Shown here piece by piece: positions 1 to 38,167 of a DNA stretch of 38,167 nt (its first letter is position 1; the number at the start of each line of letters is the position of its first letter). The notes below the pieces were generated by a model, which was not told the DNA's origin, did not search any database, and saw only the letters and a list, made by a program, of their open reading frames with translations. The stretch is from assembly GCA_948471205.1 (NCBI GenBank), contig CAOKRT010000014.1, forward strand, positions 1 to 38,167, in the 5' to 3' direction. Source of the stretch: an uncultured Oscillospiraceae bacterium. GTDB taxonomy: Bacteria; Bacillota; Clostridia; Oscillospirales; Acutalibacteraceae. The position numbers and the translations under genes are program-made.

Positions 1-10
1 TTGCTTTCAT
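1..10 (-). CDS. Start of an off-edge gene (first three codons only)
   Basis: On the minus strand an ATG at 8-10 is preceded by GAGGG (18-22) with a 7-nt spacer, a good ribosome site. Only Met-Lys-Ala is inside the window, so the product cannot be named. The dyad and AT-rich DNA at 85-110 probably hold its promoter. Confidence 0.5.
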
Positions 11-86
11 AAATTTTCCCTCATTTTTAGTTTTTGTTTATCTGCCGCAATCGTCTAAATCGCACATCGGAATCACCCCATTTAAA

Positions 87-109
87 ATAGTATTTTATAC
101 CAATACTAT
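87..109. promoter_or_regulatory. 8-bp inverted repeat, candidate operator for the off-edge gene
   Basis: ATAGTATT (87-94) and AATACTAT (102-109) are perfect inverted copies with a 7-nt centre. Read on the minus strand, the centre contains TATAAA, a -10-like hexamer, so a dimeric repressor bound here would block transcription leftwards. No good -35 is visible. This is inference from symmetry and position. Confidence 0.35.
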
Positions 110-175
110 CATAACATAAAAAACGGCAAATAAGAATGAAAATACAAAAATGTAAAGAAAAAATGCAAAAAAGTA

Positions 176-244
176 AATCCCATTAAAATTCAAACAGTTA
201 AAATATACTTAAAGTATGCAAACTGCTTGCATTTTAATGGGATT
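176..244 (-). terminator. Long hairpin downstream of glnS (possible terminator or small palindromic element)
   Basis: Arms at 176-189 and 231-244 are perfect 14-bp inverted copies (AATCCCATTAAAAT). The interior continues to pair imperfectly: CAAaCAGTT (191-199) with AACTGcTTG (221-229), then ATACT/AGTAT around 205-216. On the minus strand the hairpin is followed by TACTTTTTTGC, a weak T-run, and it lies just past the glnS stop. The stem is much longer and more AT-rich than the other terminators here. Confidence 0.5.
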
Positions 245-270
245 ATTACAATTTGGAATTTAATATTCTG

Positions 271-1953
271 TTATTTTTTTACATTAAAGCTGTCACGAAG
301 AGGGACAGTACGGTTAAATACAAGATTTCCGGCGGAAGAATCTGTGTCAACACAGAAATATCCGTTTCTCATAAACTGGAAACGGTCTCCGGGATTTGCA
401 TCAGCAAGGCTCTTTTCACAGTAAGCAGTCACTTTTTTCAGAGAATCCGGGTTAAGATTATCCTCAAAGGAGCTTACACCTTCCTCATTGCTTGGATTAG
501 GTACATTGAAAAGCCTGTCATAAAGACGAACCTCGGCCTTAACATTATCTGTGCAGGAAACCCAATGAATTGTTCCCTTTACTTTTCTGCCGTCCTTACT
601 GTCGCCGCCGAAAGTTTCAGGGTCATAAGTGCAGTGTACGCAGGTTACATTACCGTTTTCATCGGTGTCATAGCCTGTGCAGGTAACAAAATAAGCCTTT
701 ATAAGTCTTACTTCATTGCCGGGGAAGAGACGGAAATATTTTTTAACCGGTTCAATCATAAAGTCGTCTCTTTCAATAAAGATTTCCTTTGAAAATGTCA
801 TTTTGCGTGAACCGTATTCCGGATGATCGGGGTGGTAATCCACTTCAACTTCTTCTGTTTTTCCGTCAGGATAATTATCAATAACAACCTTGAGCGGATC
901 AAGAATTGCCATTGCGCGGGGTGATGTCATATTAAGATCATTTCGTACACAGCTTTCCAGCATTGCAAAATCAATAACACTGTAAGCCTTTGAAACGCCG
1001 ATTCTTTCACAGAAATCACGAATGGCTTCCGGTGTGTAGCCGCGGCGGCGCATACCGCTTATGGTTGCCATTCTCGGATCATTCCAGCCATCTACAATAC
1101 CGTCCTTAACAAGCTGAAGGCATTTACGCTTTGATGTTAAAGTATAGTTTAAATTCATTCTTGCAAATTCGATCTGTCTTGGCTTTTCACCGTCTATGCA
1201 TTCGTTAACAACCCAGTCATAAAGCGGACGGTGATTTTCAAATTCAAGCGAACACAGAGAATGTGTAACCTTTTCACAAGCATCGGAAAGCGGATGTGCA
1301 AAATCATACATTGGATAAACACACCATTTATCGCCTGTTCTGTGATGGTGCGCAAACATAATACGGTAAATGATAGGGTCGCGCATATTCAGGTTTGGAC
1401 TTGCCATATCTATTTTTGCACGGAGTACCTTTGAGCCTTCGGGAAATTCACCGTGTGTCATTCTTGTGAACAAATCAAGATTTTCTTCGATTGAACGGTT
1501 GCGGTAAGGGCTTTCTTTTCCCGGCTCTGTAAGTGTTCCGCGGTATTCACGCTGCTGTTCGGGTGTAAGGTCGCACACAAAGGCTTTTCCTTTTTTTATA
1601 AGTTTAATTGCACACTCATAAAGAAAATCAAAATAGTCCGAAGCGAAATAAAGGTTGTCCCAGTCAAAGCCAAGCCATTTGATGTCTTCTTTTATTGCAT
1701 CTACATATTCTGTATCTTCTTTTGTGGGATTTGTATCATCCAGGCGAAGGTTGCATATACCGCTGTATTTTTCCTTTGCGCCGAAATTAATGCAGATTGC
1801 TTTGGCATGGCCGATATGAAGATAGCCGTTTGGTTCGGGCGGAAAACGTGTCTGCACTCTGGAATAAACGCCATCCTCCAAATCCTTGTCTATAAAATCA
1901 TGTATAAAATTGGAATATTCTTTTACCTCTTCGGCTGTATTGTCCTTAGCCAT
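271..1953 (-). CDS. glnS: Glutaminyl-tRNA synthetase (GlnRS)
   Basis: Class Ic aminoacyl-tRNA synthetase that charges tRNA-Gln directly with glutamine in the cytoplasm (EC 6.1.1.18). The HIGH signature is HIGH at residues 46-49 within [15 protein letters not shown]. The KMSKS-type loop reads TSKRK near residues 272-276, as in bacterial GlnRS. At 560 aa it matches the usual length (E. coli about 554), and the C-terminal beta-barrel anticodon-binding region is present. The start ATG overlaps the gltX stop (TAATG) and has its own AAGGAGG site inside gltX, so the two are co-transcribed and translationally coupled. Many Firmicutes lack GlnRS and make Gln-tRNA through GatCAB. GlnRS is thought to have reached bacteria from eukaryotes by transfer. 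Confidence 0.96.
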
Positions 1954-3614
1954 TATAATTCCTCCTTGTAATGCTTTAATGCGGCGTTAAGCCTGGCTAT
2001 AACTGTTTCCTGTCCGAGAAGGGCAGTTATTGAATATAAATCAGGTGTATTTGTTCTGCCTGTTAGAGCAACACGGATTATTGTTGAAACATCACCCACA
2101 TGTCCTTTAAAGTTTTCGGGGTTCTGCTTGAATTCCTTAACATTGGCCGTGCATCCAAGCGGTTCGCACATATCCTTTATTCTTGCAAACCATGTGTCTT
2201 TGTCATCCGAAAGATTAACGGTGTCAATATATTTTTCAATTACCTTTACTGCAAGTGCAGGTGTTGCATTTCCGCAAAGTGTATAGCAGGGAACAAAGGT
2301 GTCATCATACATATAGCTGATATAATCGGGAATATCGCTCCATTTTGCAATATCCTTGCGGGGCTTTTTGTTTTCACGGTCTATATTCAAAATGGCCGTT
2401 GCCCTGTCTGTATCTTTTGCATATAATTCGGCAAGCTGCGGGCAGTACATTTTTGCCCATTCGTATGAAAGTGCAAATACCTTTTCGGCTTTCATTGTGC
2501 TGATAACGTTTTTGGAAACATCACACAGCTTTGCCATATCAAACAGTGCGCCAGAAACGCTCATTTTTTTCAGATTAAACGGAAAAGCGGATAAATCGGC
2601 ATCTTTATTGGCTCTGCGCCAGTCTTCAAAATTGCTGTTAAGAATGGTGAAAATATATTCGCTGACGCTTTCCTTGGGAAAGCCCTGTTCAACATAATAT
2701 GAAACCGCCGCTTCGGGATCTTTTCTTTTTGACAATTTGCGCTTTCCGCCCTCATCTTCTTTCATAATCGGTGCAATATGGGCATACTTAACAGGTTTAA
2801 ACCCAAGCACTTTGAAAAGCTGAATATGAAGCGGAACGCTTGCAATCCATTCATCACCGCGTATAACATGTGTGGTTCTCATCAGGTGGTCGTCAACCGC
2901 ATGTGCAAAATGATAGGTCGGCACGCCGTCTGCCTTTAACAGTACAACATCAATTACATTTTCAGGCATTTCAATTTTGCCTTTAATCATATCGTCAAAT
3001 ATAATTTTTTTGGCTGTATCTCCCGGTGATTTCAGCCGCAATGTCCATGCCATGCCGTTATCAATGTTTGTTTTTATTTCTTCAAAGCTTAAATTTCTGC
3101 ATTTTGCATATTTTCCGTAATAGCCTTTAATATCTTCTTTTTCCTGTGCTGTGCGGATTTCGTTCAGCGCTGTTTCTGAACAGAAGCAGGGATATGCAAG
3201 CCCCTGAGCAACAAGCGCTTTTGCAAAGGTCTGGTATATTTCAACCCGCTTGCTTTGGGTGTAAGGACCGTAGTTTCCTTTTTCCTCGTTTTCAGAGCAA
3301 ACTCCCTCGTCGGCTGTAATGCCAAAGTAGTTCAGTCCGTCAACAATTGCAAAAACGCCGTCTGCAACCTCCCGTTTTTTATCAGTATCTTCAATTCTTA
3401 AATAAAATATGCCGTTTGTTGAAACCGCGTTCAGTTTTGCTGCGGTTGCGGCATATAATCCGCCGAAGTGGAGATAGCCTGTGGGGCTGGGTGAAAAGCG
3501 CGAAACTCTTGCGCCGTCAGGCAGAGTTCTCTGCGGATAAAGGTTTTCATAATCTTCAGGTGTTTTTGTAATATTTGGAAATAAAAAATCTGCTAATTTC
3601 TGATAATCGCTCAT
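1953..3614 (-). CDS. gltX: Glutamyl-tRNA synthetase (GluRS)
   Basis: Charges tRNA-Glu with glutamate (EC 6.1.1.17). The HIGH-type signature is in [15 protein letters not shown] (about residues 38-52) and the KMSKS loop is KLSKRK at residues 293-298. The protein has 553 aa, longer than the common bacterial GluRS of about 480-500. The extra length seems to lie in an N-terminal extension of about 35 residues before the catalytic fold and in the anticodon-binding half. Being paired with glnS suggests it is a discriminating enzyme that need not charge tRNA-Gln; that is inference. AGGAG lies 12 nt before the ATG at 3612-3614. It is the first gene of the gltX-glnS unit. Confidence 0.95.
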
Positions 3615-3646
3615 AAATTATGTTTTCTCCTAAAATTAATTAATAT

Positions 3647-3675
3647 ATTATCGCATAAAATATTAAAATATTCAA
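3647..3675 (-). promoter_or_regulatory. Promoter of gltX-glnS
   Basis: On the minus strand TTGAAT (3670-3675) and GATAAT (3647-3652) are separated by exactly 17 nt, about 33 nt upstream of the gltX ATG. This fits a housekeeping sigma-A promoter. Confidence 0.55.
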
Positions 3676-3745
3676 TATATTTGTTATCTTATTTGTTGAA
3701 AAATGGGGGCAATTATGTTAATTTTATAATACAGGGGGTGTTAAA

Positions 3746-3922
3746 ATGGCTTTGCCAAAGGATAATTTTCTGCTTTTAAGCGTTATTAATACAAAATTAA
3801 GGGATTTTTATTCAAACCTGGATGCACTTTGCGAAGACTTGAATGAGGATAAAACAGATATTATTTCAAGACTTTCTTCCGTTGGGTATTCCTATGATGA
3901 AAACTTGAATCAGTTTGTGTAG
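3746..3922 (+). CDS. DUF4250 domain protein (58 aa)
   Basis: A short ORF of 58 codons beginning MALPKDNFLLLSVINTKLRD and ending YDENLNQFV. This pattern (P-K-D-x-x-x-L-L-S-x-x-N-x-K-L-R-D-x-Y, then a Tyr-Asp-Glu ending) matches my recollection of the DUF4250 family of small proteins common in gut Firmicutes. Function is unknown. AGGGGGTG lies 5-6 nt before the ATG. TATAAT at 3725-3730 may be its -10. The next two reading frames follow on the same strand. Confidence 0.8.
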   Translation: MALPKDNFLLLSVINTKLRDFYSNLDALCEDLNEDKTDIISRLSSVGYSYDENLNQFV

Positions 3923-3947
3923 GTAATAAATTTCATAGCGGAGGAAT

Positions 3948-4037
3948 ATGATTGTAGATAACCGTTTTATCCGCCTTAATAATACACAGTATGCTTATGA
4001 TTTAATTGATGATGCATTTGATTTGAAAAGGGATTGA
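3948..4037 (+). CDS. Small ORF of 29 codons, unknown
   Basis: MIVDNRFIRL... runs 29 codons to a TGA at 4035-4037. GGAGG stands only 3 nt before the ATG, closer than usual. The peptide is acidic, with no recognised motif. It ends 1 nt before the ATG of the following acetyltransferase frame. It may be a leader cistron or the remnant of a decayed gene. Confidence 0.3.
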   Translation: MIVDNRFIRLNNTQYAYDLIDDAFDLKRD

Positions 4038-4038
4038 A

Positions 4039-4494
4039 ATGACAGAATTTATTGAAAAGAAAGAGTTAAAGGAAGAAATTTGTAAAAACATTCTTACAGA
4101 GCTTCCCGAATGATTTGCAAAGAAGAATGCTGTTCGCCAATATGCAAAAAACTGCTGCAGAAATCCCTTTTGGGCAGTTTCGGAAAACGGCAAATGGGCT
4201 GGCTTTGCGACGATGAAGGAAACAAGCCGCTATACTGCTGAGATAGAGGTAATAGGTGTGCTGAAAGAATATCAGAACCGAGGTGTGGGAACGGCATTGT
4301 TCAAAAGTTTTTATGTTTTTGCCAAAGAAAAGGGATATGAATTTATTCAGGTTAAGACAGTAAAACAGGGCAAATACAAAACCTACGATTTAACCAATTC
4401 CTTTTATAAAAAGCTTGGGTTCAAAGAACTTGAATGTATAGATGATTTATGGGATAAGAATAATCCCTGCCAAATTTATATTATGACGATTTAA
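4039..4494 (+). pseudogene. GNAT acetyltransferase interrupted by an in-frame TGA
   Basis: ATG 4039 has AAAAGGG 6 nt upstream and opens MTEFIEKKELKEEICKNILT. After ...LPE the 25th codon is TGA (4111-4113), and the same frame then runs open to 4494. Relatives of this GNAT family that I recall have Trp at this point (LPxWF), so the lesion looks like a single TGG to TGA change. The rest is well preserved: the acetyl-CoA loop is NRGVGTALF (Q/R-x-x-G-x-G/A) and the end resembles NPCxI. An internal ATG at 4213 could restart a 93-aa protein that keeps the acetyl-CoA loop but lacks the N-terminal strands. Other Trp codons in the window are TGG, so reassignment of TGA is unlikely. Confidence 0.8.
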
Positions 4495-4511
4495 CAGTAA
4501 AATAAAACACG

Positions 4512-4541
4512 AACGGCGTGGAACTATCCACGCCGTTTTGC
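4512..4541. terminator. Bidirectional terminator
   Basis: AACGGCGTGGA (4512-4522), 4-nt loop, TCCACGCCGTT (4527-4537), then TTTTG. The A-rich left flank supplies a T-run for the minus strand. It lies between two convergent genes. Confidence 0.85.
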
Positions 4542-5342
4542 TTATTTAAGATATTCGGATATTTCTTTACTTTTAACCTTTTCACTGTTATTTTCAACAA
4601 TTCTGCTTATAAAAGAAAGTTTTGTTTTTCGCTTTGTAAGCTTTTCGGTATATTTTGCGGAAAAGGCAATGAATATTGCAAAGATATACGGCATGCCGAG
4701 ATTTGTTTCAAGCAAAGAATTAATAATCATCGGTGCCAGTTTCTGTGCTGCCGTGCCAAGCTCTGCGCTTCTGATTCCGCCAAGGAATAAACCGGCTTCC
4801 CATCCGAACTGAACAAGGATTCCTATAATCAGAAGCCACGGAATGTTAATGCGTTCTTCTTTTTTCTTTCGGGAAATATTCCAAAGAATCAGCAGCAGGT
4901 ATCCAACAAAAAGAATAATTGCCATATAGCCGTGGTAAGAACCTGTGGTGCGCTGAATGGTAATCATATTTTCGCCTGTGCCGAAGGTTTTTGTAATAAG
5001 CGGACAGCATACCCACCAGCCGAGTATCAGCAAGGTCCATTCAAAAAGATTTTTGTCCTTGGAAATCCAAAGCCATATCCATACAAAATTTGTGAAGCCA
5101 TAGCTCATAGACATCCACATAAGCACCCAAAACAGGCTGTGTCCGTCCGATATACTGCGTGAATGGGTTAACAGATGAAAAATCCCGTAATCCACAAGTT
5201 GATAAACGAAGCCGAAGATTATACCCACAATCACCGTGGCATATTTCTTTTTGTAAAGCAGCATACCTGCAAAAACAAGAAGAAAGCCAATGTCAAGCCA
5301 CATATATAATGGGTCAAACACTCTTTGTGCTACAACTTCCAT
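4542..5342 (-). CDS. Multi-pass membrane protein, unknown function
   Basis: I do not recognise the family. From ATG 5342 the protein has 266 aa with about seven hydrophobic segments (around residues 12-30, 35-56, 68-92, 98-117, 131-152, 162-183 and 198-222) and a positively charged C-terminal tail. It is rich in Trp, and W-x-W groups occur in the third and fourth segments. GGAGG is 7 nt before ATG 5342; the Met just before it (5345) would be only 4 nt from the site, and longer starts have no site. It stands alone, convergent with the broken acetyltransferase and divergent from the PAP2 gene. It could be a transporter-like or sensory membrane protein; nothing in the sequence decides. Confidence 0.75.
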   Translation of the reverse strand: MEVVAQRVFDPLYMWLDIGFLLVFAGMLLYKKKYATVIVGIIFGFVYQLVDYGIFHLLTHSRSISDGHSLFWVLMWMSMSYGFTNFVWIWLWISKDKNLFEWTLLILGWWVCCPLITKTFGTGENMITIQRTTGSYHGYMAIILFVGYLLLILWNISRKKKEERINIPWLLIIGILVQFGWEAGLFLGGIRSAELGTAAQKLAPMIINSLLETNLGMPYIFAIFIAFSAKYTEKLTKRKTKLSFISRIVENNSEKVKSKEISEYLK

Positions 5343-5474
5343 CATTCTACCTCCGAAAGATTTTATTCTATAAAAAGATAGTATCATAATGCAAAAATAT
5401 TGTCAATTTAAACTTAATTGTAATAATTGAAAAAGTGTTTTTTGTGTGATAGAATAATAAAGGAGGGGTATTTT

Positions 5475-6296
5475 ATGATTAAATCTTACAAAAATAACAT
5501 CATTATATTTTATACAGCGGCGGCAGTGTCGCTTGTTTTTGCCGCTTTTTTTGATTTGAAAATAGATATATGGCTGAATAATCCCGAAAATGCTTTCAGC
5601 ATATGGTTCTATAACACAGGCGAAATACCGTGCCGCTTTATAATGCCTTTTGCAGGAACGGTAATATATTATGTTGCAGATAAAAATTGGCAGAAAATAG
5701 CAGGATTGCTTGTAAATCTCGGCGGCTCTGCCTATATGGGTACATATATTGCAAAGCATTTTTTTGTAAAGGAAAATCAGCTTGCTTTCGGTATTGTTTA
5801 CGGCATCGGTTTCGGCGTAATGCTTTTGTTGTTCGGCAGGCTTGTAAATATTCCCGAAAAGCTGAAAAAACCGCTTTTCATTCTTGCGTTAACAGGAATA
5901 GCGGTGATGTGTGTGCAGCTTTCGCTTATTGAAGGAATGAAATATCTGTGGGGCAGAATGCGCTTCAGAGATTTGCTTGCACAGGGAAGCTATGATGCTT
6001 TTACACCGTGGTATATGATAAACGGCATAAACGGCAATAAGTCTTTTCCAAGCGGTCATACGGCAGGTGCGGGAATGAGCTATCTTCTTATGCTTGTACC
6101 GTTTGTTTTTGATAAATGGAAAAACAGAAAACAGCTTTGTTTCTGGCTTCCGTGTATTTATACAAGTATTGTTGCGTTTACCAGGCTTGTTATGGGTGCG
6201 CATTATTTAAGCGATGTAACTGTGGGCGGCATTATTAGTTTTTCTGTGGTGCTTATTGCAATAGCAATTCTTGAAAAAAGAAAATGTTTTGAATAA
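5475..6296 (+). CDS. PAP2-family membrane phosphatase
   Basis: A 273-aa type-2 phosphatidic acid phosphatase. The three family motifs are visible: K-x6-R-F in KYLWGRMRFR, PSGHT within KSFPSGHTAGAG, and R-x3-G-x-H-x3-D in TRLVMGAHYLSD. The two His and the Asp form the catalytic site. Six or so membrane segments surround them. Members dephosphorylate lipid phosphates such as phosphatidic acid, phosphatidylglycerophosphate or undecaprenyl pyrophosphate on the outer face of the membrane; the substrate here is unknown. AGGAGGGG precedes ATG 5475 at normal spacing, so the longer upstream frame is not the start. Confidence 0.9.
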   Translation: MIKSYKNNIIIFYTAAAVSLVFAAFFDLKIDIWLNNPENAFSIWFYNTGEIPCRFIMPFAGTVIYYVADKNWQKIAGLLVNLGGSAYMGTYIAKHFFVKENQLAFGIVYGIGFGVMLLLFGRLVNIPEKLKKPLFILALTGIAVMCVQLSLIEGMKYLWGRMRFRDLLAQGSYDAFTPWYMINGINGNKSFPSGHTAGAGMSYLLMLVPFVFDKWKNRKQLCFWLPCIYTSIVAFTRLVMGAHYLSDVTVGGIISFSVVLIAIAILEKRKCFE

Positions 6297-6301
6297 TCTG
6301 A

Positions 6302-6337
6302 AAAAGGCAAAGCTGAAATTCATCAGTTTTGCCTTTT
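6302..6337. terminator. Bidirectional terminator between PAP2 and bile salt hydrolase genes
   Basis: AAAAGGCAAAGCTGA (6302-6316) pairs with TCAGTTTTGCCTTTT (6323-6337) with one G-T pair. It overlaps the last codons of the hydrolase, an economical arrangement for convergent genes. Confidence 0.8.
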
Positions 6338-7300
6338 AATCTGTTGTACTGCAAGAAGCGGATATGTTATCAGCTTGCCGGCATTCAGATTTTCTTTTCG
6401 CATATCAACAGCCGTAATCTGCCTGTTTTCATAAGTGGTGTAATAATAAATTCCTTTATCTGTGTTGCAGCAAGATGTATAAACCGTTAATTCATAAAGA
6501 CCGTTATCCAGTTTTACACAGCCGCGCGGATGTTCAACCGCGTTTGTTATATGAAAAAACTGGCTGATGCTTTCCTCTTCCGAATCATTGCAAACGGAAT
6601 GCATTTTTGTGAAGGCGGCTTTTATAAATCTGGACTGAGAGGATAAATCTCCGGGCAGCCCCAGCGCACCCAGCCCAAGGCTGTATATTTTAAAATCTAT
6701 TTCTTTTGAAAAGTTATTTTCAGGATTTTTGTTTGACAGATGCATATAATTATTCATATTAAACATCTGAAATTCAAACGGCGGATTATTTGTTAAAAGA
6801 CCAAGCGGGTTATCATAAATCATTAAACCTTTTTTTGTCGGTTCAACGGTTAATGCTTTGTTTTTGTCTGCAATAATCCAGTGAAGCGGCGCATTCGGCA
6901 GCGTGCTGCTGAAATCCATATCAATAAGTTGTGTTTCCTTTAAAAGCATTTCTGCTTCAGAAACAGATGAACACTGTGATAAAATCCACGGTATGAATTC
7001 AAACGGAGCAATGTTTCTTTTTTTATCTGAAACATTCTTGCTGTAGTATGCGTTGTATGGGAAATTCAATCCTGCCATTGCCAGTCCTTTTTCGTTTACT
7101 GCATCGTAGTAAAGTGGTTGATTATCGAAAACAGCCGCCATTCCAATCAGTGCATAATGTGTTTCGTTTGTTGGTTCTTCTCGGAAACGAAAAGGGAATT
7201 TCCTTGGTGTTACGGTTACAAGTTCATGATAAGAGCGTTCTATATCAAGTGTTCTTCCGAAATAAAAATCTTTTGTTTTCAGCGTTAATGCCGTGCACAT
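6323..7300 (-). CDS. bsh: Bile salt hydrolase / choloylglycine hydrolase
   Basis: An N-terminal-nucleophile hydrolase of the choloylglycine/penicillin V acylase family (325 aa from this start), which splits glycine or taurine from conjugated bile acids. Catalytic Cys is the residue right after Met in MCTALTLKTKDFYFGRTLDIE. The other active-site residues are in place: Arg and Asp in GRTLDIE, Asn in AGLNFP, Asn in LLTNNPPF, and Arg in GLPGDLSSQSRFI. The YYYTTYENRQITAVDM region is also typical and recalls clostridial CBAH-1. I chose ATG 7300 because the Cys must become residue 1. The best ribosome site (AAAGG, 7314-7318) is better spaced for ATG 7306, which would add Met-Asp and need processing. 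It is divergent from the XRE regulator. Confidence 0.9.
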   Translation of the reverse strand: MCTALTLKTKDFYFGRTLDIERSYHELVTVTPRKFPFRFREEPTNETHYALIGMAAVFDNQPLYYDAVNEKGLAMAGLNFPYNAYYSKNVSDKKRNIAPFEFIPWILSQCSSVSEAEMLLKETQLIDMDFSSTLPNAPLHWIIADKNKALTVEPTKKGLMIYDNPLGLLTNNPPFEFQMFNMNNYMHLSNKNPENNFSKEIDFKIYSLGLGALGLPGDLSSQSRFIKAAFTKMHSVCNDSEEESISQFFHITNAVEHPRGCVKLDNGLYELTVYTSCCNTDKGIYYYTTYENRQITAVDMRKENLNAGKLITYPLLAVQQIKRQN

Positions 7301-7434
7301 ATCCATCATCTGCCTTTGTATAAAAATAAATTTACCCTTGTATTTAGTATTGCAATTTAAGGCATAATTATATGGATTTTCTTAAAAAAACAGCTATGCA
7401 ACCGGCAGTTGACAAATTGAATAGCGTCAGTTGG

Positions 7435-7463
7435 TTGTATTAAATGCAGAAAAAGGCTATAAT
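7435..7463 (+). promoter_or_regulatory. Promoter of the XRE regulator gene
   Basis: TTGTAT (7435-7440), 17-nt spacer, TATAAT (7458-7463), 45 nt before the ATG. A perfect TTGACA at 7409-7414 has no matching -10 at normal distance. Confidence 0.55.
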
Positions 7464-7507
7464 TTTTTTAAACTTGCAAGTAAACATATTGGAAAAGAGG
7501 TTTTATC

Positions 7508-8488
7508 ATGATTTTTGCTGATAAATTAATTAAACTGAGACGGCAAAAGCATTGGTCGCAGGAGGAACTTGCGGAAAGAATGCATGTTACAAGGCAGTCT
7601 GTTTCAAAATGGGAAAGTATGCAGTCCTTGCCGGATTTGGACAGAATTTTACAGCTTTCCGAACTGTTTGGCGTCAGTACAGATTATTTGCTGAAGGATG
7701 AAATAGAAGAGGAGCAGGCAGAGAAAGAAGCAGATAACGGCGGACGCTATGTGTCTGTTCAGGAAGCGGATGATTTTATAGCGGTAAAAAAAGCATCTGC
7801 TGTTCCGATTTCAACGGGCGTTTTTTTATGCATTATTTCACCTATATGTCTTTTAATGCTGGGGGCTTTAAGTGAAAATATTAAAAATTATATTTCAGAA
7901 AATATGGCAGGCGGGCTTGGCATCATTGTTATGTTGGCATTTATTGCGGCAGCGGTTATGATTTTTATTGTCAGCGGTACCAAAACGTCTAAATTTGAAT
8001 ATATGGAAAAGGAAATAATTAAAACGGACTCAAGTATAATAAAAAAAGTAAAATATGAAAAGGAACAGTTTTCAAAAAAGTATATATGGCTTCTCACAAT
8101 CGGCGTTATTCTTTGCATACTGAGCCTTATTCCGATTTTTGTGGGGGCTATGATAGATGAGGACAATGATATTGTTCTGACAGCCTTTCTGTGTATTACA
8201 ATTTTTATTGCAGCGGTGGGAGTAATGGTTTTAACACGTGTAAATATAATTAATAATGCCTACAATATGCTTTTGCAGGAGGGTGATTATTCAAAGGAGA
8301 AGAAAAAACGAAATCCGCTTGTTTCTGTTGTCAGTACAGTTTATTGGCTTACGGCAACGGCCGTTTATTTGATATGGAGTTTTTTGACAAATGATTGGGA
8401 AATAACATGGCTCGTTTTTGTAGTGGCAGGTGTGCTTTTTCCGGCGGTGGCTGCAGTTGTAAATTTAATAGTAAAAAGAAAGCAATAA
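7508..8488 (+). CDS. XRE-family regulator with C-terminal membrane domain
   Basis: A 326-aa protein. The first 65 residues are a Cro/C1-type helix-turn-helix (LRRQKHWSQEELAERMHVTRQSVSKWE...LSELFGVSTDYLL). A charged linker follows, and then about six hydrophobic segments (around residues 97-118, 133-157, 197-217, 222-245, 279-298 and 303-321). A DNA-binding domain tied to a membrane domain suggests that transcription responds to a membrane-level signal; the ligand is unknown. AAGAGG precedes ATG 7508. The gene lies head-to-head with the bile salt hydrolase gene, so control of that gene is possible but unproven. Confidence 0.85.
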   Translation: MIFADKLIKLRRQKHWSQEELAERMHVTRQSVSKWESMQSLPDLDRILQLSELFGVSTDYLLKDEIEEEQAEKEADNGGRYVSVQEADDFIAVKKASAVPISTGVFLCIISPICLLMLGALSENIKNYISENMAGGLGIIVMLAFIAAAVMIFIVSGTKTSKFEYMEKEIIKTDSSIIKKVKYEKEQFSKKYIWLLTIGVILCILSLIPIFVGAMIDEDNDIVLTAFLCITIFIAAVGVMVLTRVNIINNAYNMLLQEGDYSKEKKKRNPLVSVVSTVYWLTATAVYLIWSFLTNDWEITWLVFVVAGVLFPAVAAVVNLIVKRKQ

Positions 8489-8517
8489 AAAAGGCGGACA
8501 TTACTGTCCGTCTTTTT
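8488..8517. terminator. Bidirectional terminator
   Basis: AAAAAGGCGGACA (8488-8500), loop TTAC, TGTCCGTCTTTTT (8505-8517), between the convergent XRE and yhhQ genes. It overlaps both stop codons. Confidence 0.85.
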
Positions 8518-9208
8518 TACTTTTATCATTTATTCTTCTTGCAAGGTAAACACAGGGGGTATCCAGCACGGAAGTAACAATATAAATTACATAGCTGGAT
8601 GCAAATATGGAAACAAGTGTTTTCATATCATATGTGCCGTAAAAGGCAAACAGTGTAAACAATGCTGTATTTATGAGCTGGCTGATAAGGGTGGAACCGT
8701 TGTTTCTGAGCCATAAAAAGCTTCTTCTGTTTCCTGATTTTTTTTCTGTGAATGCCCACCATTTGTGATAAAGCCAAACATCAAACATCTGACTTACGGC
8801 ATATACAGCAAAGGACGCAATCATCATTCTCGGCGTATTTGAAAATACACTTTTTATGGCCGGCATTGCCATGTCGGTACTGCTGGGAATGTAAAGAAGC
8901 CAGCTTTGGCTTAAAAGCAAGAAGAATAAGGATGTGAACATTCCAATCCAAACAGCTCTGTTTGCCGCTTTTTTGCCTTCACATTCCGAAAGGATATCTG
9001 TTATTAAAAATGTAGATGCAAATAGTATATTGCCGAGGGTTTGTTCCATACCGAAAGCATTTATAAGAATAAGCGCTTCAATATTTGCCAGTATGGTGGC
9101 AATAGCAGACATGCAGTAAAGTCCGCTTTTTCCAAAAAATTTATAAGATATAAGTACCATTGAAAAAGTAAATATCAAGGACGCAATAAGCAAAAGTTCA
9201 TTTATCAT
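8501..9208 (-). CDS. yhhQ: Queuosine precursor transporter (VUT/YhhQ family)
   Basis: A 235-aa membrane protein of the VUT (vitamin uptake transporter-like, formerly DUF165) family. The family imports 7-deazaguanine precursors of queuosine (preQ0, preQ1 or queuine). Signature blocks are FLITDILSECEGKKAA in the N-terminal half (Asp-x3-Glu-x2-Gly) and RNNGSTLISQLINTALF in the C-terminal half. About six membrane segments are present. ATG 9208 follows the stop of the QueL-like gene with one base between (TGA-A-ATG on the minus strand), so the pair is translationally coupled. The upstream TTG start at 9226 would overlap the GGAG site and is less likely. Pairing with queL and a preQ1-type leader supports queuine as a cargo. 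Confidence 0.88.
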   Translation of the reverse strand: MINELLLIASLIFTFSMVLISYKFFGKSGLYCMSAIATILANIEALILINAFGMEQTLGNILFASTFLITDILSECEGKKAANRAVWIGMFTSLFFLLLSQSWLLYIPSSTDMAMPAIKSVFSNTPRMMIASFAVYAVSQMFDVWLYHKWWAFTEKKSGNRRSFLWLRNNGSTLISQLINTALFTLFAFYGTYDMKTLVSIFASSYVIYIVTSVLDTPCVYLARRINDKSKKDGQ

Positions 9209-9209
9209 T

Positions 9210-9905
9210 TCAGTCACCAACTCCAAAATCTGTATTATTAATTAAAATGTCAATTCTTTCATGTTTCTTATACAACGGATAAAGTTTTTCCGTAAAATCG
9301 GAAATTACTTTGCTGTCGGGCTGAACAGCGGTTGAATTTTTGCACATTATGTTCACACATATTCGTTCAAAGTATTCAAGCCCGAGCATAATATCGTTTT
9401 TCATTGAAGCAACAGTTTGTCCTGTAATTCCAAAAAGAAAATTGGCTTCATCAAAATTTTTGCTGATGTTTTTTTCGCTCTTTTCAGGTATTCCTTTTTT
9501 CAGAATATTCTCTCGAAAATCAAAATCAAAGGTTTCCAGTCCAAGCTTCAGTTTCAAATCAAAATCTTTGAATTCTTTACGCAAATCGGGAATTCGGTTT
9601 CGGTAAAGATAATGTGCTTCAAAATGAATGGTTTTGATATTTTTTTCATAGCATATTTGTTTTATAAGCAGAATGGTTTTTCGGTCAAGCTCGAAAACAG
9701 AACCGCTGTTAATTACTTCAAGCTCTCCGAATTCACCTGTAACATTTTTTAATATACTGCTGTTGAGTGTGAAATTTTCGTTTTCATCTGCACATTTGTC
9801 ACAATGATAATCGCAGAAGGTGCATTTTCTATAAATACAGCCGCTGCCTCTTAAAAGAACGATTTCACGTTTTCTTTTTTCTGTAATTTTACTGTATCTT
9901 TCCAT
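9210..9905 (-). CDS. queL: QueL-like radical SAM enzyme (queuine lyase candidate)
   Basis: A 231-aa radical SAM protein from ATG 9905 (MERYSKITEKRKREIVLLRG). The iron-sulfur cysteines are C23, C28 and C31, spaced C-x4-C-x2-C rather than the classical C-x3-C-x2-C, followed by DYHCDKC. The C-terminus is ILINNTDFGVGD. I recall close relatives starting MExY...REIVLLRGSGC and ending NNTDFGVG. In Clostridioides difficile a radical SAM enzyme, QueL, cleaves queuine to preQ1 and is encoded beside YhhQ and QueK. The neighbouring yhhQ and the preQ1-like leader point to the same job. No QueK (queuosine hydrolase) gene is present. A longer frame starts at 9950, but its extra residues are encoded by the leader terminator. 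No Shine-Dalgarno sits at the usual distance from ATG 9905, only an AT-rich stretch. Confidence 0.72.
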   Translation of the reverse strand: MERYSKITEKRKREIVLLRGSGCIYRKCTFCDYHCDKCADENENFTLNSSILKNVTGEFGELEVINSGSVFELDRKTILLIKQICYEKNIKTIHFEAHYLYRNRIPDLRKEFKDFDLKLKLGLETFDFDFRENILKKGIPEKSEKNISKNFDEANFLFGITGQTVASMKNDIMLGLEYFERICVNIMCKNSTAVQPDSKVISDFTEKLYPLYKKHERIDILINNTDFGVGD

Positions 9906-10026
9906 AATAATAAAAAAAGCGCCCGATAAGGACGCAGAAGGGCATGGCATACCCTTTATACTCCTTAGTTTTGATTTGAAAAAATCCTATTGGTATTTTC
10001 CGGGCAGGATGGTTACGAACTGCCTA
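9906..10026 (-). promoter_or_regulatory. Candidate preQ1-type riboswitch with attenuator, upstream of queL
   Basis: Reading the minus strand, the leader begins near 10026. P1 is GGCAG (10024-10020) with CTGCC (10007-10003), enclosing the 12-nt loop TTCGTAACCATC. Next comes a hairpin GGAAAATACC/GGATTTTTTC (10002-9979). An A-rich tail then ends in ACTAAGGAG (9969-9961). After an AAGGGTAT/ATGCCCTT hairpin (9956-9938) comes GCGTCC-TTATC-GGGCGC (9935-9919) followed by seven T: an intrinsic terminator right before the coding start. TAAGGA (9967-9962) can pair with TCCTTA (9932-9927), an antiterminator. A small stem, a pseudoknot-capable loop and an A-rich tail ending AAGGAG resemble preQ1 aptamers. 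Class III is possible because a hairpin is inserted. Class and ligand are not proven. Confidence 0.7.
9912..9935 (-). terminator. Intrinsic terminator of the queL leader (attenuator)
   Basis: GCGTCC / GGGCGC stem (one T-G pair) with a 5-nt loop and a run of seven T, ending 7 nt before ATG 9905. It sits between the promoter and the coding region, so it must be conditional. Confidence 0.8.
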
Positions 10027-10032
10027 TGTGTT

Positions 10033-10060
10033 ATTTTATCATTTTTTTATGATTTGTCAA
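10033..10060 (-). promoter_or_regulatory. Promoter of the queL-yhhQ leader
   Basis: A consensus TTGACA (10060-10055), a 16-nt spacer and TAAAAT (10038-10033) on the minus strand. It is the best -35 match in the window that has a correctly spaced -10. Confidence 0.75.
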
Positions 10061-10089
10061 CAAATTTTTTATAGTTTTATAAAAATGAG

Positions 10090-10114
10090 TTTGTAAAGCA
10101 AATAACTTTACAAA
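10090..10114. repeat. Perfect 9-bp inverted repeat
   Basis: TTTGTAAAG (10090-10098) and CTTTACAAA (10106-10114) flank a 7-nt centre. It lies upstream of the queL promoter and has no T-run, so it is more likely a protein site or a chance hairpin than a terminator. The rest of 10115-10229 is AT-rich with nothing I can name. Confidence 0.4.
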
Positions 10115-10229
10115 GCTGTGTGTGATAAAAACGCAGGTATAAAGCCAATTTCTAATAAAGTGCAGATTATATTTTATAGAAATAAAGGAAAAAACCTTTA
10201 CATACAAATTTTATAAACTGTAAAAAAAC

Positions 10230-10262
10230 AAAACCGTCTGCAAATATATTGCAAACGGTTTT
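10230..10262 (-). terminator. Terminator of the nanE-nanA operon
   Basis: AAAACCGT (10230-10237) pairs with ACGGTTTT (10255-10262), and TGCAA with TTGCA inside. On the minus strand it is followed by GTTTTTTTAC. Confidence 0.8.
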
Positions 10263-10273
10263 TAATATGCTTT

Positions 10274-11161
10274 TTACTCGCTCATAAGTTTTTCGGCAAT
10301 CTTTTTCATAGAAGCACGGCATTCATCTGTAATAGGAAGAAAAGGCTTTCTGCATTCGCCCATATCAATTCCCATTTCGCTGAGAATTGCTTTTTCAGAC
10401 TGGAAAACACCATGTTTAATCATCTCTGTAATGATTTCATCAGCTTCGTTTTGACCTTTGATTGCTTCATCAATGTTTCCTGCTTTAAAATCATTCATTA
10501 TTTTTTTGAACTTTTTGCCCATGAAATTATATGTGCTTCCGATTGCGCCGTCTGCACCCATTGCAAGACCTGAAAGAAGCGTTTCGTCAAAACCGTTGTA
10601 AACAACGATTTCACGGTCAAGCTGTTTAAACTGCTGCAGTGCAAACATATCGCTTGATGTATGCTTAATGCCTATGAATTTTTCGTTTTTAAACATTTCA
10701 TTTGCAACATCTTTGGTAAGTGCAAATTTTCCCGAATTGGGAAAGTTGTAAACAATCATCGGAAGAGATGTGCTGTTTGCAATATCATTGTAATAACCTG
10801 TTATGGATTCAAGCGGAAATCCGTAATAATACGGTGCAACAGCAGAAATTGCATCATAGCCAAGGCTTTCCGCATATTTTGCCATATCAATTGCCGCATC
10901 TGTGTGCAGTGTGCCTACATGTGCAATCAGAGTTGCTCTGCCCTTTGTTGCTTCGGCAACGCATTTAAAGGTTGCCTTTCGTTCTTCATTTGTAAGAAGA
11001 AGACCTTCCCCCGTGCTTCCGCCTACGTAAAAGCCGTCAATGCCGTTTTCAAGATTAAATTCAACAAGCTTTTCCATTGCTTCAAAATTAACGGATGAAT
11101 CCTTATTAAACGGTGTTAACAATGCCGAAAATAATCCTTTGAATTTGTTTAAATCGTTCAT
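10274..11161 (-). CDS. nanA: N-acetylneuraminate lyase
   Basis: A class I aldolase of the DapA/NanA family (295 aa) that splits sialic acid (Neu5Ac) into N-acetylmannosamine and pyruvate (EC 4.1.3.3). The pyruvate-binding GSTGE motif is at residues 48-52, the catalytic Tyr is in IVYNFPN (near 137), and the Schiff-base Lys is in GIKHTSSD (near 165). Thr/Ser after the Lys and the YYGFP segment favour NanA over dihydrodipicolinate synthase. Its ATG overlaps the nanE stop by 4 nt (ATGA), and a terminator follows. No sialic acid transporter or nanK lies nearby, so those functions must be encoded elsewhere. Confidence 0.93.
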   Translation of the reverse strand: MNDLNKFKGLFSALLTPFNKDSSVNFEAMEKLVEFNLENGIDGFYVGGSTGEGLLLTNEERKATFKCVAEATKGRATLIAHVGTLHTDAAIDMAKYAESLGYDAISAVAPYYYGFPLESITGYYNDIANSTSLPMIVYNFPNSGKFALTKDVANEMFKNEKFIGIKHTSSDMFALQQFKQLDREIVVYNGFDETLLSGLAMGADGAIGSTYNFMGKKFKKIMNDFKAGNIDEAIKGQNEADEIITEMIKHGVFQSEKAILSEMGIDMGECRKPFLPITDECRASMKKIAEKLMSE

Positions 11162-11829
11162 TTTTCAAACTCCTTTGCAAATCTTTTTGTAATATCCATC
11201 GGTCTTGTAATTGCACTTCCGATTACAACTGCATACGGATCGCATGCAAGCACCTTATCAAGCTGTGCGATTTCCCAAATTCCACCTTCTGCAATAACTT
11301 TTGCATGCAGTTCTCTGCGCATTCTGGACAGCATATCGTAATCGGGAATAGAAATGCCTTTTGTGTATTCTGTATATCCGCGCATTGTGCTGCCCACATA
11401 GTCAAATCCCATTTCGTCTGCTGCTTTTGCTTCCTCAAAAGTAGAGCAGTCCGCCATGATTTCAACGTGCGGTGCGTTTTCGCGGATATAAGCCACCAAA
11501 TCTTCCAACTTTTCGCCGTTTGGGCGCGGTCTTGCCGTTGCATCAAGCGCAATAACCTCACAGCCTGTTGAAAGAAGTTCTTTTACTTCTTTCAGTGTAG
11601 GCGTAATGTAAACATCACTGTCATCATACACAGCCTTAATAATTCCGATTACGGGAACGGAAACCTCTTTTTTGATTGCAATGATATCCGATACATAGTT
11701 AGCCCGGATACCTTTTGCACCGCCGAGAACAGCGGCCCTTGCAAAATGATGCATCATCTCAAGTCCGTAAAGAGGTTCGCCCTTTACTGCCTGGCAAGAT
11801 ACTATCAGTCCACGGTTTAAATTAGCCAT
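11158..11829 (-). CDS. nanE: N-acetylmannosamine-6-phosphate 2-epimerase
   Basis: A 223-aa TIM-barrel enzyme converting ManNAc-6-P to GlcNAc-6-P in sialic acid catabolism (EC 5.1.3.9). Family blocks are RGLIVSCQA at the N-terminus, VIGIIK with the catalytic Lys (near 65), DATARPRP, MADCSTFEEA and AEGGI. Length matches the family. It is the first gene of nanE-nanA, with GCAGGTG before ATG 11827-11829 and a promoter at 11863-11891. It faces the beta-mannosidase gene across a 127-nt divergent intergenic region, which would allow joint control. Confidence 0.94.
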   Translation of the reverse strand: MANLNRGLIVSCQAVKGEPLYGLEMMHHFARAAVLGGAKGIRANYVSDIIAIKKEVSVPVIGIIKAVYDDSDVYITPTLKEVKELLSTGCEVIALDATARPRPNGEKLEDLVAYIRENAPHVEIMADCSTFEEAKAADEMGFDYVGSTMRGYTEYTKGISIPDYDMLSRMRRELHAKVIAEGGIWEIAQLDKVLACDPYAVVIGSAITRPMDITKRFAKEFEK

Positions 11830-11862
11830 ATCATTTCACCTGCCGTTAAATAAATATAGTTT

Positions 11863-11891
11863 ATTTTAGCATAGATTATATTTAACTTCAA
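11863..11891 (-). promoter_or_regulatory. Promoter of nanE-nanA
   Basis: TTGAAG (11891-11886), 17-nt spacer and TAAAAT (11868-11863) on the minus strand. Confidence 0.6.
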
Positions 11892-11907
11892 TAAAAAATT
11901 GCGGCAG

Positions 11908-11936
11908 TTGCATAATTTTTAAAATAATGATATACT
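11908..11936 (+). promoter_or_regulatory. Promoter of the beta-mannosidase gene
   Basis: TTGCAT (11908-11913), 17-nt spacer and TATACT (11931-11936). It lies 16 nt from the end of the divergent nanE promoter, so one regulator bound between could affect both. Confidence 0.65.
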
Positions 11937-11956
11937 CATTTCAGAGGTGAATTTTT

Positions 11957-14407
11957 ATGAAAAGTATAAGTTTAAACGGAAAATGGAAAATGACGCTTAA
12001 ATCGGCCGGACGCGACTATGAAGCAAATGTGCCTTGCTCGGATTACAGCGCAATGCTGGACTGCGGCGCTATATCAAATCCTTTTTATTCCTGTAATGAA
12101 AAAGATTGTCTTTTTATTGCAGATTCCGAAAAAACATTTAAAAAAAGTTTTCATGTGGAAAAAGAATTGCTTGATAATGAAAAAATTATTTTATCGTGCA
12201 AAATGCTTGACACACTTTGTGATGTTTATATGAATGATATTTTAATCGGAAAAGGGCAGAATGCCTATTTATGCTATGAATTTGATGCCAAGCAGGCGGT
12301 CAGAGAAGGCGAAAATACTGTAAAAATCACATTTTATTCACCTGTTGATTATGTTGTTCAAAAGCAGAAGGAAAATCCGCTTCCAAGAAATGCAAATGGT
12401 ATCAACGGTGTTCCGTATATCAGAAAACCGGCATGTCATTTCGGATGGGACTGGGGCATTAATCTGCCGTTTTCTGGCATAATCGGCGATATAGAACTGC
12501 TTGCGTATCATTCTGAAATAACGGATTTTGATGTTGAACAAGAGCATGTTGACGGAACCGTTAAAATTGATGTTACAGCTTTCGGAGACGGTGCGGCAAA
12601 CGGTGAGATTATTGCACCGGACGGCAAAGTAATACCGCTTGTGTTTGAAAACGGAAAAGCAAGCGCCGTTATAGAAAATCCGGATTTATGGTGGACTTAT
12701 GAACTGTCCGGAAAAGATGTACAGCCGCTTTATACTGTAAAAGTAAACAATCTTACCAAAAGAATAGGACTTCGTACCATTGTGCTTAACAGAGACGAAG
12801 ATGAATACGGCAATAATTTTCAGTTTGTTTTAAACGGTGTTCCGATTTTTGCAAAGGGCGCAAACCTGATTCCTGCAAATGCAATGGCGGATAAGATTAC
12901 AGACAGTGATACGGCAAAGCTGATTCATGATGCGCGCCTTGCCAATATGAATATGATTAGAGTATGGGGCGGCGGATATTACGGTTCTGACAGCTTTTTT
13001 GATATGTGTGATGAAAAGGGAATACTGGTTTGGCAGGATTTTATGTTTGCCTGCCTTATGTATCCTTTTTATGAAGAGGATTTCCTTAATAATGTTAAAG
13101 CCGAAATAGCCTATAATGTTAAAAGATTAAAGCATCATGCGGCACTTGCTTTGTGGTGCGGTAATAATGAAATTGAATTTATGTTTGCCCATCTTCCCGA
13201 ACAGCAGAAAATCGTGCAGTGGTATAAAAAATTCTTTTATGAAATTCTGCCTGCCGAAATCAGAAAGGAAGATAAAAAAACATCATACATAGAAACTTCA
13301 CCAATCGGTAAGGGATTCAGAAAAAACATTACTGCCGATAACTGGGGCGATACTCATATGTGGCATGTTTGGCACGGAAGTAAAAACCTGAAGTATTACC
13401 GTACAAGAATGACAAGATTTTGCAGTGAATACGGTATGGAATCATTGCCCAGTATGGACTGTATAAAGGAATTTGCACCGGCTGGTGAACTTGATTTGTA
13501 TTCAAAAACAATGCTTTATCATCAGAAATGTCTCAGCGGTAACAGCAAAATGTTTTTCTATCTTCTTGAAAGATATAAAGAGCCTGCTTCTTTCGAGGAT
13601 TTGATTTATTTTACGGGACTTACCCAGATGGAATGTATCCGGGATGCCACAGAGCATTGGCGCAGAAATAAAGGAAGATGCAATGGTTCGCTGTGGTGGC
13701 AGTATAATGACTGCTGGGGTGCTCCGAGCTGGTCGTCGGTGGACTTTTTCGGAAAATGGAAGCCGCTTATGTATGTTTCAAAAGAGTTTAACCAGCCGTT
13801 TACGCTTTCTTTTGAAGATACGAAAAACAGCGTGGCAATTTACATTATTAACGATACATTAAAGAAAAAGCCGTGTTCACTTAAATTCAGTATTTATGAT
13901 TTTGACGGACATAAGCTTCTTTCAAAGAATGTTGATATAAGAATGAAAGCGAATGTATCAAAAAAAGCAATAGAAATTCCTGTTGGGGCAATTAATAAGA
14001 AAAACTGCTTTATTAAGGCTACGCTCAGCTGCGGCGGAAGCATTGTTGCAGAACGCACAAAGGTTTTGCTTCCTGAAAGAAAGCTTCATCTTAAAAAGGC
14101 GAATATAAAATGCACAGTTTTAAACAATGAAATTATCCTTGAAAGCGATACGTTTGCAAGGCAGGTTTTTGTGGATGTTAAGGGTGTGAATGTTCCGCTT
14201 ACAGAAAACTGTTTTGATCTTCTTCCCGGCAGAAAGAAAACCATAAAGCTTTCAGACAATGCAATGATAAACCCGGATGATGTAACGGTTAAATGTGTTA
14301 ACAACATAGAGTGCAAAGGTTCTGCGCTCGGCAGGCTTATTTACAGGCTTAAATTTGTTCTTCAGCCCGTAAACCTTGCAAATATGTTTTATTATTCGGT
14401 TAGTTGA
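11957..14407 (+). CDS. GH2 beta-mannosidase
   Basis: An 816-aa glycoside hydrolase family 2 enzyme of the beta-mannosidase type (EC 3.2.1.25), which releases beta-linked mannose, for example Man-beta-1,4-GlcNAc from N-glycan cores or mannan oligosaccharides. Order: sugar-binding jelly-roll (about 1-185, with PACHFGWDWG, a mannosidase hallmark), Ig-like domain (185-275), TIM barrel (about 280-600), C-terminal beta domain. The acid/base is E405 in WCGNNEIE and the nucleophile is E491 in FCSEYGMES. There is no signal peptide, so it acts in the cytoplasm on imported oligosaccharides. AGAGGTG precedes ATG 11957. Divergence from nanE supports a role in degrading host sialylated glycans. Confidence 0.92.
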   Translation: MKSISLNGKWKMTLKSAGRDYEANVPCSDYSAMLDCGAISNPFYSCNEKDCLFIADSEKTFKKSFHVEKELLDNEKIILSCKMLDTLCDVYMNDILIGKGQNAYLCYEFDAKQAVREGENTVKITFYSPVDYVVQKQKENPLPRNANGINGVPYIRKPACHFGWDWGINLPFSGIIGDIELLAYHSEITDFDVEQEHVDGTVKIDVTAFGDGAANGEIIAPDGKVIPLVFENGKASAVIENPDLWWTYELSGKDVQPLYTVKVNNLTKRIGLRTIVLNRDEDEYGNNFQFVLNGVPIFAKGANLIPANAMADKITDSDTAKLIHDARLANMNMIRVWGGGYYGSDSFFDMCDEKGILVWQDFMFACLMYPFYEEDFLNNVKAEIAYNVKRLKHHAALALWCGNNEIEFMFAHLPEQQKIVQWYKKFFYEILPAEIRKEDKKTSYIETSPIGKGFRKNITADNWGDTHMWHVWHGSKNLKYYRTRMTRFCSEYGMESLPSMDCIKEFAPAGELDLYSKTMLYHQKCLSGNSKMFFYLLERYKEPASFEDLIYFTGLTQMECIRDATEHWRRNKGRCNGSLWWQYNDCWGAPSWSSVDFFGKWKPLMYVSKEFNQPFTLSFEDTKNSVAIYIINDTLKKKPCSLKFSIYDFDGHKLLSKNVDIRMKANVSKKAIEIPVGAINKKNCFIKATLSCGGSIVAERTKVLLPERKLHLKKANIKCTVLNNEIILESDTFARQVFVDVKGVNVPLTENCFDLLPGRKKTIKLSDNAMINPDDVTVKCVNNIECKGSALGRLIYRLKFVLQPVNLANMFYYSVS

Positions 14408-14435
14408 TAATTTGTGATTAAAGGGGAATATAAAA

Positions 14436-14711
14436 ATGATTGATACAAGATGCGGTTTAAAATGTGAAGGCTGCGAATATGTTAAAAGCTGTAACTGCGG
14501 CGGCTGTATTGCAACAAACGGTCATCCGTTTCACGGGGCATGCCCGGTTGCTGCCTGCTGTCAGGAAAAAGGTTTTCAGCACTGCGGGGAATGTCCCCAG
14601 CTTCCATGCGGCTTATTAACACAGTATTCCTGCGATCCGGAACACGGAGATAATCCTCCCGGAGCAAGAATTGAGCAATGCAAAAAATGGGTTGATACAA
14701 ATAATCGGTAA
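14436..14711 (+). CDS. DUF3795-type cysteine-rich protein
   Basis: A 91-aa protein with 16 Cys residues, in pairs such as C-x2-C (CEGC, CGGC, CGEC) and the opening MIDTRCGLKCEGCEY. This matches the small DUF3795 family common in anaerobes. The cysteines may bind zinc or an iron-sulfur cluster; the function is unknown. AAAGGGG lies about 8 nt before the ATG. It follows the mannosidase by 28 nt on the same strand and probably shares its transcript. Confidence 0.75.
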   Translation: MIDTRCGLKCEGCEYVKSCNCGGCIATNGHPFHGACPVAACCQEKGFQHCGECPQLPCGLLTQYSCDPEHGDNPPGARIEQCKKWVDTNNR

Positions 14712-14738
14712 ATTTACATAAGATTTCGGTTAAAAAAT

Positions 14739-14766
14739 AAAAAGAGCGGTAAAAACCGCTCTTTTT
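14739..14766. terminator. Bidirectional terminator
   Basis: AAAAAGAGCGGT (14739-14750), loop AAAA, ACCGCTCTTTTT (14755-14766). It serves the convergent DUF3795 and beta-galactosidase genes. Confidence 0.9.
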
Positions 14767-14770
14767 ATTT

Positions 14771-17008
14771 TTATTTTTTCTTAATTTTATTAAGTTCACT
14801 GTTTACCCATGGCTTTGCTTTTGCCGGAATCCGGCTTCCTGCCATATCAAACACCTTTTCAACAGTAAAGCCCTTTGCCATATTCATCATGCCTTTGCTG
14901 ATATTCATTCCCATTTCAGAAGTGATTTTTTCAATCATGCCGTTTATAAATTTTTCACCTTCGGGTACTTTCATGATATCGCCGATTTTGTCTTTTATTG
15001 AAAAATATCCGTCTGGGAACTGCAGTTCTTCATTCTCAAGTTCAAGGTTGTCAAACCAGTTTGAACCGCTGTTGCCGGCTTCATTGGATTGAAGAACATA
15101 GCTTTCATCAGGCTGTTCCACTTTATATATTGTTATTTCATCTGATAATTCGCCGCATACAGCTTTAATTGTGTTTTCTCCGCTGCGCAGTTCAACATTT
15201 TCAAAAACAAAAATTTTATTGGCTTGCTTTGTATCTTTTTCCGTGCCGTTAACAAAAAGCGTTATGTTTTCGCAATTGGAATAGATTTTAATATCTGTTT
15301 TGTCTGTGTGGCGGTTTGCATATCTTCTGCCGCAGATATGCACGAACTTTTCGTTGCTCCAGTATGCCTTGTAAATGAAGAAAGAATCCTTTTTCGTTTT
15401 TCTGTCAAACGTAACAAGACCTTTGTTGTTTCTTCCTTTAACGCCGCCTTCGTCACGCATATCGGAAGCAAAGTCAAACATATTCCAAACATGTGTAGAC
15501 CATAAATAAGGGCGGCTTGCAAAGGTTTCAAGCATTTTTTCGTGATAATAAGCCTGATACTCTTCCGAATAATCTTGCATCTGCGGATTGTCATTGTGGT
15601 ATTTTAAAATACCCTCACAGCCGTATTCGGAAACGCCAAGGCAAATTTCAGGGTTCAGTTTGTGAAATTTATCAAGCCACGGACCGTTGTCGTTTACATT
15701 ACCCATATACCAGCCGAAATAATGGTTATAGGATAAAATATCTGTAATTTTATTTAGTGGGCTTTCCATTTCAACCATTGTAAGCTGTGCCATTGTTGTT
15801 GGCCTTGTTTGGTCAAGGCTGTGGCATAAATCATTCAGCGCATTCAGATTTTCTGTAAGTGCAGGGTCCTCACCGCCGATGGTTATTTCATTTGAAATAC
15901 CCCAGCAAACGATGGACGGATGGTTGTAATTCTGTATGATAAGTTCTTTCATTTGAGAAAGTGTATTTTCACGTGCTTCGGCAGTATTCATAAATGCGGA
16001 AATAAACGGAATTTCGGCCCAAACAATCATTCCGTATTTATCGCATAAATCATAGAAATATTCGCTGTGCTGATAGTGGGCAAGACGAATGGTATTTGCA
16101 CCGGTTTCCGCAATCAGTTCCATATCTTCATCATGTTCTTTTTCGGTTATTGCCCAGCCCATATTTTCTCTGTCCTGATGTCTTGAAACACCGTGAAGAG
16201 GATAAGATTTTCCGTTAAGGAAAAATCCCTTGTCAGCATCAATATGGAAGCTTCTGATACCGAATTTTACGGAAACATTGTCTACCACAATATTGTTTTT
16301 AACAATCTGCGCGTCAAGTGTGTAAAGGTACGGGTCTGCCGTTCCGTTCCATAAATGCGGATTTTCTATATGAAGCACAGCTTTTTTTCCGTCAACTACC
16401 GTGCTGTCCACACGGTACTGAATTCTGTGTCCGTCCGCATTTTTAACAAATGCTTCAATTTCAATATCCGCACTGCCGTTTTCGTTTATTCTGGGCGTTA
16501 CGGCAACACCGCAGCCGCCGCTGTATTCAAGATCAAAATGTGCTTTGTTTACTGTGATTAAATTAACGCCTCTGTAAAGTCCGCCGAAGAAAGTGAAATC
16601 GGCGGTCTGCGGATATACCTCTTTTGATTCGCTGTTGTCAACACATATTGCAATTTTGGTTGCCTTTTTAGGGTTGATATACGGCGTTAAATGAACACGG
16701 AATACAGAGAATCCGCCTTTGTGGGTGCAGGCATGCACGCCGTTAATATAAACCTCTGCCGTAAGAGAGGCGGCAGGAATTTCCAGATATATTTCCTGAT
16801 CATCTGCCGGAAAAAGCTCTAATTCTTTAAAATACCAGCAGGCACTGCGGAAATAGTCAAAGCCGCCGTCCTGTCCGTCCATGGCATTCCATGTATGCGG
16901 AAGATCAACTGTTTCCCAGTCTTTTTTTACTTTTTTCGGTATTTTATGATGCCTTGTGTCACCTTTATGAAAGGCCCAGCCGCTGTTAATTGATTTTATT
17001 TCACGCAT
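14771..17008 (-). CDS. GH2 beta-galactosidase-type glycosidase
   Basis: A 745-aa GH2 enzyme, most like beta-galactosidases (beta-glucuronidase remains possible). N-terminal sugar-binding domain (about 1-165, with LPHTWNAMDGQDGG and FFGGLYRGV), Ig-like domain, TIM barrel beginning near FFLNGKSYPLHGVSRHQDRE, then C-terminal beta domains and a tail of about 100 residues that is not part of the usual core. The acid/base is E374 (WGISNEIT) and the nucleophile is E461 (LGVSEYGCEG). There is no signal peptide, so the substrate is probably imported by the GPH symporter encoded 3 nt upstream. GGAGG precedes the ATG. Confidence 0.9.
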   Translation of the reverse strand: MREIKSINSGWAFHKGDTRHHKIPKKVKKDWETVDLPHTWNAMDGQDGGFDYFRSACWYFKELELFPADDQEIYLEIPAASLTAEVYINGVHACTHKGGFSVFRVHLTPYINPKKATKIAICVDNSESKEVYPQTADFTFFGGLYRGVNLITVNKAHFDLEYSGGCGVAVTPRINENGSADIEIEAFVKNADGHRIQYRVDSTVVDGKKAVLHIENPHLWNGTADPYLYTLDAQIVKNNIVVDNVSVKFGIRSFHIDADKGFFLNGKSYPLHGVSRHQDRENMGWAITEKEHDEDMELIAETGANTIRLAHYQHSEYFYDLCDKYGMIVWAEIPFISAFMNTAEARENTLSQMKELIIQNYNHPSIVCWGISNEITIGGEDPALTENLNALNDLCHSLDQTRPTTMAQLTMVEMESPLNKITDILSYNHYFGWYMGNVNDNGPWLDKFHKLNPEICLGVSEYGCEGILKYHNDNPQMQDYSEEYQAYYHEKMLETFASRPYLWSTHVWNMFDFASDMRDEGGVKGRNNKGLVTFDRKTKKDSFFIYKAYWSNEKFVHICGRRYANRHTDKTDIKIYSNCENITLFVNGTEKDTKQANKIFVFENVELRSGENTIKAVCGELSDEITIYKVEQPDESYVLQSNEAGNSGSNWFDNLELENEELQFPDGYFSIKDKIGDIMKVPEGEKFINGMIEKITSEMGMNISKGMMNMAKGFTVEKVFDMAGSRIPAKAKPWVNSELNKIKKK

Positions 17009-17011
17009 TTT

Positions 17012-18349
17012 TTATTCCTCCGTGATGTTTTTCTTTTCATCAATATTGTAAAACAACATTGAAATAAAGCATATGATCGTACCTATGAACGGTAGAAATC
17101 CGGTTACAAAGTAAATTTTATCCGCTACGCCTGCAGGCTGGTTTGCACCGAATGCCGATTCATATCCGGTCCATCCGATTGCCAGCGAAACAGCGGAGCT
17201 TCCTATACCCTGTGCAAGCTTTCTGAACAGGCTGTATGTGGCATAAATAGAGCCCTCTTCGCGCCTGCCTGTTTTCTTTTCCTGATAATCAATACTGTCT
17301 GCAACCATTGCCCATATAAGCACCATATAAAGTCCTGCCGAAAGAACTGCAATTGCAACAAAAACAAGCCAGATATAAGGGTTGGTAAATTTTACAAAGG
17401 TTATGATACCTGTAGAAATAATTCCGGCAAGAAACGGGTAAGTGCATAATGCTTTTTTTGAAAATCTTTTAACCAGCGGTTTTACAAAAATGATTGCAAC
17501 CACCATTGGTGCGCCTGCAATAACCGTGGCAACCGAAATTAAACTGGAATTTTTAAAATAATACATAAAAATATATTGCATGGATGCGGTAACCGTCATA
17601 ATAAGGGCAAGATACGAAACGGTAGATATTGTAAGTATCATAATCGGTTTATTTGTAAAATAGCTTCCAAGCGTTTTGAAATAATTGAATTTTTGCGTTT
17701 TGTTTACAGACGGCGCAATTCGTTCTGTTGTCATTCTGCACATAAGCTGAAACGCAATAACGCCTATAATTCCCATAACTGCAACCACTAAAATAAAAAT
17801 GCTGCCTTTGGGCTGGTTATCATCGTTATATATTATAAGCGGCAGTATTACCATAACAGGAAGCTGTGCAAGAAGCGCACCGATTGATCTGGCGTTTGAC
17901 AGTTCTGTTCTCTGCAGTTCATCTTTTGTTATTACAGACTGCATAGATCCGTAGGGAACATTTACGCTTGTGTATGCTACACTCCATATAAGATATGTTA
18001 TAAGACAAAGTGCAATTTTAATTGCATAAGGTGCGTTGGGAATATATATAAACATGAATATGCTTGAAATAAGCAGGGGAATGCAGCCCCACTGAATCCA
18101 CGGTTTGAATTTGCTTTTTCCCTTTGGTTTTGCGGCATCGCACATGGCACCGATAATCGGGTCGTTAACAGCATCCCATACTTTTGCAATAATAATGATT
18201 ATGGCATAGTGTTTAGGTTTAATGCCAAGGCAGGTGACAAAAAACAGCATCATATATGAGTTGATAAAAGCAAAACTCATATTGCAGCCGAAATCACCAA
18301 GGCCGTAGCCGATTTTGTCTTTCCAGCCGAAAGGTCTTGTTTTTTCCAT
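17012..18349 (-). CDS. GPH-family sugar:cation symporter
   Basis: A 445-aa, 12-segment MFS transporter of the glycoside-pentoside-hexuronide type (MelB/LacS/XynB relatives). The N-terminal KIGYGLGDFGCNMSF, then WDAVNDPIIGAMCD and the R-x-ELSNARSIG loop are typical. It should import a galactoside or related oligosaccharide together with Na+ or H+. It precedes the GH2 beta-galactosidase by 3 nt. Its ribosome site AAAGGGG overlaps the stop region of the DUF4363 gene 12 nt upstream, so all four minus-strand genes down to 14771 may share a transcript. Confidence 0.92.
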   Translation of the reverse strand: MEKTRPFGWKDKIGYGLGDFGCNMSFAFINSYMMLFFVTCLGIKPKHYAIIIIIAKVWDAVNDPIIGAMCDAAKPKGKSKFKPWIQWGCIPLLISSIFMFIYIPNAPYAIKIALCLITYLIWSVAYTSVNVPYGSMQSVITKDELQRTELSNARSIGALLAQLPVMVILPLIIYNDDNQPKGSIFILVVAVMGIIGVIAFQLMCRMTTERIAPSVNKTQKFNYFKTLGSYFTNKPIMILTISTVSYLALIMTVTASMQYIFMYYFKNSSLISVATVIAGAPMVVAIIFVKPLVKRFSKKALCTYPFLAGIISTGIITFVKFTNPYIWLVFVAIAVLSAGLYMVLIWAMVADSIDYQEKKTGRREEGSIYATYSLFRKLAQGIGSSAVSLAIGWTGYESAFGANQPAGVADKIYFVTGFLPFIGTIICFISMLFYNIDEKKNITEE

Positions 18350-18361
18350 AATTTTTCCCCT

Positions 18362-18730
18362 TTAAAAAATGTTTGAAAGATTTATTCTTGAACTGTCGTA
18401 AATCTGTCTCAGCTCACTTTTGGCTTCAATCAGACTTTCGTCAATGCTTTCGCTTCGGTCATCTGCAAGCGCTTTAAGAGTTCCCACTGAAACATCTGCG
18501 CTTTGGGTGATTGAATGATCAGTAACAAGGGTTATTTTTCGGAAATATTTATCCCATTTTTTTGTTATTTCATAACAGTATTCTGCTTTTTCATTTTGAT
18601 CGTCCGTGTTTAATGCTTTGTCAATAACTGTATTTATTTCTTTATAGGTACATTTTACCACATACTGTTCATATGAGCAAGCACAAAGTGCCGCCAGAAG
18701 AAAAATACCTGCAAACCATAACCTTTTCAT
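18362..18730 (-). CDS. DUF4363-family protein, probable lipoprotein
   Basis: A 122-aa protein with a hydrophobic N-terminal signal (MKRLWFAGIFLLAALCAC) ending in a lipobox-like L-C-A-C, then a helical domain rich in charged residues. This resembles DUF4363, a small family often encoded next to DUF421 proteins in spore-formers. It overlaps the DUF421 stop by 4 nt (ATGA), with AAGGAG 9 nt upstream of the ATG. Function is unknown; an envelope or spore-membrane role beside DUF421 is inference. Confidence 0.75.
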   Translation of the reverse strand: MKRLWFAGIFLLAALCACSYEQYVVKCTYKEINTVIDKALNTDDQNEKAEYCYEITKKWDKYFRKITLVTDHSITQSADVSVGTLKALADDRSESIDESLIEAKSELRQIYDSSRINLSNIF

Positions 18731-19407
18731 CCGTTGTCGCTCCTTTTCGGTATAAGATAGGTGTTACCGCTGTCATCTAAAGTTAACAGCATAATTTTTG
18801 TTATATCTGTATTTGAATTGTTTACAACCAGTTCAATTTTGCTGTTCTTTATTTTTTCCTGTCCGAAATATTCTGTTACGGGTTTTCCGTCTATAACAAT
18901 TGTTATCGGCGTGGAAACCTCATCAACACTGAGATTTAACTGTTTTGGCGTAACGGGTGCTTCCTCTGCCTTTTGTAAAACGGAAATGCTGCCGTTCGTT
19001 TCTATTACGGCATCCTGAACAGTGGAAATATCAAATACATCTTTTTGTCTTACAGCATCAATTAAATCGTCAATTGTAAATCTGAGCCGTTTCATCTGCT
19101 TTTCATCAAGTTTGCCGTTTTTTATAACAAAAATGGGTTTGCCCTGAATCAGATTTCTGAAATTAATGCTTTTCATTGAAATAGCAGAAACAATAATTTC
19201 AAATGAAACAAATATTAATATGGGAACAAACATGTTTGCAAGCGGCATGCTGTTGTCTTCAAGCGGAATGCTTGCAACCTGCGATACAAGCACGGTTATA
19301 ACAAGTTCATGCGGCTTCAGTTCTCCGATTTGCCTTTTTCCCATTATTCTCATGGCAATTATAACGGTTATATAAATAATAACTGCCCGTATAAAAGTTA
19401 TGCTCAT
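18727..19407 (-). CDS. DUF421 (YetF-type) membrane protein
   Basis: A 226-aa protein from ATG 19407 (MSITFIRAVIIYITVIIAMR) with three N-terminal membrane segments, the family motif MGKRQIGELKPHELV, and a soluble C-terminal domain. Bacillus subtilis YetF and the spore protein 2Duf belong to this family; 2Duf affects spore inner-membrane properties and heat resistance. ATG 19416 would be only 2 nt from AAAGG, whereas 19407 has workable spacing and matches how family members begin. It is divergent from the gerA operon, which agrees with a spore role. Confidence 0.88.
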   Translation of the reverse strand: MSITFIRAVIIYITVIIAMRIMGKRQIGELKPHELVITVLVSQVASIPLEDNSMPLANMFVPILIFVSFEIIVSAISMKSINFRNLIQGKPIFVIKNGKLDEKQMKRLRFTIDDLIDAVRQKDVFDISTVQDAVIETNGSISVLQKAEEAPVTPKQLNLSVDEVSTPITIVIDGKPVTEYFGQEKIKNSKIELVVNNSNTDITKIMLLTLDDSGNTYLIPKRSDNG

Positions 19408-19493
19408 AAAATCCATATCCTTTCAAAACTAAAATCATTTTTTATTCTTTGCATAATTGCGTTAATTATTGAAAAAATAAAAGCAGTGTAAAT

Positions 19494-20972
19494 TTGGAAA
19501 AAGTGACGGTTGCGGATATGGATGTTTATTCTACAATTACAGATAATAAAAATAAAATAGAAAGCGATTTTAAGGACTGTTCGGATTTTCTTTTAAGAGA
19601 ATGCAAAGTAAACGGAACAGACTGCATTGTTTGTGTGCTTGACGGTATGGTGGATTCACTTCAGCTTTCGCATATGATTATGAATCCGATACTCAGCTTC
19701 AGCGGCGAATATGAAACTGCCGCAGAGCTTTTTGACACGCTGAAAACCTCTGTTGTGAATTCGCTTGAGCTTAGTGAAGTAACTACATTTGAAGATATAT
19801 ATTATTTTCTTTCATCCGGCTTTGCCATTGTGTTTATTGACGGCGTTTCAAAATGTCTTTCTCTTGGCATTCAGGGCTTTACGAAAAGATCTACCGATGA
19901 ACCTCCGACGGAATCGGATATTAAAGGCGCTAAAGAATGCCTTACGGAAACGCTTAACGACAATAAGGCGATTTTAAGAAGAAGAATTAAATCGCCCGAT
20001 TTAAAGCTGAAGCAGCTTAAAATTGGAAGTGCTGCCAAAACCTCTGTTGTTATTGCATATGTAAAGGGCGCGGCAGATGATACGCTTGTTGCGGAAGTTG
20101 AAAAAAGAATTACTTCGGCTCCGATAACAAATCTGAAGGATTACGGCGAGCTTTCTGAATATCTGGATTCAAAAATCAGTTCTTATTTTTCCGCTGTGGG
20201 CAACACGGAAAGACCGGATACGCTTTGCTCAAAACTGCTTGAAGGCAGAGTTGCCGTTCTAATGGACGGTTCACCGTTTGCAGTTTATGTGCCGTATCTT
20301 TTTACAGATGCTTTTTCAACTGTGGATGATTACGATAATCTGCCGTTTTATGCAACACTGAACAGAATTCTTAAATATCTGGCGTTTATTGCGTCTATTG
20401 TTCTGCCGGGTTTTTATGTTGCAACCGGTACCTTTCATCAGGAACTGATTCCCACTTCTCTTATGTATACAATCGCTTCGGCAGAGGCTACAACGCCTTT
20501 TTCCCTTATGCAGGAAGCGCTGATGGTGCTTGTCCTTTATGAAGTTATGCGCGAAGCAGGGGTTCGGCTGCCGAAAATGATTGGACATGCTGTTTCAATC
20601 ATAGGCGCGCTTGTTATAGGCGATGCGGTTGTAAATGCAGGGCTTGTTGGAACGCCTATGCTTGTGGTTGTTGCCGTAACAGCCATTGCTTCTTATGTTA
20701 TTTATCCGCTTTATGAAAGTATTTCGGTGCTCAGAATTATCTTTATTGTTTTGGGAGGATTTACGGGCATTTACGGTATTGTGCTTGGCATTTGTGTTAT
20801 ATGTGTAAATATAGCGGCTCTTAATCCTTACGGAGTGCCGTATTCCGCGCCTGTTTCGCCGTTGAGTCTTAAAAGTATCGGTGATGTATTTTACAGGCAA
20901 AGCTGGAGAAAGCTTTCAAAGCGAACAGTTAGAGTTCAGAATTTAAGAGGTGCTGATATTGATGAAATATAA
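19494..20972 (+). CDS. gerA: GerA-family spore germination protein (A subunit)
   Basis: The A subunit of a germinant receptor (492 aa) in the spore inner membrane. The soluble N-terminal half (about 1-290) is followed by five or so membrane segments (LKYLAFIASIVLPGFYVA..., then MIGHAVSIIGALVIGDAVV...) and a charged tail. P-G-F-Y and ISVLRIIFIVLGG blocks are typical. GerA assembles with the permease-like B and lipoprotein C subunits encoded downstream; small molecules such as amino acids or sugars are usual germinants, and the specificity here is unknown. The start is uncertain. TTG 19494 is the first start after an in-frame stop but has no clear ribosome site; GTG 19503 and ATG 19518 are alternatives. 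Confidence 0.93.
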   Translation: MEKVTVADMDVYSTITDNKNKIESDFKDCSDFLLRECKVNGTDCIVCVLDGMVDSLQLSHMIMNPILSFSGEYETAAELFDTLKTSVVNSLELSEVTTFEDIYYFLSSGFAIVFIDGVSKCLSLGIQGFTKRSTDEPPTESDIKGAKECLTETLNDNKAILRRRIKSPDLKLKQLKIGSAAKTSVVIAYVKGAADDTLVAEVEKRITSAPITNLKDYGELSEYLDSKISSYFSAVGNTERPDTLCSKLLEGRVAVLMDGSPFAVYVPYLFTDAFSTVDDYDNLPFYATLNRILKYLAFIASIVLPGFYVATGTFHQELIPTSLMYTIASAEATTPFSLMQEALMVLVLYEVMREAGVRLPKMIGHAVSIIGALVIGDAVVNAGLVGTPMLVVVAVTAIASYVIYPLYESISVLRIIFIVLGGFTGIYGIVLGICVICVNIAALNPYGVPYSAPVSPLSLKSIGDVFYRQSWRKLSKRTVRVQNLRGADIDEI

Positions 20973-22005
20973 ACGCGGAAAGATATCTCCGTTCAGTCTT
21001 TTTGCAATGTTTTTTGTTAGCCGCGTACTTGTTGTTTTTACACTTTGCAATGTAACATCGTTGGGCTATTATTCGTCGGATTTAATAATCAGTTTGGGTA
21101 TAGGGTTAGTGATTGCGCTTGTTATTTCGCTGCCGATAATCATTCTTATAAGAAAAAAACGCAGTATGCTGGATCAGAAATGGCTGTCTGTTATTTACGG
21201 AATCTATTTTCTTTATCTCGGTGCTGTTACAGTGGGCAGATTTTCCTTTTTTGCTTCTATGGAACTGAATGAAAACACACAGTCGCTGTTTTTGGCATCC
21301 ATGATTATAATTGCGTGTATGTATGCCGCATGGCTGGGAATAGAGCCGATTTCCCGTTTTGGATCCTTCATACTTGCCGTTACGGTGATTGGCATTGTAA
21401 GTGTTGTAGGCTTTGGTTTGCAGAATTTTTCTATATTGGATCTTTTTCCGTTTACGCAGAACAGCGTGCCCAATATTTTCATAAATGCGCTGAGTTTTGC
21501 CTGTGAAACAAGTGAAATTATTTTGCTTACAGTACTTGCACCTAAAGTAAACGGGAAAATCGAAAAACCGTTTTATTTATCAATAATTTTATCTTTTGCT
21601 GTATGTGCGGTGCTGTTTTTTCTTTCTATCGGTGTTTTGGGTGACACTGCGTCTGTTTCGTCTTTTCCGTTTTATGAGCTTTCCCAGATTTCTAAATTTG
21701 ACGAAAGTGAAAGGTTGGATTCTATTTATACAGCTTTCTGGATTTTTGCGATGTTTCTTAAAGGAACACTGTTTTTATACTGTGCTTCAAAATGCTTTGG
21801 TATCAAAGGCAAAGGAAAAGGCGTTATTGTTTCAGGAGCAGGTATTTATATTATTGTGTGGATTATTGCCGAGTGCGGCTTCTTCCTGCGTGTTCAGAAC
21901 TGGTTTGTTATTGTGCCGTTTTTGATTTTCGGAGTTGTTGTTCCCACATTGTATCTGATTTTCAGAAAAAAGAGCAAAGGAGAAATTCTGATTGAAAATT
22001 TTTAA
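20962..22005 (+). CDS. gerB: GerB-family germination permease (B subunit)
   Basis: A 347-aa polytopic protein of the endospore germination permease family, related to APC amino-acid transporters, with about ten hydrophobic segments. In GerABC receptors this subunit binds the germinant. ATG 20962 lies inside the gerA end (11-nt overlap), with AGAGG upstream. MKYKRGKISPFSLFAMFF matches how family members begin (K-x-K-I-S). The GTG at 20950 overlaps the ribosome site and is rejected. Confidence 0.92.
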   Translation: MKYKRGKISPFSLFAMFFVSRVLVVFTLCNVTSLGYYSSDLIISLGIGLVIALVISLPIIILIRKKRSMLDQKWLSVIYGIYFLYLGAVTVGRFSFFASMELNENTQSLFLASMIIIACMYAAWLGIEPISRFGSFILAVTVIGIVSVVGFGLQNFSILDLFPFTQNSVPNIFINALSFACETSEIILLTVLAPKVNGKIEKPFYLSIILSFAVCAVLFFLSIGVLGDTASVSSFPFYELSQISKFDESERLDSIYTAFWIFAMFLKGTLFLYCASKCFGIKGKGKGVIVSGAGIYIIVWIIAECGFFLRVQNWFVIVPFLIFGVVVPTLYLIFRKKSKGEILIENF

Positions 22006-23113
22006 GATTTTTATCTCTGTCTGCCTGATTATTATGCTTTTTACAGGCTGTACCGAAAGAAATAATCTTAGTGATTTAAGTATTGTTGAAGGTATGGGCA
22101 TTGATTATGACGGCCAAAAGGTAACGATAACCGTTCAGACTCTTAATCTTGCAAAAGAAGGCAGTGGCGCCGAGGCTCTTTCCGGAAATGTTACCATGAA
22201 TACAAGCGGCACGGGGTCCAATATATCCGAAGCAATAGAAAGCGCAACAGAAAAGCTTTCCAAAAAAATATTTTTCGGACAGAACAGAATTATCGTTTTC
22301 GGAATGGGCATGGCGGAAAATTATCTGCATAAAAATATTGATTATCTTTTAAGAAGTTCTGACTCCAGATCGGATGTGCAGATTTGTATTGCCGAATCTG
22401 AGGCAGCAAAGGTTATGGAAAGCAAAGAAAACGATGCGCTTGTGCCTGCCGAATCTGTTACGTCATTGCTTGATATAGGAGAAAAAAGCGGTTTTGCAGC
22501 AGATATTACAACCAATGAACTGCTGAATTTTTATCTGGACAAAACATCGGATATTTATATACCGGTTGTAAGTGCTGAGGAAAAAAGCGTTTCGGTAGCG
22601 GGTATAGCAATATACAACGATGAAAGGCTTGTTGATATCTTGGATAAAAACGAAACTTTCGGTTTTTTGCTGCTCAGCAATAAAATGAAAACCGGTTTTC
22701 TGAATATAAGCAGTGATGAACTTGGTGAAATAGGTGTTGATATAATAAGAGCAAAAACAAAAACATATGCAAGTGTTGAAAACGGCAAGGTGGTTTTACG
22801 TGCAAAAATCAAAGCGGATTTGATGCTGGATGCGGTTGAACACGGATATATAAACACCATTACTGCAAAACACCTTGAGGATGTTGAAAATCTTGTTAAG
22901 GAAAAAATAAAACAATATTGCAATGATGCATTTTCAGTATGTATTGAAGGGCAGAGCGACTGTCTCAGAATAGGAGAAAATCTGGCAATGCGGCATCCGA
23001 AGGATTATGACAGATTAAGCGATAACTGGAAACCCGCGCTTTCGGGTGCGCAGCTTGAGATGGATGTGGACTGTAAATTTAAAAAAATAAATGAAAATTC
23101 AAAAGGTGATTAA
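21992..23113 (+). CDS. gerC: Ger(x)C-family germination lipoprotein (C subunit)
   Basis: A 373-aa lipoprotein. The signal peptide KIFKIFISVCLIIMLFTGC has a clear lipobox with Cys at residue 20. The Ger(x)C fold follows (DLSIVEGMGIDYDG..., SEKLSKKIFFGQNRIIVFG...). It is the third component of the receptor, on the outer face of the spore inner membrane. The start is TTG 21992, with AAAGGAG 9 nt upstream, and it overlaps gerB by 14 nt, so the three genes form one coupled operon. Confidence 0.92.
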   Translation: MKIFKIFISVCLIIMLFTGCTERNNLSDLSIVEGMGIDYDGQKVTITVQTLNLAKEGSGAEALSGNVTMNTSGTGSNISEAIESATEKLSKKIFFGQNRIIVFGMGMAENYLHKNIDYLLRSSDSRSDVQICIAESEAAKVMESKENDALVPAESVTSLLDIGEKSGFAADITTNELLNFYLDKTSDIYIPVVSAEEKSVSVAGIAIYNDERLVDILDKNETFGFLLLSNKMKTGFLNISSDELGEIGVDIIRAKTKTYASVENGKVVLRAKIKADLMLDAVEHGYINTITAKHLEDVENLVKEKIKQYCNDAFSVCIEGQSDCLRIGENLAMRHPKDYDRLSDNWKPALSGAQLEMDVDCKFKKINENSKGD

Positions 23114-23245
23114 TAAAGTATCTGCCGAAAACAGGGTTACAAGCTCATTTGTGTTTTCGGCAGGTGTTTTTATAAATGCGGCAATTGCAGGTATGGCAAG
23201 TGTAAGCAAAAATAAAACGGCAAATATTACAAGTGCTTTTTTCAT
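23099..23245 (-). CDS. Small membrane or secreted peptide (48 aa), unknown
   Basis: A minus-strand frame starting MKKALVIFAVLFLLTLAIPA with AAGGAGG 7 nt upstream, a strong site. One membrane or signal segment (3-24) is followed by a short polar tail. It ends inside the tail of gerC (15-nt convergent overlap) and reads through the hairpin at 23122-23163. The N-terminus recalls sporulation proteins with an anchoring helix such as SpoIID, so it could be a truncated relic; that is speculative. Confidence 0.4.
   Translation of the reverse strand: MKKALVIFAVLFLLTLAIPAIAAFIKTPAENTNELVTLFSADTLLITF
23122..23171 (+). terminator. Probable terminator of gerABC
   Basis: CTGCCGAAAACA (23122-23133) and TGTTTTCGGCAG (23152-23163) form a perfect 12-bp stem with an 18-nt loop. 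GTG and five T follow. The interrupted T-run makes it a moderate prediction. Confidence 0.55.
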
Positions 23246-23257
23246 TTCGAAGCCTCC

Positions 23258-23287
23258 TTGACTTTAATGGTATAAATATTGTATAAT
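23258..23287 (+). promoter_or_regulatory. Promoter of the citrate synthase operon
   Basis: TTGACT (23258-23263), 18-nt spacer and TATAAT (23282-23287), 65 nt before the ATG. Confidence 0.65.
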
Positions 23288-23352
23288 AATTAACTATTAA
23301 AAAGTTTAGTTATTAAGTTTTTATAAAATTTATTTGTTAGGGAGCGGTTTTT

Positions 23353-24720
23353 ATGGCGTCAAATTATATATCGCCCATATCTATGGAAGCTATTTCAAGT
23401 TTATGCGGTGAGCTTAATAAAAATAACTCTATAAGCAAGGGTGATTTTTCAAGATACCATGTAAAAAGAGGGCTTAGAAATGAGGACGGCACAGGTGTAA
23501 TGGCAGGGCTTACAAGAATCTGCTCCGTTGAAGGATATTATATTCTTGACGGTGAGCTTGTTGCGAAAGAGGGAAAGCTGTCTTACAGAGGATATGACAT
23601 AAATCAGATTGTAAATTCCTGTGTAAATGAAAACAGGTTTGGCTTTGAAGAAGTAATCTGGCTTCTTCTTTTCGGCGATCTTCCGAATGAAAATCAGCTT
23701 GCGTCTCTTCATGAGGTTTTGGCAGCGTGCCGAAGCCTGCCCGATGATTTTATTGAAGATATGATTATGAAGAATAATTCAGGTGATATCATGAATAAGA
23801 TGGCACACTGTATTATGAGTCTTTATTCGTATGATGAAAATCCGGATGATATATCTATTCCGAATGTGCTTCGTCAGAGCCTTCAGCTTATTGCGCAGGT
23901 TCCTACCGTTATGAACACATCATATCAGGTTAAAAGAAGAAATTATTACGGAAAATCAATGTATCTGCATCCTATTAACAAGGATCAGACAACCGCCGAA
24001 TATATTCTTAATCAAATTCGCTCGGATAAAAAATTTACCGATGAAGAGGCAAAGCTTCTTGATATTATGCTTATGCTTCATGCAGATCACGGCGGCGGAA
24101 ATAATTCCACTTTTTCAACACGTGTGCTCACTTCAAGCGGAACAGATACATATTCTGCTATCACGGCAGGCTTCGGTTCACTTAAAGGTCCGCGCCACGG
24201 CGGTGCAAATATCAGTGCGGCAAGAATGATGAATGAAATCATTGCAAATGTTGCCGACCCTACCGATGAAGGTCAGGTTAAGGATTATCTTGTTAAAATT
24301 CTGAATAAGGAAGCAGGAGACGGTCTTGGACTTATTTACGGTATGGGGCATGCTGTTTATACGGTTTCAGACCCCCGTGCGGTTATACTTAAAAAGAATG
24401 CAAGAGAGCTTGCGTTTAAAGCCGGTTACGAAAAAGAATTCATAACTCTTGAAAATGTTGAAAAAATTACACCGGGACTGCTTAAAGAAGTTAAGGGCGA
24501 CGGCAATGAAGTATGCGCCAATGTGGATTTATATTCAGGTCTTGTTTACAAAGTGCTTGGTATTCCGGAGGATTTGTATACGCCTTTATTTGCAAGTGCA
24601 AGAATTGTCGGCTGGTGTGCGCATCGTATAGAAGAACTGTTAACAAGCAGTAAAATCATTCGTCCGGCTTATAAAAGTGTCTCTAAATCAAGGGATTATC
24701 TGCCGATAAATAAAAGATAA
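23353..24720 (+). CDS. gltA: Citrate synthase
   Basis: A 455-aa citrate synthase (EC 2.3.3.x) condensing oxaloacetate and acetyl-CoA. Catalytic residues are visible: His in LHADHGGGNNSTF, His in GMGHAVYTVSDPRA, and Asp in NVDLYSGLVY. The GSLKGPRHGGAN block is also typical. The N-terminal extension of about 60 residues before GLTRICSVEGYYILDGEL is longer than in the short type II enzymes and is seen in clostridial proteins. It probably supplies citrate for 2-oxoglutarate and glutamate synthesis in an incomplete TCA cycle. GGGAGC precedes ATG 23353. Two membrane-protein genes follow closely. Confidence 0.94.
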   Translation: MASNYISPISMEAISSLCGELNKNNSISKGDFSRYHVKRGLRNEDGTGVMAGLTRICSVEGYYILDGELVAKEGKLSYRGYDINQIVNSCVNENRFGFEEVIWLLLFGDLPNENQLASLHEVLAACRSLPDDFIEDMIMKNNSGDIMNKMAHCIMSLYSYDENPDDISIPNVLRQSLQLIAQVPTVMNTSYQVKRRNYYGKSMYLHPINKDQTTAEYILNQIRSDKKFTDEEAKLLDIMLMLHADHGGGNNSTFSTRVLTSSGTDTYSAITAGFGSLKGPRHGGANISAARMMNEIIANVADPTDEGQVKDYLVKILNKEAGDGLGLIYGMGHAVYTVSDPRAVILKKNARELAFKAGYEKEFITLENVEKITPGLLKEVKGDGNEVCANVDLYSGLVYKVLGIPEDLYTPLFASARIVGWCAHRIEELLTSSKIIRPAYKSVSKSRDYLPINKR

Positions 24721-24741
24721 GTTTGCAAAGGAGGGGCATTT

Positions 24742-25572
24742 GTGCCGAAAATTTCTATAAGGATATTTTCTGCTTTTTCAGGTGCTTTGATTCTTTGTGC
24801 TGTTGTTTTAAGATGTATGCTGATGCGTTTTTTTGAAATGTCTTCATCAGGATTTGGTCATGAAAATGCAGAAAGAATAGCAATGTTTTTTTATTCTTTC
24901 TGCGTTTTATCTGTTTTATCCTGTTTTATGCCTTTAAAAAAATCAGCATTAAAAAATCCTTTTTTAAAGAAAAAAAGCAAAATTGTATTTTACGCATGTG
25001 TTTCAGCCGGTGCGGCAATGCTGTATGATTTTATATTTCAGTGTGTTCACATATATAAGCTTATTTTAAACGGCAGCTTTTCAGGTGTAAATTATACTGT
25101 GCCGCTGTGTTTAACTGCCGTGGTTTCCGTTTTATGTGCATGTTATTTTATAATTATGGGCATTTCCTATAAAACCGATAAGTATGATTTCAGGTGCTTT
25201 AAATATTATCATATTATTCCGGTGTGCAGATATTTGTTTGCTGCATATGCAACTTTAACAAAATATGAAAACGGAATATATTATTCAGACAATGTGTTAT
25301 ATTATGCCGTTCTGATATTCGGAATGCTGTATTTTATTTTATTTTTAATCTGTCTTGACGGAAACAATAAAATGCTTTTGCCGTTTTGTTTTTTCGGCTT
25401 TTCGTACAGTGCATTATGTTTTATTTTAGCGGTGCCGGGCATATTCTGTTTTGTTGCAGGCAATGCTGCGGTTGATACAGATTTTTCATATGTTTCATTT
25501 TTATTAATGGGTATTTTTGCCGCTGTATTTACGGCATCGTCGTTTCAGACGTGTAAACCGGAAGAGGGATAA
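24742..25572 (+). CDS. Membrane protein of unknown function
   Basis: A 276-aa protein with about eight hydrophobic segments (around residues 6-27, 47-63, 81-103, 118-142, 156-172, 181-205, 211-235 and 244-268). I do not recognise a family. The start is GTG 24742 with AAAGGAGGGG 5-6 nt upstream, a very strong site. It lies 21 nt after citrate synthase and 2 nt before the AEC transporter, so the three are probably one operon. Confidence 0.75.
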   Translation: MPKISIRIFSAFSGALILCAVVLRCMLMRFFEMSSSGFGHENAERIAMFFYSFCVLSVLSCFMPLKKSALKNPFLKKKSKIVFYACVSAGAAMLYDFIFQCVHIYKLILNGSFSGVNYTVPLCLTAVVSVLCACYFIIMGISYKTDKYDFRCFKYYHIIPVCRYLFAAYATLTKYENGIYYSDNVLYYAVLIFGMLYFILFLICLDGNNKMLLPFCFFGFSYSALCFILAVPGIFCFVAGNAAVDTDFSYVSFLLMGIFAAVFTASSFQTCKPEEG

Positions 25573-25574
25573 TT

Positions 25575-26507
25575 TTGTTTATTGAAAATTTAAAAACAAT
25601 TGCACTTCAGGTTTCTATTTTGTATCTGATTGCCGGTGTTGGCTTTATTGCCGATAAAACAGGTGTTTTTCCGAAAGACAGTGCAAAAAAAGTTATAGAC
25701 TTGTTGTTTAATATTGTATTGCCGATTGCAATTATTCACACCTTTATGAACATGGAATATACTGCCGAGCATATAAAGGGTTTGTTTATTGCCTTGCTGT
25801 GTGCGGCGGCAACACATCTTTTCGGCATTCTGCTTGCGGCAGTGTGTTTCGGGAAAAAATACAGCAGGCTTGAACGCGGCATTTACCGCTATGCAACGGT
25901 GCTTTCAAATGCGGCGTTTTTGGCACTTCCGCTTGCGCAGAGCGTAATTGGCAATGAAGGTGTATTTTACTGTGCGGTGTATGTCGGTATGTTTAATATC
26001 ATTGCATTTACTTACGGAATTTTTGAAATAAGCGGTCACAGGGCAAAAATTGATTTAAAAAAAATCATTCTGAATCCCGGTTCGGTTTCTGTTATTATCG
26101 GAATTCCGCTTTTTCTTTTGCAGCTTGATATTCCTTATATAATCAGCTATCCTATGGAAGTTGTAGGAAGTATCAATTCACCGCTTGCAATGATTGTGTT
26201 CGGCACTTTTCTTGCAAATGCAAATTTCAAAAATATTATTATAAAAAAAGAATTGTATTTTATATCCTTTCTGAGACTTATATTAATTCCGATATGTATG
26301 CTTTGTGTTTTCAGGCTGTGCGGTGTAAGTGGCGATTTGCTTGCGGCAATGACAATATCGGCATCTGCGCCTACTGCCACAAATACGGCAATGTATGCAG
26401 CAAAGTATGATAATGACGCTGCATTGGGCTCTGAAATAGCGGCGCAGTCCAGCATTTTATCGGTTATAACAATGCCTGTGATTGTTGCGCTTGCATATAT
26501 AATTTGA
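25575..26507 (+). CDS. AEC-family (auxin efflux carrier-like) transporter
   Basis: A 310-aa permease of the AEC family with about ten membrane segments. The N-terminal block VLPIAIIHTFMN, the central PGSVSVIIGIPLFLLQ and the C-terminal SASAPTATNTAMYAAKY match the family. Bacterial members include malate and other dicarboxylate carriers. The start is TTG 25575 with GAGGG upstream, 2 nt after the preceding stop. Co-location with citrate synthase suggests an organic acid as substrate; that is inference. Confidence 0.85.
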   Translation: MFIENLKTIALQVSILYLIAGVGFIADKTGVFPKDSAKKVIDLLFNIVLPIAIIHTFMNMEYTAEHIKGLFIALLCAAATHLFGILLAAVCFGKKYSRLERGIYRYATVLSNAAFLALPLAQSVIGNEGVFYCAVYVGMFNIIAFTYGIFEISGHRAKIDLKKIILNPGSVSVIIGIPLFLLQLDIPYIISYPMEVVGSINSPLAMIVFGTFLANANFKNIIIKKELYFISFLRLILIPICMLCVFRLCGVSGDLLAAMTISASAPTATNTAMYAAKYDNDAALGSEIAAQSSILSVITMPVIVALAYII

Positions 26508-26560
26508 TTGTCGGTGAATTAACGAATTGTGAATTTAGTTTAAATTTAATTGCCTGCGGA

Positions 26561-26590
26561 TTGTAAAAGGATGCGGTTTTGAAGTATAAT
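26561..26590 (+). promoter_or_regulatory. Promoter of darA-holB-ricT
   Basis: TTGTAA (26561-26566), 18-nt spacer and TATAAT (26585-26590), 35 nt before the preferred TTG start. Confidence 0.6.
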
Positions 26591-26624
26591 TTAAAAGGTT
26601 AATAAAATAATGGGAGTGAAAGAA

Positions 26625-26948
26625 TTGAAGTTAGTTATTACAATTATTTCCAATAAAGATATAGAAAAGGTTTTGGAAGCATTAAGCAAAGCCGGCTTTT
26701 TTGCCACAAAAATTTCCACCACCGGTCAGTTTCTTGAGGGGGGAAATTCCTGTATATTTGTTGGTGTGGAGCAGGATAAAATTGAAGAAGTATTTGACGT
26801 GCTCGGAAAGAATGTTACAAAGCGTATTATCAGGCAGCATGGTGTGAACAGCACTGTTGCCGGTACACTGTTAAAACAGCCTGTGGATGTTGAGGAGTAC
26901 GGCGGTGTAGCGTTTGTAATTGATGTTGAGAATTTCAGAAAGTTTTAA
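26625..26948 (+). CDS. darA: Cyclic di-AMP receptor protein (DarA/PstA, YaaQ)
   Basis: A 107-aa PII-like signal protein of the DUF970 family that binds the second messenger c-di-AMP. Family blocks are KLVITIISNKD at the start, GFFATKISTTGQFLEGGNS, GVE, and VEEYGGVAFVIDVENF at the end. I prefer the TTG start at 26625: the product then begins MKLVITII like its relatives, and GGGAG stands 8 nt upstream. The ATG at 26610 adds five residues and has only AAAGG 10 nt away. It is followed by holB with TAATG overlap. In B. subtilis the order is darA, yaaR, holB, ricT; yaaR is missing here. Confidence 0.92.
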   Translation: MKLVITIISNKDIEKVLEALSKAGFFATKISTTGQFLEGGNSCIFVGVEQDKIEEVFDVLGKNVTKRIIRQHGVNSTVAGTLLKQPVDVEEYGGVAFVIDVENFRKF

Positions 26949-27934
26949 TGATGGATTTTAAGCATTTTCTTGGAAATGAAAAGATAAAAGATCAGATTTC
27001 ATTTTTATTGAATTCAGGCAGGCTTCCCCATGCAATTATTCTTGAGGGGGAAAGCGGTGCAGGTAAAACCACTCTTGCCCGTGAAATTGCGGCTTCTCTT
27101 GTGTGCAGGGCAGACGGCGGCAAGCCGTGTTATAATTGTACACAGTGCAAAAAAGCAGAAAAGGGCTATCATCCTGATATTTTTGAATATAAGCCGGCAG
27201 GCGGGGCAAAGTCTTTTCATGTTGATATTATAAGAAATATAATCAACGATATTTACATGGCGCCCAATGAATCCGAATACAAGGTTTATATTTTGTGCAA
27301 TGCACATTTTATGAATGAAAGTGCGCAGAATGCACTGCTTAAAGTGCTGGAAGAGCCGCCTTCATACGCTGTGTTTATTCTGACTGTTGAAAACAGAACC
27401 GCAATGCTTGAAACTGTGCTTTCGCGTTCGGTTGTTTTATCTGTCTGCGGTGTGGATGTTCATGCGGGAGCAGAATATATTTCCAACAGGTATGATGATA
27501 TAAATTATAATGATGCGCTTGAAGCCATGATTGCATTTAAAGGAAATATAGGCAGGGCATATGACAGCATTGCCGGCGGAGAAATGCACAGGCTTATAGG
27601 CTTTGTAAATGATATATGCGGTGCGGTTACGGCAGATAATGAATATGAACTTATAAAATGCACCGGAAAGCTAAGCAATCGCCGGGAAATATGCACGGTG
27701 CTGAATATGCTGAAAACTGTTTTTCGAGATGCGGTTATAGGCGCAAAAACCGGTGAACTTCTGTCCGGAAGAGATGAGGCAGTAAAAAATCTTTCACGTA
27801 AGCTTACGGACGCCAAGATTATAAAACTTTACAATACTGCCGATGAGCTGATTGTTATGGCAAATAAAAATGCCAATTCTGCATTGCTGGTTACAAAAAT
27901 CTGTTACAGTCTTCGCAATGCAATAGACTTATAA
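26948..27934 (+). CDS. holB: DNA polymerase III delta-prime subunit
   Basis: A 328-aa AAA+ clamp-loader subunit. Walker A is GESGAGKTT at residues 34-42, the zinc-binding cysteines are C53, C61, C64 and C67, and the box around NESAQNALLKVLEEPP is characteristic. Delta-prime works with delta and tau/gamma to load the sliding clamp at the replication fork. The C-terminal collar domain is present. The start overlaps the darA stop by 1 nt. The cluster with darA and ricT is conserved in Firmicutes. Confidence 0.93.
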   Translation: MMDFKHFLGNEKIKDQISFLLNSGRLPHAIILEGESGAGKTTLAREIAASLVCRADGGKPCYNCTQCKKAEKGYHPDIFEYKPAGGAKSFHVDIIRNIINDIYMAPNESEYKVYILCNAHFMNESAQNALLKVLEEPPSYAVFILTVENRTAMLETVLSRSVVLSVCGVDVHAGAEYISNRYDDINYNDALEAMIAFKGNIGRAYDSIAGGEMHRLIGFVNDICGAVTADNEYELIKCTGKLSNRREICTVLNMLKTVFRDAVIGAKTGELLSGRDEAVKNLSRKLTDAKIIKLYNTADELIVMANKNANSALLVTKICYSLRNAIDL

Positions 27935-27959
27935 AGCATTGCTTTTGGAGGAATACATA

Positions 27960-28832
27960 ATGACACAAGTTGTTGGAGTTAGATTTAAGGATACAGGAAA
28001 GGTGTACTTTTTTGATCCGAATCATTTTGATGTGAAAGCAGGCAGTTTTGTTATTGTAGAAACAGCCCGCGGTGTTGAATGCGGCAAGGTTGCAGAAGCC
28101 AATAAAGCTGTGGAAGATGATGAAATTGTTTCTCCTTTAAAACCTGTTATAAGAATAGCCACCCCCGAGGATTTAAAGGTGGTTGCAGAAAACCGGGTTA
28201 AAGAGGAAAAGGCTTTTGATATATGTGAAAAGAAGATTGAAGAGCATGGACTGGATATGAATTTGACAGAGGTTGAATATACATTTGACGGTTCAAAAAT
28301 TGTTTTTTATTTTACAGCGGAAAGCAGAGTGGATTTCAGAGAACTTGTAAAAGACCTTGCCTCTACTTTTCATTCAAGAATTGAACTGCGCCAGATTGGT
28401 GTTAGGGATGAATCAAAAATGATAGGCGGACTCGGAATATGCGGCAGACCGTTCTGCTGTTCAACATTTCTGAATGATTTTCATTCCGTTTCCATTAAAA
28501 TGGCAAAAGAACAGGGTTTAAGCCTTTCGCCGGGAAAAATTAGCGGAACCTGCGGCAGACTGATGTGCTGCCTTAAATATGAGCAGAATTCATATGATTA
28601 TCTTCAGAAAATAACACCGCGCAGGGGAGCGCTGGTTGACTGCCGTGAGGGCAGGGGTATTGTTGTGGATGCGGCGCTGCTTACGGGAAAGCTGAAAATT
28701 AAGCTTGACAGTAATCCGGACGGTGCACCTGTTGTTGTAAACAGGGACGAGGTTGTTGTTGTGAAAGACGGCAGGCAACAGTACATTTCAAAGCAGGAAG
28801 CAGAGATGCTGAAGCATCTTGAAAAAAATTAG
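27960..28832 (+). CDS. ricT: RicT/YaaT (PSP1 domain) protein
   Basis: A 290-aa PSP1-domain protein. In B. subtilis RicT forms an Fe-S-containing complex with RicA and RicF that acts with RNase Y in mRNA maturation and affects sporulation and competence. The cysteine groups are C161/C166/C167 (CGRPFCC) and C198/C203/C204 (CGRLMCC). ATG 27960 (MTQVVGVRF) has GGAGG 7 nt upstream; the longer frame from 27939 encodes the ribosome site and is rejected. It is the third gene of the darA operon, 25 nt after holB. Confidence 0.93.
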   Translation: MTQVVGVRFKDTGKVYFFDPNHFDVKAGSFVIVETARGVECGKVAEANKAVEDDEIVSPLKPVIRIATPEDLKVVAENRVKEEKAFDICEKKIEEHGLDMNLTEVEYTFDGSKIVFYFTAESRVDFRELVKDLASTFHSRIELRQIGVRDESKMIGGLGICGRPFCCSTFLNDFHSVSIKMAKEQGLSLSPGKISGTCGRLMCCLKYEQNSYDYLQKITPRRGALVDCREGRGIVVDAALLTGKLKIKLDSNPDGAPVVVNRDEVVVVKDGRQQYISKQEAEMLKHLEKN

Positions 28833-28855
28833 CGAAAACTAACTGCAATTTCTTC

Positions 28856-28883
28856 TTGCAAATTAAAAATATTATGTTATATT
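28856..28883 (+). promoter_or_regulatory. Promoter of the ferredoxin gene
   Basis: TTGCAA (28856-28861), 16-nt spacer and TATATT (28878-28883), 33 nt before the ATG. The strong AGGAGGTG downstream suits a highly expressed protein. Confidence 0.6.
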
Positions 28884-28916
28884 AATATTAAGATTGGTGA
28901 CAGGAGGTGTTACAGA

Positions 28917-29087
28917 ATGGCATACAAAATTTCAGATGATTGCATTTCTTGCGGTGCATGCGCAGGTGAATGCCCGGTAGGCGCTATTTCAGAAGGCGAC
29001 GGTAAGTTCGTAATTGATGCTGATACTTGTATCGAATGCGGTGCATGTGCAGGTGTTTGTCCGGTAGGTGCTCCTGCTCAGGACTAA
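28917..29087 (+). CDS. 2[4Fe-4S] ferredoxin, clostridial type
   Basis: A 56-aa low-potential electron carrier. Two C-x2-C-x2-C-x3-C-P motifs are present (C9, C12, C15, C19 and C38, C41, C44, C48), each closing with C-P-V-G-A. It serves enzymes such as pyruvate:ferredoxin oxidoreductase and hydrogenase in fermentative metabolism. AGGAGGTG stands about 8 nt before ATG 28917. It is a single gene with its own promoter and terminator. Confidence 0.97.
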   Translation: MAYKISDDCISCGACAGECPVGAISEGDGKFVIDADTCIECGACAGVCPVGAPAQD

Positions 29088-29103
29088 TTAATTGCATAAA
29101 ATT

Positions 29104-29132
29104 ACAGCTATCCAAACGGATAGCTGTTTTTT
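29104..29132 (+). terminator. Terminator of the ferredoxin gene
   Basis: ACAGCTATCC (29104-29113), loop AAAC, GGATAGCTGT (29118-29127) and a run of T. A textbook intrinsic terminator. Confidence 0.95.
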
Positions 29133-29139
29133 ATTGTCT

Positions 29140-29420
29140 TTTCAGCAAAGAATACCCCCCGGTTAAGCCGGGGGGAATAAAAAGCTTTAGTAAACATAAA
29201 ACTGCCGAGCTTGATGCAAGGCGAGAGTGTTGGCGGAAAATGTAGAGATAATCGAAGCAGAAGCCTGTAAAGACCATATACACTTTTTGGTATCAATACC
29301 ACTATATCTTAGTGTAGAACAATTTATGGGATATCTCAAGGGAAAAAGCATGCTGATGATTTTCGACCGACACGCAAATTTAAAATATAAGTACGGTACA
29401 TAAAGACCGTTATAGGCGTA
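29140..29420 (+). mobile_element. Remnant of an IS200/IS605-family element
   Basis: A G/C-rich hairpin CCCCCCGG-TTAAG-CCGGGGGG (29155-29175), of the type found at the ends of IS200/IS605 elements, is followed by a transposase fragment. Its sharp G/C composition stands out from the AT-rich surroundings. The 5' part of the transposase gene between the hairpin and 29215 is mostly lost, and the 3' end breaks off at 29403. Single-strand transposition would need an intact TnpA from elsewhere. Confidence 0.75.
29215..29403 (+). pseudogene. Fragment of IS200-type transposase TnpA (Y1 HUH)
   Basis: The frame reads ...VEIIEAEACKDHIHFLVSIP..., then QFMGYLKGKSMLMIFDRHAN and LKYKYG before a stop. DHIH is the metal-binding HUH motif of Y1 transposases. 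An intact enzyme (about 130-155 aa) would have some 40 residues before this part and about 50 after it, including the catalytic Tyr; both are missing. A stop (29212-29214) lies just before the fragment. It is non-functional. Confidence 0.8.
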
Positions 29421-29461
29421 GGCGATAAGTTTGCTTTTTGACAATAACAGATAGATTGCTA

Positions 29462-29489
29462 TTGCCGGATAAATATTATATAATATACT
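29462..29489 (+). promoter_or_regulatory. Possible promoter of the YciI-like gene
   Basis: TTGCCG (29462-29467), 16-nt spacer and TATACT (29484-29489). A TTGACA at 29438-29443 lies nearby but is not paired at normal spacing. Confidence 0.4.
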
Positions 29490-29525
29490 CAGTGAATCCC
29501 CATAGAATGTAAAGGAGAAAATCGT

Positions 29526-29825
29526 ATGGAAAAATTGATGTACATGATGATGATTGAGAAAAGCAAGACCTATAATAAAATGACAAAACAGGTAGTTATG
29601 GAACATGTTGAGAACATAAGAAAGCTGGACGATGAGGGAAAGCTGGAAATCTGCGGTGTTTTTAAAGGTTATCCGGGAATGGCAGGTATGTATATCCTAA
29701 AAACAGAGAGCCGTGAAGAAGCAGAAGAAATTTGCAAAGCAGAGCCGCTGATTATGGGAGGCTATGCAACCTACAAATTAGTCGGTTTGCAGATTGCAAA
29801 CCGGGAAAATAATTACTTGCTGTAA
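29526..29825 (+). CDS. YciI-like small protein
   Basis: A 99-aa protein with the ferredoxin-like fold pattern of YCII-related proteins: MEKLMYMMMIEKSK (strand), a helix VVMEHVENIRKLDDEGKLEICG, then GMAGMYILKTESREEAEEICKAEPLIMGGYATYKL. The helix-strand order and the EEICKAEPLIMGGY-type ending (E-A-x-x-x-x-x-D/E-P) support this. The catalytic role is unknown. AAAGGAG stands 8 nt before the ATG. It sits alone between two transposon remnants, so it may be accessory DNA. Confidence 0.7.
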   Translation: MEKLMYMMMIEKSKTYNKMTKQVVMEHVENIRKLDDEGKLEICGVFKGYPGMAGMYILKTESREEAEEICKAEPLIMGGYATYKLVGLQIANRENNYLL

Positions 29826-29867
29826 TTGCGAACAGTTGCTTAAAATAGTAATTCGATATCAAACGAT

Positions 29868-29944
29868 CAGTGCCGACTTTCAGTCGGTAAGCCAGCGCCC
29901 TTTATAGGATATGTGCAAACCACCGGTTCAATTCATGGTTAAAT
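29868..29944 (+). mobile_element. Possible right-end remnant of an IS605/IS1341-type element
   Basis: CCGACT-TTC-AGTCGG (29873-29887) is followed by GTAAGCCAGCGCCC, TTTATAGG and an imperfect hairpin AACCA...TGGTT (29918-29940). This series of small hairpins recalls the 3' ends of tnpB-bearing elements, where the guide (omega) RNA is encoded. No tnpB frame is present. The assignment rests on remembered patterns. Confidence 0.4.
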
Positions 29945-29949
29945 TGCAA

Positions 29950-30819
29950 TTAAAGAAGCGTTAGCTGTTCAAAAGTGTTTTTTTGCTCAAAGGTTTGCAG
30001 GTATCTGAATATTTGTTCATTGTTGTGCACAATTCCGTTTTGGCTGCATTTTCGGTTAAACAAATGCATCAGGCGGTCATTTTCAGGGCTTCCGATTATA
30101 TACTGATTGCCGTATATTTCTTTATATTTGTTTTTTAGTCCGGGAAACAGGGCATCCAGTTTTTTATAAAAATATTCCCTGTTGCCTTCACGAAGTGTAA
30201 GTCCCATTCCGAAACAGATAATGCCGTAAACTTTCGCTTCAGCACACATATCCAAAATACCTGAAATATTGTCCTCTGTGTCGTTAATAAACGGCAGAAT
30301 GGGTGTCAGCCATACAACAGTGGGTATACCTGCATCGCGCAGAATTTTCAGTGTTTCAAAGCGTTTCTGCGTGGTGCAAACATTCGGCTCAATTTTTCGG
30401 CACAAATTTTCATCATATGTTGTTAATGTCATTTGCACAACACATTTTGTTTTTTCATTTATTTTTTGCAGCAGATCCAAATCTCTCAAAATGCGGTTTG
30501 ATTTGGTGATAACGGTAAATCCGAATTCGTATTTGTATATCAGTTCGAGTGCTTTTCTTACATTTTGCAGTTCTGTTTCAAGCGGAATATAAGGGTCTGT
30601 CATAGAGCCTGTGCCAATCATGCATTTTTTTCGCTTTTTCATAAGTGCCTGTTCCAATAATTCAATTGCATTTTCTTTGATTTCAATATTTTCAAAATCA
30701 TGTTCTATATGATAGCATTTGCTTCGTGAATCGCAGTAAATGCACCCGTGTGAACAGCCGCGGTATAAATTCATTCCGTTTTTTGATGATAAAATTCCTT
30801 TTGCTTTTACAAAGTGCAT
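29950..30819 (-). CDS. SPL-family radical SAM protein
   Basis: A 289-aa radical SAM enzyme of the group related to spore photoproduct lyase. The cluster cysteines are C22, C26 and C29 (GCSHGCIYCD, canonical C-x3-C-x2-C). A GTGSMTDPYIPLE block and VITKSNRILRDLDLL follow, as in the Rv2578c/SPL-like family. Spore photoproduct lyase itself repairs a UV thymine dimer, but this shorter group has no established substrate. ATG 30819 has GAGG 8 nt upstream; the longer GTG start is rejected. It lies 10 nt after the ClbS-like gene on the same strand. Confidence 0.82.
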   Translation of the reverse strand: MHFVKAKGILSSKNGMNLYRGCSHGCIYCDSRSKCYHIEHDFENIEIKENAIELLEQALMKKRKKCMIGTGSMTDPYIPLETELQNVRKALELIYKYEFGFTVITKSNRILRDLDLLQKINEKTKCVVQMTLTTYDENLCRKIEPNVCTTQKRFETLKILRDAGIPTVVWLTPILPFINDTEDNISGILDMCAEAKVYGIICFGMGLTLREGNREYFYKKLDALFPGLKNKYKEIYGNQYIIGSPENDRLMHLFNRKCSQNGIVHNNEQIFRYLQTFEQKNTFEQLTLL

Positions 30820-30829
30820 AAATATATCC

Positions 30830-31372
30830 TCACTTGGCTGCACAGTTTTTTCTGTGGGCCTTTAATTTTTTTATCGCCCAGTCATAGTGGCTTGCAGTAA
30901 CACTGATAAAATAAGAACCCAAAGTGCTTGTGCCAACCCATTTATATATGCCTTTTGAAAACAGTTCTTCGTTTGAAAAAGTTTCTGCCAGTTTTATAAC
31001 CGCAGTATGGGAATTCTGCAGCATATGCATTGCATCTTCGGAAGACGTGGATTGATGCTTTTTCCAGAATTCCATATTCATTTCGCCGTATGTTTTCCAG
31101 TTGTAGGGTGCCGGAAGAAAAGGTGTGTTATTTCCGTTTTGATTGGCAGTTGTCCATTTAAGCAAAAGCTGCTGCCATTCATAAAGATGAATAAGGATAT
31201 CCCGAAGATTTTTATCTCTTTTCCAATGCGCCTCGTTCTTTTTTTCATCACTCGAAAAATCCAAGGGCGTTAAAAGTTCCTTATCTGTTAATGCGGCAAT
31301 AAAATCAGTAAGTTTTTTGTAATTTGCGGCTGCTGCGGCAAGCAGTTCTTCTTTCGTTTTCGGTTTGCCCAT
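30830..31372 (-). CDS. ClbS/DfsB-family four-helix-bundle protein
   Basis: A 180-aa DinB-like protein. The opening MGKPKTKEELLAAAAANYKKL, the HLYEWQQLLLKW helix, FLPAPYNWKTYGEMN and the final TASHYDWAIKKLKAH are characteristic of ClbS/DfsB proteins. ClbS is the colibactin self-protection hydrolase of E. coli and has been reported to protect DNA; most homologues are uncharacterised. It lies between the WYL regulator (55 nt upstream) and the radical SAM gene (10 nt downstream), so a DNA-damage or toxin-resistance role is an attractive but unproven reading. Confidence 0.85.
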   Translation of the reverse strand: MGKPKTKEELLAAAAANYKKLTDFIAALTDKELLTPLDFSSDEKKNEAHWKRDKNLRDILIHLYEWQQLLLKWTTANQNGNNTPFLPAPYNWKTYGEMNMEFWKKHQSTSSEDAMHMLQNSHTAVIKLAETFSNEELFSKGIYKWVGTSTLGSYFISVTASHYDWAIKKLKAHRKNCAAK

Positions 31373-31427
31373 AATTTTACGTTCCTTTCTTTTTTACAAT
31401 GATATATTTCCGTTTTACGCTGTGCAG

Positions 31428-32324
31428 TCAGGATTTGTGTTTTTCGTGAATTTTCTTCGCTTGTTCAGACACAATATTTCTCAGATACACAGGTTCTATA
31501 ATATCTACCTGAGTTGAGAACGATAGCAGAAAACCTATCAGCCAATCGTCCTGCGGCATTTCGGCGGATACGATAAAATCTCCGTTTTCCTGTTTGTTTA
31601 TCTGTGTATAATCAAATTCATCATAAATGCGATATGCCATATTTTGCGGGAAGCGAAGTACAACGGTTTGATGATTTTGTTTCGGTTCTTCATTTAATTG
31701 CGGAAATATATGTTTGGAAAACCCGTCATTCAGAATTTCAAAATCCATAATGCGCGTCAGCTTAAAAATGCGGTAATCCTGTTTTTCCGTACAATATGCT
31801 TTTAAGTACCATGACATGGACTTATATGCCAGTTTTAAAGGATAAATAATTCTCTCTCTGCTCTCTCCGGATGTGTTTGCATATGTTATTTTTACGCATT
31901 TTCTGTGAATGATCGCTGATTTCAGAAGTTCAAATTTTTCGTTATCTGTTTTTTTGTTTCCCCACCTGGAAAAATCCACTTCAAGCCAGTTTTCCGAACG
32001 AATATTAAATATTGCGGAAAGCTTTTGCAATGTTTGACGGCTGTTAATATTTTTCGCAGTATTGATACTTTGCAGCGCTGTCAGAATTTCCTGCTGCTCT
32101 TCCTGTGATAATACTGCTTTGTCCAATATAAAATTGTCCAGCAACCGTATACCGCCGTTTCTGCCCGCTTCCGCATAAATGGGAATTCCTGCACTGCTCA
32201 ATGCATCAATATCTCTGTAAATGGTTCTGACCGATACTTCAAGCTGTTCCGCCAATTCCGGGGCTGTGGACTGCCCTTTATCAAGCAGGCAGTATAGGAT
32301 TTTGAATAATCTGTTTTCCTGCAT
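31428..32324 (-). CDS. WYL-domain transcriptional regulator (YafY/DeoR-like)
   Basis: A 298-aa regulator. The N-terminal HTH_11 winged helix (MQENRLFKILYCLLDKGQ... VSVRTIYRDIDALSSAGIPI) is followed by the WYL domain (about 135-215; IYPLKLAYKSMSWYLKAYC, where SWYLKAY corresponds to the W-Y-L signature) and a C-terminal WCX segment. WYL proteins sense ligands, in some cases single-stranded DNA or nucleotides, and often control DNA-damage or defence genes. It leads a three-gene run on the minus strand and may regulate itself through the dyad at 32359-32385. Confidence 0.9.
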   Translation of the reverse strand: MQENRLFKILYCLLDKGQSTAPELAEQLEVSVRTIYRDIDALSSAGIPIYAEAGRNGGIRLLDNFILDKAVLSQEEQQEILTALQSINTAKNINSRQTLQKLSAIFNIRSENWLEVDFSRWGNKKTDNEKFELLKSAIIHRKCVKITYANTSGESRERIIYPLKLAYKSMSWYLKAYCTEKQDYRIFKLTRIMDFEILNDGFSKHIFPQLNEEPKQNHQTVVLRFPQNMAYRIYDEFDYTQINKQENGDFIVSAEMPQDDWLIGFLLSFSTQVDIIEPVYLRNIVSEQAKKIHEKHKS

Positions 32325-32346
32325 TTTTGCACCGTCCTTACTTTAC

Positions 32347-32352
32347 AGTATA
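32347..32352 (-). promoter_or_regulatory. -10 element of the WYL regulator gene
   Basis: TATACT on the minus strand (32352-32347), 23 nt before the ATG. No good -35 is visible; that position falls in the neighbouring dyad, as expected for an activator- or repressor-controlled promoter. Confidence 0.45.
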
Positions 32353-32358
32353 ACAAAT

Positions 32359-32385
32359 AAAACCTGACACTGTGTGACAGGTTTT
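32359..32385 (-). terminator. Terminator of the GNAT-GH30-trmO operon, possibly also an operator
   Basis: AAAACCTG (32359-32366) pairs with CAGGTTTT (32378-32385), and CAC with GTG inside around a 3-nt loop, with T-rich flanks on both strands. It lies between the trmO stop and the WYL promoter. The inner dyad CCTGACACTGTGTGACAGG would suit a dimeric repressor. Confidence 0.7.
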
Positions 32386-32410
32386 ATTTTATCTTATTTT
32401 GGATGAAATA

Positions 32411-33097
32411 TCAATTTTTTTGCCGCATTGTAATATTCGTAACTGTAATTTTGTTTTCTTTTGCTTTGAATTTTATTTCATATTCCGAAAACGGAAAACC
32501 GTATTCTTTTTCTTCCTGAAATTTATATGCCGGCCGCGGATCATCACGCAGAATTTCAATCAGAATATTTCTTTTTTCTTCGGGAATAAGCGCAAGAAGG
32601 CGGTCTGAAATTTCAACATCTGCCTGATAGTTATTTTCTTCTTCTGCAAATCCGCCGTTTGCATTTTCAATGCAGTCTGTATAAGGAATATATGGCTTGA
32701 TATCAAATATAGGTGTGCCGTTCATCAGGTCTGCGCCACTTACAATTAATACGGCGCCGTTTTTTTCGCTGTATTCCATTCTTTCAAGTTTAACACATGA
32801 TAATCCTAATGCATTCGGACGGAAAGGAGAACGGGTGGCAAAAACACCGATTCTTGTGTTTCCTCCAAGCCTTGGCGGACGCACGGTAGCATGAAAATTA
32901 TCTTTTTTGTTTTCGCTGAATTCCCATATAAGCCATAAATGTGAAAACTGCTCTATACCTTTCAGTGCGTGTTCGTTTCTGCATTCGTTTTCAAAAACAA
33001 TTGTGCTTTTTATGCCGTTAATTCTGCCGCTTTGGCGCGGAATTCCGAATTTTGACGGAAAGTCATTATAAATTTTTGCAATTGGCTTTATTTCCAT
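32411..33097 (-). CDS. trmO: tRNA (t6A37-N6)-methyltransferase TrmO
   Basis: A 228-aa TrmO/TsaA-family enzyme (beta-barrel SAM-dependent methyltransferase) that methylates N6-threonylcarbamoyladenosine at position 37 of certain tRNAs. Motifs: HLWLIWEF, RPPRLGG, GVFATRSPFRPNALGLS and DIKPYIPYTD. The C-terminal extension with DDPRPAY is also typical. It starts 10 nt inside the GH30 gene end, so it is coupled to that operon, an unusual partner. A terminator follows. Confidence 0.92.
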   Translation of the reverse strand: MEIKPIAKIYNDFPSKFGIPRQSGRINGIKSTIVFENECRNEHALKGIEQFSHLWLIWEFSENKKDNFHATVRPPRLGGNTRIGVFATRSPFRPNALGLSCVKLERMEYSEKNGAVLIVSGADLMNGTPIFDIKPYIPYTDCIENANGGFAEEENNYQADVEISDRLLALIPEEKRNILIEILRDDPRPAYKFQEEKEYGFPFSEYEIKFKAKENKITVTNITMRQKN

Positions 33098-34473
33098 AAT
33101 ATCACCGTTGTTATTGATTTTTCTTTTATATGTATTTTGTTTTTTATACAGCCGCTGTAATCACACTGCAGATTTTTTCTTTGAGTTGTTGAATAAACCG
33201 TGCAGTATTTTGACTCCGTTGAAAATGCAAGATCTGTAGATTTTCCCTCGTTCACAATAACAGCGGTTTCGCTGCCGTCTTTGTTTATGAATGTGAAAAT
33301 GCTCATTTTATCGGGTTTGGTACATTTTATATCGGTTACCGCAGTTCCGGGTCTGATGAATTTGGCAAAATGCGCAAAGCCGTAATATCTTTTGGCAATG
33401 TAGTAGTAATGAAACCCGTTTGTGGCAGATAAAAGTCCGTCTGAATAATCTTTGCCGCTGCTGTTGTTATCGGCTATCTGATTAACTGCAACCCAACTGG
33501 TCCAGCTTTCAGCGCCGAGCAAAGACAAATCATTTCCGATTATTCTTGCGGTTATTAAAGCACCGTTGATGGATTTGGTGTCATTTTTGCAGGGCAGTTC
33601 GCACCATTCGCTCATATCAAAGCGTATCGTTCTGTTGTTTTTTACAATGCTGTTGTAAAATTCGGTGCGTATGTTTGTGTTGTTGTCTGCATGATAGGAA
33701 TGCAGGGCAAAAGCGCCAAGATGCTTCATAATTAAATCATCTTGCAGAAACAGCTTCAGATATTCTTTTGTCAGACCGCCGATTTCTCCGCTTTCAGGTC
33801 CGTATAGTTTTACATCAAGTTTTCTTTTTTCAAGTTCTTCGGCAAATATGCGGAATACTTCGTATACTTCTTCCGGTTCATAATGGCAGCCCTCTTGCCA
33901 GACATGCTTACCGCCCCATTTCCATTGAGGTTCATTTATGGGGCTGATATGCGTAACCGGCACACTGTCGTTTATAAAATGTTCGGTAATATCAAGAAAA
34001 TATTCTGCAAACCGTTTATAATTGCTTTTCGGCAGATTGCAGGTGTGGTGTATCAGACTTCCGCTTGCCTGACCGCTTGCAGTAAAAGAATAATGCGGTG
34101 AATTGGCAAAAAGAATAACTGTATCTATATTTCCTTTTTCAAGGCACAGTTTCATAAAACGGTAAGCATTTTTATCTTTTTCAAAATTATATTCGCTGCC
34201 GTGATAATTTTCATCTTCATTATCATTGTTATATACAAGGAAACTTTCGCATTTTCGCCATGGGTTTAAAACACGGCAGTTGCTTTCATCCCAGCCGCCG
34301 CCTATATTATATCTGTAAATATTAAGATTAAGCCCTTTTTCGGAATACAGCAAATCAGATATTTCCTGTGCCGTTTTATCATCTGAAATATTCTGACTCC
34401 ACCAGCATGCGGATGTACCGAAGCCCTTAATTGTCTGTTTCTTTTCGGCGCTTTTTAAATTTATCTTAATCAT
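33088..34473 (-). CDS. GH30-family glycosidase
   Basis: A 461-aa (beta/alpha)8 hydrolase with the GH30 layout: N-terminal KQTIKGFGTSACWW, IGGGWDESN, acid/base E181 in SPINEPQWKW, nucleophile E289 in RFDMSEWCELP, and a C-terminal beta side domain. The WxxGKHVWQEGCHY segment after the acid/base recalls the endo-beta-1,6-galactanase-like members, but the substrate is not settled; glucosylceramidase- or xylanase-type activity is not excluded. There is no signal peptide, so it acts on imported or intracellular glycans. Its ATG overlaps the GNAT stop by 4 nt and has GGAG upstream. Confidence 0.85.
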   Translation of the reverse strand: MIKINLKSAEKKQTIKGFGTSACWWSQNISDDKTAQEISDLLYSEKGLNLNIYRYNIGGGWDESNCRVLNPWRKCESFLVYNNDNEDENYHGSEYNFEKDKNAYRFMKLCLEKGNIDTVILFANSPHYSFTASGQASGSLIHHTCNLPKSNYKRFAEYFLDITEHFINDSVPVTHISPINEPQWKWGGKHVWQEGCHYEPEEVYEVFRIFAEELEKRKLDVKLYGPESGEIGGLTKEYLKLFLQDDLIMKHLGAFALHSYHADNNTNIRTEFYNSIVKNNRTIRFDMSEWCELPCKNDTKSINGALITARIIGNDLSLLGAESWTSWVAVNQIADNNSSGKDYSDGLLSATNGFHYYYIAKRYYGFAHFAKFIRPGTAVTDIKCTKPDKMSIFTFINKDGSETAVIVNEGKSTDLAFSTESKYCTVYSTTQRKNLQCDYSGCIKNKIHIKEKSITTVILWK

Positions 34474-34889
34474 AGTGTTTTCTCCATAAAGATATGCGGG
34501 CAGTATTCATCGTAATATTCTTCACCGTATTCTGTAAAACCAAGTGTTTTATAAAATTCTCTAACCCGGCACTGCGCGGAAAGCACACATTTTTGTGCGC
34601 CGAGTGATTTGGCTTTTTCACACATTGCATTTACAATTTCGGCGCCCAGATGGCAGCCTCTGTATTGTTTCAAAACAGCAATTCTGCCAAGGTGAAATGT
34701 TTTGCCGCCATCTTCGGTAAACAGTCTTGCCGTACCGACCGCTGTGCCGTTAGCATAAAGAACAAGATGAACAGCATGGCCGTCTTTGTCATCAAATTCA
34801 TCCATAAAACCCTGTTCATTCATAAAAACACAAATTCTTATTTCTTTTGCCTCCGGAGGCAGCGTGTTATAAAATTTAATTTTATTCAT
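34470..34889 (-). CDS. GNAT-family acetyltransferase
   Basis: A 139-aa N-acetyltransferase. EIRICVFMNEQGFMDEFDDKDGHAVHLVLY, VGTARLF and the acetyl-CoA loop QYRGCHLGAEIV (Q-x-x-G-x-x-L/A) are present, and CRVREFYKTLGF follows, as in ElaA-like members. The substrate is unknown. ATG 34889 has GGTGAT just upstream; the TTG at 34910 is a weaker alternative. It is the first gene of a tightly overlapping GNAT-GH30-trmO unit. Confidence 0.85.
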   Translation of the reverse strand: MNKIKFYNTLPPEAKEIRICVFMNEQGFMDEFDDKDGHAVHLVLYANGTAVGTARLFTEDGGKTFHLGRIAVLKQYRGCHLGAEIVNAMCEKAKSLGAQKCVLSAQCRVREFYKTLGFTEYGEEYYDEYCPHIFMEKTL

Positions 34890-34965
34890 AAAATCACCAT
34901 ATTCAGACAAAGTATTTATATAATTTTATCACAAAATAAACAAATATTCAATTCGGTGTATATTT

Positions 34966-34983
34966 TTTGAATATTTATTCATT
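34966..34983 (+). promoter_or_regulatory. ARG-box-like operator (candidate ArgR site)
   Basis: TTTGAATATTTATTCATT matches the ArgR consensus WNTGAATWWWWATTCANW at every defined position, with perfect dyad symmetry in the central 14 bp. It ends 7 nt before the -35 of the ABC transporter promoter. A weaker second half, TAAACAAATATTCA, lies about 31 bp upstream (34937-34950). Control by arginine through ArgR/AhrC is inferred from the match. Confidence 0.6.
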
Positions 34984-34990
34984 TTCGTGC

Positions 34991-35019
34991 TTGCTTTTTA
35001 AATAGGGTTGTACTATAAT
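34991..35019 (+). promoter_or_regulatory. Promoter of the amino-acid ABC transporter operon
   Basis: TTGCTT (34991-34996), 17-nt spacer and TATAAT (35014-35019), 38 nt before the ATG, followed by AAAGGAG. Confidence 0.75.
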
Positions 35020-35057
35020 TAATAAAAATATATTACATAAATAAAGGAGAATTACTT

Positions 35058-35921
35058 ATGAAAAAGTTCACAAAAGTTATTGCTGTTGTGCTTGTAATTG
35101 CTGCAATTGCTGCTTGTTTTGCTGCTTGCTCCGGCAACACAGCAAAGGTAAAGGTTATAAATATTAATCTTTCGGACGAGGTTTATGCTCTCGGCGTAAA
35201 TAAAGATGATGCAGAGCTTCTTGCATCTGCAAATGAATTTATTGCAAAAATTAAAGCAGACGGTTCATTTGATAAAATCTGCAACAATTATTTTGGTGAC
35301 GGTGAACCTGTTGCAGTAACATCAGCATCCGAAGATGCTTCAAAGGATCAGCTTGTTGTTGCTACAAACGCTGAATTTGAGCCTTTTGAGTACAAAAAGG
35401 GCGATCAGTTTTATGGTATTGATATGGAAGTTGTTAAGGCATTTGCCGATTCTCTTGGCAAAGAGCTTGTTATTAAGGATATGAATTTTGATGCTGTTGT
35501 AACAGCCGTTCAGCAGGGCAAAGCTGATATTGCAGCAGCAGGACTTACTGTGAATCCTGCCCGTTCAGCACAGGTTAATTTTACCGAATCCTATTATTCA
35601 GCATCACAGCAGCTTATTGTAAAGGCTTCTGATACAAAGTTTGATGAATGCAAAACAAAAGAAGATGTTGATGCTATTCTGAATACACTTGATGCTTCCG
35701 TTAAAATCGGCGGTCAGACAGGTACAACAGGCGCCGCTTATGTTGAAGGCGATTTGGATAACCCGGACGGCTTTGGATTTGCCGGACTTTCGGCCGAATT
35801 TAAAGGCTATGCCAACGGTTCTCTTGCAGTTCTTGATTTAATCAACGGCGGTGTGGATTATGTTATTATTGATGCTGCACCTGCTGCTGCAATTACCAAA
35901 GCAATTAATGCAGTTGCTTAA
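35058..35921 (+). CDS. Amino-acid ABC transporter binding lipoprotein, apparently circularly permuted
   Basis: A 287-aa polar-amino-acid binding protein. The lipoprotein signal ends at IAAC20 or FAAC24. Residues 30-80 (KVKVININLSDEVYALGVNK... IKADGSFDKICNNYFG) look like the normal C-terminus of such proteins. A linker (81-97) follows, and only then the usual N-terminal start QLVVATNAEFEPFEY (98 on), GIDMEVVKAFAD, GKADIAAAGLTVNPAR and VKIGGQTGTTGAAY. The protein stops at DYVIIDAAPAAAITKAINAVA, where an ordinary family member would continue into the segment found here at the front. It binds substrate outside the membrane for the permease and ATPase downstream. The upstream ARG box points to arginine or a related basic amino acid. 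Confidence 0.9.
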   Translation: MKKFTKVIAVVLVIAAIAACFAACSGNTAKVKVININLSDEVYALGVNKDDAELLASANEFIAKIKADGSFDKICNNYFGDGEPVAVTSASEDASKDQLVVATNAEFEPFEYKKGDQFYGIDMEVVKAFADSLGKELVIKDMNFDAVVTAVQQGKADIAAAGLTVNPARSAQVNFTESYYSASQQLIVKASDTKFDECKTKEDVDAILNTLDASVKIGGQTGTTGAAYVEGDLDNPDGFGFAGLSAEFKGYANGSLAVLDLINGGVDYVIIDAAPAAAITKAINAVA

Positions 35922-35937
35922 AAAATAATGTAAATTT

Positions 35938-35966
35938 CGGACCGATGTCCTCATCGGTCCGTTTTT
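35938..35966 (+). terminator. Intra-operon terminator after the binding-protein gene
   Basis: CGGACCGATG (35938-35947), loop TCCT, CATCGGTCCG (35952-35961) and TTTTT. It is strong but placed before the permease gene, so partial read-through would give more binding protein than permease and ATPase, a common arrangement. Confidence 0.85.
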
Positions 35967-36039
35967 AATAAGTTTGTATAATTCAAAATCACAAAAAATG
36001 TTGTTTACGATTTGAATTTAAAGGTTAGCAGGTATAAAG

Positions 36040-36747
36040 ATGAATTTTGGAAAAAAGTTTGAGGTTTTCTGGAATATATTCATAGACAGCAACGGATATA
36101 AAACCGTTTTAACCGGTCTTCAGAATACCCTTATTATTGCTGTTTCGGGACTTCTTATCGGTATCGTTTTGGGAACAATTATAGGCACTATACAGATAAT
36201 TCCGAAAAGAAATCCTGTTATCAAGGTGCTTGACAAGCTGTGTGTGTTTTACGTAAGTCTTTTCAGAGGAACACCCATCGTAGTTCAGCTTCTTGTTTTT
36301 TATTATGTTATTCTTCCTCTGTTAGGTATTCACATAACATCTGTTGTGGTTGCTGTAATTGTTTTCGGAATGAATTCAGGCGCTTACATATCAGAAATTA
36401 TGCGTGCAGGAATTCTTTCTGTTGATTCCGGTCAGATGGAAGGCGGCCGTTCAGTTGGTTTAAGCTATAAAACAACCATGATGAGAATTGTTATTCCGCA
36501 GGCGGTTAAAAATATTCTGCCAACGCTTGGAAATGAATTTATTTCTCTTATTAAGGAAACATCTGTTGTAAGTTTTGTAGGAGCACTTGATTTATATGTT
36601 GCATTCAGCCGCATTGGTTCCAACAGCTATGAATTTATGGTGCCTTACCTTGTTATGGCAATGATTTATATTATAATGGTAGTTATTATAACCGTTGCCG
36701 TTAAGTTTTTAGAAAGGAGCCTGAGGAAAAGTGATAAAAGTATGTAA
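36040..36747 (+). CDS. Amino-acid ABC transporter permease (HisM/GlnP type)
   Basis: A 235-aa inner-membrane permease of the polar-amino-acid family with about five membrane segments. The family entry motif [17 protein letters not shown] and the cytoplasmic EAA loop [25 protein letters not shown], which contacts the ATPase, are visible, as are [11 protein letters not shown] and IKETSVVS. It probably works as a homodimer with the ATPase below and the permuted binding protein above. The ribosome site (AGG-TATAAAG) is modest, in keeping with lower expression than the binding protein. Confidence 0.93.
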
Positions 36748-37453
36748 CTTAAAAAAATCCTTTGGCAGTAATCAGGTTCTTAACGGTATTGATTATGAAG
36801 TAAACAAAGGTGATAAGATTGTTATTATCGGTCCTTCCGGTTCCGGTAAATCAACTTTTCTGCGTTGTTTGAATTTGCTTGAAACGCCTACTGAGGGTGA
36901 TATCTGGTTTGAAGATAAACTGATTACAGATAAGCGGACAGATATAAATGAAGTGCGCAGGCATATGGGCATGGTTTTTCAGCATTTCAATCTTTTTAAT
37001 AATCTTACAATTATGAAAAATATAACGCTTGCTCCCGTCAAACTAAAACTTATGAGCAGGGAAGAAGCAAATGAAAATGCGCTTCGCCTTTTGAAAATGG
37101 TGGGTTTAGAGGAAAAGGCAGATGCTTTTCCAAGCTCCCTTTCCGGCGGACAGAAGCAAAGAGCCGCTATTGTTCGTTCGCTTGCCATGAATCCTAAGGT
37201 AATGCTGTTTGATGAACCGACCTCTGCGCTTGATCCGGAAATGGTTGGCGAGGTTTTGCAGGTTATGAAAAATCTGGCCGATGACGGAATGACAATGGTT
37301 GTGGTTACCCATGAAATGGGTTTTGCCCGTGAAGTTGGCTCAAAGGTATTATTTATGGATGGCGGTATCATTCAGGAAGAAAATGAACCCAAGGAGTTTT
37401 TTACAAACCCCAAAAACCAAAGATTACAGGAATTCCTTTCCAAGGTATTATAA
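36731..37453 (+). CDS. Amino-acid ABC transporter ATP-binding protein (GlnQ/ArtP type)
   Basis: A 240-aa ATPase: Walker [10 protein letters not shown] at residues 34-42, Q-loop MVFQHFNLF, signature LSGGQKQR, Walker [13 protein letters not shown], and the switch His in [10 protein letters not shown]. It couples ATP hydrolysis to uptake through the neighbouring permease. The start is GTG 36731, overlapping the permease gene by 17 nt, with AAGGAG and GAGG upstream. A bidirectional terminator follows. Confidence 0.95.
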
Positions 37454-37462
37454 AAAATAAAA

Positions 37463-37501
37463 AAAAGCATCTGTAAAGTTATTAGCTTTACGGATGCTTT
37501 T
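37463..37501. terminator. Bidirectional terminator
   Basis: AAAAGCATCTGTAAAG (37463-37478), 7-nt loop and CTTTACGGATGCTTTT (37486-37501), with one T-G pair. It serves the ABC operon and the convergent CarD gene. Confidence 0.88.
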
Positions 37502-37507
37502 GATAAT

Positions 37508-38011
37508 TTATGCGGCATGAATTGCGTTTTCAATATACGGTATAACATCGTTTAAAGGAATTTGAAGAACGGCTGCAATTTCACTGTGCAGAATGCCTTG
37601 TGCTCTCTTTAAAAGCTTCTCATCGCACACGGAAAGGTTTTTTCCTGTCTGTTTTAATTCTTCTCTGCGTTCAGACAGTGTTTTTATCAGTGAAATCAGT
37701 TCATCACGGTTTGCCCGGTTTATTATTTTTTTATACTCCTCACGGCGCAGGTTAACATTTTCAATCCATATTGTTTCTTTTTCCGGAATTGTTTTTATAA
37801 GCCGGTTCATTTCTGCCGGAGATAATATTCTTTTCATTTTTGAAACCAGTTTTTCATTATCGGCCGGAACAAAAATAGTTTCTTTTAAATCAAATACAGG
37901 CACAAGAATATAGTATGTTTTTTCATTTTTGCTAAAATTCTGTGTTTTTATATCTGCTATTTTGCATGTGCCGTTAACGCCGTACACAAATAATTCACCT
38001 ATTTTATACAT
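37508..38011 (-). CDS. CarD/CdnL-family transcription factor
   Basis: A 167-aa protein: an N-terminal RNA-polymerase-interacting Tudor-like domain (MYKIGELFVYGVNGTCKIADI, then YYILVPVFDLKETIFVPAD) and a helical C-terminal domain with ILSPAEMNRLIKTIP, W near residue 82, and RANRDELISLIKTLS. CarD proteins bind the RNAP beta subunit and stabilise open complexes at promoters. The Y/F-V/G-Y-G-x-x-G-x-x-x-I opening is typical. GGAGG precedes ATG 38011, with a promoter at 38114-38142. It is probably a single gene. Confidence 0.88.
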   Translation of the reverse strand: MYKIGELFVYGVNGTCKIADIKTQNFSKNEKTYYILVPVFDLKETIFVPADNEKLVSKMKRILSPAEMNRLIKTIPEKETIWIENVNLRREEYKKIINRANRDELISLIKTLSERREELKQTGKNLSVCDEKLLKRAQGILHSEIAAVLQIPLNDVIPYIENAIHAA

Positions 38012-38113
38012 ATAATTACCTCCGTTTCTATTTTTACCAAATTATTGAAAAATATACAACAAATTGTAATATTAACTTAACTTATACAATACAGAATTTT
38101 ATGATGTGTAAAT

Positions 38114-38142
38114 ATTATACCATAATTTAGCCCGTTTTTCAA
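38114..38142 (-). promoter_or_regulatory. Promoter of the CarD-family gene
   Basis: TTGAAA (38142-38137), 17-nt spacer and TATAAT (38119-38114) on the minus strand. The roughly 100-nt leader to the ATG is AT-rich and shows no structure that I can name. Confidence 0.65.
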
Positions 38143-38167
38143 TGCCTGAAAACCCCGATATTTTCAG

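Follow-up and report, generated by a model that had tools for sequence, protein, structure and literature searches.

A predicted three-stemmed variant of the preQ1-I type I riboswitch in front of a queuine salvage operon in an uncultured Oscillospiraceae bacterium

Riboswitches of the preQ1-I class are among the smallest known and serve as a model of RNA folding, and in the portions of the literature available here the described forms are simple H-type pseudoknots. Type I members are presented in the accessible passages with an L3 strand that has no embedded stem (PMC8752633; PMC11625349), and their consensus has UU after the 5' strand of P1, UC before its 3' strand and a C in the tail, AC being given for type II (PMC11625349, available text). 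In the solved type I structure, as covered by the accessible part of PMC8752633, the first ligand is contacted by G5, U6, C17 and A30 and the second by U7, C31 and U16, with a ceiling of C8-A12-U32 and a floor of A28-G5-C18. For a type III member, binding is reported to depend on the length of L3, and the turn from P1 to L3 varies between structures (PMC10622847, in the passages available). The term three-stemmed pseudoknot is applied to the fluoride and preQ1-II riboswitches (PMC11262651, available part). A hairpin in the L3 of a preQ1-I riboswitch was not found described, either through full-text searches of the available papers or in the accessible portions of PMC11625349, PMC8752633, PMC10622847 and PMC11262651.

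The DNA analysed here, referred to as the window, is a stretch of 38,167 nucleotides (contig CAOKRT010000014.1) that carries such an arrangement in the leader of a queL operon on its minus strand (Table 1). In RNA order, the leader reads GGCAG-UUCGUAACCAUC-CUGCC (10024-10003), the insert, the tail AAAUCAAAACUAAGGAG (9977-9961), a spacer hairpin and a terminator. This leader is very probably a preQ1-I type I riboswitch with a hairpin inserted at the turn from P1 to L3. To judge from sequence comparison, it is a three-stemmed variant of that type which controls queuine salvage through transcription termination, and for which we infer ligand binding.

Table 1. Positions of the leader elements and operon genes in the window.
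Feature	Position	Strand	Details
Promoter	-35 TTGACA 10060-10055; -10 TAAAAT 10038-10033	minus	spacing 16; 11/12 consensus positions
Aptamer hairpin	10003..10024	minus	P1 GGCAG/CTGCC around 12-nt loop TTCGTAACCATC
P1 strands	10024-10020 with 10007-10003	minus	12-nt loop 10019-10008
Inserted hairpin, P1-to-L3 turn	9978..10002	minus	apical CC-AAUA-GG; fold -4.6 kcal/mol
A-rich L3 tail AAATCAAAACTAAGGAG	9961..9977	minus	ends AAGGAG; presumed pseudoknot 3' strand; second half of model R1, E 0.001
UAAGGA	9962..9967	minus	predicted antiterminator 5' strand and aptamer end
Spacer hairpin	9938..9957	minus	enclosed by predicted antiterminator
UCCUUA	9927..9932	minus	predicted antiterminator 3' strand, within terminator 5' arm and loop
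Intrinsic terminator	9912..9935	minus	stem 9935-9919, T tract 9918-9912
queL, queuine lyase (radical SAM)	9210..9905	minus	PDB 6P78, E 4.8e-53, residues 1-231
Queuosine precursor transporter, VUT/YhhQ family	8501..9208	minus	TIGR00697 E 1.3e-50; Vut_1 E 5.4e-47

Much of this layout had been proposed in a sequence-only reading of the same DNA. The consensus promoter (TTGACA-16-TAAAAT) is present at 10060-10033 of the minus strand, matching consensus at 11 of 12 positions, and the 5-bp stem, its loop, the inserted hairpin and the A-rich tail ending in AAGGAG were all located on that strand. The exact pairing of TAAGGA with TCCTTA also holds, UAAGGA at 9967-9962 being complementary to UCCUUA at 9932-9927. 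A terminator does stand upstream of ATG 9905, but the gap after its T tract is 6 nt (ATTATT) and not the 7 nt first given. Among 7 promoter-like sites in 8400-10400, this promoter scores highest; since shuffles of this region yield 7.8 such sites, the site alone is little proof. Promoters of a similar kind stand upstream of homologous leaders, as noted by eye and uncounted. In fold energy, the leader is unexceptional (z -1.38), with 20 of 200 shuffles folding equally well. Terminator-like sites in 8400-10400 number 8 against 1.4 in shuffles. The main evidence that sets the leader apart from chance is comparative.

The identity of the controlled gene, proposed earlier as QueL-like, is borne out by similarity to queuine lyase 6P78 at E 4.8e-53 over residues 1-231, the sole solved-structure match of the 231-residue protein at E up to 0.001. 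The similarity is full-length, and CIYRKCTFC of QueL aligns with CIWGKCSFC of 6P78, a cysteine motif common to both. Against Pfam, the protein has no match at E 0.001, and a domain search gives a weak RaSEA match. The transporter gene starts 1 nt behind queL. Elsewhere, the genome encodes a tRNA-guanine transglycosylase (TGT, E 1.8e-152), and QueC is represented by two weak part-length matches of 23 and 20.3 bits (cut-off 22); TGT together with these QueC matches would fit a queuosine salvager. Upstream on the same strand, 10274-11829 encodes an N-acetylneuraminate lyase and, probably, an epimerase of the same pathway. Behind this region, a strong terminator-like hairpin lies at 10262-10230, which makes it likely that queL is transcribed as a separate unit.

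Relatives of the leader were collected through the QueL protein from four named contigs and 12 of 60 genomes (its own included), giving 16 loci. With L012 a duplicate of L001, these amount to 15 distinct leaders, one of which (L005) is that of the window. The same loop and tail recur in all 15 upstream of a homologous gene (a remnant in L016), and the relatives thereby settle the kind of switch. An insert lies between P1 and the tail in 13 of these leaders; the two insert-free ones (L014 and L015) come from other families of the order. Across 53 distinct insert-free sequences, 99.4% of P1 cells are paired, with three of the six pairs changing on both sides and three never varying. Among the sites retrieved as loci, P1 is fully complementary in 63 of 63 distinct 31-nt sites and in 30 of 31 distinct longer sites, the exception being L086, which was rejected as a member. 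The whole structure reaches a covariation score of 0.215, whereas shuffles give 0.057 and sliding the structure gives no more than 0.091; the pairs with change on both sides number four, a count reached by 95 of 500 shuffles. In the presumed pseudoknot, A12-U32 is invariant. The P2 pair proposed next to it, between N10 and the base that follows CUA, is of standard type in just 24 of the 53, so standard P2 pairing beyond A12-U32 was set aside as unsupported. Given these values, covariation does not demonstrate the pseudoknot, which in the window aptamer would instead be expected by analogy with the solved relative.

When the letters of the window aptamer are compared with the published description (PMC8752633, in the part available), all type I contact bases are matched in the window, tail positions being counted back from the tail C. 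The window also has UC and UU, together with the conserved C and CUA of the tail, in line with the type I consensus as given in the accessible text of PMC11625349. Because the hairpin breaks the L3 strand, which is uninterrupted in the published descriptions available, the leader is filed as a preQ1-I type I variant. The suggestion of a preQ1 sensor, "possibly class III or a variant", stands as far as a preQ1-type switch is concerned, assigned by sequence to type I of class I, while class III found no match. A pseudoknot with an extra hairpin does bring classes II and III to mind, and occurrences of preQ1-III in Ruminococcaceae and in metagenomes have been reported (PMC11625349, available part). 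However, neither the preQ1-III model (RF02680) nor the preQ1-II model (RF01054) matches at E up to 10, the letters fit class I type I position by position, and insert-free homologues exist. The sequence evidence speaks strongly against a preQ1-III or preQ1-II riboswitch, which we regard as barely credible.

In Rfam, no family reaches its gathering score anywhere in the window. Against 9800-10120, the PreQ1, PreQ1-II and PreQ1-III models gave no match at E up to 10, and the nine weak Rfam matches seen at that limit are to unrelated families far below their cut-offs. The sequence-only reading had named such a lack of any preQ1 model match as counting against it, and this is what was found for the window itself; the covariation in homologous leaders that it had also made decisive is present in P1, between the insert halves and between tail and terminator. 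The relatives were scanned with RF00522, the gathering score of which is 39. Among 14 loci scanned, L014 alone matches RF00522, at 25.6 bits and below gathering, and insert-free L015 and the insert-bearing loci have no match. In 20 further loci (16 insert-free, four insert-bearing), none reaches gathering, and at E up to 10 the model matches 12 of the 16 insert-free loci (21.1 to 30.9 bits) and none of the four with inserts. The Rfam model at its gathering score thus misses this part of the family, with 0 of 20 related loci found. McCown 2014 is reportedly the source of the preQ1-I consensus alignments, which may include insert-bearing members.

An independent covariance model, R1, was built from 58 of 64 available insert-free homologues (six apparent near-duplicates were left out) in a gapless alignment with P1 as the sole structure and the window excluded; its E-values are rough. 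R1 finds the window aptamer as two matches divided by the insert, at 10025-9997 (E 1.1e-8) and 9988-9960 (E 0.001), the next match in the window having E 0.27. In a search of the whole genome, the first half of the window aptamer is the best match (E 5.2e-7) and the next has E 0.04. The latter, at C2:177611, is an unrelated place in which the loop motif is absent, and it is taken as chance. On 26 other loci, the 25 that bear inserts were all matched at E 7.6e-7 or better. The remaining one, G493 (L086), fits the DNA pattern used below, but forms 0 of 5 P1 pairs and scores 7.2 bits with R1, and it was discarded as a false match.

To survey the insert, genomes were searched with the pattern TTCGNNACCATC-N(9-39)-CAAAACTA, with total lengths of 29 to 59 allowed; as the pattern fixes loop and tail, divergent members are uncounted. 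A sample of the order (394 genomes) gave 94 places in 90 genomes, and a sample of the class (391 genomes) gave 75 places in 70 genomes. The two samples overlap, and with three places common to both the total is 166 by hand count from the rows. Exactly 31 nt is the length of 146 of these sites and 41 to 55 nt that of the other 20, with nothing between. Once G493, which is without P1, is removed, 19 longer sites remain in an accepted total of 165, so that the insert is absent from 146 of 165. At the 19 insert-bearing sites, which span 11 genera and eight families (f1, f4, f18, f20, f21, f26, f43 and f76), all five P1 pairs form, and P1 is likewise present in all of the 63 or 64 31-nt sites in which it could be checked. 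A search for longer inserts in 388 genomes found one (G194). The hairpin occupies the turn from P1 to L3 without disturbing the tail, and since the sites have either 31 nt or extra letters closed by a hairpin, the length of L3 is fixed in this sample unless the extra letters form a hairpin. By eye, the P1 3' strand CTGTC, dominant at 31-nt sites, occurs at 0 of the 19 insert-bearing sites, and CTGCC is seen with inserts only; this split may mean that P1 and insert co-evolve, or it may reflect shared ancestry.

In fold stability, 28 of 30 inserts equal or exceed 95% of 500 mononucleotide shuffles, in a set that includes the rejected G493 and near-duplicates; those of G008 (40/500) and G025 (75/500) fall short. 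The insert of the window is a weak stem of -4.6 kcal/mol, with 21 of 500 shuffles as good. A combined p-value was not used, as the sequences are related. In a MAFFT alignment of the 13 insert-bearing leaders, the insert arms are out of register, RNAalifold finds P1 only, and two structures imposed on the alignment pair 19.7 and 32.9% of outer-stem cells. For this reason, the halves of the inserts were permuted instead. With 28 inserts (G493, G139 and G039 left out, G194 added), 0 of 5000 permutations match the pairing of the inserts' own halves, a result that holds separately for the 13 inserts of the window group and the 15 others, although relatedness among leaders inflates permutation tests of this kind. 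In 16 of the 28, the own half ranks first among all candidate partners.

These results bear on whether the leader might be an ordinary preQ1-I type I switch, its hairpin a neutral, stem-closed insertion that L3 tolerates and that has no role in sensing. This reading, which overlaps the preferred one except on the role of the hairpin, falls only a little short of an even chance. Insert sequences differ between genera, as it would predict, and presence varies within genus g86 (G139 and G179 with, G201 and G232 without), as for a tolerated indel, and within g38 (G272, G300 and G362 with, G426 without). However, own halves fit better than permuted ones, so that stems are kept though letters change, the tip RAUAG recurs in 9 of the 13 window-group inserts, and all 10 distinct leaders fetched from the genus of the window carry the insert. 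The tip is mostly CC-RAUA-GG, and L002, L003, L004 and L016 have different tips. Aligned at AUAG, the nine inserts conserve the C, C and G that flank it in 8, 7 and 7 cases, and three further positions (A, U, U) in 8 or 9, with most outer stem letters varying; the kept tip may point to selection on it or to short common ancestry. A more ambitious proposal, which we consider doubtful, gives the hairpin a function as a third stem: it would have arisen repeatedly in preQ1-I type I aptamers and would tune cooperative two-ligand sensing, and in this lineage its CC-RAUA-GG tip would make a tertiary contact or be recognised by a second factor.

A natural pair of leaders isolates the hairpin. In two genomes of genus g86, the queT leaders L050 (with the hairpin) and L065 (without it) are identical at 295 of 300 letters upstream, at 472 of 480 downstream and at all 31 aptamer letters. 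They differ by one 22-nt gap corresponding to the hairpin, indicating that it can be gained or lost independently.

The expression platform of the preQ1-I type I variant was compared among the leaders of its group. A T tract of six or seven stands behind a hairpin upstream of the gene in 13 of 13 group leaders, with four letters between hairpin and T tract in L002; in L001, the best fold is a hairpin other than the presumed terminator. The tail and the 5' arm of the terminator vary jointly, as AAGGA/UCCUU, AAGGG/CCCUU and CUAGG/CCUAG, and for the 13 leaders 0 of 5000 permutations are as good as the own pairs, the weakest match being that of L002 (-3.5 kcal/mol). Transcribed up to the terminator 5' arm, the window leader folds as the antiterminator (-27.5 kcal/mol), and at full length as the terminator (-29.3), antiterminator forms of the full leader lying within 2 kcal/mol of this at -27.5 to -28.9; these energies omit the pseudoknot. 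The terminator/antiterminator toggle proposed from the window thus gains support from covariation of tail and terminator arm, at the level of sequence only. Scanned insert-bearing loci had queT, queL or a transporter behind them in 9 of 9 cases.

The AAGGAG of the tail invites a different reading, namely translational control in which it serves the in-frame ATG 9950, with translation running through the terminator into queL. In the window, ATG 9950 is in frame 10 nt past AAGGAG, and the queL ATG 9905 has no clear ribosome-binding site. Across 14 leaders, however, 6 keep this frame free of stops between tail and ATG, compared with 8 and 4 for the two other frames, and the position of in-frame starts is not conserved; a leader reading frame through the terminator was therefore rejected, and we consider this kind of control highly improbable. 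Insert-bearing queT leaders such as L022 and L054 have AAGGAG or similar a few letters before ATG, and there the variant probably acts on translation, to judge from this spacing. In insert-bearing queL leaders, the ATG lies 0 to 9 nt behind the T tract in 12 of 13. Pairing with the anti-Shine-Dalgarno at -7 kcal/mol or better occurs in 0 of 14 insert-bearing versus 17 of 22 insert-free queL leaders, with start codons picked by script, some of which may be off. The loci concerned are the window (9906-9925), L001-L011, L013, L051 and L100.

For the transcriptional variant in the window, the following course of events is proposed. When preQ1 is low, the UAAGGA of the nascent tail would pair with UCCUUA as an antiterminator, and queL and the transporter gene would be transcribed. 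When preQ1, the QueL product, is plentiful, it would bind the aptamer, possibly with the two-ligand occupancy of the solved type I structure. Bound preQ1 would lock the tail in the pseudoknot and thereby free the 5' arm of the terminator, and transcription would then end before queL. The inserted hairpin would replace the short turn, probably stacking under P1 with the path length of L3 kept, and it may tune folding speed as P4 of preQ1-II does. The comparisons above give good support to the type of riboswitch and its expression platform; preQ1 as the ligand, its stoichiometry and what the hairpin does are inferred. What the letters of the window and its relatives establish is that loop and tail are conserved, that P1 covaries, that a hairpin stands where the insertion lies, that tail and terminator vary jointly and that a salvage operon follows.

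Several other loci were observed in the course of the survey. In L016 (G021), queL matches only about residues 202-231 behind its start codon, with switch, terminator and transporter gene retained, and by its sequence this queL looks internally deleted. Insert-free preQ1-I type I switches precede a PF06050 gene (2-hydroxyglutaryl-CoA dehydratase D-like, double-cubane reductase-like) in L068, L069, L070, L071 (genus g193), L087 and L091; at L070 and L091 the gene was assigned solely from the similarity of its translation. The PF06050 gene of L071 is directly followed by one for a BadF/BcrA-type ATPase. A full-text search found no paper among those available that treats queuosine and 2-hydroxyglutaryl-CoA dehydratase together, and the two genes are, on gene order, a candidate for a new queuosine-pathway pair.

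Taken with the described forms of the class, the survey places a stem within the loop of preQ1-I in at least eight families, and the near-identical leaders of one genus that differ by that stem offer a ready-made test of its effect. The closest known system is the preQ1-I type I riboswitch (Carnobacterium antarcticus structure; RF00522), with which the window shares P1, the UU and UC flanks, the A-rich tail with CUA, the preQ1-contacting bases and queuosine salvage genes downstream; unlike it, the window has a hairpin at the P1-to-L3 turn, and RF00522 does not match at E up to 10. In Clostridioides difficile, a preQ1-I switch lies upstream of queK-qrtT-queL (PMC11477304, available part), so that preQ1 control of queL is not new; the two systems have the preQ1-I class and queL in the controlled operon in common, and differ in operon make-up. 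The nearest functional parallel to the inserted hairpin, by analogy, may be helix P4 of preQ1-II, the deletion of which has a minor effect on binding while P4 matters for binding kinetics (PMC11625349, in the accessible text). Both would add a stem to a preQ1 pseudoknot while taking no direct part in reading preQ1, but P4 belongs to another fold and class, whereas the hairpin of the window sits on a class I aptamer.
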